From: Gammaproteobacteria bacterium
Lineage (GTDB): Bacteria; Pseudomonadota; Gammaproteobacteria; GCA-001735895
Length of the DNA: 64,000 nucleotides
Direction of reading: 5' to 3'
Assembly: GCA_029862125.1 (NCBI GenBank)
Contig: JAOTXY010000004.1
Coordinates: 1 to 64,000 of the forward strand
The position numbers and the translations under genes were made by a program. Position 1 is the stretch's first letter, and every line of letters starts with the position of its first letter. Under the pieces are notes generated by a model that saw nothing but the letters and a program-made list of their open reading frames with translations, was not told the DNA's origin and did no database searches. Positions 1-64,000 of the stretch are shown in pieces.

Positions 1-117
1 TACGTAGGCTCACCTAGCGAAAGAAAGTTGATCGAAATGATATTGGAACTTCCTAAGGATAATCCGAGCACAGCTCGAATCGTGCTTCACAGTTTCTGGG
101 ATCGACATGGCTCCTAA
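1..117 (+). CDS. 3' end of an unidentified cassette gene (partial)
   Basis: Frame 1 is open from the first base and ends at a TAA at 115-117, giving 38 codons that include an SPSERKLIEMILELPKD stretch and end in WDRHGS. The stop codon lies inside the R'' core of the following attC site, as for several other genes in this array. Too little is left to assign a family. Confidence 0.6.
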   Translation, partial: YVGSPSERKLIEMILELPKDNPSTARIVLHSFWDRHGS

Positions 118-184
118 CAAGCGCATGCAGTCGGATCAGCAAACCGCTACGCGCTTTGTCAGCCGCTGATGCGAGGCGTTAGAG
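112..184 (+). other. attC site 1
   Basis: Full-length site of 73 bp with R'' TCCTAAC, CGCATGCAGTCGG, CCGCTGATGCG and R' GTTAGAG. It ends the cassette whose gene tail occupies 1-117. Confidence 0.9.
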
Positions 185-190
185 AGCGCA

Positions 191-781
191 ATGAGTTGTC
201 TAGTACTTGATGCAATGGGTGTAATCTTCAAATCAGCTGACGACGTCGCTGAATTACTCATTCCATTTATTTCAGAGAAAACTGGAAGTTCTGATGAAGA
301 GGCTATTCAGTCAGCATATATAGATGCAAGTCTCGGAAAATTAGACCCAGATGAATTTTGGGTGTATTTCAACATGCCTCCCGAATCGGAAGATAACTAT
401 CTTTCCCGGCATTCGTTAAATCCTGGCGCTCTAGAACTCTTAGCCTTTGCGAAAGAAAAAAAGGCTCCTGTATGGTGCTTATCAAATGATGTGGGCAGGT
501 GGTCTAACAAACTTCGAAGCAATCTTGGAATAGAAGAATATCTAGCAGGTTCAGTTATTAGCGGCGATGTAGGCGTGAGAAAGCCAGATAGAAAAATCTA
601 TGAAATTTTGATTGAGCATAGTGGTTGTAAAATTGATGAATTATTATTCGTTGATGATCGAGAAAAAAATGTAATTGCTGCTCGTGATATAGGCATTGAA
701 ACAGTACTCTATAAACCAGAGGAAGGCTTCAGCTATGCAAAGAGTTGGATATCACGAGGCGTTATACGCCTAGACAAATGA
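191..781 (+). CDS. HAD-superfamily hydrolase (HAD-IA-like)
   Basis: A 196-residue phosphatase-type protein. Visible HAD motifs are the nucleophile Asp7 in LDAMGV (motif I), the Ser in WCLSNDVG near residue 98 (motif II), the Lys in RKPDRKIY (motif III) and FVDDREKN (motif IV). The second Asp of the usual DxD is Met, as in the DxGG/DxMG branch, so substrate and even activity are uncertain. The gene starts 7 bp after attC 1 and is the first gene of a two-gene cassette. Its last codons (SRGVIRLDK) are read through what looks like the 3' remnant of an attC, so the native C-terminus may have been altered. Confidence 0.85.
   Translation: MSCLVLDAMGVIFKSADDVAELLIPFISEKTGSSDEEAIQSAYIDASLGKLDPDEFWVYFNMPPESEDNYLSRHSLNPGALELLAFAKEKKAPVWCLSNDVGRWSNKLRSNLGIEEYLAGSVISGDVGVRKPDRKIYEILIEHSGCKIDELLFVDDREKNVIAARDIGIETVLYKPEEGFSYAKSWISRGVIRLDK
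750..770 (+). other. attC 3' remnant inside the end of the HAD gene
   Basis: The sequence ATCACGAGGCGTTATACGCC resembles the L'-R' end of the neighbouring sites (ATGCGAGGCGTTA) with core GTTATAC at 761-767. No R''/L'' half precedes it. It may mark a former cassette boundary now erased by deletion. The match is short and could be chance. Confidence 0.4.
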
Positions 782-1236
782 GAATATTTGCCTCATCTCT
801 ATTTTTTCTGCTTGTAGTTGGGTGCAATATTGGAATTACCGTTCATGACGAAGATAGAGCGGCCGAGCTTGTTGCAGATTGTCTTGCGGCATTTAAATCT
901 AATGAAGGTATACATTTAGCCTACGAGTGGACCGATGATAGACTTAAGGAGGAAATGCCTTTCAGGGAGTTTTCCAAAATTGTTTCGTCTATTCGAAACA
1001 AAAACCAAGGCGCAGATATACGATTGGTTGGATACGAGATTGTTAAATCCAAGGAAGCGATCATTGTTTATGCAAATTCGGAAATCAGTGAAGAACAAAT
1101 GCACTTCAAATTCATTCTTGCAGGAACAAAACACAAGGACTATTACCTTTTAAATTTGAGTACTAACGATTCCGGATTCAATAAAAATGGAATTTATAAG
1201 GAGTATAGGCAATCAATCGTCGTCAAGGGCGTATAA
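778..1236 (+). CDS. Small lipoprotein of unknown function
   Basis: About 152 residues. The ATG at 778 overlaps the HAD stop codon (ATGA), which suggests translational coupling. The N-terminus MRIFASSLFFLLVVGC is a lipoprotein signal peptide with lipobox VVGC and lipidated Cys16. The rest (DRAAELVADCLAAFKSNEG at the start of the mature part) shows no family I recognise, though the length and layout resemble small DUF4019/NTF2-like exported proteins. An in-frame start at 745 would place extra charged residues before the signal peptide and is unlikely. The TAA stop is supplied by attC 2. Confidence 0.75.
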   Translation: MRIFASSLFFLLVVGCNIGITVHDEDRAAELVADCLAAFKSNEGIHLAYEWTDDRLKEEMPFREFSKIVSSIRNKNQGADIRLVGYEIVKSKEAIIVYANSEISEEQMHFKFILAGTKHKDYYLLNLSTNDSGFNKNGIYKEYRQSIVVKGV

Positions 1237-1303
1237 CAAACGCATGCAGTCGGACAAAGTGCCCGCTACGCGCGTACTTTGCCGCTGATGCGGGGCGTCA
1301 TGC
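1231..1303 (+). other. attC site 2
   Basis: A 73 bp site: R'' GTATAAC, CGCATGCAGTCGG, GCCGCTGATGCG and R' GTCATGC. The right core has C where the others have T (GTTATGC), which may weaken recombination. Confidence 0.88.
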
Positions 1304-1324
1304 AATTGAGGAGATTACAAAAAA

Positions 1325-1900
1325 ATGAAATTTGATCTAGATAAATTTATCGATGATTGCAAATCAGCTGTAGCAGGTGATAAACCTCAAAGGGCGATTT
1401 CCGAAATAGTCCAGAATGCAGTAATAGATTACAAAGGTGTAATGGGGGCCATTGGAGAGCCAAAGCGGGGAATGGTCGAAAAGCTATATGTCTCCGAAAA
1501 CCTAACGATTCTAAATGTAGTCTGGGCACCAAAAATGACGATCATGCCTCACAATCATAATACCTGGGCAATTATCGGTGTTTACTCCGGACGAGAAGAC
1601 AATATATTTTGGCGCCGAATAAAGAACGATAAAACGGGAAAAATTGAGGCTGCAGGCGCGAAATCGATAGCCGCTTGTGAAGTAGCAAAATTAGGTAAAA
1701 ATATCGTCCACTCAGTAACAAATCCAACATCTGAATTTACTGGCGCAATTCATGTTTATGGAGGTAACTTTTTTGAAATTGAGAGAAGTGAGTGGGACCC
1801 CATGAGTCTAAGCGAAGGGCCTTATGATGTAGAAAAAACCCTTGCTTTATTTGAGGCAGAGAATTCAAGATTCGAACCCAGTAACACAAAAATTGCATAA
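1325..1900 (+). CDS. Cupin, cysteine-dioxygenase-like metal-binding protein
   Basis: 191 residues. The motif MPHNHNTWAIIGVYSGRED (residues about 77-95) is the metal-binding cupin motif of the double-stranded beta-helix group related to cysteine dioxygenase (COG5553-type). IVHSVTNP near residue 127 supplies the third histidine, and AIHVYGG follows. These proteins are predicted iron or nickel oxygenases; the substrate is not deducible. A GAGGAG ribosome site lies about 10 bp before the ATG. It is the single gene of its cassette, and the last codons GCA TAA fall in the core of attC 3. Confidence 0.8.
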   Translation: MKFDLDKFIDDCKSAVAGDKPQRAISEIVQNAVIDYKGVMGAIGEPKRGMVEKLYVSENLTILNVVWAPKMTIMPHNHNTWAIIGVYSGREDNIFWRRIKNDKTGKIEAAGAKSIAACEVAKLGKNIVHSVTNPTSEFTGAIHVYGGNFFEIERSEWDPMSLSEGPYDVEKTLALFEAENSRFEPSNTKIA

Positions 1901-1969
1901 CAAGCGCATGCGGACGGATCAAAATGCCCGCTACGCGCTCATTTTGACCGCTGATGCGAAGCGTTAGGC
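1895..1969 (+). other. attC site 3
   Basis: A 75 bp site: R'' GCATAAC, CGCATGCGGACGG (one substitution in L''), CCGCTGATGCG and R' GTTAGGC. It supplies the stop codon of the cupin gene. Confidence 0.9.
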
Positions 1970-1985
1970 ATTCGTAGGCGAATAA

Positions 1986-2693
1986 ATGGAACAATTGACC
2001 GAATATGTTAAAGAGAGAATTTGGTTGCTTGAGTACCCTGTCAGATTTGGAGGCATGGATTTATTTGGGCGTACGACAATCATACGATTAGAAAATGGAG
2101 ACTTGATCGTTCATGATCCGTGCAAAATAGACGAATCTACAAAAGAAAAAATTGACGAATTAGGAATAGTAAAATACATCATTGCACCCGGCACCTATCA
2201 TCATTTGTTTGTTCAGGATTTTCAGAAGAAGTATCCAAATGCAGAAACGTACTTATGCCCAGGTTTAGAGAGGAAACGACCAGATATTAAGTTTGATTGG
2301 ATTCTTGGAAATAAGCCAGATTACAGATGGGAAGGCGCTATTGATCAAATCTTAGTGCAGGGGACGAAGATTATATGTGAAGTGGCCTTTTTTCATAAAT
2401 CGTCGAGAACGCTAATTCTCGTAGATTTACTAGAAAACATCGGTGACGATTATGGCCACGAAGCAGGCCTTTTGCTTCGATTCTGGTGGAAAGCAATTTT
2501 TCGAATGTGGAACAATCCAAAGGCCGCTCCTGAATATCAGATGGGTTGGGGAAACAAAGAAATAGTCAAAACCACTCTTAATAAAATTCTTAGCTGGGAT
2601 GCGAGAAAGGTGATAATCGCACATGGAGAAAATATAGAAGAACATGTAAGCGAAACGCTTGCTAAAGCATGGAAACGGGTACTGAATGCCTAA
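1986..2693 (+). CDS. DUF4336 family protein (metallo-beta-lactamase-fold-like)
   Basis: 235 residues matching the DUF4336 pattern: an N-terminal MEQLTEYVKERIWLLEYPV, then a FGMDLFGRTT-like strand, LIVHDPCKI, IIAPGTYHHLFVQDF and ETYLCPGL. The central YHHLF and the late HG (IIAHGENI) recall a metallo-beta-lactamase fold with incomplete metal ligands. The family has no established function. The start ATG is 17 bp after attC 3; the TAA stop is in attC 4. Confidence 0.75.
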   Translation: MEQLTEYVKERIWLLEYPVRFGGMDLFGRTTIIRLENGDLIVHDPCKIDESTKEKIDELGIVKYIIAPGTYHHLFVQDFQKKYPNAETYLCPGLERKRPDIKFDWILGNKPDYRWEGAIDQILVQGTKIICEVAFFHKSSRTLILVDLLENIGDDYGHEAGLLLRFWWKAIFRMWNNPKAAPEYQMGWGNKEIVKTTLNKILSWDARKVIIAHGENIEEHVSETLAKAWKRVLNA

Positions 2694-2760
2694 TAAGCGC
2701 ATGCAGGCGGACAAATCAATGGCTACGCCTTTGGTTTGCCGCTGATGCGAGGCGTTATGT
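2688..2760 (+). other. attC site 4
   Basis: A 73 bp site: R'' GCCTAAT (the invariant final C of the core is T), CGCATGCAGGCGG, GCCGCTGATGCG and R' GTTATGT. It supplies the stop of the DUF4336 gene. Confidence 0.87.
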
Positions 2761-2822
2761 AGCAGGTACTATCGGTGGCTATTCTCGGAAGGTTCGATTC
2801 TAAAATAATAGACCGCTAAATA

Positions 2823-3887
2823 TTACATCGTATTTAAAACAATAATTAGTTCTCCAGAATCAACGCCCAAATTAACCGTTTGTTTAACCGTCTGTTTGAA
2901 AGTGTTGCCTCTCCATGCTGTTACGACTAACTCATGATTTCCGGGCCCCAATCCGGTAAATTGAAATTCCCCAATGGCATTCACGGTGACTTTGCGTGTC
3001 GAGCGGGTTCTAACGCCATTTTCATGTAGCGCCCAATTCAAATAAACCTCAGCACCGTCAAAGGTCTGACCAGATTCATCATAAATACTGCCCCCGAGAT
3101 TGTACGGGCCGAGATCCATGGTCAGGATTACCGGCATAGCAGTATCTGGATCAAATTTTAATCCGGATACTCTTAAATTTTGTGGTCCCTTGATCGTCAC
3201 CTTAAATTTTCCTTTTGGGAATTCAGATACGCTAAAAGTGCCATTCGCATCAGTTAGGACACTGGTAGTCCAGTATTCTTTTTCGACGGTTGTCACAGAT
3301 AGCTCAAGATTGGTAACTGGCCGAGCATACGGGTCTACAATTCGGCCAATAAGTATGCCAAAGGGAATGGGATCCAGAATAATGTTATGTATTTCCTGAT
3401 CTGACCTCAATTTAATCTGGGATTTGGTGTAGCTATCAAACATTCCCCGTGGAGAGACTTTTAATACATAGTCCCAACCCGGCTTGATATCGACAAATTT
3501 ATACTCGCCAGAATTACCGGTGACTATCGAGTAACGTGCTTTCTGTGAGGGTGAGTATAATATTACTGTTTCACCGGCAATATATTCTCCGAATTCAGTC
3601 CCTACCCACCCAGATAAGGAGATGTTATTGGTTGCGGGGGGTATATCTTGCAACTTTTCAGTTGTCGTTTGAACTTCAATCTTCGACTGCACTTCTTGAT
3701 TGCCATTACCAAGAGAAACACTTGGGCTCCTGACCTGATTTTCAGTATCGCTCTCTGACTTGGTTACTGCAGAAGTCGGCTGATGTTGCAGAGGATACCA
3801 ATCGACTAATGGAAGGCTATAAAGCGCCATCACAATCGCCGCTAGACCAATTGACGAAACTAGTAACAGTTTTCGATAACCCGCCAT
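2823..3887 (-). CDS. Exported protein with carboxypeptidase-regulatory-like (Ig-fold) repeats, reversed in its cassette
   Basis: 354 residues on the minus strand. An N-terminal membrane anchor (RKLLLVSSIGLAAIVMAL) is followed by a low-complexity linker rich in Ser/Thr/Glu to about residue 90. Three or more beta-sandwich repeats of the CarboxypepD_reg type follow (GWVGTEFGEYIAGETVILYS; GRIVDPYARPVTNLELSV; GGSIYDESGQTFDGAEVYL). Such proteins sit in the envelope; partner or role is unknown. It is the only gene of its cassette (attC 4 to attC 5) and points against all its neighbours, so it needs its own promoter. A minus-strand TATAAAAT lies about 25 bp before the ATG. Confidence 0.75.
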   Translation of the reverse strand: MAGYRKLLLVSSIGLAAIVMALYSLPLVDWYPLQHQPTSAVTKSESDTENQVRSPSVSLGNGNQEVQSKIEVQTTTEKLQDIPPATNNISLSGWVGTEFGEYIAGETVILYSPSQKARYSIVTGNSGEYKFVDIKPGWDYVLKVSPRGMFDSYTKSQIKLRSDQEIHNIILDPIPFGILIGRIVDPYARPVTNLELSVTTVEKEYWTTSVLTDANGTFSVSEFPKGKFKVTIKGPQNLRVSGLKFDPDTAMPVILTMDLGPYNLGGSIYDESGQTFDGAEVYLNWALHENGVRTRSTRKVTVNAIGEFQFTGLGPGNHELVVTAWRGNTFKQTVKQTVNLGVDSGELIIVLNTM

Positions 3888-4034
3888 TGGGACATTGTAC
3901 CGGAGTATTTTATACTGACTGCGTATATTTCAAACCAACACGGTTTTATGGAACAGAAATCAAGAGCATCAGTGTTCACCCAAATAGCTCCCTCAAGTAA
4001 ATATATCTGCAATGTTGAAATGTGAACATATGCC

Positions 4035-4095
4035 ACATAACAAACGCATGCAGTCGGGCCCAGCAAAGCTGGGCCGCTGATGCGAGGCGTTAGCA
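4035..4095 (+). other. attC site 5
   Basis: A short 61 bp site: R'' ACATAAC, CGCATGCAGTCGG, a terminal hairpin GGCCCAGC/GCTGGGCC, CCGCTGATGCG and R' GTTAGCA. It ends the cassette that holds the reversed gene. Confidence 0.9.
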
Positions 4096-4126
4096 GACGT
4101 AATTAACAAATTGGAGGATTATAAAC

Positions 4127-4576
4127 ATGACCCATATTCTCGATGAATTGGACTTGGGGCCTACCTTTCTACAGCACGAATGGCGGATAACGATTCAGTG
4201 CCCTACAGCTGGAATCGAGGTATTAACGAAGGCCCTAGGTCGTGATTTGCCCCTACAACAAGGTGCCTATGACAATTGTCTATATGTCAGGAATAATGGC
4301 TATCAACAGTTTCGCGCGCTTGAAGGGTCCCACGCAGGTGATGAAGGAACCATTCAAACCACTGAATCGAGTGAAATCATATTTACAATTACCGCCGATC
4401 CGGAAATATTGAAACTAGCGTTTGACGTGATATTTACTTATGGCGTTCAAGAGGAGCCAACGGTCAGCGTAGAAGAGGTTTGGGGAAGCCATTCAAAATA
4501 TCTGGATGATAAAGACAACCCCAACCGATATTGGAATCGCCCGGACGCGGATGAAATCCACGGCTCATCTAGTTAG
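4127..4576 (+). CDS. Cassette-encoded protein of unknown function
   Basis: 149 acidic residues, no signal peptide or membrane segment. I do not recognise the family. Visible features are a WRITIQCP beta-strand start, a TADPEILKLAFDVIFTYG helix near residue 90, and a hydrophilic tail. The ATG at 4127 has a GGAGG ribosome site about 11 bp upstream, so it is a well-formed gene. Single gene between attC 5 and the collapsed attC 6. Confidence 0.7.
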   Translation: MTHILDELDLGPTFLQHEWRITIQCPTAGIEVLTKALGRDLPLQQGAYDNCLYVRNNGYQQFRALEGSHAGDEGTIQTTESSEIIFTITADPEILKLAFDVIFTYGVQEEPTVSVEEVWGSHSKYLDDKDNPNRYWNRPDADEIHGSSS

Positions 4577-4599
4577 CCTCAAAAACTGTATCGTGAAAC

Positions 4600-4636
4600 G
4601 GCTAACAAGCGCATGCAGTCGGACGAGGCGTTAGAC
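4600..4636 (+). other. attC site 6, collapsed (37 bp)
   Basis: R'' GGCTAAC and CGCATGCAGTCGGAC run straight into GAGGCGTTAGAC: the terminal spacer and the L' half are missing. Both cores survive but the stem can no longer form, so the site is probably inactive. Confidence 0.82.
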
Positions 4637-4646
4637 GACAAAAGTG

Positions 4647-5012
4647 ATGGCAAATATATTTGACAACCTGACAATACTCGCAGTCGAAGATATCGAGATT
4701 TCAAGAAGTTTCTATATCAACCAGCTGGGTTTCAATGAATATCTTAGAACTGGCGGCTGGTCATTTCTAAATCGCGGATCTTTGAATCTTCGCATCGGCC
4801 ACTGTCCAGGCATTGTTCCTATGACGAGTTGTCAAGATCACTCGTTAATAGTTCAAGCGAACGTTGATGATGCAAACGAACTGTACCAAGAATTTATATC
4901 GAAGGGTGTGGACGTTTCGGAACCAGAAGACAAACCTTGGGGTTTCAGAGAGTTTGGCGTCATCACACCGGACGGTCATCGTTTCATGTTTACTGAGGCC
5001 CTGAATAATTAG
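4647..5012 (+). CDS. VOC/glyoxalase-fold protein
   Basis: About 121 residues of the vicinal-oxygen-chelate fold, with two beta-alpha-beta-beta-beta modules: FDNLTILAVEDIEISRSFY opens the first and DHSLIVQANVDDANELY the second, ending GVITPDGHRFMFTEAL. The VOC metal-site Glu near the C-terminus (FTEA) is present. Members are dioxygenases, lyases or drug-binding proteins; none can be chosen from sequence. ATG 4647 is preferred over an adjacent in-frame GTG at 4644. Confidence 0.8.
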   Translation: MANIFDNLTILAVEDIEISRSFYINQLGFNEYLRTGGWSFLNRGSLNLRIGHCPGIVPMTSCQDHSLIVQANVDDANELYQEFISKGVDVSEPEDKPWGFREFGVITPDGHRFMFTEALNN

Positions 5013-5022
5013 TGCCACTGTC

Positions 5023-5095
5023 GCCTAACAAACGCATGCACTCGGATCAGCAAATTGCTACGCGCTTTGCTGACCGCTGATGCGGGGCGTTATGC
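5023..5095 (+). other. attC site 7
   Basis: A 73 bp site: R'' GCCTAAC, CGCATGCACTCGG, CCGCTGATGCG and R' GTTATGC. It is almost identical to attC 8 across the whole spacer, suggesting a recent duplication or shared origin. Confidence 0.92.
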
Positions 5096-5125
5096 ATCTC
5101 TCCATTCAGCGGAAAACTATCAAAC

Positions 5126-5154
5126 TTGATTTATGCACAGATTGTGCATACACT
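5126..5154 (+). promoter_or_regulatory. brnTA promoter with operator palindrome
   Basis: TTGATT (5126-5131) and TACACT (5149-5154) are separated by exactly 17 bp. The spacer is filled by the perfect inverted repeat TATGCACA-GAT-TGTGCATA (5132-5150). A ribbon-helix-helix antitoxin such as BrnA is expected to bind such a site. The predicted transcript start falls at about 5160-5162, on the ATG of brnT at 5161, so the mRNA may be leaderless. Confidence 0.65.
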
Positions 5155-5160
5155 TAGTCG

Positions 5161-5442
5161 ATGGAATTTGAGTGGGACCCAAGGAAGGCGAAGGAGAATC
5201 TGCGCAAACACGGCGTTGATTTCGCAGATGCGGTCATCGCCCTCGAAGATGAAAACGCACTCACCATAGAAGATCCAGGCCACGATGAGCCACGGTTCAA
5301 AACGCTGGGAATGGGCCCCACATTAAATATTCTATTTGTCGTTCATTGTGAGCAAACCGCAAATAGCATTCGAGTTATTTCTGCCCGCAAAGCAGATAAG
5401 AAGGAAACCAAATTTTATTTCCAGGGTTTGAGTTATGAGTGA
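5161..5442 (+). CDS. brnT: BrnT family ribonuclease toxin
   Basis: 93 residues with the BrnT signature: FEWDPRKAKENLRKHGVDF at the N-terminus, then a central ED-rich stretch and RVISARKADKKE near residue 76. BrnT has a RelE-like fold and cleaves RNA to stop translation; BrnA neutralises it and the complex represses the operon. No Shine-Dalgarno sequence precedes the ATG, which fits the predicted leaderless transcript. It overlaps brnA by 8 bp. Toxin-antitoxin pairs with their own promoter are common stabilisers of large cassette arrays. A dedicated palindromic operator lies directly upstream. Confidence 0.92.
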   Translation: MEFEWDPRKAKENLRKHGVDFADAVIALEDENALTIEDPGHDEPRFKTLGMGPTLNILFVVHCEQTANSIRVISARKADKKETKFYFQGLSYE

Positions 5443-5683
5443 AGATTTCAGTAAAGGTAAACGAGGTCCGGTCGTAAAGCCGGATCCAAATAAAGTGCGA
5501 ATTACAATCCGCCTGGACGCGGATATTATTGAGTATTTTAAAGATATTGTGCATGAAGCTGGCGGAGGTAGTTATCAAACCTTGATTAATGATGCTTTGA
5601 GAGAACACATACAGGTACGTGATAAAGGATTAGAGAAGACACTCCGTAAGGTGATTCGAGAAGAACTCAAAGCTGCAGGATAA
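5435..5683 (+). CDS. brnA: BrnA family antitoxin
   Basis: 82 residues. The N-terminal part is basic and disordered; NKVRITIRLDADIIEYF (about residues 20-36) forms the ribbon and first helix of a ribbon-helix-helix DNA-binding domain, and GGGSYQTLINDALREHI completes it. Expected to bind BrnT and to autorepress at the palindrome at 5132-5150. The ATG overlaps the end of brnT, so the two are translationally coupled. Confidence 0.92.
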   Translation: MSEDFSKGKRGPVVKPDPNKVRITIRLDADIIEYFKDIVHEAGGGSYQTLINDALREHIQVRDKGLEKTLRKVIREELKAAG

Positions 5684-5686
5684 GAT

Positions 5687-5759
5687 GCATAACAAGCGCA
5701 TGCAGTCGGATCAGCAAATTGCTACGCGCTTTGCTGACCGCTGATGCGGGGCGTTATGG
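5687..5759 (+). other. attC site 8
   Basis: A 73 bp site: R'' GCATAAC, CGCATGCAGTCGG, the same spacer as attC 7, CCGCTGATGCG and R' GTTATGG. It closes the brnTA cassette. Confidence 0.92.
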
Positions 5760-5798
5760 GGCAACTTCAAACTATTCTCGAGTTTCCAGTCTCGTAAA

Positions 5799-6224
5799 GT
5801 GACAGAACTAAAAACCAAGAAAACGAGAGCAAGCGTTCCGGCGTTTCTGAAATCCGTTGAAAATGAACAGCGACGCAAAGATAGTCTTAAGCTACTAGAC
5901 ATATTCAAACAAGTCACGAAAATGCCGCCGATACTTTGGGGCAACAGCATCGTGGGTTTTGGCGAGTATCACTACAAATCCGAGCGAAGTAGACAAGAAG
6001 GCGATTGGCCTCTTACCGGATTTTCCCCACGAAAACGTAATATGACGGTTTATATAATGCCAGGGTTCGCAAACTATCAAGATTTGCTGGAAAAGCTCGG
6101 ACGTCACAAGACCAGTGTATCGTGCATTTATTTCAATAATCTGGAAAACATCGACGTAAGGGTGTTGAAACAGATCATACGAAGGTCTGTTGTCGATATG
6201 AAAAAATTATACCCATGGAAATAG
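5799..6224 (+). CDS. DUF1801 family protein
   Basis: 141 residues with GTG start. The segment from SVENEQRRKDSLKLLDIFKQ through PILWGNSIVGFGEYHY (residues about 20-60), followed by FSPRKRNMTVYIMPGF, is the YdhG-like/DUF1801 fold (distantly related to the frataxin-like YdhG group). Function is unknown. The C-terminal IDVRVLKQIIRRSVVDMKK helix is typical of the family. Single gene between attC 8 and attC 9. Confidence 0.82.
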   Translation: MTELKTKKTRASVPAFLKSVENEQRRKDSLKLLDIFKQVTKMPPILWGNSIVGFGEYHYKSERSRQEGDWPLTGFSPRKRNMTVYIMPGFANYQDLLEKLGRHKTSVSCIYFNNLENIDVRVLKQIIRRSVVDMKKLYPWK

Positions 6225-6259
6225 CGAAGCTATTAAATGAAGTGCAATGGTATGCTGCC

Positions 6260-6319
6260 CCATAACAAGCGGTTGCAGTCGGACTTGCAAACCGCTACGC
6301 ACTTTGCGAGGTGTTATGC
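6260..6319 (+). other. attC site 9, degenerate
   Basis: R'' CCATAAC and AGCGGTTGCAGTCGG, then a spacer like the others, ending TTTGCGAGGTGTTATGC. The L' segment CCGCTGATGCG is lost. R' GTTATGC is intact. Confidence 0.75.
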
Positions 6320-6343
6320 GATTTTCTCAGACCTAACAGATAG

Positions 6344-6637
6344 ATGAAGCATTTGTGCCCACATTGTCATGATGAATGCATGTCTACGATGCAAAAGTTA
6401 TTCATGGGTTCGGCATCTTCAAGACCATGCAATAGCTGTGGAAGAGAAGTTACCATTCCGGGGAAGTATTACGTTTTGATGATAGTCGCTTTGGGGTTAC
6501 TTTTTCTTGGTTCACAGATGGTGAAACTGGAGACGATACAAATTTTGATTATAGGATTAGTAATAGCAATTGTATTTTCGCTGATACAGATTTATATCGT
6601 TCCAATTTCAAAGAACAAATTCGACGAACTAAGATGA
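6344..6637 (+). CDS. Zinc-ribbon membrane protein of unknown function
   Basis: 97 residues. An N-terminal zinc ribbon built from CPHC (Cys5, Cys8) and CNSC (Cys29, Cys32) is followed by two transmembrane helices (about residues 42-58 and 63-83) and a short basic tail. Similar zinc-ribbon two-helix proteins are common in bacteria without known function. First of three genes in one cassette; the next starts 45 bp later. Confidence 0.7.
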   Translation: MKHLCPHCHDECMSTMQKLFMGSASSRPCNSCGREVTIPGKYYVLMIVALGLLFLGSQMVKLETIQILIIGLVIAIVFSLIQIYIVPISKNKFDELR

Positions 6638-6682
6638 TCTATATTGTATCGAATTGTGTAACCACGATTAAACGGAGAAATA

Positions 6683-6895
6683 ATGGACATATATGAAAAG
6701 TGGGGATACTCGTTACTATCGATTATTGCCGCAATTTATTTGATTGCTATGTTTGTAGGAATGATAGCGGCCTTTCCGTATGGCCTACTAGGTCTTCTCC
6801 TAATGGCAGGCATTGGGGTTTTACTGGTTAAGGTAGTAAAAGAGCGGATGCAGAATAAAGAGGACGATTACTATTCTAAGGAGGTTGATAAATAA
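6683..6895 (+). CDS. Small membrane protein of unknown function
   Basis: 70 residues with two hydrophobic helices (about 9-28 and 33-50, including FPYGLLGLLLMAGIGVLLV) and a charged C-terminal tail (KERMQNKEDDYYSKE). GGAG lies about 5 bp before the ATG. The stop TAA shares its last base with the ATG of the YbjQ gene (TAATG), a translational-coupling arrangement. The consistent coupling suggests a joint role at the membrane. No family recognised. Confidence 0.7.
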   Translation: MDIYEKWGYSLLSIIAAIYLIAMFVGMIAAFPYGLLGLLLMAGIGVLLVKVVKERMQNKEDDYYSKEVDK

Positions 6896-7221
6896 TGCTT
6901 ATTACTACGCAAGACGAATTTGCGGATCATGACATAGTTGAAACGATAGGTTTAGTCCGTGGCAATACAATAAGAGCCAGGCACATCGGCAAAGATATAC
7001 TAGCCGGATTAAGAACGATAATCGGAGGGGAGATTTCCGAGTACACAAAAATGCTTGCCGAGTCCAGGGAGCAATCAATAGATAGAATGATCGCTGAGGC
7101 TAAGAGTAAAAAGGCGAACGGCGTTGTTGCCATGAGGTTTACCACCTCTCCAGTTATGCAGGGCTCCGCAGAATTGCTAGCTTATGGAACGGCGGTAAGG
7201 ATACGGCCAAAAAATGCCTAA
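6895..7221 (+). CDS. YbjQ family (UPF0145) heavy-metal-binding-domain protein
   Basis: 108 residues clearly in the YbjQ/DUF74 family: an N-terminal MLITTQDEFADHDIVE, then GLVRGNTIRARHIGKD, LRTIIGGEISEYTKML, and KANGVVAMRFTTSP near residue 70. These form homo-pentameric beta-barrel proteins of unknown function. The last gene of a three-gene cassette; its final codons GCC TAA lie in the R'' core of attC 10. Coupled by a 1-bp overlap to the membrane protein before it. Confidence 0.9.
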   Translation: MLITTQDEFADHDIVETIGLVRGNTIRARHIGKDILAGLRTIIGGEISEYTKMLAESREQSIDRMIAEAKSKKANGVVAMRFTTSPVMQGSAELLAYGTAVRIRPKNA

Positions 7222-7271
7222 CAAGCGCATACAGTAGGGCCCGGCAAAGCCGCTGATGCGAGACGTTAGGC
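7216..7271 (+). other. attC site 10, short
   Basis: A 56 bp site: R'' GCCTAAC, CGCATACAGTAGG (two changes, including the normally unpaired G), a GGCCCGGCAAAGCC spacer, CCGCTGATGCG and R' GTTAGGC. It supplies the ybjQ-like stop codon. Confidence 0.87.
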
Positions 7272-7298
7272 GGCACAACTTTATTTACTGAGAAGGAG

Positions 7299-8087
7299 AT
7301 GGTCGATAGCGAAACAGGTCAGGTATCAGAAGACGCCGCGATGATTTATGAAGCAGTATATCTTCCTGCATTGTTTAAGGAATGGTGCCCGCGGGTATTG
7401 GCAGCTGCCGATGTCAAGTCGGGACATCACGTTGTCGATATCGCTTGTGGCACGGGAGCCCTCGCCATAGCTGTGTCTAAAAAGGTAGCCCCAAATGGAG
7501 AGACTGTCGGGATTGATATAAATGAAGGGATGCTGGATATTGCCAGATCAAAGTCATTTTCGGTTGAATGGATCAATGCGCCCGCGGAAGCGTTGCCGTT
7601 TAATGATGAACATTTCGATTGTGTTGTAAGTCAATTCGGTCTCATGTACTTCGAAAATCAGGAAAGCGCGATACGGGAGATGATGAGAGTACTAAAACCA
7701 GGCGGCTCACTTGCAGTAGTTGTTTGGGATAGACTTGATAATAACCCTGGCCTCGCTGCCGAAGAGTATTTGTGGCGGCAAATATTTGATGATGAGGTGG
7801 ACGAAACTCCTTATAGGCTTGGCGACAAAAGAGCTCTCGAAAGTTTGTTTAGAAAATCAGGCGTAGCCAATGTTCAAATTACCACTCACGAAGGAACTGC
7901 CAGCTTTGATTCAATAGAGAGCTGGATTCATACTGGAGCAAAGGGATGGACAGAGGACGATGCGCTTAGTGATGATCAATTACAGCTTTTACTGAAGACT
8001 GCGGAAGAAGAACTCACCAGCTTTAGAACATCAAATGGCGCGGTCGCCTTCCCTACATCAGCACATATAGTTACAGCTAGAAAATAG
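7299..8087 (+). CDS. SAM-dependent class I methyltransferase (UbiE-like)
   Basis: Up to 262 residues. Motif I VVDIACGTGAL (about residues 47-57), acidic motif VGIDINEGM, motif II FDCVVSQFGLMYFEN, and motif III RVLKPGGSLAVVVW mark a Rossmann methyltransferase of the Methyltransf_11 type. Substrate unknown. The AAGGAG ribosome site abuts the ATG at 7299 with no spacer, so translation may really begin at the in-frame ATG 42 bp downstream. It resembles the second methyltransferase of the array at 16146. Confidence 0.85.
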   Translation: MVDSETGQVSEDAAMIYEAVYLPALFKEWCPRVLAAADVKSGHHVVDIACGTGALAIAVSKKVAPNGETVGIDINEGMLDIARSKSFSVEWINAPAEALPFNDEHFDCVVSQFGLMYFENQESAIREMMRVLKPGGSLAVVVWDRLDNNPGLAAEEYLWRQIFDDEVDETPYRLGDKRALESLFRKSGVANVQITTHEGTASFDSIESWIHTGAKGWTEDDALSDDQLQLLLKTAEEELTSFRTSNGAVAFPTSAHIVTARK

Positions 8088-8108
8088 TGTAGTGAAAATA
8101 ACAAGGCC

Positions 8109-8169
8109 GCCTAACAAGTGCATGCAATCGGGCGCGACAGAGCTGCACCGCTAATGCGAGGCGTTATAG
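8109..8169 (+). other. attC site 11
   Basis: A 61 bp site: R'' GCCTAAC, TGCATGCAATCGG, ACCGCTAATGCG and R' GTTATAG. The next gene begins 3 bp after it. Confidence 0.87.
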
Positions 8170-8172
8170 GTT

Positions 8173-8451
8173 ATGAACAATTCTCCTAAAGAAGATACAA
8201 AATTAACCGATCGACTTGCTGTTGGTGCACTAAGTGGTATCGCAGCATTTTTGACGGCTACATTTATATGGTTTGTCGTTTTCTATTCTCTTTCGATGGT
8301 AAATATAGAGTACCAACCCTCTTTTATATATGTGGTCATCTTCAGTATTCTTATGTTTGTATTGGGCTTCGCAACATTGACTAACTTGGTGTCGAAAATA
8401 TTAGGCGCAATATGGCACTTTCTGTACCGGACTCTTCGAATATGGGAGTAA
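8173..8451 (+). CDS. Two-helix membrane protein of unknown function
   Basis: 92 residues with two long hydrophobic segments (about 18-40 and 52-78) and a short basic end. The ATG is only 3 bp after the attC core and has no ribosome site, so expression would rely on the attC-proximal sequence or a leaderless transcript. First gene of a two-gene cassette; its last codons overlap the start region of the acetyltransferase. Confidence 0.62.
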   Translation: MNNSPKEDTKLTDRLAVGALSGIAAFLTATFIWFVVFYSLSMVNIEYQPSFIYVVIFSILMFVLGFATLTNLVSKILGAIWHFLYRTLRIWE

Positions 8452-9020
8452 GCGGGCTAGATGAGAATTCCAAATTGAAGATAAGGGAATCTACAGAATC
8501 GGATCGCAGCGCAATTGATGCAATACACATGAATGCGTTTGGACAGCCGGAAGGTCAAGAAATCGTGGATCTCGTCAATGACTTGTTAAAAGATGAAACG
8601 GCAAAACCTTTGCTTTCACTGGTGGCAGAGAAAGACGGAAAGTTAGTAGGCCATATACTTTTCACAACGGCACGACTACAACCTGGAAATGAAGAAACCA
8701 TAATTCGAATTCTCGCACCACTCGCGGTTTCAAGCGAAAATCAAGGGGAAGGTATCGGCGGAGGCTTGATTAAGGAAGGTCTGAAACAGTTAGCAGAATC
8801 AGGTGTGGACCTGGTTTTCGTACTGGGCCATCCTCACTATTATCCGAGATTCGGGTTCCAGACTGCAGGTCTTTTAGGGTTTGAAGCTCCACATACAATT
8901 CCGTCGGAGCACGCAGACGCCTGGATGGTTCAAGCATTGAAGACAGGCGGTCTTGCTGGTGAAAAAGGGAGGATTCAATGCTCAAAGATACTAGACCAAC
9001 CTCAACATTGGCGGGAGTAG
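8442..9020 (+). CDS. GNAT family N-acetyltransferase (YhbS-like)
   Basis: About 192 residues. IRESTESDRSAIDAIH opens the GNAT fold; LVGHILFTTA and ILAPLAVSSENQGEGIGGGLIKEGL carry the acetyl-CoA loop (Q-x-x-G-x-G/A variant, QGEGIG); VFVLGHPHYYPRFGF is the typical YhbS strand-helix end. Starts at 8412 or 8442 are both in frame; 8442 gives the shorter overlap with the upstream gene. Substrate unknown. Confidence 0.85.
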   Translation: MGVSGLDENSKLKIRESTESDRSAIDAIHMNAFGQPEGQEIVDLVNDLLKDETAKPLLSLVAEKDGKLVGHILFTTARLQPGNEETIIRILAPLAVSSENQGEGIGGGLIKEGLKQLAESGVDLVFVLGHPHYYPRFGFQTAGLLGFEAPHTIPSEHADAWMVQALKTGGLAGEKGRIQCSKILDQPQHWRE

Positions 9021-9064
9021 AGCCCGCTATGCTCGATCCTTGCCACTGATGCGAAACGCTAGGC
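9000..9064 (+). other. attC site 12, degenerate
   Basis: The right half is recognisable (GCCACTGATGCGAAACGCTAGGC, core GCTAGGC at 9058-9064) and the spacer AGCCCGCTATGCTCGATCC resembles others, but R'' and L'' are eroded (CTCAACATTGGCGGG). Confidence 0.6.
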
Positions 9065-9510
9065 GACTCCACATATATACAAGGAGAGGTTTATCGATTG
9101 TAGCGATCCTTTTTTTGGCATTCTACGCATGGAATGATCGAGAACCAAAGGATCACATTGGAGCTCCAGGCTCGTCCGGGGACTCTATCCTGGAAGAAGC
9201 TTTCGAACAGCGCCAGAGCGATCTTCAGGTACAAGGAAGTGGTGAGATCGTGAAGCTCTTAGCTGACGATAACGACGGTTCCCGCCATCAACGATTTATC
9301 CTGCGGTTGACCTCTGGTCGGACGTTGCTGGTTGCTCACAACATTGACCTGGCACCCAGGATTGCATCCCTGAATACAGGCGATTTTGTGGAGTTCTACG
9401 GAGAGTATGAGTGGAACCAAAAGGGTGGTGTCATTCATTGGACGCACCATGACCCTCAAGGCAGGCATGTATCGGGTTGGTTGAAACACAATGGGAAGAC
9501 TTACCAGTGA
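9049..9510 (+). CDS. DUF3465 family exported protein
   Basis: About 153 residues. After an N-terminal hydrophobic anchor (LSIVAILFLAFYAW) comes the DUF3465 core: VQGSGEIVKLLADDNDGSRHQRFILRL, TLLVAHNIDLAPR, GDFVEFYGEYEWN and GGVIHWTHHDPQGRH. This is an OB-like periplasmic domain of unknown role. The start is unclear. The ATG at 9049 lies within attC 12, while an AAGGAGAGG ribosome site at about 9081-9089 is followed by no ATG/GTG, only TTA, ATC or ATT codons. The native start may have mutated. Confidence 0.78.
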   Translation: MRNARRLHIYTRRGLSIVAILFLAFYAWNDREPKDHIGAPGSSGDSILEEAFEQRQSDLQVQGSGEIVKLLADDNDGSRHQRFILRLTSGRTLLVAHNIDLAPRIASLNTGDFVEFYGEYEWNQKGGVIHWTHHDPQGRHVSGWLKHNGKTYQ

Positions 9511-9603
9511 ATCCGCTCAAGCGGTCATCTAACCAGGCGATGTAGCAGATCTACCTGCTAGTATCTATATTAAAGGTCAAAAACTAATTAAAATTCCTGC
9601 CGG

Positions 9604-9623
9604 GCGCCAACCTACATGCAGTC
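9604..9623 (+). other. Possible half attC at a gene start
   Basis: GCGCCAACCTACATGCAGTC resembles the left half of the local attC consensus (GCGCCTAACAAGCGCATGCAGTC). No right half follows; the ATG inside it opens the next gene. Weaker than the similar junction at 10552. Confidence 0.35.
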
Positions 9624-10065
9624 TTCCACTGTTACCGTAGCTACTATCGGAATAGTTGTCACACTCGTTACGGCGATCGTACTTGGCGGCATAGCATTGT
9701 TTAATACACTGGAATTAGGTCAACTGGGTAATCTTTTTAAGCGCCATACAGTTATGATGCTTGATAAATCGGTAGAAATGGTAGAGCGTTACAAAAACGC
9801 TAAAGGCCAGTATCCAGTATCATTGGAAAACGCAAGAGCCTACCTGAAGGAAGGTGAAATTTACCCAGACCTGGACTTTATGGGTCCAATTAGACTTGGT
9901 GAAAGAGTACGTCATTTTCACTATGAGCAAAGAAACGATGGCGAAGAGTACTATCTTTTTGGAATTGGTCTTGATGGCGACCCCTTTTCAAATGATGATG
10001 TTTATCCTACATCTTCTGCTGTCGATAAGAGTGACGGTTTTAGCAGGCTGGAAATTGGCGCCTAA
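9616..10065 (+). CDS. Membrane-anchored pseudopilin-like protein
   Basis: 149 residues. A hydrophobic N-terminal helix (TIGIVVTLVTAIVLGGIALF) precedes an amphipathic helix, YKNAKGQYPVSLENARAYL, and a C-terminal DGDPFSNDDVYPTSS loop. This order recalls GspG-type pseudopilins (Tyr-Pro after the helix, aspartate-rich C-terminal calcium loop). There is no prepilin peptidase site, so it is only pilin-like. The ATG-CAG-TC start matches the attC left-half sequence. The stop TAA lies in attC 13. Confidence 0.55.
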   Translation: MQSSTVTVATIGIVVTLVTAIVLGGIALFNTLELGQLGNLFKRHTVMMLDKSVEMVERYKNAKGQYPVSLENARAYLKEGEIYPDLDFMGPIRLGERVRHFHYEQRNDGEEYYLFGIGLDGDPFSNDDVYPTSSAVDKSDGFSRLEIGA

Positions 10066-10134
10066 CAAGCGCATGCGATCGGATCACAACACTCGCTACG
10101 CTCACGATTTTGCCGCTGATGCAGCGCTTTAGGC
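10060..10134 (+). other. attC site 13
   Basis: A 75 bp site: R'' GCCTAAC, CGCATGCGATCGG, GCCGCTGATGCAGCGC and R' TTTAGGC instead of GTTAGGC. The G at the cut position is lost, so the site is probably crippled. Confidence 0.82.
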
Positions 10135-10162
10135 AATAGATCTAAAACCCGGAGACGTTAAA

Positions 10163-10542
10163 ATGCATAAAAGTCGGTTAGGAGCATTGATAGTGGATTG
10201 TCAATCTGAAAATTTGTTTGGACATGCCGAGTTCTGGGGAGCGGCCTTAGGATCTGAACCAGAATCCCAAGAAGGGCAAATTGACCAACGCTATATTCGG
10301 CTCAACGGGCGCCTAATGAGGCACAGGTAATTTTACAGAAAGTCGATCACCCGAGCCGGGTTCATTTTGATATAGAAACAGACGACATCGAGGCCGAAGT
10401 TAATAGATTGTTGTCTCTGGGAGCCGAGATTGTAGAAAGAATGGAAAAGTGGGTAGTTATGGAAGCACCAAGCAAACATCGATTTTGTGTTATAGGTCCG
10501 ATACGCCCTGATTTCGAAGAAAAAGCAAACGTGTGGGAATAG
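10163..10542 (+). pseudogene. VOC/glyoxalase-like protein, single-base frameshift
   Basis: ATG at 10163 reads GALIVDCQSENLFGHAEFWG to RYIRLNG at about 10308, then hits a stop 21 bp later. Moving one base back into the frame from 10309 restores APNEAQVILQKVDHPSRVHF, DIEAEVNRLLSLGAEIVER and a normal end at TAG 10542. The whole is a typical about 127-residue glyoxalase_6-type VOC protein (substrate unknown). One G appears to be missing in the run at 10307-10309. Either a real null allele in a decaying cassette or a sequencing error. Confidence 0.85.
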
Positions 10543-10551
10543 TAAAAAATT

Positions 10552-10577
10552 GCCTGACAAGCGCATGCAGTCTGACC
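10552..10577 (+). other. Half attC fused to the ABC-transporter gene
   Basis: R'' GCCTGAC and AAGCGCATGCAGTCTGACC match the left half of the local attC; spacer, L' and R' are absent. The half-site lies 3' of the broken VOC gene, as expected for its cassette, and runs directly into the coding sequence of the ABC ATPase. Confidence 0.78.
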
Positions 10578-11299
10578 ATATCATCCGTCTCGAGAAGCTT
10601 CGTTTTGCCTGGGACGGGCAGTCGACGCCGTTGCTGAACATTACCAGTCTCGATGTGGCACGGGGTGAGCGTTTGTTTGTCCGTGGCGCCAGCGGCATTG
10701 GTAAATCGACGCTGCTGGGACTGATCGCAGGCGTCATAGCAGGTCAGTCCGGTGTGATTGAAGTGCTCGGCCAATCGCTCGATGCAAAAAGCGCCGCCGC
10801 GCGCGACCGGTTTCGCGCCGATCATTTCGGCATTATTTTTCAGCAGTTCAACCTGATCCCTTATCTTAGCGTCATTGAAAACGTAACCCTGGCCTGCGAA
10901 TTCTCGGACGCGCGTCGGCGTAAGGCGATTGCACGCAGTGGCAACACGACCGACGAGGCGTTACGCCTGCTCGAACACCTCGACATGGCAGACACCAGCG
11001 TAATTCACAAGCCGGTCACCGAACTCAGCGTCGGCCAGCAACAGCGCGTCGCCGCAGCCCGCGCGTTGATCGGATCGCCAGAAATCCTGATTGCCGACGA
11101 GCCGACGTCTTCAATGGATGCCGATCGGCGTGCGGCATTTATAGAATTACTTTTCCGTGAGTGCGAGCAGGCGGGAACCACTTTGTTGTTCGTCAGCCAC
11201 GATGCCGGGCTGCAAGGTCTATTCGAACGAGCGATCGAGTTCGACCGGATCAATCGACCGGCGAACGGCGAGCAGCAAGATTTGCAACAAGTCAGCTAA
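10565..11299 (+). CDS. ABC transporter ATP-binding protein (LolD/MacB type)
   Basis: About 244 residues. Walker A GASGIGKST (near residue 45), Q-loop IIFQQFNLIPYLSV, signature ELSVGQQQRVAAA and Walker B EILIADEPTSSMD place it with LolD/MacB/FtsE ATPases, which drive FtsX-like permeases. The ATG at 10565 (or an in-frame TTG at 10550) lies inside a half attC, so the first about five residues come from attC sequence. It is followed 9 bp later by its permease and then a DUF3299 gene. In other gammaproteobacteria such a set commonly accompanies a DUF2796 periplasmic protein and zinc-responsive control; that DUF2796 gene is absent here. Confidence 0.9.
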   Translation: MQSDHIIRLEKLRFAWDGQSTPLLNITSLDVARGERLFVRGASGIGKSTLLGLIAGVIAGQSGVIEVLGQSLDAKSAAARDRFRADHFGIIFQQFNLIPYLSVIENVTLACEFSDARRRKAIARSGNTTDEALRLLEHLDMADTSVIHKPVTELSVGQQQRVAAARALIGSPEILIADEPTSSMDADRRAAFIELLFRECEQAGTTLLFVSHDAGLQGLFERAIEFDRINRPANGEQQDLQQVS

Positions 11300-11308
11300 A
11301 ATCGCGTT

Positions 11309-12616
11309 ATGAATATCGGAGTCCTGGCAATTAAAAGTTTTCGCAATCGCAAGCTCAGCATCGGGCTGGCGATTGCCTCTATCTCGCTGAGTGTCGCCCT
11401 GCTCCTCGGGGTTGAAATCGTGCGCAACCAGGCCAAGTCCAGTTTTGCCAGCACCGTTTCCGGTACCGACCTGATCGTCGGCGCCCGGGGCGGCTCGGTA
11501 AACCTTCTGTTGTATTCAGTGTTTCGCATTGGTAATCCGACCAATAATATCGAGTGGCACAGCTACGACGAGATTCGCAATCTGACCGGTGTAAAATGGA
11601 GTATTCCGTTGTCGATGGGTGATTCGCATCGGGGTTTCCGCGTCATCGGTACCGATGACAATTATTTCGAGCATTACCGCTATGGCCGCGATCGAAACCT
11701 GGCACTGACTAAGGGCGCCTGGTTCGAACACGAAGACGAAACCGTACTAGGTGCAGAGGTTGCGGCCAGCCTGGGTTATCGCCCTGGCGATGAAATCGTC
11801 GTCGCCCACGGCGCAGGTGACGAGAGCTTTATCACCCACGACGAGCAGCCATTTCGTGTGGTCGGCATCCTGGCCAGCACGGGTACACCCGTTGACCGCA
11901 GCGTGCACGTAAGCCTCGACGGCATCGACCGTATGCACAAAGACTGGACAGGCGCCGATGACGATCACAACCACGATCCGCTGTATGCTACAAGTCCCGA
12001 CACCGAACATGACGGGGAAGAAGAGCACGATGAGCATGACGATACGACTGATCACGCTGTCGACCGCAACATCAGCGCCTTTATGCTCGGCCTCGACTCA
12101 CGCGCTGCCGCGATTGGCCTGCAGCGCCGGATCAACCAGTTCGAAGACGAGCCGCTGAGCGCGATCCTGCCTGGTGTTACCCTGCTGGAACTATGGCAGA
12201 TTGTCGGCCTGGTCGAGCACACCCTGCGCGCCATATCGCTGTTTGTCGTCGTTGTCGGCCTGTCTTCGATGTTGATTATCCTGATGACGAGTATCAATGA
12301 GAGGCGCCGGGAAATGGCCATCCTGCGCGCGTTGGGTGCGCGGCCCGGTCATGTTTTTTCGCTGATTCTCGGTGAAGCGATCGCCATAACGCTATCCGGC
12401 ATCGGACTTGGCATAATACTTGTGTACGGAGTTTTTCTGCTTGGCCATGGCTGGATCGCTCGCCAGTTCGGACTGTTTATCGAGATGAACTTGTTAACCC
12501 CGAATCTGGTCTATGTTGTATTATTGGTTATGCTGATTGGCTTTCTGATCGGCCTGATTCCAGGCATACGAATGTATCGTTATTCACTGATAGACGGCAT
12601 GACCATTCGAATTTGA
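11309..12616 (+). CDS. FtsX-like ABC transporter permease with His/Asp-rich loop
   Basis: 435 residues of the MacB/FtsX permease type: one N-terminal helix (about 15-35), a large periplasmic domain, then three C-terminal helices (about 305-330, 350-375, 395-420) around SMLIILMTSINERRREMAILRALGA. The periplasmic domain carries a stretch rich in His, Asp and Glu at about residues 215-250 (DDDHNHDP, EEEHDEHDDTTDH), a likely divalent-metal-binding loop. Works with the ATPase just upstream. A role in zinc or another metal is inference from this loop and from the DUF3299 neighbour. Confidence 0.88.
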   Translation: MNIGVLAIKSFRNRKLSIGLAIASISLSVALLLGVEIVRNQAKSSFASTVSGTDLIVGARGGSVNLLLYSVFRIGNPTNNIEWHSYDEIRNLTGVKWSIPLSMGDSHRGFRVIGTDDNYFEHYRYGRDRNLALTKGAWFEHEDETVLGAEVAASLGYRPGDEIVVAHGAGDESFITHDEQPFRVVGILASTGTPVDRSVHVSLDGIDRMHKDWTGADDDHNHDPLYATSPDTEHDGEEEHDEHDDTTDHAVDRNISAFMLGLDSRAAAIGLQRRINQFEDEPLSAILPGVTLLELWQIVGLVEHTLRAISLFVVVVGLSSMLIILMTSINERRREMAILRALGARPGHVFSLILGEAIAITLSGIGLGIILVYGVFLLGHGWIARQFGLFIEMNLLTPNLVYVVLLVMLIGFLIGLIPGIRMYRYSLIDGMTIRI

Positions 12617-12622
12617 AACCCC

Positions 12623-13306
12623 GTGAGAAGCGTAAAAATGACGAAAAACGGATACCTGGCCGCGATTGCGGTTGTCACGAGCCTGCTGCTCAGTAGCGTT
12701 AGTACCGCAGGCGAGCCCCGGGAAATTACCTGGGACGACCTGGTGCCCGCCGAGGCACAGTTCGATGACGCATTCACCAGGCTGGATGATGACACGCTCT
12801 TCGAACTTAGCATGGTTGCTGGAGTTCGGGATCGGCTCGATGCGGGGATGGAAATCGATGAGAAAACGCTCGCCGGCCATCATGAACGCACCAGGAAGCT
12901 GGTTGACGATGGTGTCGATGTCGATGGGCTGATCGCAATGCGAGACGAAATCACCCAGGAGCGCATCGCCAAGACCCGCCTCGCCAACGAGGCCCTGGAC
13001 GGCAAACCGGTTCGGATTCCAGGCTATCTGCTGCCGCTAGAATTCGACGGCGACAAGGTCACCGAATTCCTGTTGGTGCCCTATGTTGGCGCTTGTATCC
13101 ACACTCCGCCGCCGCCACCCAACCAGATCGTTCACGTCAAGAACGACGAGGCATACACAACCGACGGCGGACTGTATACGCCGGTGTGGGTAAACGGGCT
13201 GATGAAAACCGAACAGAGTCAGTCCAACCTGGAATTTATCGACGGTTCGTCAGATATCCCCAGTGCCTATACGCTCGAGGCGGAATCCGTTGAGCCATAC
13301 GAGTAA
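12623..13306 (+). CDS. DUF3299 family periplasmic protein
   Basis: 227 residues with a signal peptide (YLAAIAVVTSLLLSSVSTAG) and the DUF3299 core: REITWDDLVP, then RIPGYLLPLEFDG and FLLVPYVGACIHTPPPPPNQIV near residues 145-175. That conserved Cys-Ile-His-Thr and proline run is the family's hallmark. Function unknown; the family is usually encoded beside metal-type ABC transporters, as here. Third gene of the operon, 6 bp after the permease. Confidence 0.9.
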   Translation: MRSVKMTKNGYLAAIAVVTSLLLSSVSTAGEPREITWDDLVPAEAQFDDAFTRLDDDTLFELSMVAGVRDRLDAGMEIDEKTLAGHHERTRKLVDDGVDVDGLIAMRDEITQERIAKTRLANEALDGKPVRIPGYLLPLEFDGDKVTEFLLVPYVGACIHTPPPPPNQIVHVKNDEAYTTDGGLYTPVWVNGLMKTEQSQSNLEFIDGSSDIPSAYTLEAESVEPYE

Positions 13307-13460
13307 ACGGCGTCTCTCTGCAATATTCCTGTTTACACGGGAACAACTTGGTCCTTGATTTGCAACTGTCTGTTGCGAGTCGGTTATTGCGGTTCAGGGC
13401 AGATTAACGAAGGCACTCTACTCGCAGCTTGTAGTCCCACGCAACTAATAGCAAAATATC
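13307..13460. other. Intergenic stretch between DUF3299 gene and attC 15
   Basis: 154 bp with no open frame of note and no strong hairpin. It is the spacer between the GC-rich transporter operon and the next attC, longer than in the other cassettes. Confidence 0.5.
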
Positions 13461-13522
13461 GCTTAACAAGCGCATGCAGTCGGACCTGGCCTACGGCCAG
13501 GCCGTTGATGTAATCGTTAGCT
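13461..13522 (+). other. attC site 14
   Basis: R'' GCTTAAC, CGCATGCAGTCGG, a hairpin CCTGGCC/GGCCAGG, CCGTTGATGTAAT (worn L') and R' GTTAGCT. It closes the about 2.9 kb segment holding the transporter operon. Confidence 0.83.
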
Positions 13523-13545
13523 GTACAAATGATGCGTAATTGTCC

Positions 13546-14313
13546 ATGGCCTCAAAAAGAAAAGACCAAATTTGCACATTACTCAAAGGCATTGAAACTG
13601 GTGATGGGGCATCGGTCGCCGTGGTTAATCCTGACAAGTACATCCAGCATAATCCTCAGACTCACGAAGGAGGAGAGGGCCTGGTGGCACTGTTCAAAAG
13701 ACTCTCCAAGAGCTCGCCCCGCGTCAATATCGTGCGCATCTTCTCGGATGGCGACTATGTATTTGCCCACACTGAATACGACTTTGACACTTCAAGGGTG
13801 GGCTTTGAAATCTTTCGCTTCGAGGGTGACCTCACCGTTGAGCATTGGGACAATATCCAGCCGAGGGAAGGACCCAACCCCTCCGGTCATTCGATGGTTG
13901 ATGGGCCAACCGAAGTAACCGACCTCGATAGAACCGAACCCAATCGGGAAATCGTGCGCTCCCTTGTCGAAGACGTCCTTATCAATGGCCAACTCGACAA
14001 ACTGGGGCATTACATTGACGACAAATCCTATTGCGAACATAACCCGCGTATCGGAGATGGCCTGTCGGCGCTACGCTCGGCGTTTTCTGATCCAATGTCT
14101 AACGGCGGCATCACTATAAAATACGACAGAATGCATCGTATTCTGGCAGAGGGAAATTTTGTGCTTACTGTCAGTGAAGGTTCTGTAAATGACGTGAACT
14201 CCTCGTTCTTTGACCTTTTCCGGGTTGTCCATGGCAAGCTTGTAGAACACTGGGATACGACCGAGGCGGTGCCTCCGCGCAGCGAATGGAAGAACGATAA
14301 CGGCAAATTTTAA
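13546..14313 (+). CDS. Tandem SnoaL-like (NTF2-fold) protein
   Basis: About 255 residues made of two NTF2/SnoaL-like domains (about 5-115 and 130-250). Each holds the pattern of a Tyr/His-N-P strand (YIQHNPQTHEG; YCEHNPRIGDG), a central HRI/IVRIFSDGDYVFAH strand, and a closing VEHWD motif (TVEHWDNIQ; LVEHWDTTE). Members bind small hydrophobic ligands or act as cyclases/isomerases; the substrate is unknown. ATG at 13546 is preferred to the in-frame TTG at 13540. First gene of a two-gene cassette. Confidence 0.85.
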   Translation: MASKRKDQICTLLKGIETGDGASVAVVNPDKYIQHNPQTHEGGEGLVALFKRLSKSSPRVNIVRIFSDGDYVFAHTEYDFDTSRVGFEIFRFEGDLTVEHWDNIQPREGPNPSGHSMVDGPTEVTDLDRTEPNREIVRSLVEDVLINGQLDKLGHYIDDKSYCEHNPRIGDGLSALRSAFSDPMSNGGITIKYDRMHRILAEGNFVLTVSEGSVNDVNSSFFDLFRVVHGKLVEHWDTTEAVPPRSEWKNDNGKF

Positions 14314-14377
14314 AGCTGAACTGAATCATTGGTACAATCTTCTCAGAAGATTCGAATAAACACAGGAGCATACAAAG

Positions 14378-14740
14378 ATGATCAAATTTGTTATGTGTAT
14401 AACACGGCACCCGGACATGTCTCGCGAAGAATTCATGGATTACTGGATGAATAAACATGGCCCATTCTTCATGCAAAACGCTGCTGCCATGAGGGCCAAA
14501 AAATATGTGCAATCTCAAACCATAGACACCCCTTTGAACGAAGGGCTGAGGAGTTCGCGGGGAATGCAGCCTGAATATGATGGCGTCGCCGAGGTGTGGT
14601 TTGAATCGGAGGAAGAGCTGATGGCAGGAATGAGCTCACCGGAAGGCCAGAAGTTAGGTGCCGCGCTGCTGGAAGATGAGGGAAATTTTATCGATCACTC
14701 AAAATCCTCGGCATTCATTGTCAAGGAGCATGAATTATAA
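14378..14740 (+). CDS. EthD domain protein
   Basis: 120 residues of the ferredoxin-like dimeric alpha-beta barrel EthD family: IKFVMCITRHPDMSREEFMDYW, KHGPFFMQNA, KKYVQSQTID, then VAEVWFESEEELMAGM and FIDHSKSSAFIVKEHE. EthD proteins support degradation of ethers and other compounds by unknown chemistry. ACAGGAG upstream is a good ribosome site. Second gene of its cassette, 64 bp after the SnoaL-like gene. Confidence 0.88.
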   Translation: MIKFVMCITRHPDMSREEFMDYWMNKHGPFFMQNAAAMRAKKYVQSQTIDTPLNEGLRSSRGMQPEYDGVAEVWFESEEELMAGMSSPEGQKLGAALLEDEGNFIDHSKSSAFIVKEHEL

Positions 14741-14742
14741 GC

Positions 14743-14815
14743 AGTTAACGAGCGCATGAAGGTCGACAAGATGCCCGCTACGCGAGCACTTTACCGCTAA
14801 TACGATGCGTTATGA
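14743..14815 (+). other. attC site 15
   Basis: A 73 bp site: R'' AGTTAAC, CGCATGAAGGTCG, ACCGCTAATACG and R' GTTATGA. The arms carry several changes but all four elements are present. Confidence 0.83.
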
Positions 14816-14846
14816 GTTTGATCAACACGACGACGGTATAAAAAGC

Positions 14847-15176
14847 ATGGGAACTGTAACAAATATCACACAGGTCAAATTTTCCGTTGGCGAGTTGGTA
14901 CATCATCGCCTTTTTGACTATCGCGGCGTCATTGTAGATGTCGATCAAGATTTTCAGGCAACGGATGAATGGTACGAAGCAGTCGCTAAGTCTCGCCCTC
15001 CGAAAAATAAGCCCTGGTACCACGTTTTAGTGCATGGAAGTGATCATTCTACGTATGTCGCTGAACAGAATTTAGAGCCAGATGATATTCTGGAATCAAT
15101 CAATCACCCCATGGTGGAACACTTCTTTACTGTGTTTAAAGACGGGAGGTATGTGCGTGTCGACCGGGACAACTAA
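14847..15176 (+). CDS. hspQ: HspQ-like protein (YccV-like domain)
   Basis: About 109 residues. QVKFSVGELVHHRLFDYRGVIVDVD, PWYHVLVHGSDHSTYVAEQNLE and HFFTVFKDGRYV match HspQ/YccV, a small heat-shock protein that binds hemimethylated DNA and acts as a specificity factor of the Lon protease in E. coli. An in-frame ATG at 14805 lies within attC 15 and is less likely than ATG 14847. Unusual to find an HspQ homologue as a cassette gene. Confidence 0.88.
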   Translation: MGTVTNITQVKFSVGELVHHRLFDYRGVIVDVDQDFQATDEWYEAVAKSRPPKNKPWYHVLVHGSDHSTYVAEQNLEPDDILESINHPMVEHFFTVFKDGRYVRVDRDN

Positions 15177-15186
15177 CCTGGAATCT

Positions 15187-15246
15187 CCCGGCAAGTGCAT
15201 GCCGTTGGGCCCAGCAAAGCTGGTTCACTGATGCCAGGCATTGTGA
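15187..15246 (+). other. attC site 16, degenerate
   Basis: CCCGGCAAGTGCATGCCGTTGGGCCC, hairpin CCAGCAAAGCTGG, then TTCACTGATGCCAGGCATTGTG. The layout is that of the array's sites, but the R'' core is lost and R' reads CATTGTG. Confidence 0.65.
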
Positions 15247-15252
15247 AGGATC

Positions 15253-15714
15253 ATGACAGCTAGATCCGACACCTTCGATGAGTGTTTAATAGAAATTGTC
15301 AGCCCAAAACTAATTGATATCGGATTTAAATTTGATAAAAGCAGAACATACCGCAGGTTTACAAACGAACAAACTGTTGCCGAGATCATTAATTTCCAAC
15401 TAGGTCAACGACGCCTGGAAGGTAAGTTTACCGTCAATTTAGGCGTTTTATCCCAGGAAGAGGCACTGTTGAAAGGTGTAGAACTAGGTAAGGCTTATCC
15501 ATACAGTTGCCCATCACAAAATAGAATTGGCTGTGTGTTACCACCAAAGTCGGAACTGCTTAAGGACGTTCCGTACCTGGGAATGATCTTTGGGTCTCAT
15601 GATAAATGGTGGCGATTTTCTGCCGATAAAGAGTTTACCCAACGGCAAGTAAAAGATGTATGCGAAAAAATTATCACTTTCGGGGTGCCCTGGCTTGAAG
15701 ACCATTCTTCATAA
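15253..15714 (+). CDS. DUF4304 family protein
   Basis: 153 residues. FDECLIEIVSPKLIDIGFKFDKS, RTYRRFTNEQTVAEIINFQLGQRR and the late KDVCEKIITFGVPWLE fit DUF4304, a family of unknown function frequent in accessory regions and near toxins. The cassette starts at the worn attC 16; the stop TAA overlaps what remains of the next attC (TCATAAC). Confidence 0.75.
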   Translation: MTARSDTFDECLIEIVSPKLIDIGFKFDKSRTYRRFTNEQTVAEIINFQLGQRRLEGKFTVNLGVLSQEEALLKGVELGKAYPYSCPSQNRIGCVLPPKSELLKDVPYLGMIFGSHDKWWRFSADKEFTQRQVKDVCEKIITFGVPWLEDHSS

Positions 15715-15731
15715 CATGCAACAGGTTAGTT
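15710..15731 (+). other. Collapsed attC (22 bp)
   Basis: TCATAAC-ATGCAACAG-GTTAGTT keeps an R'' core, an ATGCA piece of L'' and an R' core, with all else deleted. The R'' core supplies the DUF4304 stop codon, as at intact sites, which supports reading it as a relic. Confidence 0.5.
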
Positions 15732-15734
15732 AAC

Positions 15735-16034
15735 ATGGCGGGCAAAGTTTTTTTTGGAAGTGTGGTTTTATGTTTGCTTTTTACCGGCCTCTCCCAAGTT
15801 TCAGACCCCGGTGTTTTGAGGATCCGTGGAGAACCCGCGCGAGTATTGTATTATGGCGGCTCCGGGTTACTCGTCGGAGTCTTTGCATTGGTTGCGTTAG
15901 GCAGTGGAATATACCTTGGTATAACCCGCTTTCAGGGTGTTTCTGTGGTCCAGCGCCGCGTCGTATTGTCCACAATGCTCCTGGTTTTGATTGCAGCCTT
16001 GATCATTTTAGTGATTCGATTCTATCCGGGCTAA
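15735..16034 (+). CDS. Three-helix membrane protein of unknown function
   Basis: 99 residues. Hydrophobic segments at about 4-20, 38-60 and 76-95; the first could be a signal peptide. A basic loop (RRVV) precedes the last helix. No family recognised. Between a collapsed attC and attC 17. Confidence 0.6.
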   Translation: MAGKVFFGSVVLCLLFTGLSQVSDPGVLRIRGEPARVLYYGGSGLLVGVFALVALGSGIYLGITRFQGVSVVQRRVVLSTMLLVLIAALIILVIRFYPG

Positions 16035-16058
16035 AGACGAAAACTATACCGCCCTGCC

Positions 16059-16119
16059 ACATAACAGGCGTAGGCAGACGGACCCAGCAGAGCTGCATTG
16101 CCGATACGTAGCGTTGGAA
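16059..16119 (+). other. attC site 17
   Basis: R'' ACATAAC, GGCGTAGGCAGACGG, CCCAGCAGAGCTG, TGCCGATACGTAGC and R' GTTGGAA. All elements are present with several substitutions. Confidence 0.78.
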
Positions 16120-16145
16120 GCACCTGGCTTCGTAGGGGAAACTAG

Positions 16146-16964
16146 ATGTTAAAGAAAACATTCAAACAGCTCGAACAATCGGGCTGGCGAGATAAAGCAG
16201 CCGCTTATGACGATATCTTCGCCCTGATTACCCGGCAGGCAATTAGCCCACTACTCGACAGCTTTGGCGATTTAACAGGAAAGCGCCTTTTGGATGTGGC
16301 CTGTGGAACTGGCCATTTAGCTGCTGAGGCCACGCAGAGAGGCGCCCATGCCGAAGGCACTGATTTTGCAGATACAATGCTTGCGAAGGCTTCCGCCAAT
16401 TATCCTGATATTGCGTTTTACGAGGGTGATGCCGAAAACCTTTTTTACGACAATGGACTTTTTGATGCCATCGCATGCAATTTCGGCCTTTTGCACTTTG
16501 AAAACGCGGACGCAGCCATCTCGGAAATGCATCGCGTGCTGCGAAGTGGAGGGCAATTTGCATTTACTGCCTGGTGCAGTCCTGATCAAGGCTGCGATTT
16601 CATGCGTCTAGTGTGGTCAGCAGTTCAGGCTCACGGTAATCCTGATGTAGATCTTCCGCCTGCACCTCCGATGTTCCGCTTTGCAGACTCTGAAGAATGT
16701 AAAAACGCGGTACAGGCAGCCGGTTTCTCAAATCCAGAGGTTTCGAGATTGGAGCTGACCTGGACTGCGAGTCATGCTGATGAAATTATCGAGCTAATTT
16801 ATAAAAGCATCGTTCGTGCACCCATGGTGCTGGAAGCACAGACACCGGAGGCTCGTGAACGCATTCACGAGGCGATTATTTCAGGAGCGGAAGAATTCCG
16901 CTCGGGCAGTAAGATCGAGATGGCTTTTCCGGCGATGATGACCATTGCAACCAAGCCGGGGTGA
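16146..16964 (+). CDS. SAM-dependent class I methyltransferase
   Basis: 272 residues. RLLDVACGTGHLAAEA (motif I, about residue 47), EGTDFADTML, FDAIACNFGLLHFEN and HRVLRSGGQFAFTAW mark a UbiE-like Rossmann methyltransferase. It shares several motifs (ACGTG, FGL-x-FEN-x-(D/E)-x-AI) with the enzyme at 7299, so the two cassette genes are distant paralogues. Substrate unknown. Confidence 0.87.
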   Translation: MLKKTFKQLEQSGWRDKAAAYDDIFALITRQAISPLLDSFGDLTGKRLLDVACGTGHLAAEATQRGAHAEGTDFADTMLAKASANYPDIAFYEGDAENLFYDNGLFDAIACNFGLLHFENADAAISEMHRVLRSGGQFAFTAWCSPDQGCDFMRLVWSAVQAHGNPDVDLPPAPPMFRFADSEECKNAVQAAGFSNPEVSRLELTWTASHADEIIELIYKSIVRAPMVLEAQTPEARERIHEAIISGAEEFRSGSKIEMAFPAMMTIATKPG

Positions 16965-16983
16965 ATGTGTATTTTTGGCTGAC

Positions 16984-17041
16984 CTCTAACACGGCGCTGC
17001 AGTCGGGCCAGCCTGCGGTTGGCCGCTGAACACAGCATTTT
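16984..17041 (+). other. attC site 18, degenerate
   Basis: R'' CTCTAAC, GGCGCTGCAGTCGG, hairpin GCCAGCC/GGTTGGC, GCCGCTGAACACAGC, with the R' core eroded to CATTTTG. Confidence 0.7.
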
Positions 17042-17056
17042 GTACAGGAAAGAATC

Positions 17057-17554
17057 ATGGAACACGTATTCTGGTTGAGAAAAGGAAAAATCGCGGGTCG
17101 CTCGGGACCAAATACCGTCATGTGGGATCTAAACGAAATTAAGGCTAATGGAATTACTGCAATCCTTTCGGTAAATAATGGGGACGCAGTTCATGAAACG
17201 ATGCTTTCAAACCTGGGTATAACCTATTCAAGCATACCGATGTCTTCGAATGCGCCAGCCAGGAAAGGAGATAAGGAACTTTGTTTACAAAACCTGCCAA
17301 AAGCGATGGATTTTATCCGCAGAAACATTAAGAAAGGCCCGATATTGATTCATTGCCGTTCCGGAAAGGACAGGACAGGTATGGTTATGGCTGCCTACTT
17401 AATTGAGTTTGAAGGATACGATGTACACAAATCCATGAAAGAAGTACTGGCTGTTCGGCCGATCGCATTTAGCGCGGAAGGCTGGAAGGAATTTGGCCTG
17501 GATGTCCTTAACCACTACAAAACACTGAACCAGGGGAGTAGCAATGAAAATTGA
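17057..17554 (+). CDS. Dual-specificity/tyrosine phosphatase-like protein
   Basis: 165 residues. The catalytic P-loop HCRSGKDRTG (Cys100, Arg106) is intact, with an upstream general-acid loop candidate near residues 60-70 and an early GRIAGRSGP-like strand (KGKIAGRSG). Cys-based phosphatases of this size act on phosphotyrosine, phosphoinositides or small molecules. First gene of a two-gene cassette, 6 bp before a GNAT gene. Confidence 0.87.
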   Translation: MEHVFWLRKGKIAGRSGPNTVMWDLNEIKANGITAILSVNNGDAVHETMLSNLGITYSSIPMSSNAPARKGDKELCLQNLPKAMDFIRRNIKKGPILIHCRSGKDRTGMVMAAYLIEFEGYDVHKSMKEVLAVRPIAFSAEGWKEFGLDVLNHYKTLNQGSSNEN

Positions 17555-17560
17555 CGGAGG

Positions 17561-18061
17561 ATGTCAGATATAAATATCCGCATCGTAAACGAACAAGACC
17601 TGGATCGATGTTACGAAATTGAATCTGTTTCGTACTCGGGTGATGAGGCCGCTACCAAGGACAAGATTTTAAAGCGAATTAAGACCTACCCGGAAGGGTT
17701 CATTGTTTTAGAAAATGATGGGGAGGTTATTGGTTTTATTAACTCCGGAGCCACTCAAAAGGTTGAACTATCGGACGAAGAATTTAAAGAGCTAGTCGGC
17801 CACGATCCTGAAGGTAAACATATAGTCATTCTGTCAGTTGTTGTTCATCCCGATTTCCAGGGAAGGGGTATGGCCGGTAAACTCATGAATAGCTTTATAG
17901 ACAAGATGAAAGCGCTTGGTAAAACTGAGATCTTCCTGATTTGTCAACCAGAGCTAATCGGCATGTATGCAAGATACGGTTTTGTTAACCTGGGAAAATC
18001 GGCCTCGGACCATGGCGGTCTGAGCTGGCATGAAATGTCATTATGCTTACAAGACAAATAG
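17561..18061 (+). CDS. GNAT family N-acetyltransferase
   Basis: 166 residues. IRIVNEQDLDRCYEIE, GEVIGFINSG, then VVVHPDFQGRGMAGKLMNSF (acetyl-CoA loop QGRGMA) and a C-terminal MYARYGFVNLGKS mark an AANAT-like GNAT. Substrate unknown. GGAGG abuts the ATG, an unusually short spacing; the upstream phosphatase ends 6 bp earlier, so coupling is likely. The stop TAG lies in the worn R'' of the next attC. Confidence 0.87.
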   Translation: MSDINIRIVNEQDLDRCYEIESVSYSGDEAATKDKILKRIKTYPEGFIVLENDGEVIGFINSGATQKVELSDEEFKELVGHDPEGKHIVILSVVVHPDFQGRGMAGKLMNSFIDKMKALGKTEIFLICQPELIGMYARYGFVNLGKSASDHGGLSWHEMSLCLQDK

Positions 18062-18115
18062 CAAGCGCATGCAGTCAGATTAAACTAAAGTCGGGCGTCT
18101 GATGTGAGCATTATT
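18055..18115 (+). other. attC site 19, degenerate
   Basis: AAATAGC-AAGCGCATGCAGTCAG keeps a good L'' half after a ruined R''; the right side (GTCTGATGTGAGCATTATT) keeps CTGATG but has a poor R' core. Confidence 0.68.
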
Positions 18116-18133
18116 TAGCAATTGGAGATACAA

Positions 18134-18403
18134 GTGGACAAGGCAATAGTCGGGGTTTTGGCAGTATTCGGTATCTTGCACCTGTTGCTGATAGTCGTGC
18201 CAATCAGCACTACTCTGCGAGCATCTATTTCCGTTAAAAGTAAAATATTTTGGTGTGCATTCCTTGTGCTCCTTCCATTTATTGGGGTGGCATATTTCCA
18301 TTTTCGATTCAGGTCAAGCCTGTTTATGGGAAAACCTTATGAACCAAGTCCGCATGATTTAGGAGTGAGAAATCCGCCTGATTCACGAAAGGATAGAGAT
18401 TGA
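18134..18403 (+). CDS. Small membrane protein, PLDc_N-like
   Basis: About 89 residues with two hydrophobic helices; the second part (SKIFWCAFLVLLPFIGVAYFHF) matches the W-x(5,6)-LPFIG-x-hydrophobic pattern of the phospholipase-D-nuclease N-terminal membrane domain. A GGAG ribosome site 6 bp upstream supports the GTG at 18134; a TTG at 18122 is the alternative. Confidence 0.7.
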   Translation: MDKAIVGVLAVFGILHLLLIVVPISTTLRASISVKSKIFWCAFLVLLPFIGVAYFHFRFRSSLFMGKPYEPSPHDLGVRNPPDSRKDRD

Positions 18404-18413
18404 TCTGGAGGTC

Positions 18414-18480
18414 ACATAACAAGCACATGCCACAGCACCCGACTAGAGCGGGCTGGGATATGAGCGGTAGGGGGTTATGA
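18414..18480 (+). other. attC site 20
   Basis: R'' ACATAAC, AAGCACATGCCACAG, a diverged spacer with GACTAGAGCGGGC, TATGAGCGGTAGGGG and R' GTTATGA. The arms are diverged but both cores are intact. The next gene's ATG lies inside R'. Confidence 0.7.
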
Positions 18481-18683
18481 AGCACCCTATTGTTGGATAC
18501 CACAAGGATGAAGAGAACCAGTGGGTTGCGGAGTTGGCATGTGGGCACAATCAACATGTCCGAAACAATCCACCCCTGGTCAGCAGACCCTGGGTTGAAT
18601 CAGAGCCCGGCAGAGAATCCATGCTAGGTTATAAGTTGGATTGTAAAAAATGTGATGCGGATTTACCCGTAGACAATAAATGA
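18477..18683 (+). CDS. DUF3565 family protein
   Basis: 68 residues: IVGYHKDEENQWVAELACGHNQHVRN, PWVESEPGRESMLG and LDCKKCD match DUF3565, a small His/Cys-containing (CGH, CKKC) probable metal-binding family of unknown function. The ATG is part of the attC core (GTTATGA), so start codon and recombination site coincide. Confidence 0.87.
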   Translation: MKHPIVGYHKDEENQWVAELACGHNQHVRNNPPLVSRPWVESEPGRESMLGYKLDCKKCDADLPVDNK

Positions 18684-18699
18684 AAAAGGAGAATTGTAA

Positions 18700-19017
18700 A
18701 TGGCTCAGTACCTCATTGTTTATCTAGGTGGCGATCAGCCATCCAGCCCCGAAGAGGGCAAGCAGCATTTTTCGAAATATATGGCGTGGTTATCCTCGTT
18801 GGGCGACTCGGCGGTCAGTCCCGCCAATCCGCTTAAAAATACGAGCACAGTAAATACCGACGGTACTGTTACAGACGGGGGCGCAACGAAAATGTCCGGT
18901 TACACTATAATCGAAGCAGATTCTATGGAAGCGGCACTGACGATTGCAAAGGCTTGCCCTTTCCTGGATATTGGAGGATCACTTGAGGTATCCGAGCTGG
19001 TTGAGATGCCAGTGTAA
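18700..19017 (+). CDS. YCII-related domain protein
   Basis: 105 residues: MAQYLIVYLGGDQPSSPEEG, KYMAWLSSLGD, SGYTIIEADSMEAALTIAKACPFLDIGGSLEVSELVEM. This is the YCII (DGPF-type) ferredoxin-like fold, often fused to sigma factors elsewhere and of unknown activity when alone. AAAAGGAG is a good ribosome site. No attC separates it from the DUF3565 gene. Confidence 0.88.
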   Translation: MAQYLIVYLGGDQPSSPEEGKQHFSKYMAWLSSLGDSAVSPANPLKNTSTVNTDGTVTDGGATKMSGYTIIEADSMEAALTIAKACPFLDIGGSLEVSELVEMPV

Positions 19018-19079
19018 AATTAAATACGATAACCGCATTAACCTGTGCCCCGGAATGGCACCACTTACGCTCTGTGTAT

Positions 19080-19451
19080 ATGGTGTCCGTTGATGCGAAT
19101 CTTCAGGATAAAAACTTGGTGGGAAAGAAGCTGAACACAGGGCGAAACCCCAGCACCAAAGAGTTGCTCGAAGCTGAGCGGGTATTGAGCCTTCACCCAC
19201 AGCAGAGAAAAACTCACCCGTCAGCTATTCCGGCAGATGTGAGTAAACTCGATCATATTAATACCTACGGATCATTGCCCGAATACTATGTAGATCAGCC
19301 ATTCACCTGTCGGCAATGTGGCAAACATGAAATATGGAAAGCCAGGGATCAAAAATGGTATTACGAAGAAGCAAAGGGCCATATTGATGCAACTGCTGTT
19401 GAATGCCATGCATGTCGAAGTCGAAACAAGGAGAGGCATCAATTGAAATGA
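19080..19451 (+). CDS. Zinc-ribbon domain protein
   Basis: About 123 residues. The C-terminal half is a probable zinc ribbon of the PF13451 type: FTCRQCGKHEIWKARDQKWYYEE and ECHACRSRNKERHQ (two CxxC pairs around residues 79-110). The N-terminal half is hydrophilic and not recognised. Start at ATG 19080 (GTGs at 19074 and 19083 also in frame). Confidence 0.75.
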   Translation: MVSVDANLQDKNLVGKKLNTGRNPSTKELLEAERVLSLHPQQRKTHPSAIPADVSKLDHINTYGSLPEYYVDQPFTCRQCGKHEIWKARDQKWYYEEAKGHIDATAVECHACRSRNKERHQLK

Positions 19452-19452
19452 A

Positions 19453-20229
19453 TTGCTGCCTGACCGGACGTATAACGTTTTGATAGCTTTACCGACCATT
19501 CTGCTCATTTGCGCAACAATAATTTTCCTTGTCGCCGAACGAGTTTTTCCTGGAAGACCATTACCCCATTCAGCGGGTTGGTATATACGTTGCCTGTCAA
19601 TAAACCTCGTGCAACTTGCCATTACTCTCTTGTTCGGTGGATTATGGCTGGAGTGGCTTGGAGGAGAATCATTTTTTAACCTGGCCCAACTCGCATCTCC
19701 CTGGGTCGAGGGTTTTATTGGCTGGTTTATAGGAACATTTGTATTTTATTGGTGGCATCGGCTCAGGCATCAGAACAGGTTCTGGCAAGTTTTCCACCAG
19801 ATTCACCATTCCGCCTCACGTATCGAAGTACTTACCTCGTTTTATAAGCACCCGGTCGAAATTTTCGTAAATTCATTGCTTGCTGCAGTCATACTCTTTC
19901 CGTTACTCGGTGTCTCGTTAATGGCGAGTTTTTGGTATAACTTTTTTGCGGCAACAGGTGAATACTTCTACCACGCAAATTTAAAGTCGCCGAATTGGAT
20001 AAGGTATTTTATCCAGACACCTGAACTACATTCTGTGCATCATCAATACGATGTACATAAATATAATTTCAGTGACATACCGATTTGGGATCGTCTATTC
20101 GGCACTTACAAGGACTCCATATCATTTACCGAAAGATGTGGATTTCCGGATGGCGCGGAACAGAGAATAGGCGAAATGTTACAATTCAAAGATGTCTATG
20201 AAATGAAAATACCTGACAGGCGTATATAG
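19453..20229 (+). CDS. Sterol desaturase / fatty acid hydroxylase family protein
   Basis: 258 residues. Four to five membrane helices and the three histidine boxes of the diiron family: WWHRLRH, FHQIHHS and LHSVHHQYD, which bind the two irons. The lipid substrate is unknown. The frame opens with TTG at 19453, 1 bp after the zinc-ribbon gene stop. This suggests coupling, although a later start is possible. Confidence 0.87.
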   Translation: MLPDRTYNVLIALPTILLICATIIFLVAERVFPGRPLPHSAGWYIRCLSINLVQLAITLLFGGLWLEWLGGESFFNLAQLASPWVEGFIGWFIGTFVFYWWHRLRHQNRFWQVFHQIHHSASRIEVLTSFYKHPVEIFVNSLLAAVILFPLLGVSLMASFWYNFFAATGEYFYHANLKSPNWIRYFIQTPELHSVHHQYDVHKYNFSDIPIWDRLFGTYKDSISFTERCGFPDGAEQRIGEMLQFKDVYEMKIPDRRI

Positions 20230-20234
20230 AAAGC

Positions 20235-20310
20235 CACTTAACAAGAGTTTGCGATGTATCGACTATCCAGGTTTCTTTCCAAGGTGACGTAAAAATCAGC
20301 ACTGTTAGCT
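20235..20310 (+). other. Possible last attC of the array (weak)
   Basis: ACTTAACAAG at the left and ACTGTTAGCT at the right give plausible R'' and R' cores 76 bp apart, at the position expected after the desaturase gene. The inner arms do not match the consensus. Confidence 0.35.
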
Positions 20311-20355
20311 ATTAGTGTTACCTATTTTGAATTCCCACCCATCGGTTACGAGGGA

Positions 20356-20526
20356 ATGGTTTTTGTGAGTTCTGTCGGCGTGGTGCTTACTATTGGTTCA
20401 GGAGTACTGTCGTTGGCTCTTGCCACGATTCTGTTTATTAAAAAAACGTCGCCAAAACCGGTAAACGCAACCGTAGTATCCATCCTTTCAATTATTTTAG
20501 CGTTTGGCTATGTCTGGAACATGTAA
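20356..20526 (+). CDS. Small two-helix membrane protein (possibly 5'-truncated)
   Basis: 56 codons from ATG 20356: MVFVSSVGVVLTIGSG-type hydrophobic segment, ATILFIKKTSPKP loop, then SILSIILAFGYVWNM. The frame stays open upstream into the attC-like site (through LLAISVTYFEFPPIGYEG), so the original start may have been lost. Confidence 0.5.
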   Translation: MVFVSSVGVVLTIGSGVLSLALATILFIKKTSPKPVNATVVSILSIILAFGYVWNM

Positions 20527-20610
20527 AAGGGCAAGGACGAGTTACCGATCCAGAACATTGGTGCCATGATATAGAGCCTTAATATAGTTCGGCCAAATTG
20601 CTTAACATCC

Positions 20611-20874
20611 ATGAACATACTTAAATATACCGCGTTCCTGTTTTTAGGTTTTTCGTTTGCAGGCTTTTTGTGCGTAGCCTGGCTTTTAATCGTGGTTCCG
20701 ACATCCAGTTTCGATACACAGGGGCCGGGCCTGATGGGCGCAATCGTTATGTTCGCCGCTCAAATATTCGGATTCGTCGGTATATTTTTGTTCGCGGTAT
20801 GGATTGCAATTTCCGCTTACCGGGGTTCCTGGAAAAATAATGATAAAATACAGCCTGCTAAAAAATCGAAATGA
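20611..20874 (+). CDS. Small membrane protein of unknown function
   Basis: 87 residues with two hydrophobic helices (about 8-30 and 42-68) and a lysine-rich tail (QPAKKSK). No family recognised. Encoded 42 bp before the DsrC-family gene. A TTAAC six bases before the ATG resembles an attC core but nothing else does. Confidence 0.62.
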   Translation: MNILKYTAFLFLGFSFAGFLCVAWLLIVVPTSSFDTQGPGLMGAIVMFAAQIFGFVGIFLFAVWIAISAYRGSWKNNDKIQPAKKSK

Positions 20875-20916
20875 ATTATCAAAAAGTGTGGCTAAGAAAA
20901 TTGGCAAACTGGAGTC

Positions 20917-21243
20917 ATGAGCTTACAGGCACCAAGAGATACTGAAGGATACCTGATAAATCCCGGTGACTGGACTGAGGAAATTGCCATTGAGCTCGCG
21001 ACCGAAGAAGGGGTTGAATTAAATGACACTTACTGGTCGGTTCTTAAGTTTATGAGGGCGTATTACGACGAACATAACATTGCCCCGGATGTTCGTCACC
21101 TGATCAAGCACCTGGCAGATCAAAAGCAATGCGAAAAAAGAAAAGCAAAAAAACTTGTTTTTAAATTGTTTCCATACGGATATGTTAAACAGGCGTGTAA
21201 AATTGCCGGCATGAAAAGACCGCGCGCATGGAGCACAGGCTAA
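20917..21243 (+). CDS. TusE/DsrC family protein lacking the penultimate cysteine
   Basis: 108 residues: DTEGYLINPGDWTEEIAIELA, LNDTYWSVLKFMRAYYDEHN, APDVRHLIKHL and LFPYGYVKQACKIAGMKRPRAW are the DsrC fold. DsrC/TusE carry sulfur on the penultimate Cys of a flexible C-terminal arm. Here the inner Cys (QACKIAG) is kept, but the outer one, 11 residues later, is Trp (RAW). A sulfurtransfer role like TusE is therefore doubtful; a regulatory DsrC-like protein is more likely. Confidence 0.88.
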   Translation: MSLQAPRDTEGYLINPGDWTEEIAIELATEEGVELNDTYWSVLKFMRAYYDEHNIAPDVRHLIKHLADQKQCEKRKAKKLVFKLFPYGYVKQACKIAGMKRPRAWSTG

Positions 21244-21358
21244 AAATTACCTGTCCAGCACGAACCGGCGGACTGAACAACTGCCCGCTAAAGCTTGCGC
21301 AAGCGGATGAGACCCTGGGATTGTTGCAGTCAGAACCGATGTGCGATGAGGAACAGTC

Positions 21359-21595
21359 ATGAAGAAACTTAAAAATGAAAAAGAGATGCTCAAAAAAGCA
21401 ATTATCGAAGGCGTTAAGTACGGAGAGAAAAGAGGCGTGGTCGAGTTTGAACCCACCGACTCGGCAAACGAAAAAATTGAGTACATATATCGGCTACTGG
21501 TGCACGATAAAGTAATCCAGCCTATTCCACAGGATCAGATTTCACAAAAATCAATGATGCATAAACTGGCAATATGGGCCTCAAGACTGGAATAG
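21359..21595 (+). CDS. DUF5062 family protein
   Basis: 78 residues: KNEKEMLKKAIIEGVKYGEKRGVVEFEPTDS-type N-terminus, KIEYIYRLLVHDKVIQP in the middle. This is a short, all-helical gammaproteobacterial family of unknown function. The upstream 115 bp carry the palindrome GCTTGCGCAAGC near 21293 but no gene. Confidence 0.82.
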   Translation: MKKLKNEKEMLKKAIIEGVKYGEKRGVVEFEPTDSANEKIEYIYRLLVHDKVIQPIPQDQISQKSMMHKLAIWASRLE

Positions 21596-21619
21596 GTTCA
21601 ATTCCATGTGCAAAGCCGT

Positions 21620-22060
21620 ATGAAAAATTTTGTCATCAGAACATTTCGCTCCGACGACGAACCTGATGTCATCGATCTATGGCGTCAGTGCGGGTTAATC
21701 GTCCCCTGGAACAATCCCGAGACTGATATTCAGCGAAAACTTTCAACTTCTCCCGACCTGTTTTATGTCGGATTACTCGATGACGAACTGATCGCAAGCT
21801 GCATGGCAGGGTATGATGGTCATCGCGGCTGGATTTATTTCCTCGCAGTGAAAGACGCCTGTCAACGCAAAGGTTTTGCCTCAATGCTCGTAGATCACGC
21901 CGAATCAGAACTGATTAAGCTGGGTTGCCCGAAGGTAGAACTAATGGTCAGAAAGACTAACGAAAATGTTATTTCGTTTTACCAGAGTGCCGGCTATGAC
22001 ATTGACCCGGTCATGGTACTGAGCAAGCGGTTGATACAAGATGAACCGCATGACTACTAA
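21620..22060 (+). CDS. GNAT family acetyltransferase (YpeA-like)
   Basis: About 146 residues: FVIRTFRSDDEPDVIDLWRQCGL, VGLLDDELIASCMAGYDGHRGW, LAVKDACQRKGFASMLVDHAE and NENVISFYQSAGYDIDPVMVLSKRL closely match the YpeA group. The acetyl-CoA loop is QRKGFA. Substrate unknown. ATG 21620 is preferred over the in-frame GTG at 21608. The end overlaps the start region of the DUF1415 gene. Confidence 0.88.
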   Translation: MKNFVIRTFRSDDEPDVIDLWRQCGLIVPWNNPETDIQRKLSTSPDLFYVGLLDDELIASCMAGYDGHRGWIYFLAVKDACQRKGFASMLVDHAESELIKLGCPKVELMVRKTNENVISFYQSAGYDIDPVMVLSKRLIQDEPHDY

Positions 22061-22613
22061 CAACGATGAGGTAATCAGGTCGGTTCAAAACTGGGTGGAA
22101 TCTTTTGTTGTAGATTTGAATCTATGCCCGTTTGCCAAGAGCGTGCTGGCAGATAGCCGGGTACGTTTTACCGTGGCAGGTGCAGCGACCGAAGAACAGT
22201 TACTAACCGCGTTGCAAGTTGAACTGGAACTGCTAAGTCGCGACCCATCGATCGAAACCACGCTGCTGATTCACCCCGGGGTATTACAAGACTATTACGA
22301 CTACAACCAGTTCCTGGATAGCGCCGATCAATTACTGCTGCAACTGAAACTGGAGGGTATCTACCAGGTCGCGAGCTTCCACCCGGATTACCAGTTTGGC
22401 GGCACCGCCCCGGATGATGTAGAAAACTATACGAACCGATCACCCTATCCCGTTTTGCACCTGATTAGAGAAGCAAGCCTTGAGCGAGCCCTTGCCGAAT
22501 TCCCAGATGCAGATCAAATCCCTTCGCGTAACATTGCATTGATGAAAAGCCTGGGCCAGGACAGGTTAGCCATTTTAACGCGGGTATTCTCTGGCGATGA
22601 AGAGTCAAAATGA
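22050..22613 (+). CDS. DUF1415 family protein
   Basis: About 187 residues: VQNWVESFVVDLNLCPFAKSVL, TLLIHPGVLQDYYDYNQFLD, GIYQVASFHPDYQFGG and NRSPYPVLHLIREASLERAL are hallmarks of DUF1415. The conserved LCPFA cysteine suggests a redox or metal role, but none is established. ATG 22050 fits family length; an in-frame ATG lies at 22041. Translationally coupled to the GNAT gene by overlap. Confidence 0.9.
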   Translation: MTTNNDEVIRSVQNWVESFVVDLNLCPFAKSVLADSRVRFTVAGAATEEQLLTALQVELELLSRDPSIETTLLIHPGVLQDYYDYNQFLDSADQLLLQLKLEGIYQVASFHPDYQFGGTAPDDVENYTNRSPYPVLHLIREASLERALAEFPDADQIPSRNIALMKSLGQDRLAILTRVFSGDEESK

Positions 22614-22697
22614 TTGATAATAGGCAGCGGATGATCGAGCTAGAACTTTTGCCGATTATTCATCATTCTTGATAACGAAGAGATACTGGAGAAAGAC

Positions 22698-22985
22698 ATG
22701 GCAAACGAAGGCTATCACGAACCCATTGGCGAACTAACCGATGAAACCAGGGATATGCACAGAGCGATAACCTCGCTGATGGAAGAGCTGGAAGCAGTTG
22801 ACTGGTATAACCAACGCGTTGATGCCTGTAAGAACAACGAACTTAAAGCAATCCTTGCACACAACCGCGACGAGGAAAAGGAACATGCGGCAATGGTACT
22901 TGAATGGATTCGCCGACAGGACCCGACATTCGATAAAGAGCTTAAAGACTACCTCTTCACCGAGGATGAGATTGCCCACGGATAA
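22698..22985 (+). CDS. Encapsulated-ferritin-like protein (EncFtn) without shell gene
   Basis: 95 residues strongly resembling encapsulated ferritins such as that of Rhodospirillum rubrum: HRAITSLMEELEAVDWYNQR and ILAHNRDEEKEHAAMVLEWI. Iron-centre ligands are conserved (Glu30, Glu60, His63), as are the entry-site Glu29/Glu32 and Trp36-Tyr37. These two-helix proteins form decameric rings that oxidise Fe(II) and normally load into an encapsulin shell by a C-terminal peptide. Here the protein stops after FTEDEIAHG with no such tail, and no encapsulin gene lies nearby. Confidence 0.88.
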   Translation: MANEGYHEPIGELTDETRDMHRAITSLMEELEAVDWYNQRVDACKNNELKAILAHNRDEEKEHAAMVLEWIRRQDPTFDKELKDYLFTEDEIAHG

Positions 22986-23027
22986 ATTATTGCAGGTACA
23001 AGATTACGGGCAACGGCAGGACGAATC

Positions 23028-23558
23028 ATGTTTTCCATAGAATCGTGCGAGCTTCCACAAGAAGCGCTGCTGAATAGCTACTCTGACAGTGGCGCCTACA
23101 CGGATTGTTATCGCACCGAAGTGCCCGGGAGCGTCACGAATACACAGTATGTCAGCGCCTTCTATACCACTTCACTCTTCAAGTTAGAACGCATGATACT
23201 GGCCAGGTTTGTATCAAAACCCTCAACTGATCGCGAGGTGGAACAATTGGCAGCAGGTTCGACCAACCTGTTTGCTGCCTGGCAGGTGGAAAGCAGAGTC
23301 GAAAACCAATTGTTAATGTCCGATTTCCGCGGCCGCACCAGGTCCTGGTTCATGGCGCTTCCAGCTGGCGAAGATAACGACTCAGGGACGCATCTATATT
23401 TCGGCTCCGCGGTCACGACGGTACCAGATCAAAAAACAGGCAAGATGACGCTAGGCAACGGATTTCGCGTCCTGCTCGGTTTTCATAAAATTTACTCGCA
23501 GCTGCTCTTATACTCGGCCAGGTTACGCCTCAAGGCGCACTCGGGCGGAAAGGGCTAA
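23028..23558 (+). CDS. Protein of unknown function
   Basis: 176 residues, no signal peptide or clear membrane helix. Visible stretches are SYSDSGAYTDCYRTEVPG, FYTTSLFKLERMIL and LGNGFRVLLGFHKIYSQLLLYSARLRLKA, the last an amphipathic C-terminal helix. I do not recognise the family. It lies 42 bp after the EncFtn-like gene and 3 bp before the nuclease gene, so may be co-transcribed with both. Confidence 0.72.
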   Translation: MFSIESCELPQEALLNSYSDSGAYTDCYRTEVPGSVTNTQYVSAFYTTSLFKLERMILARFVSKPSTDREVEQLAAGSTNLFAAWQVESRVENQLLMSDFRGRTRSWFMALPAGEDNDSGTHLYFGSAVTTVPDQKTGKMTLGNGFRVLLGFHKIYSQLLLYSARLRLKAHSGGKG

Positions 23559-23561
23559 AGC

Positions 23562-24320
23562 ATGCGCATCGTGTCCTGGAATATCCGCGCCGGCAGCGGT
23601 AAACGCGCAACCGGGGTACTGGCGCAATTGCTTGCATGGCAGCCTGAAATTATCGGACTAAGCGAATTTCGCGGTACCAGTGCAAGCCAGTGGCTGGCAT
23701 GCGAACTGGAGGTAGCCGGATATTGCTACCAGCTGAGCAGTATTAACCCGAGACTGCCCGCCAAAAACGCACTCCTTCTGGCCAGCCGATATCCCCTGCA
23801 GGCAATCAAGACAAGGGGAATGCCGCGTGTTCGTGAACGCTGGCTGATGGCCGCTGTTGATACCCAACCCGCATTGACGCTCGGCCTTATGCATGTGCCG
23901 AACTACACTGCGCCAGGTTTGAAATATCCATTCCTGGCCTCGCTGTTGAAGATGGTTAAGAAATGGAATCAGGGGCCGGGGCTCTTAATGGGAGACACTA
24001 ACTGCGGTAAGCGCGGTCTTGACGAGGAAAAGCCACAGGGTCCCAGGTTTCAGCGCGAACATGACTGGATCGTCGACATGGAGCAGCATGGCTTTGCAGA
24101 TGCTTTTCGCCACCTTCACGGAGATCGCCGCGAGTACACCTGGTATTCGCACCGTAATAACGGATTTCGGCTCGACCACGCTTTTTGCAGTCCGCAGCTG
24201 GTGCCAGCGATTGCAGGCCTGCAACATGCCTGGGGCAGTGACTCGGGACATTCCCATCGCCGTGATGCGCTGAGCGATCACGCGGCTGTGCTGATTGACC
24301 TCGAAACCGACAAAATTTAA
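23562..24320 (+). CDS. Endonuclease/exonuclease/phosphatase family protein
   Basis: 252 residues: RIVSWNIRAG (Asn7), IGLSEFRG (metal-binding Glu near 34), a central LMHVPNYTAPG, GLLMGDTNCGKRG (Asp/Asn pair) and LSDHAAVLIDL (catalytic His near 243) make a complete EEP active site. Likely a metal-dependent phosphodiesterase or nuclease; substrate unknown. Starts 3 bp after the previous gene. Confidence 0.87.
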   Translation: MRIVSWNIRAGSGKRATGVLAQLLAWQPEIIGLSEFRGTSASQWLACELEVAGYCYQLSSINPRLPAKNALLLASRYPLQAIKTRGMPRVRERWLMAAVDTQPALTLGLMHVPNYTAPGLKYPFLASLLKMVKKWNQGPGLLMGDTNCGKRGLDEEKPQGPRFQREHDWIVDMEQHGFADAFRHLHGDRREYTWYSHRNNGFRLDHAFCSPQLVPAIAGLQHAWGSDSGHSHRRDALSDHAAVLIDLETDKI

Positions 24321-24427
24321 CTCCGGTTAAAGTTGAGTTAGCATTACCAAGGACCGAACAAAGCTATTCGGGAATATGGCCCAACGGCGATACAGCCCGA
24401 AAGTTCGATTTTTAACCGGACTCAAGA

Positions 24428-24997
24428 ATGATGATGGCTATCGCCGACAATCCTGCATTATTGATCATCGACGTTCAGCAAGGTCTTGCCGAACCATCAC
24501 TGGGATTGCGCAATAATCCGGACGCCGAGGACAATATGTCCGCCTTGCTCAGCGCGTGGCGCGAACACGAGCTTGCGATCATTCACATTCGGCATTGCTC
24601 AGTCGAACCGAACTCTCCATTACGCCCCGAACTGCCCGGTAATGCGTATAAAGACCAGGTAAGGCCGTTAACTGGAGAAAAAGAATTTACCAAGGCGGTT
24701 AATAGCGCCTTTATCGGAACCGGCCTGGAGCAGTATCTACGAGAATCGGGTATTTCGAGACTGGTCATTATGGGGCTCACTACCGATCACTGCGTCTCGG
24801 CATCAACCCGCATGGCTTCCGATCTCGGCTTTGATGTGATCCTGGTTAGTGATGCGACCGCGGCATTTGAACGCGTTGGCTACGACGGTGTTCATTATTC
24901 CGGCGAGGAAATCCACCGGGTTAACCTGGTAAGCCTTGACCGCGAATTCTGCGTGCTTCGTTCAACCGCAGAAGTATTGGGCGAAATTCAAGCGTAA
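24428..24997 (+). CDS. Isochorismatase-family cysteine hydrolase
   Basis: 189 residues: ALLIIDVQQGL (Asp15), KEFTKAVNSAFIGT (Lys near 88) and GLTTDHCVSASTRMASDLGF (nucleophile Cys near 119) form the Asp-Lys-Cys triad. This is the nicotinamidase/isochorismatase-like group that hydrolyses amides or vinyl ethers. It is close to YcaC/unclassified cysteine hydrolases; substrate unknown. An inverted repeat TCCGGTTAAA/TTTAACCGGA flanks the 80 bp just upstream. Confidence 0.9.
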   Translation: MMMAIADNPALLIIDVQQGLAEPSLGLRNNPDAEDNMSALLSAWREHELAIIHIRHCSVEPNSPLRPELPGNAYKDQVRPLTGEKEFTKAVNSAFIGTGLEQYLRESGISRLVIMGLTTDHCVSASTRMASDLGFDVILVSDATAAFERVGYDGVHYSGEEIHRVNLVSLDREFCVLRSTAEVLGEIQA

Positions 24998-25015
24998 TTA
25001 ACCTGGAGAACAACT

Positions 25016-25480
25016 GTGAATAAAACCGGCGGTTGCCAATGCGGCAGCATTAAATATGAATTAACCGGCGCACCGAAAATGCTCTATATCTGCCATTGCA
25101 AGGACTGCCAGAAACAGTCGTCGAGTGCATTTGGCATGTCGTTGAGGATGGATCCTCACGACATCGCTTTCATACAGGGCGAGGATCGCTTGAAAACCTG
25201 GGATACCCGCGGTGAAGACGGTGCAATCAAGCGCTGCGCCTTTTGCCCCGATTGTGGCACCCGTATCATTCACGGTTCCGACAGTCCAGATGAGGTGGTC
25301 AGCATCAAGGCAGGTTCGCTGGACGATACCAGCTGGCTGGATCCGGTGGCGCATATCTGGTTGCAAAGCGCACAACCCTGGATAGCCATCGATCACGATC
25401 ACTACCGCTGTTTCGAGCGGGAACCCGAAGACGAAAATGCGTTGAGAAAACGATGGCAATCACAAAATCCTGTGAACTGA
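25016..25480 (+). CDS. GFA (CENP-V) family zinc protein
   Basis: 154 residues, GTG start with CTGGAG upstream. Zinc ligands are visible in GGCQCGSIKYE, CHCKDCQKQS and FCPDCGTR. This is the glutathione-dependent formaldehyde-activating (Gfa) fold; most members have no proven activity. Follows the isochorismatase gene by 18 bp and is probably co-transcribed. Confidence 0.9.
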   Translation: MNKTGGCQCGSIKYELTGAPKMLYICHCKDCQKQSSSAFGMSLRMDPHDIAFIQGEDRLKTWDTRGEDGAIKRCAFCPDCGTRIIHGSDSPDEVVSIKAGSLDDTSWLDPVAHIWLQSAQPWIAIDHDHYRCFEREPEDENALRKRWQSQNPVN

Positions 25481-25594
25481 CATTGCAGCGCGTTGTAACC
25501 AGGGGCCATTGCCATCGCGACAAGTGCAGCTAAAGCAATTTGTACCTACGCAGGGTATCATCGACAGTAAATCACTGGCTTACTGAACTCCGCC

Positions 25595-26257
25595 ATGTCC
25601 ACTATCAAACTACTCGGACTTAGAATCAGCGTTTACACCCGCATCGCGCGAATGGCGCTCGAGGAAAAAAGTGTCGATTACGAGCTTGAGGAAGTCGATA
25701 TATTCGCCGATACGGGACCTCCCGCAGAATACCTTGCGCACAATCCGTTCGGTACTATTCCATGCCTGATGCATGGTGAATTCTACCTGTACGAAACCGG
25801 TGCGATTACCCGCTATATCGACGAAACATTTCCCGGCGTGGCATTGCAGCCGTCGGTTTCGTCACGACGCGCGCGCATGAATCAAATCATTAGCATTCTT
25901 GATGCCTATACCTATCGGCCGATGGTTTGGGATGTTTACGTGCAGCGTATTGTCGTGCCCAGTGGCGGTGGCAAACCGGATGAAAGCCTGGTAGCAGCGG
26001 CCTTGCCAAACTTGAAAAATGTCCTCCAGCAGCTTGAACTCCTGCAGGATGAATACGAGTTCCTGACGGGCGATTCAGTATCGCTAGCAGACCTGCATGC
26101 CTATCCGATGCTTCGCTACTTCATGGAAACCCCGGAGGGTTCGACAATGCTGAAATCGTATCCCGGACTGGAACATTGGATGCAACAAATGCAGGCAAGA
26201 CCAAGCGCACGCGCGACGAGTTTTCATACCACGACAGAAACCGAAAACGGCTTTTAA
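25595..26257 (+). CDS. Glutathione S-transferase family protein
   Basis: 220 residues: thioredoxin-like N-terminal domain (KLLGLRISVYTRIARMALEEK, NPFGTIPCLMHGEFYLYETGAITRYID) with the cis-Pro (IPCL) and ESGAI-like (ETGAI) glutathione site, then an all-helical C-terminal domain. The N-terminal residue for glutathione activation would be a Ser/Tyr near 12-14. Substrate unknown. Confidence 0.9.
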   Translation: MSTIKLLGLRISVYTRIARMALEEKSVDYELEEVDIFADTGPPAEYLAHNPFGTIPCLMHGEFYLYETGAITRYIDETFPGVALQPSVSSRRARMNQIISILDAYTYRPMVWDVYVQRIVVPSGGGKPDESLVAAALPNLKNVLQQLELLQDEYEFLTGDSVSLADLHAYPMLRYFMETPEGSTMLKSYPGLEHWMQQMQARPSARATSFHTTTETENGF

Positions 26258-26280
26258 CAGAGGAAGTCGGGAAGAGACCG

Positions 26281-26778
26281 GTGCTTGTTACCCACGAGGA
26301 TGAATCCACTTACCAGGTCAATAACAACAGTTACGTGATTCCGGTGCTATTTTTGTGCATTCCACCGCTAATGCTGATCGAGCTTGGCCCCGGGGTACTT
26401 GATGGCAGCATTAAAACCGGTGAACTGGTTGGCCTGTTTATCGGCATCCTGTTGCCGCTAGTAGGGGCCTATTATTACATTGAGTTTGCGAGCTTCACCT
26501 TTTCCAGAACTGAAGGTGTGTTTCACTGGCGCTGGCGCAACCTGTTTAATAAAAAGACTGGGCAAGTGCCATTCAGCCGTATCGCCAAGGTCAGGCGCGA
26601 TGCTATCGAATCCGGCGATTCGGGTGGTCTGAAATATTCTCATCGGCTCGTCGTGATCCTCGACGATAATACGATCATACCCCTGACGCGGGGTTACTCA
26701 GGTTTGCACAGCAAGAAACTGGATCAAATAGTTGATCAAATTCGTGATTACATCGGGCATAGTAGCGCGATGCACTGA
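26281..26778 (+). CDS. Two-helix membrane protein with C-terminal PH-like domain
   Basis: About 165 residues from the GTG at 26281. Two hydrophobic segments (about 20-40 and 52-76) precede FSRTEGVFHWRWRNLFNKKTGQ and a beta-rich region (RLVVILDDNTIIPLTRGY) that recalls bacterial PH-like (bPH) membrane proteins. The family is not certain. A longer frame would overlap the GST gene by 80 bp. The stop overlaps the next ATG (TGATG). Confidence 0.65.
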   Translation: MLVTHEDESTYQVNNNSYVIPVLFLCIPPLMLIELGPGVLDGSIKTGELVGLFIGILLPLVGAYYYIEFASFTFSRTEGVFHWRWRNLFNKKTGQVPFSRIAKVRRDAIESGDSGGLKYSHRLVVILDDNTIIPLTRGYSGLHSKKLDQIVDQIRDYIGHSSAMH

Positions 26779-27155
26779 TGGCTCTAATAGATGCCAGGCA
26801 AAACATGACTTACTACATTGTTAAAATTGTTATCTCGGCAATACTGATTGTCGCAATCTCGGAAATATCCAAGCGCAGTTCGTTGCTTGGCGCCCTGTTG
26901 GCATCCATACCGCTGGTGTCGGTGCTGGCGATGATCTGGCTTTATATCGATACCAAGGATGTCGACCGGGTAGGCGCGCTTGCATCCAGCATTTTCTGGC
27001 TGGTATTACCGTCGCTAGCCCTTTTCATTGCTTTGCCGCTGCTATTGAAACAGGGATACAATTTTTATCTCAGCATGGGGGCATCGATTACGATAACCAT
27101 CGGTTGCTACTGGCTAATGGTCGCACTACTCGACCAGGCAGGCATTGAGCTCTGA
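26778..27155 (+). CDS. DUF3147 family membrane protein
   Basis: 125 residues. YYIVKIVISAILIVAISEISKRSSLLGALLASIP is the DUF3147 signature, with four helices in all. Function unknown. ATG 26778 overlaps the previous stop; family homologues usually begin at the equivalent of the ATG at 26805 (MTYY). Confidence 0.85.
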   Translation: MALIDARQNMTYYIVKIVISAILIVAISEISKRSSLLGALLASIPLVSVLAMIWLYIDTKDVDRVGALASSIFWLVLPSLALFIALPLLLKQGYNFYLSMGASITITIGCYWLMVALLDQAGIEL

Positions 27156-27203
27156 CTGAAGTCGGGTTATGACAATGATCACCTTGTTAAGGCTGAGAAT
27201 CTG

Positions 27204-27599
27204 ATGGAAACGAAACAGTTATACCTGATTGCAGCCGATGCCACTCTTTTCATCCATGCGTCGTTTGTCGGCTTTGTTGTTTTCGGATTAATCCTGGTCT
27301 TTGTCGGCAAGCTGTTTTCCTGGTCCTGGGTGCGCAATCGCCGGTTTCGCATGGCACACCTTGCGGCGATCGGTATCGTCGTGCTGCAATCCTGGTTCAG
27401 CGTTATCTGTCCTCTTACGCTGTGGGAAATGGAACTGCGGGACAGGGCCGGTGATGTAACCTACCCGGGATCGTTCGTTGCGTACTGGCTCGAAACACTG
27501 CTTTATTACCGTGCGCCGGAATGGGTGTTTATTTTACTGTATACCCTGTTCGGGGCACTGGTAGTCGGCAGCTGGTTCTGGGTTCGCCCCAGGGGCTAA
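27204..27599 (+). CDS. DUF2784 family membrane protein
   Basis: 131 residues: four helices, with FIHASFVGFVVFGL, SWVRNRRFRMAHLAAIGIVV and CPLTLWEMELRDRAG, the conserved CPLT-x-WE motif of DUF2784. Inner-membrane protein of unknown role. Confidence 0.9.
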   Translation: METKQLYLIAADATLFIHASFVGFVVFGLILVFVGKLFSWSWVRNRRFRMAHLAAIGIVVLQSWFSVICPLTLWEMELRDRAGDVTYPGSFVAYWLETLLYYRAPEWVFILLYTLFGALVVGSWFWVRPRG

Positions 27600-27674
27600 T
27601 CTGCTTGCATGCTTCGGCCAGGTATATGACGTGCAGTGCTATACGATAGAAATTTATCCACCAGCAACGGGATG

Positions 27675-28730
27675 CTACCCCGTCGAGCCGGGGTAGAACT
27701 TTCGTGCAATCTCGGGATAACTGCGCACCCAGCGTTGCCAGTATTTCTCGCCAAATACTGCAGGTTGTACCCGACTCTCCATACCGCCGATACCGGCAGC
27801 CATCTCCGAGCGTGACGCCATTAACCCCTCGTTACGATGACGTCTACTTGCATTGACGCGATCGATGTAGTCGGCCGCTAGCGGCAATGGTTCAAGCACC
27901 GTATTCAGGTCTGGGCTGTAAAAAAACGCTGATGAATAACGCTCTCGCCCTGTTTTATTGACGACCCGATGCGGGGTCGCGATGAAATAGTTATGCGTTA
28001 CCAGTTGCAGCAATTCCCCCGTGTTCACAACCAGGCTACCCGCAACGGGATCGACCGGGTACCAGGTGTCATCGTTGGCCTGCGCTTCAAGGCCGGTATT
28101 TTCATCCTGCAGCAGCAGCGTCAGGAATCCTGAATCCTTGTGCACGCCAACACCCTGCCCGCCAGCACGGGTTTGCGGGTAGCGAATCAGTTTCAGGTAG
28201 GGTGAGGGATTTTCCCCAAACACCTGTTCTATATGAAATTCATCGAGGTCAAGGGCAAGCGACATCATGCGCAGAATTTGCCGGGAAATTCCGGACAGGC
28301 GTGAGAAATAGTCATTGACCGTTTCCCTGAAACCCGGGATAGCCGCTTCGGATGGCCACAGGTTGGGGCCCACCAACGCCATGTAATAGGGATCCGGTTC
28401 GGGAAGCGGATTGCGATCGACACCGATATCAATCTGCTCGCGGTAGTCGACCTGGTTGTTGGTCAGTTCCGAGCCCAGTTTTTCCCAACCGCGAAACTGC
28501 GGGGAACCGTTCTTATCAATCGCCTTCTTGAGTTCCTCCGGCAGCGCAAAAAATTTCTTAAGCATCGCCAGGTAAGCCTCGCTGACCGACCCCGGGATGC
28601 CATGGTTGACGACATAGAAAAAACCGATTTCATGGCATACCTGGCGAAGTTGCCGGCACAATTCGAGCCGCCTTTGCCTGTCTCCCGCAAACCAGGGTTC
28701 CAGATCGATTACCGGGAGTTGGTGGGTCAT
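27675..28730 (-). CDS. 2-oxoglutarate/Fe(II)-dependent dioxygenase (isopenicillin N synthase-like)
   Basis: 351 residues with the DIOX_N part (LPVIDLEPWFAGDRQ, EIGFFYVVNHGIP) and the catalytic jelly-roll GVHKDSGFLTLLLQDENTGLEA (HxD) with the later His and Arg of TPHRVVNKTGRERYS. These enzymes hydroxylate or desaturate small molecules; the substrate is unknown. It stands alone on the minus strand, with a 73 bp gap to the divergent DUF1304 gene. Confidence 0.9.
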   Translation of the reverse strand: MTHQLPVIDLEPWFAGDRQRRLELCRQLRQVCHEIGFFYVVNHGIPGSVSEAYLAMLKKFFALPEELKKAIDKNGSPQFRGWEKLGSELTNNQVDYREQIDIGVDRNPLPEPDPYYMALVGPNLWPSEAAIPGFRETVNDYFSRLSGISRQILRMMSLALDLDEFHIEQVFGENPSPYLKLIRYPQTRAGGQGVGVHKDSGFLTLLLQDENTGLEAQANDDTWYPVDPVAGSLVVNTGELLQLVTHNYFIATPHRVVNKTGRERYSSAFFYSPDLNTVLEPLPLAADYIDRVNASRRHRNEGLMASRSEMAAGIGGMESRVQPAVFGEKYWQRWVRSYPEIARKFYPGSTG

Positions 28731-28803
28731 GAAATTCGAACAGACAAGGTCGTCGTCTCTATGAGAGGATAAGCATCAATTATAAACCAAATCAACGCTG
28801 TCC

Positions 28804-29166
28804 ATGATTAGCTACCTGGCTGATATTGTTGTCGCGCTGGTCGCGATATCGCATCTCGGTTTCCTGCTGCTGGAAATGTTCCTGTGGGAAAAACCGCTCG
28901 GGCTGCGCGTGTTCAGACAAACCACCGAGCGCGCCGCGATAACCCGGGTACTGGCGGCAAACCAGGGGCTTTATAACGGCTTCCTTGCGGCCGGGCTGTT
29001 GTGGGGCCTGATTCTTGGTGCCGAGGGTGGCGCAATCAAGATTTTCTTTCTTGCCTGCGTGATTATTGCCGGGGTCTTCGGAGCGGCCACCGTAAGCCGT
29101 CGAATCCTGTGGATCCAGGCCGCACCCGCGGCTCTCGGCCTGATCCTGGTGCTTGCTGCTAATTGA
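28804..29166 (+). CDS. DUF1304 family membrane protein
   Basis: 120 residues with four helices: VALVAISHLGFLLLEMFLWEKPLG, RVLAANQGLYNGFLAAGLLWG and the terminal LWIQAAPAALGLIL fit DUF1304. Function unknown. Divergent from the dioxygenase gene. Confidence 0.88.
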   Translation: MISYLADIVVALVAISHLGFLLLEMFLWEKPLGLRVFRQTTERAAITRVLAANQGLYNGFLAAGLLWGLILGAEGGAIKIFFLACVIIAGVFGAATVSRRILWIQAAPAALGLILVLAAN

Positions 29167-29354
29167 GTGTTGACAGGTAAAGACGAGCAACGCCTGCCAT
29201 GATGTAACCCTCGCGAGAATACCTGCCATTGAAGACGAGAATACTTATTGGATTCCTGGCGCAGGCATTTGCCGCATGAGCTTCAACAAGTGCATGCATT
29301 GATGGACGAAAATCGAACCAGTGGTAAGATCGTTGTAACACCAGACTAACGCCA

Positions 29355-30197
29355 ATGAATATCTTAAGAATAGCTGCTTTCGCTGACGCCGGGCTCGGCG
29401 GCAACCCGGCCGGGGTCATGATTGCCGACTCGCATCCCGACGACGCCGAAATGCAACGCATTGCGGCCGAGGTCGGTTACTCTGAAACCGCGTTTGCGAT
29501 GCCCGAGGGTGACGCCTGGCGCGTGCGTTATTTCTCACCCGAATCCGAAGTCCCGTTTTGCGGACATGCGACCATCGCACTCGGGGCGGCGCTGGCGCTC
29601 AAGCACGGCGACGGCGTGTTTAAGCTGCAACTGAACCAGGCCGATATTACCGTCGAGGGGGAGCACAACGCCGGATCGCTATACGCGGCACTGCAGTCAC
29701 CGCGGACGCATAGCGCACCAATGCCTGCTGAACTATTGGCCGAAGTGTTGGCCCTGTTCGCTTACCGCGAAAGCGATCTCGATGTTGAGATTCCGCCTGC
29801 GCGCGTGCACGGCGGTGCGAATCACCTGGCAGTATGTCTCAATTCACGTGCGGCGTTGTCGGCGATGCAATACGACCTTGCAACCGGACGCGAACTCATG
29901 AACCGTGAGGGTTTGATTACGATTCTACTAGCTTACGCTGAATCTCCACGCCTGTTTCATACCCGTAATCCGTTTGCCTCGGGTGGCGTTTACGAGGATC
30001 CGGCCACCGGCGCTGCAACCGCTGCTTTTGCAGGCTATCTGCGCGACCTCGAATGGCCACACCAGGGATCGATTGAAATTATCCAGGGCGAAGACATGGG
30101 GATGCGTTCCCGTCTCAGGGCGGAAATCAGCGATGAGCCTGGCAGTTCAATCCGGGTTTCCGGCAGCGCCCGCATTATAGAGGACTCAGCCGCATGA
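29355..30197 (+). CDS. PhzF family isomerase/epimerase-like protein
   Basis: 280 residues in two similar halves. GNPAGVMIAD, VGYSETAFAMP (catalytic Glu44), YFSPESEVPFCGHATIALG and the second-half FASGGVYEDPATGAATAAFAGYL are diagnostic of the DapF-like fold PhzF family. Members isomerise or epimerise small acids; substrate unknown. It overlaps the next gene by 4 bp. Confidence 0.92.
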   Translation: MNILRIAAFADAGLGGNPAGVMIADSHPDDAEMQRIAAEVGYSETAFAMPEGDAWRVRYFSPESEVPFCGHATIALGAALALKHGDGVFKLQLNQADITVEGEHNAGSLYAALQSPRTHSAPMPAELLAEVLALFAYRESDLDVEIPPARVHGGANHLAVCLNSRAALSAMQYDLATGRELMNREGLITILLAYAESPRLFHTRNPFASGGVYEDPATGAATAAFAGYLRDLEWPHQGSIEIIQGEDMGMRSRLRAEISDEPGSSIRVSGSARIIEDSAA

Positions 30198-30595
30198 AAA
30201 TAACGATTGCCGAGCACCGCTTCAATGCCGTATTCGAGGACGATAAATCGCCTGCCACCTGCGACGCCTTTCGCGCGGTTATGCCGTTCGAAAGCCAGGT
30301 CGTGCATGTGCGCTGGAGCGGTGAGGGGGTGTGGATACCCCTCGGTAACATGGACTTCGAGGTCGGCCACGAAGACGCGACCACCTACCCCGCTCCCGGG
30401 CAAATCCTGTTGTATCCAAAAGGAAAAAGTGAAACCGAGATCCTGATCACCTATGGCAGCGTCCAGTTTGCATCGAAGGCGGGCACCCTCGCCGGCAATC
30501 ATTTCGCAACAATCACTGCCGATCTGGAACAGCTGCGCAAAATAGGTGTTGCCACTCTCTGGGAAGGTGCCAAACCGATCCTGTTTGAAATTTGA
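30194..30595 (+). CDS. DUF3830 (cyclophilin-like fold) family protein
   Basis: 133 residues: KITIAEHRFNAVFEDDKSPATCDAF, HVRWSGEGVWIPLG and the PAPGQILLYPKG strand match DUF3830. Function unknown. Overlaps the PhzF stop (ATGA) and the next start (TTTGA), so all three are coupled. Confidence 0.82.
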   Translation: MKITIAEHRFNAVFEDDKSPATCDAFRAVMPFESQVVHVRWSGEGVWIPLGNMDFEVGHEDATTYPAPGQILLYPKGKSETEILITYGSVQFASKAGTLAGNHFATITADLEQLRKIGVATLWEGAKPILFEI

Positions 30596-31083
30596 ATCAG
30601 CCCGCCACCAGTATTGTAGAAATCAAGACCACGCTCGCGGGAGAGCGCAAACAATTCGATTGTGAACTGTTAAAGTTCGCCCGGGGCGAGGTCGTGGTTA
30701 TATATCGAATGCCGCGCGATGTGCAGCTTGAAGACCTGTTGCTGCGCAAAGATTCCATCAGCATCGGCTATTTCTGGGAAGACCGCGCCTATAACGCGTA
30801 TCACTGGATCGATGCGCAATGCCAAACACTGGCGTTATACTTTAATATCTGCGATAACACCCGCATATCACGTCAACAGGTCGCATGGCGCGACCTGAGC
30901 GTGGATATTTTGATTACCCCTGACCTGCGTTGCCGAGTGCTGGATGAAGACGAATTACCCGATGACCTTGATAGCGACTTACGCGTCTATATCGAAAGCG
31001 CGCGCGATGCCTTGTGCATCGATCCAGGGCGCCTGTTGCTGGAGTTCGAAGCGCGACGCCGGGAGCTGTTCCCGGGGGCCTGA
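30592..31083 (+). CDS. DUF402 domain protein
   Basis: 163 residues with TTG start overlapping the previous stop. GYFWEDRAYNAYHWIDAQ, LYFNICDNTRIS and LSVDILITPDLRCRVLDEDEL match the DUF402/FomD-like nucleoside diphosphatase fold, in which these Asp/Glu bind metals. Substrate here unknown. Confidence 0.82.
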   Translation: MNQPATSIVEIKTTLAGERKQFDCELLKFARGEVVVIYRMPRDVQLEDLLLRKDSISIGYFWEDRAYNAYHWIDAQCQTLALYFNICDNTRISRQQVAWRDLSVDILITPDLRCRVLDEDELPDDLDSDLRVYIESARDALCIDPGRLLLEFEARRRELFPGA

Positions 31084-31085
31084 AC

Positions 31086-31724
31086 ATGCCGCTTGAACTC
31101 TGGCTTGCCTATGTCGCCACCAGCTCGGTGGTGCTGGCGATCCCCGGCCCGACCATACTGCTGGTATTGAGCTATGCCATCGCGCATGGGCGCAAAACGA
31201 CTTTGCCCGTGGTTATGGGAGTTGCGCTTGGCGATTCAGTTGCGATCACCCTGTCATTGATTGGCCTCGGTACCCTGCTGGCTACGTCGGCACTTTGGTT
31301 TACGATTATAAAGTGGATTGGTGGGTGCTACCTGATCTACCTCGGCTTTACCCTGTTACGCAGCGCCGGCCAACCGATGCCCGTGCAGGCCCAACAGCAA
31401 CCGGCGTCAGCACCACTTAAGCTATTCGGCAACGCGTTTATCGTCACCGCGTTAAATCCCAAGAGCATCGTTTTTTTCATTGCCCTGCTGCCCCAGTTCA
31501 TCAGCGCCGATCACCCGGTGATAACGCAACTCTGGATCCTCGGGATAACCTTTGTCGTGCTCGCCACCATCGGTGCCACCAGTTATGCATTGTTTGCCGC
31601 CTCGATTCGCCGCTGGCTCGCGTCACCACGCGCACAAAAGACCTATGGCATGGTCGGGGGCGGACTGTTGATGGGTGCAGGAGTTTGGGCCCTCGCTGCA
31701 AAGCGTGTAATCTCCGCGACATGA
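31086..31724 (+). CDS. LysE family amino-acid exporter
   Basis: 212 residues with six helices. VLAIPGPTILLVLSYAIAHGRK holds the family's PGP motif and NPKSIVFFIALLPQFI the typical second-half motif. Exports amino acids or related compounds. ATG 31086 fits the family; the long in-frame extension from 31014 overlaps DUF402 and is not native. Its stop overlaps the lptM start. Confidence 0.9.
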   Translation: MPLELWLAYVATSSVVLAIPGPTILLVLSYAIAHGRKTTLPVVMGVALGDSVAITLSLIGLGTLLATSALWFTIIKWIGGCYLIYLGFTLLRSAGQPMPVQAQQQPASAPLKLFGNAFIVTALNPKSIVFFIALLPQFISADHPVITQLWILGITFVVLATIGATSYALFAASIRRWLASPRAQKTYGMVGGGLLMGAGVWALAAKRVISAT

Positions 31725-31852
31725 TGCGAAATAGTATTATCAACGGCTTGATCTGCCTTTGCCTGCTGCTGGTGTTGTCCGGCTGTGGTAACAAGGGTCC
31801 CCTGGAGTTGCCAGAGGAAGAAGAGAAAAAGACCCAGGGTAATACCGGTTAG
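31721..31852 (+). CDS. lptM: LptM (YifL-type) small lipoprotein
   Basis: About 43 residues: a signal peptide (INGLICLCLLLVLSGC) with the lipobox LSGC, then the hallmark GNKGPLELP. LptM assists LptD maturation in the LPS transport complex. Two adjacent ATGs (31721, 31724) can start it. It lies immediately before lysA, its usual place in gammaproteobacteria. Confidence 0.88.
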   Translation: MMRNSIINGLICLCLLLVLSGCGNKGPLELPEEEEKKTQGNTG

Positions 31853-31854
31853 CG

Positions 31855-33102
31855 ATGGACCATTTCGAATACAAGCAGGGGCAACTATATTGCGAAGACG
31901 TCGCGATTGCGGCGCTGGCCGAGCAATACGGGACACCATTATTCGTCTATTCGCGGGCGACGCTGGAACGCCACTGGCACGCCTTCGACAGTGCATTTGA
32001 GGGGCACGACCACCTGGTATGTTACGCCGTCAAGGCGAACTCGAGCCTGGCGGTTTTAAACCTGTTGGCGCGCCTCGGCTCGGGTTTCGATATCGTCTCC
32101 GGGGGTGAATTACAACGCGTGCTGCTGGCGGGAGGCAAGCCCGAAAGCATCGTATTTTCCGGGGTCGGCAAACTCGCCCACGAAATCGAAACCGCGCTGC
32201 AACTCGATATCCTTTGCTTTAACGTCGAATCAGAACAGGAACTCGATCGCATCAACGAAATTGCCGGGCGCCTTAAAACAACCGCGCGCATTTCTTTTCG
32301 CGTCAATCCCGACGTCGATGCCAAAACCCATCCTTACATTTCGACCGGACTCAAGGATAACAAGTTTGGCGTTCCCTTCGCCGACGCCGAACAGGTTTAC
32401 CTCAAGGCATCCGGACTGGAAAACATCGAAATCATCGGCATGGATTGTCATATCGGTTCGCAGTTGACTGAACTTTCGCCCTATATCGATGCGTTTGATC
32501 GGCTGCTCGAGTTGATCAACCGCTTGCGCGACCAGGGCATCAATATCCACCACCTGGACCTCGGTGGCGGTCTCGGCATCCGCTATCGTGACGAGGAGCC
32601 GCCGCTTCCTGCTGAATGGGCCAGTGCCCTGCGCGATCGCCTGAAAAAATTCGCCGGCACTGTAGTGATTGAGCCCGGGCGCGCGATCGCGGGTAACGCG
32701 GGCATCCTGGTGAGCCGGGTGAATTACCTGAAACACGGGCCCGATAGAAACTTTGCCGTGGTCGACGCGGCGATGAACGATTTAATCAGGCCATCGCTGT
32801 ACGGGGCCTGGCAGGAGATTATCCGCGTCGATCAAAACAGCGACGCCAGCGAAAAGGTCTACGACGTGGTAGGTGCCATCTGTGAATCGAGCGATTTTCT
32901 CGGTAAGGATCGCGCTTTGAGCCTCGCGCAAAACGATTTACTCGCGATCCGGTCTTCTGGAGCTTATGCCTTCGGTATGGCGTCCAATTACAACACGCGG
33001 GTACGCGCTGCCGAAGTTATGGTCGACGGCGATCAACACTACTGCGTGCGTGAGCGTGAATCTTTCGATGACCTGGTTCGCGGCGAGTCAATGTTGCCAT
33101 GA
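31855..33102 (+). CDS. lysA: Diaminopimelate decarboxylase
   Basis: 415 residues, full length. PLP-lysine Lys60 in CYAVKANSSLAVL, HIGSQ, DLGGGLGI, VIEPGRAIAGNAG and the late GAICESSDFLG are present. Converts meso-diaminopimelate to lysine, using PLP, in the cytosol. Followed by dapF with a 4 bp overlap. Confidence 0.97.
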   Translation: MDHFEYKQGQLYCEDVAIAALAEQYGTPLFVYSRATLERHWHAFDSAFEGHDHLVCYAVKANSSLAVLNLLARLGSGFDIVSGGELQRVLLAGGKPESIVFSGVGKLAHEIETALQLDILCFNVESEQELDRINEIAGRLKTTARISFRVNPDVDAKTHPYISTGLKDNKFGVPFADAEQVYLKASGLENIEIIGMDCHIGSQLTELSPYIDAFDRLLELINRLRDQGINIHHLDLGGGLGIRYRDEEPPLPAEWASALRDRLKKFAGTVVIEPGRAIAGNAGILVSRVNYLKHGPDRNFAVVDAAMNDLIRPSLYGAWQEIIRVDQNSDASEKVYDVVGAICESSDFLGKDRALSLAQNDLLAIRSSGAYAFGMASNYNTRVRAAEVMVDGDQHYCVRERESFDDLVRGESMLP

Positions 33103-33932
33103 AGCTGAAGTTTGCCAAGATGCATGGTCTCGGTAACGATTTTGCCGTTATTGATGCAATCAACCAGCCTTTTGAACCACGCCCGGAACTGGTGCGGCGC
33201 TGGGCGGACCGTTACGATGGCATCGGTTTCGATCAAATGCTGATTGTTGAAAATCCGCATAGCGATGCTGCCGCGTTCAAGTACCGCATCTACAATGCCG
33301 ATGGTGGCGAAGTTGCGCAATGTGGTAACGGCGCACGCTGTTTCGCTCGTTTCGTACGCGAACAGGGTTTGACCGAACTGGACATTATTCCGGTGGAAAC
33401 CAATACCGGGCTATTGAAGCTCGAAGCGATCGATGCAACCCGCTACCGGGTCGACATGGGCATACCATTATTTGAGCCTGCCGAAATCCCGCTGCGTGCC
33501 GAAAAGCGACAGGATTTATACCAGACCGATTACGAGGGTCGCGAGATCACTTTCAGCGCGATGTCCATCGGTAATCCACACATGGTAATCCAGGTCGATG
33601 ATGTTGATGCCGCCGGCATAGAAACGCTTGGACCTTACTTCGAAACCAGCCTGCTATTTCCCGAAAGAGCGAATATCGGTTTCATGCAGATCCTGGGACG
33701 CGATGCTTTTAAATTGCGCGTTTACGAGCGTGGGGTCGGCGAAACCCGTGCCTGCGGCAGCGGCGCCTGCGCCGCAATGGTCGCCGGGGTGCAGCTTGGC
33801 TTGCTCGAGCCGGTCGCAAAGGCGATATTATCGGGCGGCGAGCTCAAACTGGAATGGCAAGGAGACGCAAACCCCGTTATGATGACGGGCGAAACTGTAA
33901 TGGTTTATCAGGGCGAAATCGATTATGAGTGA
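33099..33932 (+). CDS. dapF: Diaminopimelate epimerase
   Basis: 277 residues. Both catalytic cysteines are in place: Cys75 in QCGNGARC and the second in ACGSGACAAMV (about residue 220). Interconverts LL- and meso-diaminopimelate for peptidoglycan and lysine. Overlaps lysA upstream and the DUF484 gene downstream (8 bp). Confidence 0.97.
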   Translation: MKLKFAKMHGLGNDFAVIDAINQPFEPRPELVRRWADRYDGIGFDQMLIVENPHSDAAAFKYRIYNADGGEVAQCGNGARCFARFVREQGLTELDIIPVETNTGLLKLEAIDATRYRVDMGIPLFEPAEIPLRAEKRQDLYQTDYEGREITFSAMSIGNPHMVIQVDDVDAAGIETLGPYFETSLLFPERANIGFMQILGRDAFKLRVYERGVGETRACGSGACAAMVAGVQLGLLEPVAKAILSGGELKLEWQGDANPVMMTGETVMVYQGEIDYE

Positions 33933-34629
33933 ATTATCAGCTGAACCACGGCAATCCGATCTGACCGACGAATCAAAGGTCATTCAGTACCTCCGCGACA
34001 ATCCCGAAGTGCTGATGGCGTACCCGGAGGTTTTTTCCTCGTTGGCAATTCCACACAAGACCGGCGGCGCGACCTCGCTGGTGGAACGCCAGCTCAAACT
34101 GCTACGTGAAGAAAACCAGTCGCTGAAGTCGAAAATCGATGAACTGGTTGGCATTGCACGCGAAAACGAGGAGTTAAATCAGCGCTTTCATCGCCTCGCG
34201 CTGGAACTGATGAATACCGATCAGTTACACGACATACTGGCCATGGTGCAGGACCAGGTGCAAACCTTTTTCTATACCGATTTCGTCTGTTTTCGGTTTC
34301 TACCGGGCATCAGCGAAGCCGGTAATATACTCGATGGGCTTTATCTCGATGGCGACAGCGGTATCGTCGACAGCGTCAAGCCCTGGATCGAAGCACGCAA
34401 GCCTGTTTGCGGCCAGCAGGACGATAAAATCAATCAGCAGCTGTTCGGACCGGATATCCGCATCGGTTCAAGCGCCTTGATCCCGCTTTATCATACCGGC
34501 AATCTCGGCCTGTTATGCCTCGGTAGTGTCAATGCCGATCGCTTTGGCCTCAGCATGGGCACTATTTTTCTGCAGCAACTGGGCGAACTGGTCAGTAATC
34601 GTTTGAAAAGCCTGTTGCAGGCGGGGTAG
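33925..34629 (+). CDS. DUF484 family protein (GAF-like)
   Basis: 234 residues: VIQYLRDNPEVLMAYPEVFSSL, a coiled-coil region (LVERQLKLLREENQSLKSKI), then a GAF-like domain ending QQLGELVSNRLKSLL. In gammaproteobacteria DUF484 regularly lies between dapF and xerC, as here. Function unknown. Confidence 0.92.
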   Translation: MSELSAEPRQSDLTDESKVIQYLRDNPEVLMAYPEVFSSLAIPHKTGGATSLVERQLKLLREENQSLKSKIDELVGIARENEELNQRFHRLALELMNTDQLHDILAMVQDQVQTFFYTDFVCFRFLPGISEAGNILDGLYLDGDSGIVDSVKPWIEARKPVCGQQDDKINQQLFGPDIRIGSSALIPLYHTGNLGLLCLGSVNADRFGLSMGTIFLQQLGELVSNRLKSLLQAG

Positions 34630-34634
34630 CACGC

Positions 34635-35531
34635 ATGGATGAATATCTGGACCAGTTCATCCAGATGTTACGCAGCGAAAAGTATTACTCTCCACACACC
34701 TGCACTAACTACCGCCGCGATCTGAACCAATTTCGAAAGTACCTCGCCAAGCAGGGTATCGAATCCTGGAAGCAGGCTGGTTATTCAGAAGTCACCGGGT
34801 TTGCCGCGCAGCGCCATCGGCAGGGACGCAAGAGCCGCACCATCCAGCGCGAACTATCCTCGATCCGCAGCTTTTACCAGTACCTGATCCGTAACTCGCT
34901 AGTCGCGAAAAATCCGGCGCTCGAAGTGAGTGCGCCAAAAAGCGACAGGCCACTGCCCAAAACCTGCGATGCTGAAACTATCGACCATCTACTGTCCGTC
35001 CACGACGACAGTGACAGGCTACAGGTTCGCGACGTTGCTATTTTCGAATTGATTTATTCGTCGGGACTGCGCCTCGCAGAGCTGATTAACATCGACCTCG
35101 ACGATATCGATCTGCCACAACAACAACTGGTGGTCACCGGCAAGGGAAACAAAACCCGGCAACTTCCGATCGGCAGCAGGGCAGTTAGCGCGGTAAAAAA
35201 GTGGCTTAAACTGCGCCAGGATTTTACCCGGGATAAACAACAGTCGGCGCTGTTCCTGAGTAAACAGGGTAACCGTATCTCCCCGCGCAACGTGCAAAGC
35301 CGGCTCAACCGCCTGATCCAGCGACAGGCACTCGACCAACATCTGTCGCCACATACCTTGCGCCATTCCTTTGCCACCCATATGCTCGAATCCAGCTCGG
35401 ACTTGCGCGCGGTGCAGGAATTGCTTGGACACGTCAATATCGCCACCACCCAGGTGTACACGCATCTTGACTTTCAGCACCTGGCCAGGGTTTACGATTC
35501 AGCGCATCCGCGAGCGAAGCGCAAGAGTTAA
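34635..35531 (+). CDS. xerC: Tyrosine recombinase XerC
   Basis: 298 residues. The N-terminal SAM-like domain begins YLDQFIQMLRSEKYYSPHT. The catalytic set is complete: Arg in SSGLRLAEL, Lys in GKGNKTRQ, His-x-x-Arg in HTLRHSFATH, HVNIATT and the nucleophile Tyr in QVYTHLDF. With XerD it resolves chromosome dimers at dif. Starts 5 bp after DUF484. It is not the integron integrase: it lacks the extra integrase patch and sits in the XerC-typical cluster. Confidence 0.96.
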   Translation: MDEYLDQFIQMLRSEKYYSPHTCTNYRRDLNQFRKYLAKQGIESWKQAGYSEVTGFAAQRHRQGRKSRTIQRELSSIRSFYQYLIRNSLVAKNPALEVSAPKSDRPLPKTCDAETIDHLLSVHDDSDRLQVRDVAIFELIYSSGLRLAELINIDLDDIDLPQQQLVVTGKGNKTRQLPIGSRAVSAVKKWLKLRQDFTRDKQQSALFLSKQGNRISPRNVQSRLNRLIQRQALDQHLSPHTLRHSFATHMLESSSDLRAVQELLGHVNIATTQVYTHLDFQHLARVYDSAHPRAKRKS

Positions 35532-35586
35532 ATCGCTATTACCGTGATTGCGGTTATGCTGGAGGAAACAGGAAAGCCGCTGTCTC

Positions 35587-35613
35587 CTTGTATTTATTTT
35601 ATACTGCCCATAT
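35587..35613 (+). promoter_or_regulatory. Heat-shock (sigma-32 type) promoter of hslVU
   Basis: CTTGTA (35587-35592), 13 bp, then GCCCATAT (35606-35613) match the sigma-32 consensus CTTGAA-N13-CCCCATNT with two changes. It lies 38 bp before the hslV start. Confidence 0.65.
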
Positions 35614-35650
35614 ATGACAATACCTGCAGTGATTTCACCGGGATGGGATT

Positions 35651-36190
35651 TTGGAACAATTCGAAGGCACAACAATTCTTTCGGTACGCCGTGACAACAG
35701 CGTCGTAATAGGCGGTGATGGCCAGGTCAGCCTGGGAAATACCATCATGAAAGGAAATGCACGCAAGGTACGCCGTCTTTACAAGGACAAGGTTATTGCC
35801 GGGTTCGCCGGGGGCACTGCCGACGCATTCCTGTTGTTCGAGTTATTCGAAGGCAAACTTGAAAAGCACAATGGTCAAATGATTCGTGCCGCGGTGGAGC
35901 TGGCCAAGGAGTGGCGTTCAGACCGCGCATTGCGCCGCCTCGAAGCCCTGCTTTGTGTCGCCAACGAGGACGCCTCGTTAATAATCTCCGGTAACGGCGA
36001 CGTCATCGAGCCGGAAGATAGCCTGATGGCGATCGGCTCGGGTGGTGCCTATGCCCAGGCCGCTGCCCGGGCAATGCTCGACACCACTGAAATGAGCGCT
36101 CGCGAAATCGTCGAGAAGGGATTGCAGATCGCCGGTGAAATCTGTGTCTTCACCAATCTCAACCATACCTTCGAAGCAATCGACTACTAG
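35651..36190 (+). CDS. hslV: ATP-dependent protease peptidase subunit HslV
   Basis: 179 residues, TTG start (MEQFEG before the mature Thr7 of TTILSVRRD). [29 protein letters not shown] and [19 protein letters not shown] are typical. HslV dodecamers degrade proteins unfolded by HslU. The first six residues should be removed to expose the catalytic Thr. A sigma-32-like promoter precedes it. Confidence 0.96.
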
Positions 36191-36198
36191 GTAACCCC

Positions 36199-37545
36199 GT
36201 GGACAGTAAATACATTGCGCAGTCACCTATGACCCCACGCGAGATTTCGCAGGAACTCGACAATCATATTATCGGCCAGGACAAGGCCAAGCGTGCGGTC
36301 GCCATCGCGCTGCGTAACCGCTGGCGCCGGCAGCAGGTCAGCGAAGAGTTGCGCAATGAAATCACGCCTAAAAATATCCTCATGATGGGGCCCACCGGGG
36401 TCGGCAAAACCGAAATCGCGCGTCGCCTGGCGCGACTCGCGAACGCACCGTTCATCAAGGTCGAGGCAACCAAGTTTACCGAGGTCGGTTACGTCGGTCG
36501 CGACGTCGAGTCGATCATCCGCGACCTGGTCGACGTATCGGTCAAGCAAATGCGCGAGTCAGAAGTCAGCCAGGTTCGACATCGTGCCGAAGACGCGGCC
36601 GAGGAAAAGGTGCTGGATGCCTTACTGCCCCGTCCGAAAGACTTTACCGGGGAGGCTGATACGGCAAGTGACAGCACGCGCCAGAAATTCCGCAAGATGT
36701 TACGCGAAGGCAAGATCAACGATAAGGAAATCGAAATTGATTTGCAGCTGCCCTCGCTGGGCGTTGAAATCATGGCTCCACCCGGGATGGAGGATATGAC
36801 TAATCAGCTGCAGGGGATGTTTCAAAATCTTGGTAACCAGAAAACCAAGACGCGCAAGTTACGCGTGGAGGATGCGCTCAGAATGCTGACCGACGAAGAA
36901 GCTGCGAAATTGATTAACGAAGACGAGCTGAAACTTAGCGCACTCGAAAACGCGGAACAAAATGGCATCGTTTTTATCGACGAAATTGACAAGGTTGCCA
37001 AGCGCGGGGAAACCAGTGGTACCGACGTATCACGCGAGGGCGTGCAACGCGATCTACTGCCCCTGGTCGAGGGCTGCACGGTGTCGACCAAGGCTGGAAT
37101 GATAAAAACGGACCATATTTTGTTCATCGCTTCCGGCGCGTTTCACGTTTCCAAGCCCAGTGACCTGATTCCCGAGTTGCAGGGGCGCCTGCCTATCCGG
37201 GTCGAGCTCTCGGCGTTGACCATCGATGATTTCGTGCGCATCCTGCGTGAGCCCAACGCTTCATTGACCGAACAATACACCGCGCTGATGGAAACCGAGG
37301 GTGTCGGCCTGGTGTTCACCGATAACAGTCTCGCACGCATCGCCGAAGTCGCCTGGCAGGTCAACGAAAAGCAGGAAAATATCGGCGCGCGCCGATTACA
37401 TACCGTGATGGAGCGCCTGCTCGAAACGATCAGTTTCGAGGCCTCGGACATGGTCGATCAGACCATCACCATCGATGCAGAGTATGTTAATGAGCATCTC
37501 GGCGAACTGTCACTGGATGAAGACCTTTCGCAGTACATTCTCTGA
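36199..37545 (+). CDS. hslU: ATP-dependent protease ATPase subunit HslU
   Basis: 448 residues, GTG start (ATG 36229 is also in frame and would match the shorter E. coli N-terminus). Walker [10 protein letters not shown], Walker [17 protein letters not shown], the I-domain in between, and sensor motif [13 protein letters not shown]. The C-terminal tail LSQYIL inserts into HslV. Starts 8 bp after hslV; same operon. Confidence 0.97.
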
Positions 37546-37901
37546 TGAAACCAACCGAGATAAACCTGCATAAAGTATCGCGTGTGCTTGAACTTAGTTT
37601 CGAAGACGGATCGAGTTTTCAGTTACCGATCGAGTATTTAAGGGTTTACTCGCCGTCCGCCGAAGTGCAGGGCCATGGCCCCGGCCAGGAAGTACTGCAG
37701 GTCGGCAAGGAAGACGTCAATATTAACAGTATCGAGCCGATGGGCCACTACGCGGTCAAGCTCGCTTTCGACGACAATCATGATAGCGGAATTTATAGCT
37801 GGGAATATCTGTACGAGCTTGGTGTCAGCTATGATGAAAGATGGCAAGATTACCTGGACCGACTCGAGGCCGGGGGCCACAAGCGCCGCGAGAGTTCCTA
37901 G
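37545..37901 (+). CDS. DUF971 family protein
   Basis: 118 residues: LHKVSRVLELSFEDGSSFQLPIEYLRVYSPSAEVQGHG and GHYAVKLAFDDNHDSGIYSWEYLYEL match DUF971 (gamma-butyrobetaine-hydroxylase-like N-terminal domain), linked elsewhere with iron-sulfur proteins. The ATG overlaps the hslU stop (TGATG). Confidence 0.9.
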   Translation: MKPTEINLHKVSRVLELSFEDGSSFQLPIEYLRVYSPSAEVQGHGPGQEVLQVGKEDVNINSIEPMGHYAVKLAFDDNHDSGIYSWEYLYELGVSYDERWQDYLDRLEAGGHKRRESS

Positions 37902-37904
37902 CGG

Positions 37905-37927
37905 ATCCCGCGGCCGGGTCGCGGGAT
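37905..37927 (+). promoter_or_regulatory. Hairpin over the annotated ubiE start
   Basis: ATCCCGCG-GCCGGGT-CGCGGGAT is an 8 bp perfect stem. Its 3' arm includes the first two bases of the ATG at 37926. It is not followed by a T-run, so it is not a simple terminator. Confidence 0.5.
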
Positions 37928-38714
37928 GACAGTAACCGTCGAGCCTGATATGGTTCGATTCATGCAACAGAAATCAACCACCGACTTTGGCTTCGAAGAA
38001 ATACCGGCTGCTGAAAAGCAGGGACGGGTAGGCGCGGTTTTTACCTCCGTGGCGCAAAAATATGACTTGATGAACGATGTCATGTCTTTGGGTGTGCATC
38101 ACCTGTGGAAGCGCTTTACACTCGAAATGTGTGGTTTACGCCCCGGACATAAAGTACTCGATCTCGCCGGCGGCACCGGCGACCTGGCGCTTAAAGAAGC
38201 GCGGATGGTCGGTGAATCCGGACAGGTTGTTCTGGCTGATATTAATGCCGCGATGTTACAACGAGGGCGCGACCGAGTTATCGACAACGGCTTCGTTAAT
38301 CGAGTCGAATCGGTGCAGTGCAACGCCGAGCTGTTGCCATTTGCCGACAATCACTTCGACTGCATCACCATTGCTTTCGGTTTGCGCAACGTTACTGACA
38401 AAGCCGCAGCGTTGGCCTCGATGCAGCGCGTACTGAAACCCGGCGGTCGCTTATGTATACTCGAATTCTCGAAACCGGTTTACCAGCCGCTGGAAAAGCT
38501 TTACGACTTTTACTCCTTTAAACTACTGCCGCGCATGGGCGAGTTTATTGCCAGGGATCGTGACAGCTACCGGTACCTTGCCGAATCTATTCGCATGCAT
38601 CCAGACCAGCTCGCGCTAAAACAAATAATCCTCGATCAGGGGGGTTTCGACGAAGTCGAGGTGCACAATCTAAGCGGCGGCATTGTTGCCCTGCATCGTG
38701 CATTCAAGTACTAG
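37926..38714 (+). CDS. ubiE: Ubiquinone/menaquinone C-methyltransferase UbiE
   Basis: 262 residues. [59 protein letters not shown] and [13 protein letters not shown] are diagnostic; the end [10 protein letters not shown] is conserved. Methylates the quinone ring (C2) with SAM. The start is uncertain: ATGs at 37926, 37950 and 37962 are in frame; the last gives [11 protein letters not shown], closest to E. coli. Confidence 0.96.
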
Positions 38715-38729
38715 GCAGTTTCCTTTATC

Positions 38730-39386
38730 GTGCAAACTTCCGACAGCCCCAGCGCGACTCTTCTCGATTCAATCCAGAATTCATTGCTGGTGGCTGCAGA
38801 AATCGGCGGTAACCGGCTGCTCGAATTTGACGAAGTTGCGCTTAAGGGCTGCCACGAAATGCAGGGGCATTGCATCGCCATTGACATTACCGATATTGAT
38901 TTTCAGCTCTACTGTCACCCCGGGAACTGGGGTATTCGCCTGAGCCGCAATGCTCCGGCGCGGGATGTGGACGCAACCATATCGGGGCGCATGATGGCCC
39001 TGGTCAATCTCGCATCACTGGATGATAAGGTTTCGACCTCGATCCAGGAACGCGTCAGCTTTCAGGGAAATATCGCGCTCGCTCAAAAATTGCAAAAAAT
39101 ACTCGCAGGTCTCGACATCGACTGGGAGGAGGCGCTGGCACAGCGCAGCGGCGATGTACTGGCGTTTCAGATTCATCAACGCACGCGTCACCTGGGAACC
39201 TGGCTGCGGCAAAGTGCAGAATCCCTGTTGCAGACCAGCAGCGAGTACCTGCGCGAAGAGGCAGGTCTCAGCCCCACAGAGGTCGAGTTCGAAGTTTTTC
39301 AATCACGGCTTACCGAGCTCAAGCACGATGTCGCGCGCACCGAGGCAAGACTGCAGCAGTTGCTCGGGAAGATTCAACCGCAGTAA
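38730..39386 (+). CDS. ubiJ: Ubiquinone biosynthesis accessory factor UbiJ
   Basis: 218 residues, GTG start. An SCP2-type lipid-binding domain (HCIAIDITDIDFQLYC, VDATISGRMMALVNLA) is followed by the helical C-terminus (EVFQSRLTELKHDVARTEARLQQLL). UbiJ scaffolds the Ubi complex and binds ubiquinone intermediates. Between ubiE and ubiB, its canonical position; stop overlaps the ubiB ATG (TAATG). Confidence 0.95.
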   Translation: MQTSDSPSATLLDSIQNSLLVAAEIGGNRLLEFDEVALKGCHEMQGHCIAIDITDIDFQLYCHPGNWGIRLSRNAPARDVDATISGRMMALVNLASLDDKVSTSIQERVSFQGNIALAQKLQKILAGLDIDWEEALAQRSGDVLAFQIHQRTRHLGTWLRQSAESLLQTSSEYLREEAGLSPTEVEFEVFQSRLTELKHDVARTEARLQQLLGKIQPQ

Positions 39387-41053
39387 TGCACAACCTGCTA
39401 CGCCTGATCTCGATTAACTTCACGTTGGCGCGTTTCGGCCTCGACCAGGTCGTTTTATCGCTTCATTTCTACCGCCCGCTTTACCTGTTGGGCAAGATTA
39501 ATCCGTTTAACTGGTTTCGCAGTAACGACCTGAGCGAAGCCGAGCGCCTGCGTTTATGCATCGAATCCCTGGGCCCGATCTTCATCAAGTTTGGACAGAT
39601 GATGGCGACGCGACGCGATCTGTTTGGTGATGAAATCACTGACGAACTAGAAAAGCTGCTCGACCAGGTGCCGCCATTCCCCTGGTACGAGGCACGCGAC
39701 ATTATCGAGCAGCAACTGGGAATGCCGCTGGAAAAAGCTTTCAAGAAATTCGATGAAAACGAAATCGCCTCTGCTTCAATTGCGCAGGTGTATGCTGCTC
39801 AACTGCCTGATGGTCAGGAAGTTATTGTAAAAATTGTACGCCCCGGGATTGAAAACAGGATTCGCCAGGATATCGAAGTCTTGTTGCTACTGGCAAAGAT
39901 GGCTGACCGCTACTGGGATGAAGCGAAGCGGGTCAAACCGATTCAAATTGTACGCGAATTTGAAACCACGATCTTCAACGAGCTCGACCTGGTTCGGGAA
40001 GCCGCGAATGCAAGTGAACTACGTCGTAATTTCGAGGGCTCACCCGATCTTTACGTGCCGTTTGTTCACTGGGAATATTGCCGCTCACGGGTCATGGTGA
40101 TGGAGCGTATCCACGGCATCCCGGTAACTGATATCAAGCAGCTTCGTGCACACGACATCAACTTCGAGGTTTTGTCGCGCAAGGGCGTAGAAATCTTTTT
40201 TACCCAGGTGTTTCGGCACAACTATTTCCATGCCGACATGCACCCCGGCAATATCTTCGTTGCATCCGGCAAGCCCGAAGACCCCAGGTATATCGCGGTT
40301 GATTTTGGCATCATGGGATCTTTGTCGACTAGCGATCAGCGCTATCTCGCAGAAAATTTCGCAGCGTTTTTTAATCGGGATTATCGACGGGTTGCCGAAC
40401 TTCACGTCGATTCTGGCTGGGTTGATCATGACACCCGTATCGATGAGTTCGAAGCTGCAATACGCAGTGTTTGCGAACCCATGTTTGAACGCCCGCTGGC
40501 AGAAATTTCTTTCGGCCAACTGTTGTTGCGTCTGTTTCAGACAGCACGCACATTTAACATGGAGATTCAACCCCAGCTGCTGCTGCTCGAAAAAACATTT
40601 CTACATATCGAGGGAATCGGTCGGCAGTTATATCCCCAGCTTGACCTCTGGGATACGGCTAAACCCTTCATCGAGCTATGGCTTTCAGAGCAACTCGGTA
40701 CACGCGCCCTGATCAAGGGTCTCAAGAAAAACCTGCCCTACATCGCCGAGCATTTGCCCGACCTGCCCCAGCTCGCCTTCAAGGCACTAGACCGGATTGC
40801 AAATGATGAGCTCAGGGTAGAATTGCGGTCGCGCCAGATAGATGATTTGAAACGGGAGATTCGCCAATCCAACCGGCGCAGTATTCGCGCCATCATCGGT
40901 GCCAGTTTTGTCATTAGCGCGTGCATCATCCTGGGCCTGGACGGCCTCGCGCCAATCATGGTTGGGAGTGGACAATTGATCGTGCCACTGCTGAGCGCGG
41001 CCCTTGCAATACCCGGGATTTACCTGCTAATCAGCAGTTATCTCGACAATTAG
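39386..41053 (+). CDS. ubiB: Probable protein kinase UbiB
   Basis: 555 residues. The ABC1/ADCK-type KxGQ motif lies in IFIKFGQMMATRRDL; later LPDGQEVIVKIVRPG, FHADMHPGNIFV and VDFGIMG supply catalytic residues. Two C-terminal helices (residues about 500-550) anchor it in the membrane. Has ATPase activity needed for ubiquinone synthesis. Overlaps the convergent gene at its 3' end by 4 bp. Confidence 0.97.
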   Translation: MHNLLRLISINFTLARFGLDQVVLSLHFYRPLYLLGKINPFNWFRSNDLSEAERLRLCIESLGPIFIKFGQMMATRRDLFGDEITDELEKLLDQVPPFPWYEARDIIEQQLGMPLEKAFKKFDENEIASASIAQVYAAQLPDGQEVIVKIVRPGIENRIRQDIEVLLLLAKMADRYWDEAKRVKPIQIVREFETTIFNELDLVREAANASELRRNFEGSPDLYVPFVHWEYCRSRVMVMERIHGIPVTDIKQLRAHDINFEVLSRKGVEIFFTQVFRHNYFHADMHPGNIFVASGKPEDPRYIAVDFGIMGSLSTSDQRYLAENFAAFFNRDYRRVAELHVDSGWVDHDTRIDEFEAAIRSVCEPMFERPLAEISFGQLLLRLFQTARTFNMEIQPQLLLLEKTFLHIEGIGRQLYPQLDLWDTAKPFIELWLSEQLGTRALIKGLKKNLPYIAEHLPDLPQLAFKALDRIANDELRVELRSRQIDDLKREIRQSNRRSIRAIIGASFVISACIILGLDGLAPIMVGSGQLIVPLLSAALAIPGIYLLISSYLDN

Positions 41054-41775
41054 CACTGCGCCCGGGTAAAGTTTTTATTCAGGCGCTTGCCATGCTTGTA
41101 ACCCTTCCAATAGGCCGATTTAACTTCTTCGCGGTATTCTTCCGGGATTGATAGCAGATATTCATTGTAATCCCGATTGAAAACCTTCTCGTCTTCGCAA
41201 AATTTGCGTTTGTAGGCAAGTTGACCGGTCAACTCGGCAATACGTAAATGACGGAATTTCGGATCCTCGGGTGGCAGCTCTTCCTTGACCTCTTCGACCT
41301 CGGGCCTGGCCGTACTCTCATCTTCGACAACATTGTCGTCAGCGGGCTCTTCGCTACGAAGACGTGAGCGCGTCAGGCGTTCACATTCATCCGTCGACAA
41401 TAACGGGGTTTCCTCTTTACTCTTATCGAAACCTTCCTGAAAAGCGTCACGCATGGGATCGCGACTTTCCTCGGGCATCAACTGAACGCGCTGGGTAAAC
41501 TCCGCGAGTACGCCGGCCTCACCACACTGCAAACGCGAATAGCTAAGGGTGCCAAGAGTCCTCGACAGGTTGACGATGGTGCTGGTTGCATTTTCGAGCG
41601 CCGCTGCATCGACTTCGGCACCGTCCTCGGAAGCCTGTTGGCTGAGCTCGTCAATCGCCTTATCGATGATCACCATGATCGAGTTCAAGCCCTGGTCGAG
41701 TAACTCGGCCCGAGCAGAAAATGACAGGCTCGACAGGATAAATAATACAAGCAGTAATTTTAAAGATTTCATCAC
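41050..41775 (-). CDS. Exported protein of unknown function
   Basis: 241 residues with a signal peptide (LKLLLVLFILSSLSFSARA). The mature protein has a highly acidic middle (EEPADDNVVEDESTARPEVEE) and a basic end. Cysteines occur at RLQCGEAG, DECERL, KFCEDE and the terminal C. I do not recognise a family. Convergent with ubiB. Confidence 0.75.
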   Translation of the reverse strand: MMKSLKLLLVLFILSSLSFSARAELLDQGLNSIMVIIDKAIDELSQQASEDGAEVDAAALENATSTIVNLSRTLGTLSYSRLQCGEAGVLAEFTQRVQLMPEESRDPMRDAFQEGFDKSKEETPLLSTDECERLTRSRLRSEEPADDNVVEDESTARPEVEEVKEELPPEDPKFRHLRIAELTGQLAYKRKFCEDEKVFNRDYNEYLLSIPEEYREEVKSAYWKGYKHGKRLNKNFTRAQC

Positions 41776-42065
41776 TTTACCGTAATCTGCTGATAGTCAA
41801 GATTAAATCATGGATCACACACTTCATCCAGTGCCCAAAGCCCCTCATTTTTGCGCTGCATCACAATTTCGAGGATAATGCGGCGTCTTTCAGGCCGTAT
41901 CACCGAATTGAAACACCGAATCGCTTCCTTAATGGTACCGCCCCACTGTCATCCCGGCGACAACCTCGACAACAGCAATTGCATCCCAGCAAGATGCTGT
42001 TTGTTCAGGATTGATAGCAAATCGCTGCCGGAAAGCAAATTCTTTTTACCGCGGCAGATCCGGGA

Positions 42066-43385
42066 ATGAGCGCGGCAACACCCAGAATCGGCTTCGTCAG
42101 CCTCGGATGTCCGAAGGCGACCGTCGACTCGGAACAGGTTATTACCCAGTTAAGTGCCGAGGGTTACAATATTGTGCCCGATTTCGATAACGCCGACATG
42201 GTTATCATCAATACCTGCGGATTTATCGATAGCGCTATCGAAGAATCACTCGATACAATCGACGAAGCACTGCATCAAAACGGTCGCGTCATCGTCACCG
42301 GTTGTCTCGGCACGCGCGCCGATATGATCAATAATCGCTTTCCATCGCTGCTTGCCGTTACCGGACCGCATGCCCGGGATGAAGTCATGCAGGCAGTGCA
42401 TAAACATTTACCGGCTCCACATGATCCGTTTCTGGACCTGGTGCCGAAACAGGGCGTGCGTCTAACGCCACGGCATTATGCCTACCTGAAAATATCCGAA
42501 GGCTGTAATCATCGTTGCAGCTTCTGCATTATTCCATCACTACGCGGTGACCTGGTAAGCAGGCCGATTGATGAAGTCATGGATGAAGCGCAAATTCTGG
42601 TTGATGCCGGTATCCGGGAGATCCTGGTAATTTCACAGGATACCAGTGCCTACGGTGTGGATTGCAAGTACAGCACTCGTTTCTGGCAGGGGCAGGCACT
42701 GCAAACCCGATTCCTGGACCTGGCCCGCGCCCTCGGCCAGCTGGGTGTCTGGGTTCGATTGCACTATGTTTACCCTTACCCGCATGTCGATGACGTGATT
42801 CCGCTAATGGCTGACGGCGCCATTCTTCCTTACCTGGATATGCCGATGCAGCACGCCAGCCCGCGCGTCCTGAAATCAATGAAACGGCCGGGAAATCGAG
42901 ATCGTATGCTCGAGCGTATTCTGAAATGGCGGGAGGTTTGCCCTGAGCTTGTAATCCGCAGCACCTTTATCGTCGGGTTTCCGGGAGAGACCGATTCAGA
43001 ATTCGAGGAATTACTCGATTTTCTCGAAGTTGCGCAACTCGACCGCGTCGGGTGTTTTACTTATTCCGCGGTCGAAGGCGCAACCGCCAACGCGTTCGCA
43101 AACCCGGTTGCGGAGACGCTGAAACAGGAACGTTATCACCGTTTCATGCTTAAACAGCAAGCTATCAGTGCGCAAAAATTGCAGCAACGCATCGGTCAAC
43201 AGATGACAGTGCTGGTGGAAACGAGTGATGCGCAAGGTTACGTGGGGCGCAGTTACGCCGATGCACCGGAAATTGACGGGGTGGTTAACATTGCCACTGA
43301 CCAAAAATTATCCCTGGGTGAATTCTATCGCGTCGAGATTGGCACCGCCGACGAATATGACCTTTACGCGCTGCCCAGCAGGTAG
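42066..43385 (+). CDS. rimO: Ribosomal protein uS12 methylthiotransferase RimO
   Basis: 439 residues. N-terminal MTTase cysteines Cys15, Cys51, Cys80 and the radical-SAM CNHRCSFC (Cys147, 151, 154) bind two 4Fe-4S clusters; a TRAM domain closes the C-terminus ([15 protein letters not shown]). Methylthiolates Asp of uS12. The 3' end overlaps the convergent Rieske gene by 22 bp. Confidence 0.97.
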
Positions 43386-43708
43386 ACCTTATCGCCTTCT
43401 ACCCTGATTGGCAGGGATTCCAGGCTTTCCCCCGGGCAGGGACCGAAAACGCATTCCCCGGTGTCGATCAAAAAACGTGCATCATGCACCGCGCACTGGA
43501 TCAGCGAGCCCTCGATATCGAGGAACTGGTGGTCAACCCAGTCCAACGGCGATCCTGTATGCGGGCAACTATTGCGGTAAGCAAAACATTCTCCATCGCG
43601 TCGTACGACAAAGCCGTCAACCTGTTTTCCGGCACAATCGAGCGAAAACCCATAGGACCCGGGGTCGGACAACCGTTCCAGTTCACAAATAAAGACCAAA
43701 TTTTCCAT
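43364..43708 (-). CDS. Rieske 2Fe-2S domain protein
   Basis: About 114 residues from the ATG at 43708 ([13 protein letters not shown]). [13 protein letters not shown] and [11 protein letters not shown] provide the C-x-H and C-x2-H cluster ligands. Probably a soluble Rieske ferredoxin. A longer frame back to 43768 would add MSCCGG-type residues with no support. Antisense to the 5' part of a long plus-strand frame. Confidence 0.85.
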
Positions 43709-43822
43709 ATTTTTGCTTATAAATCCTCTCTTACAGCCGATAACAATTGGGCCACCACAACAAGACAAGAATCTGAATTCACCCCGGACCAGGCAAGGTT
43801 AAGGGTCAAGGATACTGAATTA

Positions 43823-45376
43823 ATGCTGCACAAGGTCGAACAAAATAGCGACTGGAAGTCGAGATATCAAGACGCACTCAAAGATCTTGAGGCGCGCGAG
43901 CAGGGGTGGGTGCAAAGCGAGGAGCTGCTGCGTAAGGCAATCGCCCGTTTGAGCGCTACCTGTCGTGGGCTCGATACAAGGCTGGATAAGCAGCTAAACA
44001 CCATCGAACAGCTATCGCGGGAAAAACACGACGATAAGCTTGTCGATGCGCTCGATCAGCTCGCCCAGGTAGTGACCTCCCCCGGTAATTCGAAAGTGAG
44101 CACCAAAACGCGTCGTTCCGACCCGATTATGCTGATGCTCGAACTGTTACAGAACATTCATTTTGATACCTCGCAGCGCGGTCAATTGAAAGAAATTTGC
44201 TCTGACTTACTGAAGTCAGTCGCCAATGGCCACGATAGCGATTCGGTCAGCGTCTACATTCAAAAGCTCTCCGAATTGATCAACGAGAATTTCGATAACA
44301 TTAACAGCGGCGGTCAGCCTTCGAAGCCCGGTGAGACACATATCGATCAGCTGATGACATCTCTGCTGGAACGACTTACGCTTATTCAGGGCGCAGACAG
44401 TAGCGCGCAAGAGATCCAGGAACGAGTCCACGAAGGGGTCGATGATGAGCAGTGGACCGACACCTTAAACGATATTGTCAATTCAATTTCGGGGTCAATA
44501 AAAAACCTGGAGCAGGAAAAGCGTGAACTTGAAAATTTCATTGTCAAGGTTACCGAACAACTCGAAGACGTAACCCAGACCATCGTAGAAGATCAGAAGG
44601 ACCACGAGTCCAATCACGAAGATGCAAAGTCTCTGCAAAGTTTTGTGCAGGAAGGTATGGAGTTAATCCAGAAAAACGTCCAGTCAAGCAATGACCTGCA
44701 AGAAGTGAAGTCCGGGGTAGCCAAGAATATTGATGACATTCGTGGTGGCGTCGACGAATTCGCGGATCGCTTCGACGAGCGCCACGACGCAACCGCCGAA
44801 CGCAATCTCAAGCTCACCGAGCAACTCTCCCAAATGGAACAGGAAACCCAGGAATTGCAGGTCATGCTGCAGGAAAACCGGACCAAACTGCTTTATGACG
44901 CGCTAACCGGTGTTTATAGTCGCATGGCCTACGACGAGCGCATTGAACAGGAACTCGCACGCTGGACTCGCTACGATACTCCCTTTAGCTATGTCATTCT
45001 CGACATCGATTTCTTTAAGCGCATTAACGATTCCTACGGGCATAACGCCGGAGACAAGGCATTAAAAATCGTCGCCCAGCTGATGACGAAATATGTACGC
45101 CAATCGGATTACGTTTTTCGCATCGGCGGTGAAGAATTCGTGCTGCTATTGACAAATACTGCGCAAGACAATGCCGACAAGATGGTGGAAAAGATGCGCG
45201 CGGGGATCGCCGCCAGCAGTTTTCATTTCAAGGGCGAACCGGTAACCCTGACGTTATCAGCGGGCATTACTGAAACCCGCAAAGGCGATAGTGTCGAGTC
45301 GATTTATGAGCGTGCGGACAAGGCCCTTTACAAGGCCAAGAATTCTGGACGTGATTGCCAGTTTATTGCCGATTAA
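43823..45376 (+). CDS. GGDEF diguanylate cyclase with long coiled-coil N-terminus
   Basis: About 517 residues. The N-terminal 340 residues are mostly helical and acidic, with no membrane helix, and include a coiled coil before the catalytic domain (TEQLSQMEQETQELQVMLQ). The GGDEF domain has DALTGVYSR, DIDFFKRINDSYGHNAGD and the active site RIGGEEF, with the inhibitory site RQSD five residues ahead. Makes c-di-GMP. The frame runs back to 43484, but that part is antisense to the Rieske gene; ATG 43823 is the first plausible start. Confidence 0.88.
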   Translation: MLHKVEQNSDWKSRYQDALKDLEAREQGWVQSEELLRKAIARLSATCRGLDTRLDKQLNTIEQLSREKHDDKLVDALDQLAQVVTSPGNSKVSTKTRRSDPIMLMLELLQNIHFDTSQRGQLKEICSDLLKSVANGHDSDSVSVYIQKLSELINENFDNINSGGQPSKPGETHIDQLMTSLLERLTLIQGADSSAQEIQERVHEGVDDEQWTDTLNDIVNSISGSIKNLEQEKRELENFIVKVTEQLEDVTQTIVEDQKDHESNHEDAKSLQSFVQEGMELIQKNVQSSNDLQEVKSGVAKNIDDIRGGVDEFADRFDERHDATAERNLKLTEQLSQMEQETQELQVMLQENRTKLLYDALTGVYSRMAYDERIEQELARWTRYDTPFSYVILDIDFFKRINDSYGHNAGDKALKIVAQLMTKYVRQSDYVFRIGGEEFVLLLTNTAQDNADKMVEKMRAGIAASSFHFKGEPVTLTLSAGITETRKGDSVESIYERADKALYKAKNSGRDCQFIAD

Positions 45377-45603
45377 CTGGCCTCGTCGGGTGTCTTCGCA
45401 ACAATGGTCAATGCATGCAGTTCCCCGGAGGTAATTTCATCGTTGACACAGGCATAGACCAACTGGTGGCGTTTTATTGGTGTCAGGCCTGCGAAAGTAT
45501 CGCTGACGACGTTGGCAACAAACTTGCCCTCGCCGCCACTAACTTCAATCGCAGCGTCAGGCATGCCGGTTGCGATTAACTGCTGAATGTGTTCTGGAGT
45601 CAT
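45373..45603 (-). CDS. ibaG: BolA/IbaG family protein
   Basis: 76 residues: HIQQLIATGMPDAAIEVSG and the conserved RHQLVYACVNDEITSGELHAL with the RH(R/Q)xVY motif. BolA-type proteins partner monothiol glutaredoxins through the conserved His and help iron-sulfur maturation. Convergent 4 bp overlap with the cyclase. Confidence 0.88.
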   Translation of the reverse strand: MTPEHIQQLIATGMPDAAIEVSGGEGKFVANVVSDTFAGLTPIKRHQLVYACVNDEITSGELHALTIVAKTPDEAS

Positions 45604-45669
45604 GGATTAAGGCATTTAAGTCAATCGATGGATTGATAAACTATATTACAAGAGGTGTTGGTAATTACC

Positions 45670-46074
45670 ATGAAAAAACTATTTTTATGTTCAATAATGT
45701 TGATGTTCTGCCTTACCCAGGTACAAGCCGCCGAGGACGAGGCAAAAGCATCGACAACATCGGCTTATGTTTCACTCGGCGACCCGATGGTGCTCAACCT
45801 TAGCGGCCCCAGGCGATTGACTTTCCTGCAACTCAGTGCGGATGTTTTAGTCAGTGACTCTGATGCCGAGGCAACCATCAAGACGCACGTGCCGGCGATT
45901 CGACATAGCCTGATCATGCTGCTTAGCGAACAAAAGGCTGGCGATATCAAGTCACCCGCCCGGCGCGAGGAAATTCGCCAACAGGCAACCTCACAGGTAC
46001 AGGCGCTGATTGCCGACCTGTCCGGTAGCGAGAACGTCGGCGAAATCCTGTTCTCCAACATCCTCGTCCAGTAA
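45670..46074 (+). CDS. FliL-like exported protein
   Basis: About 134 residues with a signal-peptide-like start (KKLFLCSIMLMFCLTQVQAA) and a FliL-type periplasmic domain (YVSLGDPMVLNL, RLTFLQLSADVLVSD, HVPAIRHSLIMLLSEQ, EILFSNILVQ). FliL supports the flagellar motor, but here no flagellar genes are near and the usual N-terminal anchor is cleaved or short. An orphan homologue. ATG 45670 preferred to the TTG at 45655. Confidence 0.85.
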   Translation: MKKLFLCSIMLMFCLTQVQAAEDEAKASTTSAYVSLGDPMVLNLSGPRRLTFLQLSADVLVSDSDAEATIKTHVPAIRHSLIMLLSEQKAGDIKSPARREEIRQQATSQVQALIADLSGSENVGEILFSNILVQ

Positions 46075-46110
46075 CCCATCCGCAGGCCAACTCCACAAGT
46101 TCCTGATAGC

Positions 46111-46240
46111 GCTATCTCGGGGGAAAGCCCGCAAAAGACGCTCCCAACCGGCGCAAGCGCCGGTTGGTCCATCCATGGAACCGCTTGGAGCTCGGCATCC
46201 ATGCCTCGCTACACTTTTGCGCCCTTTCCCCCGAGATAGC
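46111..46240. repeat. Inverted-repeat element A (possible MITE/REP-like)
   Basis: 27 bp arms at 46111-46137 and 46214-46240 (GCTATCTCGGGGGAAAG...) pair except for three bases. Inside is a perfect 11 bp hairpin, CCAACCGGCGC/GCGCCGGTTGG (46144-46167), plus two CATCCATG words. No coding. Lies between the convergent FliL-like and rnd genes. Confidence 0.8.
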
Positions 46241-46251
46241 TCGATTTTCGA

Positions 46252-46377
46252 GGTTTTGGTGTCGCGGTATCTTTGCGGGACGCTGCGCAACAGGGATGTT
46301 GTGATACGGCACTCCGGGCGCGAGCCTACATGGATGTATTTACGGCGATCCGGCAAAGATACCGCGACACCAAAACC
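46252..46377. repeat. Inverted-repeat element B (possible MITE/REP-like)
   Basis: Perfect 25 bp arms GGTTTTGGTGTCGCGGTATC.. at 46252-46276 and 46353-46377. The 76 bp between them holds CAGGGATGTTGT and CATGGATGTATT. Similar size and plan to element A, 11 bp away. The pair fills the 339 bp gap between the FliL-like gene and rnd. Confidence 0.82.
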
Positions 46378-46413
46378 GTAAATACTGTGCTGATCGATGG
46401 GTCCGTGAATGGG

Positions 46414-47574
46414 TTATTTGGGGTCGAGCTTGTGGTCTTCGTTATCGACGCTGATAGCGGACTGGTCATGGATAAACTCGAGTAGTTGCTCACCCGCCAT
46501 CGAAAAACGCCAACCCTGGGTCAGCCGGCTGCTTTTTCGATTCACAATCAGGCTATCGATATCCTTGCGCGTGGCAAGCGTGGCGAGCGCAATCTGATTC
46601 TGATCCGCGATCTTTCGGCACAAGGCCATCAGGCTGTCACCCAGCGCTAGTTGCTGTTTGTTCAAATTTCTCAACTTGTCATGTTGTGGCCACTGCGCCG
46701 AATCGACCGTCTTTGCGTGCGCAACGATTTTTAACAGCTCTTCACCATGGCGCCTGGCAGTTTTTTCACTCAGCTCGGGAATTCGCGCCAGGTCTTCGAA
46801 GTCTTCAGGTTTCTGGCGTGCAATTTCGACCAGGGCATCATCCTTGGCTATCCAGCGTCGCGGTCGGTTCTGTTGCTGCGCCAGTTCCTCGCGCCAGCGG
46901 CACAAGTCACTTGCGATTTGCAGCTTTTCGTCTTTGAGCTTGAGCACACCTTTGAGCCGCCGCCATAATTGCGACTTGTCTACCTGGTAGTTCTCCGGCT
47001 CACTCATCGCAACTAAGTCCTTTTCAATCCAGCTGCTGCGCCGGGTTGAATCAAGCTTCTGCTTTAGCGCTTCATAAACTGCTATCAGGTGGCGCACATC
47101 GTCCATCGCATAATTGAGTTCATCCAGGCTCAAGGGTCTGCGAAGCCAGTTAGCGCGCGTATGTTTTTTATCGAGCGTCACCCCGGTAATCTGTTGTACC
47201 AGGTCTGCATATGAAATCTGGTGGTTGTAGCCGAGCACCGCGGCGGCTATTTGAGTATCGAACACGGGCGCAGGCACTGCTGCAAACTTCTGGTAAAGAA
47301 TTTCAAGATCTTGTGAAGGCGAATGAAATACTTTCAACAGGTCCGGCTTGACCAGCAATGCAGCCAGCGGCTCGAATTCAGTAATCGCAAGTGGATCAAC
47401 ACAGGCCAGTTGATCGCCGCTCGCAATCTGTATCAACGCCAGCTCAGGATAATAGGTACTCTCACGGATGAACTCGGTATCGATCACACAATAGGTGGCT
47501 TCGCCTATCCCTGCGCAAAACCGCACCAACCCGGCATTATTGTCGATGTATTCATAATCCTGTTGTGCAGCCAA
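46414..47574 (-). CDS. rnd: Ribonuclease D
   Basis: 386 residues. DEDDy exonuclease motifs: CVIDTEFIRES (Asp32, Glu34), FHSPSQDLEIL, and YAMDDVRHLIAVY (Tyr/Asp), followed by two HRDC-type helical domains. A 3'-5' exonuclease trimming tRNA and other RNAs. Convergent with element B and the FliL-like gene. Confidence 0.96.
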   Translation of the reverse strand: MAAQQDYEYIDNNAGLVRFCAGIGEATYCVIDTEFIRESTYYPELALIQIASGDQLACVDPLAITEFEPLAALLVKPDLLKVFHSPSQDLEILYQKFAAVPAPVFDTQIAAAVLGYNHQISYADLVQQITGVTLDKKHTRANWLRRPLSLDELNYAMDDVRHLIAVYEALKQKLDSTRRSSWIEKDLVAMSEPENYQVDKSQLWRRLKGVLKLKDEKLQIASDLCRWREELAQQQNRPRRWIAKDDALVEIARQKPEDFEDLARIPELSEKTARRHGEELLKIVAHAKTVDSAQWPQHDKLRNLNKQQLALGDSLMALCRKIADQNQIALATLATRKDIDSLIVNRKSSRLTQGWRFSMAGEQLLEFIHDQSAISVDNEDHKLDPK

Positions 47575-47581
47575 AATGCTG

Positions 47582-48061
47582 CTACCTCAACAACGCTTTG
47601 CGTCGGATATCGCGCAATATCACGAACACCCAGGGCCAGATCAACATACCAATAAACGGTGCTGCAAAGAAAGTCAGCAAGGGTGTCGGCCGACCCAGTA
47701 TGCCCTCCACCCAGGCCACTATCACCTGGTCGATCAACAACAGTACGAATATGTAAATCGCTTGCTGGGCCAGGGCCAGTACACGAATGCGCTGGTAAAG
47801 GTTCAGATTGATGTAAATGATAAGTAGTAGTGGCAGGGTGTGCTGACCGAGTAGCGTGCCGAGCGAGGTATCAAGAATGATGCCGGTAAAAAACGCAAAC
47901 CACAGGCCGACACGCTTGGGCAAGGCCATGCTCCAGTAAATCAGCGTCAATGCTATCCAGTTTGGTCGATAAATCTGTACCCAGTCCGGTAGTGGCAGAA
48001 TCATCAAAACCAGGGCCGCCAGCAAGCTTAAATATATAACCAGATATTTCAGCTGCGACAT
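47582..48061 (-). CDS. mreD: Rod-shape determining protein MreD
   Basis: 159 residues with five to six membrane helices; RPNWIALTLIYWSMALPKRVG, FFTGIILDTSLGTLLGQHTL and the end helix WPWVFVILRDIRRKAL are typical. Third gene of mreBCD. Ends 7 bp before rnd. Confidence 0.95.
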   Translation of the reverse strand: MSQLKYLVIYLSLLAALVLMILPLPDWVQIYRPNWIALTLIYWSMALPKRVGLWFAFFTGIILDTSLGTLLGQHTLPLLLIIYINLNLYQRIRVLALAQQAIYIFVLLLIDQVIVAWVEGILGRPTPLLTFFAAPFIGMLIWPWVFVILRDIRRKALLR

Positions 48062-48062
48062 T

Positions 48063-48881
48063 TTATTGTCTGGGTTTTATGACGAGTACTTCGCGACTGG
48101 AATCGAGCCGGGCCTTGGGTTCGGCCAGAACCGATACGAATCCGCGCACCTTGTCTTCGCTTATTGCGGTTACCCTGGCAACCGGATAATCCGGCGGGAA
48201 CCGCCCTCCCAGGCCCGATGTAACCAGTTCATCATCGACCATGATATCCGCCGTTGCGGGCAGGTAACGCAACTCAAGCTGGCGCGTCGAGCCCCGGCCA
48301 AACGCAACCGAGCGAGTGCCGCTGCGGATAAACTGCACCGGAATTGCATGCTCCGGGTCGGATATCAGGATAATTGTCGCCGATTGAGGATTGACATGAA
48401 TGACCTGGCCCATAATACCGAAATCATCAATTACGGCGTGGCCCATTGCGACACCATCACTACTACCCTTGTTAATCTCGATAAGCTGGCTATATGGATT
48501 CTGGTCCACCGATAAAAGTTCGGCAACGATAACTTCGTCGGCAATCTTGCGCGACGAACCTAGCAGATTACGCAGACGCGCATTTTCTTCCGCCAGGATT
48601 TCAAGTTTTTGCAGGCGTGCGCTGAGAATGCGCCCCTCGGCCTTGAGTGATTCGTTTTCTTCCAATAACTCGGTATGTGAGGTGAACCAGTCGTTGAGCC
48701 AGTTGCCACCAGTCGCCGGCAAACTGACCAGGTATCTGAGGGGAGAAAGGGCCAGGGAAATGTTGGTGCGTACGATCTCGAGATGCTGAAACCGATGATC
48801 GACAACCATCATCGCAATACAAAACCCAATCAGAAACAGCGCCTGTAATGTTGCGCCACGAACCTCGATTATTGTCTTCAT
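48063..48881 (-). CDS. mreC: Rod-shape determining protein MreC
   Basis: 272 residues: a membrane helix (LQALFLIGFCIAMMVVD), a coiled coil (ELLEENESLKAEGRILSARL), and the two-barrel periplasmic domain (GHAVIDDFGIMGQVIHVNP, ILISDPEHAIPVQFIRSG, YPVARVTAI). Links the elongasome across the membrane. Starts after mreB and leads into mreD. Confidence 0.96.
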   Translation of the reverse strand: MKTIIEVRGATLQALFLIGFCIAMMVVDHRFQHLEIVRTNISLALSPLRYLVSLPATGGNWLNDWFTSHTELLEENESLKAEGRILSARLQKLEILAEENARLRNLLGSSRKIADEVIVAELLSVDQNPYSQLIEINKGSSDGVAMGHAVIDDFGIMGQVIHVNPQSATIILISDPEHAIPVQFIRSGTRSVAFGRGSTRQLELRYLPATADIMVDDELVTSGLGGRFPPDYPVARVTAISEDKVRGFVSVLAEPKARLDSSREVLVIKPRQ

Positions 48882-48903
48882 TTAGGCAGTGGCCGATCGA
48901 TTT

Positions 48904-50162
<1,259 letters not shown>

Positions 50163-50450
50163 ATGACCCTGAAATCCGAAGACATTCGCAATATAGCTCA
50201 CCTCGCGCGACTGCACATTGACGAAGACGCAATTGACGATTATGTAGACGATTTATCCAACATTCTGTCACTGGTCGACCAGATGAACCAGGTCGATAGC
50301 AGCAGCGTCGCGCCGCTGTCAAATCCACTCGATGCAACCCAACGACTGCGTGCCGATGAAGTCACCGAAACCAACCAGCGCGACAAGTTTCAGCAAATCG
50401 CCCCCGATGTTGCCGATGGGTTTTACCGGGTGCCCAAGGTAATTGAATAA
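50163..50450 (+). CDS. gatC: Glutamyl/aspartyl-tRNA amidotransferase subunit C
   Basis: 95 residues: [54 protein letters not shown] and [11 protein letters not shown]. Small subunit clamping GatA and GatB. The stop overlaps the gatA start (TAATG). Confidence 0.96.
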
Positions 50451-51901
50451 TGACCAGGAGCGTCATCGAAATTTGCGAGGGCCTGGCCACGGGCGAGTTC
50501 TCGAGCGTTGAAATTACCCAGGATTACCTGGCGCGTATTGCGCAGCACAATCCAGCACTCAATTGCTTTATCAGCGTTACCGGGGAGCTCGCGCTCGAAC
50601 AGGCGCGCCAGGCCGACACGGTCCGGGCCGCCGGTAATGCAGGCGCCCTTACCGGGGTGCCGATTGCGCACAAGGACCTGTTCTGTACCGACGGGGTCAG
50701 AACCTCCTGCGGCTCCCGAATCCTGGATAACTTTATTGCACCCTACGATGCGACCGTGATCGAGCAGTTCAACCAGGGTGGTACGGTGATGCTGGGCAAA
50801 ACCAACATGGATGAATTCGCAATGGGATCGTCCAACGAGAATTCATACTACGGCAGCGTCGCCAACCCGTGGAACCTGAAGCACGTGCCGGGTGGTTCAT
50901 CGGGTGGTTCGGCCGCCGCAGTAGCGGCCGGCCTTGCACCCGCAGCAACAGGCACCGATACCGGTGGTTCAATCCGCCAGCCGGCCGCTTTCTGTGGCGT
51001 GACCGGCATCAAACCGACCTATGGACGCGTGTCGCGTTACGGCATGGTCGCTTTCGCTTCGAGTCTTGACCAGGGCGGACCGTTCGCGCGCAGTGCCGAG
51101 GATTGTGCCCTGCTGTTACAGACCATGGCGAAATTTGATCCCCGGGATTCGACCTCCTCCGAGCAGGCAGTACCTGATTACAGCGCGGGACTCGGGCAGG
51201 GAATCGAGGGCCTGAAGATCGGATTACCCAAAGAATACTTCGCCGACGGGCTGGACAGTCGAATAGCCGGCGTAATCGAAACTGCGATAGACGAGTTACG
51301 CAAGCTCGGCGCCGAAATCAAGGAAATTTCACTGCCGAATACCGGCTTGTCGATTCCGACCTATTACGTGGTTGCAATGGCGGAATGCTCTTCCAACCTG
51401 TCGCGCTTCGACGGTGTGCGCTTCGGTCACCGCTGCGAAAATCCGGTCGATCTCGAAGACTTATACAAGCGCTCGCGCGGTGAAGGCTTTGGCGCCGAGG
51501 TTAAACGCCGTATCCTGATCGGCACCTACGCGCTCTCCGCGGGCTACTACGACGCCTACTATCTCAAAGCGCAGCAACTTCGACGCATGATCAAGGATGA
51601 TTTTCAAAGCGCTTTCGATAGCGTCGATTTAATCCTGGGCCCGACCACGCCCGAAGTAGCGTTCGAGATCGGCGCCAAAACCGATGATCCCGTGAGCATG
51701 TACCTGCAGGATATTTATACGATTTCGCTGAACCTCGCCGGTCTGCCGGGGATGTCACTCCCGGTTGGCTTCGTCGATGGTTTACCGGTCGGGATGCAGT
51801 TGATCGGCAACTACTTCGATGAAGCTGGCTTGCTTGCTGCTGCGCACAGCTACCAACAGGTGAGTGATTGGCACTTGCAAACCCCGGGGCTGACCTCATG
51901 A
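50450..51901 (+). CDS. gatA: Glutamyl/aspartyl-tRNA amidotransferase subunit A
   Basis: 483 residues. The amidase Lys-cisSer-Ser triad is intact: Lys in VPIAHKDLF, Ser in [12 protein letters not shown] and [13 protein letters not shown]. Releases ammonia from glutamine for GatB. Overlaps gatB by 4 bp. Confidence 0.98.
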
Positions 51902-53334
51902 GCGACTGGGAAAGTGTTATCGGGCTCGAGATTCATGCACAGCTCGCTACAGTGAGTAAAATTTTTTCAGGCGCTTCGACCGCGTTCGGTGCTGATCCCA
52001 ATACCCAGGCCTGCGCCGTGGATCTCGGCATGCCGGGGGTATTGCCGGTACTGAACCGCGAAGCTGTCTCGATGGCTATCCGCTTTGGCGTCGCAATCGA
52101 TGCCGAAATCGATCGTCATTCAGTGTTTGCGCGCAAGAATTATTTTTACCCTGACTTGCCCAAGGGTTACCAGATATCCCAGTTTGAACTTCCCATCGTC
52201 GGCAAGGGACATATCTCCGTCAGCCCCGGCGAAGGCGAACATAAGGAAATCGGGATTACCCGGGCACATCTCGAAGAAGACGCCGGTAAGTCGATTCACG
52301 ACCAGTTTCCAGAGCAAACTGGCATCGACCTGAATCGCGCCGGCACGCCACTACTCGAAATTGTTTCGGAGCCGGATATGCGTTCGGCGAAAGAGGCGGT
52401 TGCCTATGCACGCAAGATCCACTCGCTGGTACGTTATCTTGAAATCTGCGACGGCAACATGCAGGAGGGCTCGTTTCGTTGCGATGCCAACGTTTCCGTC
52501 AGGCGCAAGGGGGAGCAGGAACTCGGCACCCGTGCCGAACTTAAAAATATCAATTCTTTCCGTTTTCTCGAACGTGCGATTAATTTTGAAATCGAACGCC
52601 AGATCGATTTGATCGACGACGGTGGCCGCGTGGTACAGGAAACCCGGCTCTACGATGCCGAACGCGATGAAACTCGCTCGATGCGCAGCAAGGAAGAGGC
52701 CAACGACTATCGTTATTTTCCCGATCCGGATTTATTGCCGGTCACTGTCAGTGACGAGGATATTGCACAAATTCGTGCCGGGCTGCCGGAGCTGCCAGAG
52801 CAGAAAAAACAACGCTATATCGATGAACTCAAGCTATCGGATTACAACGCGGAACTGCTAACCGGTAATCGCGATACCGCGCTTTTTTTTGAAGCGACTC
52901 TTGCCGAATCACCCGAACTGTCAGCGCAACTGGTTAACTGGATCCTGGGTGACCTTGCCGGCGCATTGAACAAGGCCGGCCTCGAGATATCCGATTCACC
53001 GATAAAACCTACAATGCTGACCCAGCTGGTGGCACGAATTGCCGACAATACGATTTCGGGCAAGATCGCCAAGGAAGTGTTCGATGCGATGTGGCAGGGT
53101 GAGGGAAGCGCCGATGACGTTATCGAGGCACGCGGACTGAAGCAGATAACCGACAGCGGCGCAATTGAAACCCTGATCGACGAGGTCATCGCCGCCAACC
53201 CGGAGCAGGTAGAACAATTCCGTGCCGGCAAGGAAAAAGTGCTCGGTTTTTTCGTCGGCCAGGTTATGAAGCAATCCCAGGGCAAGGCCAATCCAGGGCA
53301 GGTTAACGCCATCCTGCGCGACAAGTTGAAATAA
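51898..53334 (+). CDS. gatB: Glutamyl/aspartyl-tRNA amidotransferase subunit B
   Basis: 478 residues: [21 protein letters not shown], the kinase-like core ([21 protein letters not shown]-type, here [16 protein letters not shown]), RCDANVSVR and a C-terminal tail domain. Activates misacylated tRNA and transfers ammonia. ATG 51898 overlaps the gatA stop; a longer frame from 51868 is unlikely. Confidence 0.97.
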
Positions 53335-53340
53335 TATCCA

Positions 53341-53673
53341 ATGCTTACGATTAAGCGCAGCTGCAGTTACAAAATAATCACCCGAGCCGTGCACCTGCAT
53401 GACCAGCCGCTGGTTGCGCTGTTAATGCCGGGTGCTGACGATTGCGAGCCCTGTCTTGATCAAAATCAACTACAGGCCAGTCTGGATGACAATCCCGAAT
53501 CGATTATCGTTTACAATCAGCAGGCCGATGCACTTGCGCTGGTGGATAGCCTGGACCTCTCCAGCAGCCAGATTTATATCGAAATTCGGCAGGATACCAA
53601 GGGGGTACTGGGCCTACATGCGATTCGCAACCGGGGGCATCGGCCCGAGACCCTTGAATTGATCTACCAGTAA
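53341..53673 (+). CDS. Protein of unknown function
   Basis: 110 residues, no signal or membrane helix. ITRAVHLHDQPLVALLMPG, a Glu/Asp-rich middle (ADDCEPCLDQNQLQ) and ESIIVYNQQADALALVDSL are visible. No family recognised. Seven bp after gatB, so likely co-transcribed. Confidence 0.65.
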   Translation: MLTIKRSCSYKIITRAVHLHDQPLVALLMPGADDCEPCLDQNQLQASLDDNPESIIVYNQQADALALVDSLDLSSSQIYIEIRQDTKGVLGLHAIRNRGHRPETLELIYQ

Positions 53674-53716
53674 CCCGTTAAAAGCCCTGGTTGTTGCCCG
53701 AGGATAAGCAATCACC

Positions 53717-54463
53717 ATGTCGAAAGTACTACTCATCACCGGCGCCAGTCGCGGTATCGGCGCTGAAACAGCGCGTCTCGCCGCGGCGCATGGCTATTCG
53801 CTGTGCCTCAACTACTTACACAATGAAGCCGCCGCCAACGAATTACTCGAAGCGCTCACTGCCGGCGGGCACCAGGCGATCATGTTTCAGGCTGATGTCG
53901 GCATCGAGTCGGAAGTGGAAGCCATGTTTCGCGCCATTGATCGCGATTTAGGGCGTCTCGACGGTTTGGTCAATAATGCGGGTATCCTGGAGCCGCAAAG
54001 CGACCTCGTCGATATGTCGCCGGAGCGCTGGCAACGTATTCTCGAGACCAATGTTATCGGCAGTTTTTTGTGCGCGCGCGAAGCGATCAAGCGCATGTCG
54101 ACCCGGCATGGTGGCAAGGGCGGATCTATCGTCAATCTATCCTCACGCGCGGCCGACCTTGGTGCTGCCCACGAGTATGTCGACTATGCCGCCGCCAAGG
54201 GGGCCATCGACGCGATGACAATCGGGCTCGCCAAAGAAGTAGGCGACCAGGGTATTCGCGTCAACGCGGTAAAACCCGGATTAATCTATACCGACATCCA
54301 CGCGGATGGCGGTGAGGCAGGGCGTGTCGACCGCCTCAAATCAGGAGTGCCGATGCAACGTGGCGGATCCCCAGCCGAAGTGGCCGAAGCGATACTGTGG
54401 CTGTTGTCAGACGCATCGGGTTATACCTCGGGTAGCTTTATCGACGTATCAGGTGGTCGCTAG
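53717..54463 (+). CDS. SDR family NAD(P)-dependent oxidoreductase (YgfF-like)
   Basis: 248 residues. TGASRGIGAETA (cofactor loop), LVNNAGIL, catalytic Ser in IVNLSSRAADLG, and YVDYAAAKG (Tyr/Lys). FIDVSGGR closes it. Closest in layout to E. coli YgfF. Substrate unknown. Confidence 0.92.
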   Translation: MSKVLLITGASRGIGAETARLAAAHGYSLCLNYLHNEAAANELLEALTAGGHQAIMFQADVGIESEVEAMFRAIDRDLGRLDGLVNNAGILEPQSDLVDMSPERWQRILETNVIGSFLCAREAIKRMSTRHGGKGGSIVNLSSRAADLGAAHEYVDYAAAKGAIDAMTIGLAKEVGDQGIRVNAVKPGLIYTDIHADGGEAGRVDRLKSGVPMQRGGSPAEVAEAILWLLSDASGYTSGSFIDVSGGR

Positions 54464-54466
54464 GGC

Positions 54467-56569
54467 ATGGCGATACAGCACAACCCGGCCTCGATACCAT
54501 TATTGTCACTCAATGCGATCGCCTTCGACAGCGAGACCACCGGCCTCGATACCAGTATCGCGCGCATGATTCAACTCGGTGCCGTACGCATCGTGCATGG
54601 CCACGTGGATGAAGCGCAAAATTTCCAGCAATTAATCAATCCCGGGATACCCATTCCACCGGAAAGCCAGGCCATTCACGGCCTCAGTGATGCCGATGTC
54701 GCTGCAGCCGCGAGCTTCGGCGAAGTCGTCAACGCGTTTGACGACTGGCGCCAGGATTCGGTTCTGATCGGTTATGCCACCGGTTTCGATCTTGCGATGC
54801 TGAAACGGGAAAAGGAAATCGCCGGCCTCGAGTGGTCGGCGCCACGCTGCCTGGACGTGCGTTACCTGGTGAACCTGCTGTCCCCTAACCTGCCCGATTT
54901 TTCACTCGATACCATTGCCGGCTGGATCGGGGTCGAAACACACGATCGCCACAGCGCACTGGGTGACGCTATTGCAACGGCCGAAATATTTGTAGCCCTG
55001 ATTCCACGACTGCGGGAGCGCGGTATTCGTACACTGGCCGAAGTTGAGAGGGCCTGTGAACGCTTCAGCGAGACCAGCACCCGGGAAGCACAAATCGGCT
55101 GGCTCGATGTTCACCAGGCCAAAAGCATGCGCACTGCCCTGGCTCGCATCGACAGCTTTCCCTACCGGCATCGCTTGCGCGACCTGATGAACAGCCCCCC
55201 GTTATTCGTCGACCCCAGCATCAGTTTGCGTGACGCCCTGGCTACTTTAATCGACCACGAGGTCAGCTCGCTGTACGTGCAACCCGCAGTAGCGGGCGGC
55301 AAGGCGGGCATCGTCACCGAGCGGGATCTGTTGCGCAAGTTTCGCGAAATGGGTGATGCTGCATTCAATCTAGCGGTTGGCGATATCGCGGTCTATCCAC
55401 TGGCCAGCCTTTCTGCCGATGCATTTGTCTATCGCGCGATCGCCCGCATGAAACGCATGCATGTGCGTCACCTGGGTGTGCACGATAACCATGGCGAAAT
55501 TATCGGTGCGTTATCGGCACGCGACCTGCTGCGCCAGCGCGCCGATGACGCGGTCCTGCTGGGTGATGATATCGATGCTGCCGAAAATGCCGGGCAGATG
55601 TCTGCGGTATGGGGCAATATCGTACTGCTAACTAAAAGCCTGGTAGCCGAAGAAGTCGACGTGCGGGACGTGGCCGCGGTGATCTCGCGTGAACTCTGCG
55701 CACTGACGCGCCAGGCCTGTATCCTGGCCGAGCGGGAAATGCAGGGCCCACCCCCCTGCCCCTACGCCATGCTGGTGCTTGGCTCAGGTGGTCGCGGTGA
55801 GAGTTTGCTGGCGATGGACCAGGACAATGCCATCGTGTTCGCCGAGGGTGAACCTGGAGGGCCTGAAGACCAGTGGTTCGCCGAACTAGGCAACAAGGTA
55901 GCAGACATGCTCGATGTGGCGGGCGTACCCTACTGCCAGGGAAAGGTTATGGCCAGCAATCCGGACTGGCGGCTATCACTCGCAGGTTGGCGGGAGATGC
56001 TGAAGACCTGGATTCGGCGGCAATCACCAGAGGACATTCTTAAATGCGACATTTTTTTCGATGCCGTGGGAGTGCATGGTGATATCAAGCTTGCCAACGC
56101 AACTCTCGACTATGCATTTAAAAAAGGCCGTAAGTCGAAACAGTTTATGAAGCTGATGTCGATCAACGCCTGTAAGAATTCGCCACCACTAGGGTTGTTT
56201 GGTCGTTTCAAACTCGACAACGGACGCATGGATTTAAAGATGGGCGGTATCATGCCCCTGTTTTCGACCGCGCGCGTACTTGCGATTAAACACGGCATCC
56301 GGGCTCACTCAACACCAGCACGCTTTACCGCGCTAATTCGCGAGATTGGCAAGATGCAAACCACCCTGGAAAACCTGCGCGAAGCACACCGTATAATCTT
56401 CCATACCATCCTCGAGCAGCAACTGCTCGACCTGGAAGTGGGCATCTCCCTGTCAAACCGGGTTGCGCCTGGCAGCCTCAGTTCCGCGTCACGCGATCAA
56501 CTGGACTGGGCCCTGAAACAGGTACCGAATGTTTCCAACCTTTTAGGTGATCCGCTAACCCGGGGGTAA
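54467..56569 (+). CDS. DEDDh exonuclease-CBS-DUF294 nucleotidyltransferase fusion
   Basis: 700 residues in four parts: a DnaQ-like exonuclease (FDSETTGLDT, IHGLSDADV, HDRHSALGDAIATAEIF, residues about 17-175), a CBS pair (about 235-360), a DUF294 nucleotidyltransferase core (LGSGGRGESLLAMDQDNAIVF with DxD), and the DUF294_C helical end. The last two resemble GlnD-type regulators. Possibly degrades or modifies RNA in response to an adenine nucleotide bound by CBS; this is inference. Confidence 0.88.
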   Translation: MAIQHNPASIPLLSLNAIAFDSETTGLDTSIARMIQLGAVRIVHGHVDEAQNFQQLINPGIPIPPESQAIHGLSDADVAAAASFGEVVNAFDDWRQDSVLIGYATGFDLAMLKREKEIAGLEWSAPRCLDVRYLVNLLSPNLPDFSLDTIAGWIGVETHDRHSALGDAIATAEIFVALIPRLRERGIRTLAEVERACERFSETSTREAQIGWLDVHQAKSMRTALARIDSFPYRHRLRDLMNSPPLFVDPSISLRDALATLIDHEVSSLYVQPAVAGGKAGIVTERDLLRKFREMGDAAFNLAVGDIAVYPLASLSADAFVYRAIARMKRMHVRHLGVHDNHGEIIGALSARDLLRQRADDAVLLGDDIDAAENAGQMSAVWGNIVLLTKSLVAEEVDVRDVAAVISRELCALTRQACILAEREMQGPPPCPYAMLVLGSGGRGESLLAMDQDNAIVFAEGEPGGPEDQWFAELGNKVADMLDVAGVPYCQGKVMASNPDWRLSLAGWREMLKTWIRRQSPEDILKCDIFFDAVGVHGDIKLANATLDYAFKKGRKSKQFMKLMSINACKNSPPLGLFGRFKLDNGRMDLKMGGIMPLFSTARVLAIKHGIRAHSTPARFTALIREIGKMQTTLENLREAHRIIFHTILEQQLLDLEVGISLSNRVAPGSLSSASRDQLDWALKQVPNVSNLLGDPLTRG

Positions 56570-57493
56570 GGCTATTTTTTTGCTCTTGCTGAGAACAACA
56601 TAGTTACCCAGCAGCACCAGCGTAAAACCGAATATGGCCTGCAGGGTCCACTGGTAGCTCTCGAACAAGGTAGACAGACCGAGGGCAATTACCGGAAATA
56701 AAACCGCGGCATAAGCCGCCTTGTCGGCGCCGATACGCCCGACCAAGGTCAGGTAAGATCCGAACGCGAGAATCGAACCGAATACTGCAAGGTAAATCAA
56801 CGAGACGCTGTAACTTAAACTGGGGTCATAGTTGAAGGAGGCCCCGCTGATAACCGCATAAACCATCATGATCAAGGTGCCGTAAGCCATCCCCCAGGCA
56901 TTGGTTTGCACCACCGGGATACCGGATTTCTGGTTGCGCGCCGAAATAATATTACCGAGCGAAGCAAAGTAGGTTGCGATCAGGCACATCCATAGTCCGC
57001 TCCAGGTATCGGCCGTGTTTTCAACGACGTTGACTTCAGACCAGAAAATCGCGGCGATGCCGGCAATACCGAAACATGAACCCAGGACTACGCGCGGACG
57101 GATTGTGCTGCGCATAAAAATCGCGCCATTCATGATGTTCATCAGGATGACCGTGGAAAACAGCAGTGCAATAATGCCCGAGGTCAACAACCCGGTGGCC
57201 CAGTAAAATATGAGGTAATTGCTTGAGAACAGAAACAGTCCCTGTAATGCAATAAACCCATGCTGGCGCGCGGAGTATCTCAAGCTGCGTCCAGTCAGCA
57301 GACAAAACAACAACAAAATCAACGCCGCCAGGCCAAACCGGTAAACCAGGGAGACCTCGGGTGCGACAATCCCAAGCTGGAACTTGATCGCGAACCAGGT
57401 TGAGCCCCAGATCAATACCGCGGCCAGGTATAAACTGGCTGAATGGGTTAACAACCGGGACCTCGCGATTCCACCAGTGCGGCCATCCAGCAA
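56555..57493 (-). CDS. EamA/DMT family transporter
   Basis: 312 residues, ten helices in two EamA repeats (IWGSTWFAIKFQLGIVAPE; LFSTVILMNIMNGAIF; VFGSILAFGSYLTLVGRIG). Likely metabolite exporter or importer. Its 5' end overlaps the kinase gene by 46 bp, so the true start may lie a little further in. In line with the thiamine operon, thiamine or a precursor is a possible substrate. Confidence 0.87.
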   Translation of the reverse strand: MLDGRTGGIARSRLLTHSASLYLAAVLIWGSTWFAIKFQLGIVAPEVSLVYRFGLAALILLLFCLLTGRSLRYSARQHGFIALQGLFLFSSNYLIFYWATGLLTSGIIALLFSTVILMNIMNGAIFMRSTIRPRVVLGSCFGIAGIAAIFWSEVNVVENTADTWSGLWMCLIATYFASLGNIISARNQKSGIPVVQTNAWGMAYGTLIMMVYAVISGASFNYDPSLSYSVSLIYLAVFGSILAFGSYLTLVGRIGADKAAYAAVLFPVIALGLSTLFESYQWTLQAIFGFTLVLLGNYVVLSKSKKIALPPG

Positions 57494-58257
57494 TCGGTTA
57501 GCAATTTAAGTAATCCCCGGTAATCAAAAAGAATTGATTCCTGCATTGGTTCGCCGCCGTCGCTATAGCGGTACAATAATCGCCGGCTTCGATTCAGGTC
57601 CAGGTTGGCGGCATTACATATTGTCGCCAGGTCCCAGTAAGGGGATGCCATCGCGGAATATTCCCAGTCAATTAACCATAGGTTCGCGTCATCAAGTAGC
57701 AGATTTTCCAGCACCAGGTCATTGTGCGAAGCAACGTATGGACTGTCGCGGGTTTCAAGCAAGGACAGCTGGCGCTCGGCCTGCAGCAAACGTGGTTTCA
57801 ATTTTTCCTGCTCGGTTGGTTTCAACATCGCAAAATGACGCGATAGTAGCTCCTTCAGATCTACCCGACCGAGAAACGTGAGTCCGCTTCGATGCAAGCG
57901 TTGAACTGGTGTGAGTATGGTTTGCAGCATATTGTCATCATCGAAATCAATCGCCCGTAGCGCACGGCTCGAGCCGAGTGTCGGCGTCAGGGTTATCCCG
58001 GAGCCATCTCGCCAACTTACTACCGGGGCGAAGCCAAGACTACAGGCAAGCGACTGGTTATGAGCTTCGGCCTGGCGATCGATAAGGTCATCCGTTTCAG
58101 GTTTCGGTATTCGCAATACCCAATCATCGCGGTGGTTCTGTAGCCGGAAATTGTGATTAGTGTAGCCCGCCAACGGCGTTATCTTGAAATCGCCGGGCGC
58201 AAATTCCTGCAGCAATGGAAGACGTTGAAATACCGCTTCGAGATCGACCTGGCTCAC
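57448..58257 (-). CDS. thiK: Probable thiamine kinase (choline-kinase/APH fold)
   Basis: 269 residues. The aminoglycoside-phosphotransferase-type core is clear: GYTNHNFRL loop, catalytic ASHNDLVLENLLLDDANLWLID (Brenner HxDxxxxN) and LIDWEYSAMASPYWDLA. The position directly after thiBPQ behind a TPP riboswitch points to thiamine phosphorylation on uptake. Choline/ethanolamine kinase is the alternative. Overlaps thiQ by 4 bp. Confidence 0.75.
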   Translation of the reverse strand: MSQVDLEAVFQRLPLLQEFAPGDFKITPLAGYTNHNFRLQNHRDDWVLRIPKPETDDLIDRQAEAHNQSLACSLGFAPVVSWRDGSGITLTPTLGSSRALRAIDFDDDNMLQTILTPVQRLHRSGLTFLGRVDLKELLSRHFAMLKPTEQEKLKPRLLQAERQLSLLETRDSPYVASHNDLVLENLLLDDANLWLIDWEYSAMASPYWDLATICNAANLDLNRSRRLLYRYSDGGEPMQESILFDYRGLLKLLTDCWMAALVESRGPGC

Positions 58258-58964
58258 AGCGTACCCAGGTAATTACGCACTTGCGCAAGGCGGGATTGTT
58301 CGAGTAATGTGACGGTGTCCTCTAAGGCTACGACACGCCCCTCACTAACAAAAGCGGTTCGCGCCGATGCAATTAATGCATCTCGAGGTTGATGGCTCAC
58401 CAGCAAGGCGACCATTTTGTTTTCGCTTACCAGGGTTTTCACCAATCCGATCAATTCCTCGCGCAACGCCGGACCCAGTGCGGCAAAGGCCTCGTCGAGG
58501 AGCAAAATTTTTCGTTTGCGTACCAGCGCCCGCGCCAGCGCAACCCGCTGACGTTGCCCGCCTGAAAGTTCACCCGGCTTGCGTTGCTGTAATTGATCCA
58601 GTCCGAGTCGTTCGAGGGCAGCGGTTACTTCGCTGACTTGCTGGCGCGACAGGCGTAAAGACGGATCGACACCGAGCGCCACGTTGGTAAACAGGTCGAG
58701 ATGGGGAAACAGGTTATGCTGCTGAAAAACGATGGAGACCGGTCTTGAGGGCACCGCCAGCTGTTCGATGGCTACACCGTCAAGCAGGACCTCGCCCGAG
58801 TCGGGTGTCAGAAACCCGGAAACCAGGCTCAGCAAGGTCGACTTGCCCGAACCACTGGGGCCGATCAAGCTTACTACTTCACCCGCATGAACATTGAGGT
58901 CGAAGTGCATTGTCGGGGCCGATGTGCCGGCATAACGAAACTCCAGCTGTTTGATTTCAAGCAT
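58254..58964 (-). CDS. thiQ: Thiamine ABC transporter ATP-binding protein
   Basis: 236 residues: Walker A IGPSGSGKST, Q-loop IVFQQHNLFPHLDL, signature ELSGGQRQRVALARA, Walker B ILLLDEAFAALGP. ThiQ-type short ATPase. Overlaps thiP by 8 bp. Confidence 0.93.
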   Translation of the reverse strand: MLEIKQLEFRYAGTSAPTMHFDLNVHAGEVVSLIGPSGSGKSTLLSLVSGFLTPDSGEVLLDGVAIEQLAVPSRPVSIVFQQHNLFPHLDLFTNVALGVDPSLRLSRQQVSEVTAALERLGLDQLQQRKPGELSGGQRQRVALARALVRKRKILLLDEAFAALGPALREELIGLVKTLVSENKMVALLVSHQPRDALIASARTAFVSEGRVVALEDTVTLLEQSRLAQVRNYLGTL

Positions 58965-60531
58965 CGGATTTACCGCCGATTCCGCGTTCGAGCAACCAGA
59001 ATACAGCCAGGCAAAGCAGCAGCAAAACCAGGGCTGTTACCGTTGCATGGGGAATCAGATAGGCGCCCAACTGCTGGTAGATAACTAACGCCAGGGTTGC
59101 GGTTTCCGGGGTTCCGAACAACGCGATGACACCCAGATCACCCATCGCCAGGGCCGCGACCAGCGCCGTCGCCAGGCCCAATGGTCGTCGCAATAATGGC
59201 CATTCCAGGTAACGAAAGCGGTTCCAGCCCTGTAAATCCAGGCTTTGGCAGAGGTCATGGTAACGGGCATGATTCTGGCGCAAAGCCGGGCCCAGGGAGC
59301 GAATTACGAAGGGCAGCCCCATCAACGCGTTTATCGTGATCACGATCGGGTAAACCCAGTTGAAGACATCGACATGCGATGATAACAGGACGAACATGCC
59401 GGTACCGATTACCAACGGCGGCACTACGTAAACGATGGACCCGGCAAGGTCGATAAGCCTGGCCCTGTTGACCAGCCCCACCTGGGCGAGGCCGGCGCTA
59501 TATTGCACCAGGAACCAGCCCGCAATGACTGATATTAGCGCGGCCGATAAACCGATGAATAGGGTCTTGGCGATTGATTGCCATAGATAAATACTGCTAA
59601 TTATCTGCAGCAATGGTCCACTCAAGGCATCGACAAGCATCGATGAAAGCGGTAACCCGACATAAATCGTGGCAGCCAGAATCAGTGCCATATCGAGCGG
59701 TTTTTGTAATCGGCCCTGGGGTCGCGAACCAGGAGAAAGGGTAATTTCAACTTCGGGCAGGCGCTGCAGTTTCAGCGTTACGCCGGCCACCAGCATGCAT
59801 ATCACCAACTGCAGTAACGCCAGCACCACGGCACGCGCAGGATTAAAGTCAAAGCGTAAGGACTGGTAAATCGCAACCTCGAGCGTGGTACTTTTCGGAC
59901 CACCGCCCAGCGTTAGCACAACCGCAAAACTGGTCAGACATAGCATGAATACGAGCAGCATAACGCCCGGTAATGCTTCGCGTAACGCCGGCCACTCGAG
60001 ATAACGCCAGCGCTGCCAGGTACTCATGCCAAGCTGATCTCCGAGTTGCCAGTGGTGCTCAGGGATGGACTGCCACTGCGGCAGCAGCAAGCGTACCGCC
60101 AGCGGCAAATTGAAAAAGACATGCGCCAGCAATATGCCGTTAAGCCCGTAAAGCGATTTACCCAGTGGTATCCAGCCCCCGCTACCGTATACCGAAACCA
60201 CGCCCATAACGGCAACCACCGCGGGGACCACCAGCGGCAATGCGAACAATCGCAGCAACAACCCGCGCATTGGAAAATTCATTTGAAGCGCAAACGCGCG
60301 TGCCACCAGGATAGCCGGCAAAACGCTGCAAAGTGTAGAAAGGAATGCCTGCCAGAGACTGAAAGACAGCACCCGACGAATGTAGCTGCTGTGCCAGAAG
60401 CGCAGGTCACCGGGCTCATAGCCCGGTAAGCCGCTCAGGTTCAGGAGGCCGGCGAGCGGCGCCAGTATGATCAACCCGACCAGTGCCAGTACGATGCCCG
60501 CAGGTATTGCTCGTGAATTTAACTGCGTCAT
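58957..60531 (-). CDS. thiP: Thiamine ABC transporter permease
   Basis: 524 residues with about twelve helices forming two BPD-transport domains, each with an EAA loop (QLGMSTWQRWRYLEWPALR; QSLDLQGWNRFRYLEWPLLR). Fused double permease like ThiP. Between thiB and thiQ in one operon. Confidence 0.95.
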   Translation of the reverse strand: MTQLNSRAIPAGIVLALVGLIILAPLAGLLNLSGLPGYEPGDLRFWHSSYIRRVLSFSLWQAFLSTLCSVLPAILVARAFALQMNFPMRGLLLRLFALPLVVPAVVAVMGVVSVYGSGGWIPLGKSLYGLNGILLAHVFFNLPLAVRLLLPQWQSIPEHHWQLGDQLGMSTWQRWRYLEWPALREALPGVMLLVFMLCLTSFAVVLTLGGGPKSTTLEVAIYQSLRFDFNPARAVVLALLQLVICMLVAGVTLKLQRLPEVEITLSPGSRPQGRLQKPLDMALILAATIYVGLPLSSMLVDALSGPLLQIISSIYLWQSIAKTLFIGLSAALISVIAGWFLVQYSAGLAQVGLVNRARLIDLAGSIVYVVPPLVIGTGMFVLLSSHVDVFNWVYPIVITINALMGLPFVIRSLGPALRQNHARYHDLCQSLDLQGWNRFRYLEWPLLRRPLGLATALVAALAMGDLGVIALFGTPETATLALVIYQQLGAYLIPHATVTALVLLLLCLAVFWLLERGIGGKSDA

Positions 60532-60534
60532 CGC

Positions 60535-61554
60535 CTAGCGCGACATGACCTCGAGCCACTCGTCGATCCATGCTTTGCGCTTGCTGGCCACCCGCTTGTC
60601 ATCCAATAGTAGCGCCGGGGACGGGTCGATTAATTGCCTGAATTCCGCAGGTAGCCGTTCGCTTGCCAATACCGCCGGATACATCCAGTTGGTGGTCGGA
60701 ATAATCGTTTGAAAGTCTTCGCTCAGCATAAATTTTAGAAACTCCCGCGCGAGTTTTTTTTGCTGACTGCCCTGCACCAGTCCGGCAACTTCGATCTGCT
60801 GGTAATGACCTTCGCTAAAGCGCGCCGCTGAAAAGCGTGAATCTTTTTCGGCAATGATGTGATACGCGGGAGAAGTGGTATAGCTCAGTACCATGTCGGC
60901 CTCGCCCTTCAGAAATAAACCATAGGCCTCGCTCCAGCCCTTGCTAACCGTGACGATACGCGGCGACAACCTGGCCCAGGCCTTATCGGCTTCGTCGCCA
61001 TAAATTTTCTTGATCCAGAGCAGTAATCCCAGTCCCGGGGTAGAGGTTCTCGGGTCCTGCACCAGGATGCTGGGGCCCTGCTCATCTTCGACCAGCTGGC
61101 GCAGGCTCGTGGGCGGATTGGTTAGCCGCTCCCGGTTGTAGACAAAGGCAAAATAGCCGTAATCATAGGGTAAAAATAAATCATCCTGCCAGGGGTCCGG
61201 TAGCGACGAGTTCTCGAGCACCATGCCGTGGGTATCAAAAAGCCCGCTGGCACCCGCCTCGGCGGTCAAACTGGTATCGAGACCGAGCAGCAGATCCGCC
61301 CGGGTGTTGTTACCTTCGAGCTTTAGCCGATTGAGCATCGAGACTCCATCCTCCAGACCGACAAGATCGAGCGTGCAGTTGCATCGTGCTTCGAATGCCG
61401 CCTTGACCTGGGGGCCCGGACCCCATTCACTGGTAAACGAGTCGTAGGTATATACGACCAGGGTAGGCGTCGCTGCCTGTACCGCGAAAGACATCGACAG
61501 CAGCAACAGGCCAGCGCCGAAGCATCGTGAATTCAAACACATAAAAGTCTCCAT
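60535..61554 (-). CDS. thiB: Thiamine/TPP-binding periplasmic protein
   Basis: 339 residues. Signal peptide (CFGAGLLLLSMSFAVQA), then LVVYTYDSFTSEWGPGP and YDYGYFAFVYNRERL, typical of ThiB, with conserved KEGEADMVLSYTTSPAYH-like (KGEADMVLSYTTSPA). First gene of the operon behind the TPP riboswitch. Confidence 0.95.
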   Translation of the reverse strand: METFMCLNSRCFGAGLLLLSMSFAVQAATPTLVVYTYDSFTSEWGPGPQVKAAFEARCNCTLDLVGLEDGVSMLNRLKLEGNNTRADLLLGLDTSLTAEAGASGLFDTHGMVLENSSLPDPWQDDLFLPYDYGYFAFVYNRERLTNPPTSLRQLVEDEQGPSILVQDPRTSTPGLGLLLWIKKIYGDEADKAWARLSPRIVTVSKGWSEAYGLFLKGEADMVLSYTTSPAYHIIAEKDSRFSAARFSEGHYQQIEVAGLVQGSQQKKLAREFLKFMLSEDFQTIIPTTNWMYPAVLASERLPAEFRQLIDPSPALLLDDKRVASKRKAWIDEWLEVMSR

Positions 61555-61599
61555 TTAGCGGGAAGTTAAAACGGAGAGGTGGGAAACAGCTTCGATCCG

Positions 61600-61686
61600 C
61601 TCACATCCCTACGCCAGTATTAACTGGATCAGGTTCATCGAGTTGGTGTCCTAGCAACACCTCTCAGCTCACTTGAGCACCCCGTC
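61600..61686 (-). ncRNA. TPP riboswitch (THI element)
   Basis: On the minus strand GGGGTGCTC...GCTGAGAGG opens the element and ACCTGATCC-AGTTAATACTGGCGTAGGGA closes it; both blocks are diagnostic of the thiamine-pyrophosphate aptamer. It precedes thiB by about 45 bp, where the ribosome site would be masked when TPP binds. Confidence 0.95.
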
Positions 61687-61763
61687 GAGGAAGGACGACT
61701 ATATTATTAGTGCCATGCCCGCGCAAGCGGGAATAATGGCTGGCTGAAATGGTGCCAGCTGTA

Positions 61764-62231
61764 CTATTTTTTATATTCGAGGCCTGGCTTGAGTTCCTCG
61801 AAGATTTTGTACGCGGTTTCCGTCATGCCCAAGGATGCGTAGGTTTTTTGCGCAGCGGTATTCCAATGCTCGACATAGAGGCGAAACCCACAGACGGAAG
61901 ATTCCTGTTCGGCGAGCTCCTTGACGCGCTCGTAAAGCTCCCGGTATAGGCCCTGCCGCCGATATTCGGGGCGTACGTATACGCTCTGAACCCACCAGAA
62001 CATACCATTGCGCCAGTCGCTCCATTCGGTAGTCACCATCAACGAAGCCTGGATTCCATTGTCAAGCTCGACTACCAGGTAAAATCCCAATTGCGAGTTC
62101 TCGATCATGGCCTTGACACCGGCGCCGATTACCTCGGGGATTAACTCCACCCCTTCGGTTTCACGCGCCATGTTGATATTGAATTCGGTGAGTTCAGCAG
62201 CGTCCTGTGACAGTGCTGTGCGTATAATCAT
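61764..62231 (-). CDS. GNAT family N-acetyltransferase
   Basis: 155 residues from ATG 62231 (MIIRTALSQDAAELTEFN). WVQSVYVRPEYRRQGLYREL carries the acetyl-CoA loop (RRQGLY), and GFRLYVEHWNTAAQKTYASLGM is typical. An upstream lysine-rich extension in frame is not convincing. Substrate unknown. Confidence 0.88.
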   Translation of the reverse strand: MIIRTALSQDAAELTEFNINMARETEGVELIPEVIGAGVKAMIENSQLGFYLVVELDNGIQASLMVTTEWSDWRNGMFWWVQSVYVRPEYRRQGLYRELYERVKELAEQESSVCGFRLYVEHWNTAAQKTYASLGMTETAYKIFEELKPGLEYKK

Positions 62232-62244
62232 GGTATTTCCCCTG

Positions 62245-63156
62245 TTACTGTTTATGGCGCATTGCTTTGCGCGCTTCTTTTTTAGCTGCCTTTTGCGCCC
62301 GGATAACTTCAACCTCGGCCCACTCTGCTGCGAAGGAATCGGGGGTTTCCATGCATAACCCGCCTAGTTCACCATCGCGTAGCTCTTTGATCAACAGGCG
62401 GGATACTTTTTCCAGGTCTACCCGGCCACCGGAAACGATACAGCCGCGTTTGCGCGCTATCGCTTCCAGCAATTCGATTTCTGTTCGCGGCAGTGGCTCG
62501 ATATCATAGCGCTGAACCAGGCGTTCGGGGTAGGCCTCGATAAGAAATTCGGCGACAAAACTTGCGACTTCCTGTATATCGAGCGCGGTATCGCGAATTG
62601 CACCCGTAGCGGCAAGACGATAGCCGCTTGCCTCGTTTTCGATGTTGCCCCAGAGCATTCCAGGGGTGTCAATTAGGGTCAAATCGGATGATATTTCGAT
62701 GCGCTGTTGCATGCGGGTCAGCGCCGCCTCGTTACCGGTCCTGGCAACGGAGCGGCCCGCAAGCTTGTTGATCAGGGTTGATTTACCGACATTCGGGATG
62801 CCGGCAATCATCGCGTAAATCATCGACGACCGATTGTTGCGCTTCGGTACTAACGAACGGCATGCCGCGGGTAGCTCGAAAATGGAATCGTCGCCCGTGC
62901 TGCACACCAGTGTTTTAACCAGGTTTTGCCGTTCCAGATTGCTGATCCACGGACCCAGGCGTTCTGGATCCGATAAATCGCTCTTATTGAGCAGTTTGAT
63001 ACAGGGCTTATCGCGTCGCAGCTCTGCCAGCATCGGATTTTCGCTGGAACCGGGCAGACGTGCATCGAGTACTTCGATGACAAGGTCGACTTGCGGCAGG
63101 ATTTTTCTAAATTCCTTGCTCGCTTTGTGCATATGGCCCGGGTACCACTGAATCAT
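62245..63156 (-). CDS. ylqF: Ribosome-biogenesis-type GTPase (RbgA/YlqF family)
   Basis: 303 residues from ATG 63156 (MIQWYPGHMHKASKEF, the classical YlqF N-terminus). Circularly permuted GTPase motifs: G4 NKSD first, then G1 IPNVGKST and G3 IDTPGML. Acts in large-subunit assembly. The frame extends upstream to 63531 but those residues do not look like the family. Confidence 0.93.
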   Translation of the reverse strand: MIQWYPGHMHKASKEFRKILPQVDLVIEVLDARLPGSSENPMLAELRRDKPCIKLLNKSDLSDPERLGPWISNLERQNLVKTLVCSTGDDSIFELPAACRSLVPKRNNRSSMIYAMIAGIPNVGKSTLINKLAGRSVARTGNEAALTRMQQRIEISSDLTLIDTPGMLWGNIENEASGYRLAATGAIRDTALDIQEVASFVAEFLIEAYPERLVQRYDIEPLPRTEIELLEAIARKRGCIVSGGRVDLEKVSRLLIKELRDGELGGLCMETPDSFAAEWAEVEVIRAQKAAKKEARKAMRHKQ

Positions 63157-63318
63157 GATTTGCCTGCAGTAACAAGAATCCGATATTCCGGCCGCGAGAG
63201 CTGTCCGCGGCGAAGTATTTCTACAAAAGCTTGGATCGTATCGCAAATTGAAAAAAAATACTCCGTCGGCGCCTGTTTTCCGTATTCCCAATCTGATTAA
63301 AACGTTTAAACTAGCGCC

Positions 63319-63762
63319 ATGGCTGAGATTAGGCATCGTATTGGCGTCAAAGGCAGCGCGGCGCAGGTGTACCAACTGCTGACTACCGACGAAGGACTTT
63401 CGAAATGGTGGACCACGGATACCCGGGGTGCTGGCGAGGTGGGCTCGATTATCGAGTTTCGCTTCGGTGGCGGCGGACCTGATTTTGAAGTCATCGAGTT
63501 GATTCCGGACCGACTGGTTCGATGGCGACATTCAGGTGAGATGCCACCGGCCTGGATGGGGTCTGAAATTCTGTTCGAGCTGGGTGAAGACAAACAGCAG
63601 ACGATTCTCAACTTCAGTCATTATAATTGGCAAAATGCGGATGAGTTCTTTGCGCATTGCAGTTCCAAATGGGGTGTTTTTATGATGAGCATAAAATCCT
63701 GTATCGAGACGGGTAGAGGTCAGCCCTACCCGGACGATGTCCCTATCGATTTCGACGAATAA
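63319..63762 (+). CDS. AHSA1/SRPBCC family protein
   Basis: 147 residues: IRHRIGVKGSAAQVYQLLTTDEGLSKWW, then FRFGGGGPDFEVIELIPDRLVRWRH and a C-terminal GVFMMSIKSCIETG helix. START-like fold binding a hydrophobic ligand; substrate unknown. Confidence 0.9.
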   Translation: MAEIRHRIGVKGSAAQVYQLLTTDEGLSKWWTTDTRGAGEVGSIIEFRFGGGGPDFEVIELIPDRLVRWRHSGEMPPAWMGSEILFELGEDKQQTILNFSHYNWQNADEFFAHCSSKWGVFMMSIKSCIETGRGQPYPDDVPIDFDE

Positions 63763-63765
63763 TAA

Positions 63766-64000
63766 ATGAGTGATTCTGAAACTATCATCGCCGAGCTTGA
63801 ATCCGAGTTTGTGGAGCTCTTCAAGATTCTAAAATTTGAAGGCCTCGCCGACAGCGGCGGCGACGCCAAGCAGGCAATTGCCGAGGGCCGGGTTAGCGTC
63901 AACGGCGAGATTGAAACCCGTAAACGCAAAAAGATTAAAGCCGGTGATCAGATCGATTTTATCGATCATCATATCGACGTAATCGCCAGGGCTGACGGCT
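63766..64000 (+). CDS. S4-domain RNA-binding protein (partial)
   Basis: Starts at ATG 63766, 3 bp after the AHSA1 stop, and is open to the window end (78 codons). FKILKFEGLADSGGDAKQAI and EGRVSVNGEIETRKRKKIKAGD form an S4 RNA-binding domain of the YbcJ type. The 3' end is outside the window. Confidence 0.88.
   Translation, partial: MSDSETIIAELESEFVELFKILKFEGLADSGGDAKQAIAEGRVSVNGEIETRKRKKIKAGDQIDFIDHHIDVIARADG

Follow-up and report, generated by a model that had tools for sequence, protein, structure and literature searches.

A three-gene operon of chromosomal character lies between half an attC site and a complete attC site in the cassette array of a chromosomal integron. On balance, we lean towards a history in which this operon, of the Zrg type and lacking ZrgA, was already in the array when the host genome (G000) and a relative (G030) separated. 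It would most likely have come in as a large multi-gene cassette, or as part of one, with the attC at 13458-13525 as its end. A deletion at microhomology would then have removed the stretch from the middle of the attC of the preceding VOC-family cassette to the first codons of the ABC gene. The R''-L'' part of that attC would have been left in frame with the ABC gene, which would now start at a codon of the attC remnant. Recombination at the half site is no longer expected, so that the VOC remnant and the operon would be mobile only jointly, via the downstream attC. With both parents of the joint identified, the locus suggests how a single small deletion within an attC could fix an operon in what had been a mobile neighbourhood of cassettes, a relic of array decay that is unusual yet understandable.

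A chromosomal-type operon within an integron cassette array

The window (the whole stretch of DNA analysed, 64,000 nucleotides) is contig C8 of draft genome G000 (3.70 Mb, 188 contigs, 91% complete). Its first 18.5 kb is the cassette array of a chromosomal integron and the remainder is backbone. The integron integrase is intact in the same genome on contig C143 (421 bits; cut-off 265), whose sequence runs on collinear with G030 beside the array of that genome. We scored attC sites with a covariance model trained on 14 other attCs of G000 and G030, leaving out both sites that flank the operon.

The operon (10574-13306, forward strand, as are all window features below) follows the Zrg gene order of ABC ATPase, MacB-like permease and DUF3299. 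It encodes an ABC transporter ATPase of the ZrgC/PA4064 type (10574..11299; PF00005; 76% amino acid identity to G020), an FtsX/MacB-type permease of the ZrgB/PA4065 type (11309..12616; PF02687 and PF12704) and a DUF3299 protein of the ZrgE/PA4066 type (12638..13306; PF11736, E = 5.5e-39; PDB 4hsp, E = 2.4e-25). Walker A and signature motifs are present in the ATPase. In the structure model of the permease (42 sequences; pLDDT 79.5), we observed a MacB-type fold, and its best PDB matches by Foldseek were MacB (5gko, E = 2.9e-16) and LolCDE.

The GC content of the operon is 0.563 (GC3 0.65-0.69), compared to 0.438 and 0.472 for the array on its two sides and 0.538 for the chromosomal backbone. 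Domains, GC content and attC model scores confirm a preliminary description of this DNA, which had proposed a chromosomal-type three-gene operon between a half and a complete attC. That description also considered a resident chromosomal operon, next to the array and joined to it by deletion. The chromosomal GC and codon character would fit such an origin, as would the chromosomal position of homologous operons in relatives. We nevertheless regard it as highly improbable: cassettes lie on both sides of the operon in an order conserved in G030, whose array begins with a degenerate intI, and no relative was found to carry the operon at that backbone position, or in the same place with the same 5' end, without an array.

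Origin of the half attC and position of the joint

The operon is preceded by a VOC-family gene cassette (10129..10548), whose gene is broken by a 1-base deletion near 10309, and then by a half attC (10549..10572) that retains R''-L'' and is missing L' and R'. The half attC reached only 24 bits in the covariance model; the attC upstream of the VOC cassette (10057..10137) reached 57.7 bits. Compared to shuffled sequences, the strand of the half attC folded no better (z +1.4), whereas the complete attC downstream of the operon folded better (z -3.6).

The bases that follow the crossover G of one attC complement the R'' of the integron cassette that begins there. We observed agreement at 6-7 of 7 variable bases in 8 of the 18 testable segments of the array, compared to 2% of mismatched pairings. 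The start of the VOC cassette, GGCAATA (after GTTA), agrees with the R'' of the half site (reverse complement GGCAATT) at 6 of 7 bases (null P ~0.02). An intact VOC cassette is present in G020 (G020:C7, L181; 85% DNA identity over 10129-10576), where it ends in a full attC (90 bits, covariance model). The start/R'' match and the intact G020 cassette together assign the half attC to the VOC cassette before it.

Homology to the VOC cassette of G020 stops at 10576 and homology to the ABC gene of the G020 operon begins at 10574. We therefore placed the joint between attC and operon at 10572..10576, with 1-4 bases of microhomology. Judged against the native ABC starts of G022 (TTG CCT GAT...) and G020 (ATG ACA TTG CCC GAA...), ~5-11 bases of the native coding start would have been lost. 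On the sequence evidence, a deletion at microhomology made the joint and cost the operon no more than the region of its native start codon. This agrees with the preliminary description, in which half an attC, joined by deletion in one of the two options offered there, supplies the first codons of the operon: an in-frame ATG lies at 10565 and the joint at 10572-10576.

We found the left joint in G000 only (one metagenome-assembled genome), and a draft of 188 contigs could in principle contain an assembly chimera at exactly this point. Such an artefact is very unlikely. A usual k-mer chimera would need more than the 1-4 bases of overlap present here, the contig and G030 are collinear to the left and right of the operon, and the 3' part of the operon and the same right junction occur independently in G030. 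Two further accounts of the joint were rejected. In one, the half attC was an 18-bp insertion into the native start (with 'TTGCCTGAC' as the native ABC start; the G022 operon begins TTGCCTGATCCC), which fails because the same bases complement the VOC start and end the intact VOC cassette of G020. In the other, the joint was made by the integrase; it is not a normal IntI product, since the break lies in L'', away from the G/TT crossover of R'.

In fused cassettes, the truncated attC of one cassette runs directly into the coding region that follows. In the fused blaGES-1/aacA4 cassettes, the cut attC has lost its function as a substrate, and the two genes are mobilized together through the next attC (PMC4670013). 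As in that case, the attC of the first cassette is cut here and the next coding region is joined to the remnant. The blaGES-1/aacA4 fusion combines two resistance genes of a class 1 integron, neither of which has lost coding sequence, whereas here a 2.7-kb three-gene chromosomal-type operon lies in a sedentary array behind a gene that is already dead, and the attC remnant appears to supply the ABC start codon. Fused cassettes are thus already known (PMC4670013), as are chromosomal genes in Vibrio cassettes, where cassettes carry genes with non-integron chromosomal homologues (PMC1382264). The window resembles the Vibrio case in that array genes have chromosomal homologues, and differs in that a whole operon is involved and its left boundary is destroyed. 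Within the literature that we searched, there is no precedent for an insert of this size that is a whole operon, for a joint with both parents exactly identified, for a start codon derived from an attC or for a Zrg branch without ZrgA.

The R' crossover base of the attC at 10057..10137 is altered (window 10128, TTTAGGC; CTTTAGGC compared to CGTTAGGC in the others), which probably inactivates this site as well. The segments at 178-1235, 6313-7220 and 8163-10064 contain several ORFs each and likewise have starts that do not complement their R'', a pattern that the loss of internal attCs would produce; they are probably further fused cassettes. The start of ORF 9616, ATGCAGTC, resembles an attC L'' arm. 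We rejected it as a second attC-derived start because the preceding GGCGCCA matches the expected start of its own cassette. The VOC cassette of G020 (L181:1450-1950, minus strand) begins CAGCTG/TTAGGC with no attC directly upstream and a tRNA-like gene close by, and is perhaps an insertion at a secondary (attG-like) site.

Start codon, expression and state of the genes

The ABC frame is open to 11299 from either TTG 10550 or ATG 10565. The ATG (10565..10567) belongs to the L'' arm that remains of the attC and shares the reading frame of the ABC gene (MQSDHIIRL...); a start there gives a protein of near-native length (MQSDHIIRL compared to MTLPEHIISL). By sequence, this ATG can stand in for the lost native start. 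We did not find a Shine-Dalgarno sequence before either in-frame start (ATG 10565, TTG 10550), and a scan of this strand upstream of the operon found no sigma-70-like promoter. Expression of the operon is therefore doubtful.

We observed that all three operon frames are open. Changes unique to G000 and to G020 numbered 17 and 20 in the ABC gene and 31 and 25 in the permease gene, with no excess in G000. Between the array copies of G000 and G030, the DUF3299 gene had a dS of 0.12, a dN of 0.020 and a dN/dS of 0.16, values that place this gene under purifying selection in the array. In a neutral simulation, stop-free frames had P values of 0.06-0.39, so the absence of stops alone is weak evidence.

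By whatever route it entered, the fused operon might, like the G030 copy, be debris that no longer functions and is being lost, and we give this a substantial though minority weight. The upstream VOC gene is frameshifted and the attC at 10057 is damaged; G030 has lost the ABC gene and most of the permease gene; and no Shine-Dalgarno sequence or promoter was found. Three open frames with no relative-rate excess, the Walker A and signature motifs of the ATPase and the constraint on DUF3299 argue against debris.

The right end and the route of entry

The operon segment ends in a complete attC (13458..13525; 44.3 bits, E = 1.2e-9), whose R' is part of the SnoaL cassette that comes next. Entry as a large cassette is the simplest reading, given the genuine attC and the cassette start downstream of the operon. 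A start that complements the segment's own R'' was not found: the expected start TTAAGCGATA is missing, and the preceding attC is cut at 10572. The cassette start of the segment is lost in both G000 and G030. For this reason, and given the gap described below, we treat an insertion between or into cassettes as a serious competitor.

The distance from the last stop codon to the attC is 151-152 bp, compared to -8 to +33 in 17 other cassettes, an outlier among the 18. The intervening non-coding tail (13307..13457) has a GC content of 0.48, intermediate between array and operon; it is present in G000 and G030 and had no homologue outside these two genomes. For the very large cassette envisaged in the preliminary description, the complete attC that closes the segment speaks in favour, and the lost start and atypical 151-bp gap speak against.

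These features would also suit an operon that was never a cassette and instead arrived by an illegitimate or transposon-like insertion into an existing cassette, of which the tail at 13307-13457 would be the 3' remnant and the site at 13458 the attC. The left joint would then have formed at insertion or later. The stop-to-attC distance (152 compared to -8 to +33), the intermediate GC content of the tail, the position of both operon ends away from an integrase crossover point and the variable location of the operon between species all favour an insertion. We noticed no target duplication, IS or terminal repeats, however, and the tail has no homologue outside G000 and G030 that would identify the host cassette; a native 3' flank captured along with the operon would look identical. 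We regard the insertion as unlikely, though it carries appreciable weight, and retain entry as or within a large cassette as the preferred explanation.

The operon in related genomes

G030 C1 contains the orthologous array, with shared cassettes in the same order and a backbone that is 92-97% identical; its intI is broken into pieces (L163, G030:C1:71863-72575), whereas that of G000 is intact (C143). Window 12476-15202 aligns at 95% to G030:C1:81727-84454. The alignment covers the part of the operon retained in G030 (12476..13306; permease codons 390-435 and DUF3299), the tail and the complete downstream attC. In G030, the retained part follows immediately on cassette sequence whose match to the window ends at 10020, and a separate 2.46-kb deletion took the ABC gene and most of the permease gene. 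An orthologous array with the 3' third of the operon and the same downstream attC indicates that the arrival of the operon in the array predates the split between G000 and G030.

The window cassette at 165-757, with a HAD-type hydrolase frame at 191-781, is 72% identical to a relative at G030 C1:84491-85083. This relative occupies another position in the G030 array, where the window carries another segment.

Neither G000 nor G030 has a copy of this clade other than the one in its array. The locations in other species of the genus are unrelated to one another. In G020, the operon lies beside HNH/terminase-like genes and a tRNA fragment; in G022, it lies beside a frame read from the sequence as an AraC-like regulator; and in G017, G028 and G015, the remnant lies beside a conserved 'gene X'. 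Between G000 and G020, dS was ~1.0 for the ABC and permease genes compared to 0.46 for the chromosomal gene X. Between G020 and G017/G028, dS was 0.47 for DUF3299 compared to 0.90-1.02 for gene X in the same pairs. These contrasts suggest that the operon copies were not simply inherited from a common ancestor and have probably moved between species. A search of plasmids returned only homologues of <60% identity, and a search of viral contigs returned none.

A Zrg-type branch without ZrgA

The preliminary description had noted that the DUF2796-type partner (ZrgA) is gone and had taken this as consistent with a deletion. A ZrgA gene lies near 83 of 85 other operons, at a distance upstream of the permease that roughly matches an ABC gene; one of the two exceptions (L044) begins at a contig edge. 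In the clade of the window, ZrgA was absent upstream of the operon in all three members with upstream sequence (window, G020, G022). PF10986, the DUF2796 family, was not found in the whole (incomplete) genomes of G000, G020, G022, G013, G005, G028 and G015. It is present in G030, where the ZrgA-linked transporter sits elsewhere. The absence noted in the window thus stands, and its use as a sign of deletion does not: we rejected loss of DUF2796 through array deletion because the closest operons outside arrays (G020, G022) also lack ZrgA. These data suggest that ZrgA absence is a property of the clade.

The periplasmic domain of the window permease carries a His/Asp/Glu-rich loop (11939..12070) of 44 amino acids, with 6 His and 17 Asp/Glu, which sets it apart from ZrgA-linked permeases. 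Loops in the clade (window, G020, G022, G013) span 32-65 residues with 4-6 His and up to 20 Asp/Glu, whereas the loop in the permeases of the 83 ZrgA-linked operons has at most 29 residues (median 27; His mean 0.66, maximum 4). ZrgA absence and the His-rich permease loop co-occur. In V. cholerae ZrgA, a His-rich loop is a hallmark; the protein is required and its loop is not essential (PMC9820375). By analogy, we infer that the permease loop may replace ZrgA, probably acting as the metal-binding element that ZrgA provides elsewhere. ATP hydrolysis in the cytoplasm probably drives the MacB-type periplasmic domain, as in ZrgBC and PA4064-PA4065.

Vibrio zrgABCDE has been described as a Zur-controlled zinc system (PMC9817125). 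The window operon shares with Vibrio Zrg (PMC9817125, PMC9820375) an ABC ATPase, a MacB-like permease and DUF3299 (ZrgE) in one operon, and its permease is ~50% identical to Zrg permeases. Unlike Vibrio Zrg, the operon and the G000 genome are without ZrgA. The native promoter region has been lost at the window operon. P. aeruginosa PA4063-PA4066 has been described as a MacB-type exporter of cobalt-pyochelin (PMC11481552). It shares with the window operon a two-polypeptide MacB (ATPase and permease) of the same fold and a PA4066/DUF3299 partner; the PA4063 (ZrgA) partner is missing from the window operon. Transport direction and substrate are disputed even in these model systems, and by analogy we claim here only a MacB-type machine that may be linked to metal stress.

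A more far-reaching version combines these elements: the whole operon would have been taken into a sedentary array as one cassette and fixed there when half an attC disappeared, its new start being the conserved ATG of the L'' arm (...GCGCATGCAGTC...), and would represent a ZrgA-independent Zrg branch with the metal-binding element built into the permease. We put this forward tentatively, as possible and short of likely.

Loss of the transporter part and retention of DUF3299

DUF3299 was kept after loss of the transporter in G030, with a permease stub in G017, G028 and G015, and alone in G002. Homologues of PA4063/PA4066 have been called invariably associated with the transporter (PMC11481552); the DUF3299 genes that relatives keep without the transporter contradict this, and the window operon has no ZrgA. 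The analysis exposes a ZrgA-less Zrg/PA4063-4066 branch with a His-rich permease loop together with DUF3299-only lineages, both of which bear on the roles of the MacB-type transporter and of DUF3299 in zinc stress.

The chromosomal remnants in G017 (L046:709-1530), G028 (L047:4247-5068, minus strand) and G015 (L034:3-766, minus strand) consist of a permease stub from codon ~390 and an intact DUF3299 gene. In the G030 array, where the deletion was an independent event, its end lies no more than ~10 bases from that permease codon (~390). We scanned the 3' end of the permease gene for a promoter that might explain the shared endpoint and found none. At G030 L033:5707-6555, the stop of a permease stub is changed from TGA to TCA, so that the stub (the last TM helix) and DUF3299 form one open frame; the stub and DUF3299 of G028 likewise share a single frame. 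The G002 gene (L197:1492-2166, minus strand) is an orphan DUF3299 with 60% identity and no permease or ABC remnant nearby. In G029 (L035:5930-6739, minus strand), ABC codon 63 is joined to permease codon 324, with IS-like repeats and runs of N on the flanks, a junction that points to a third independent decay of the transporter part.
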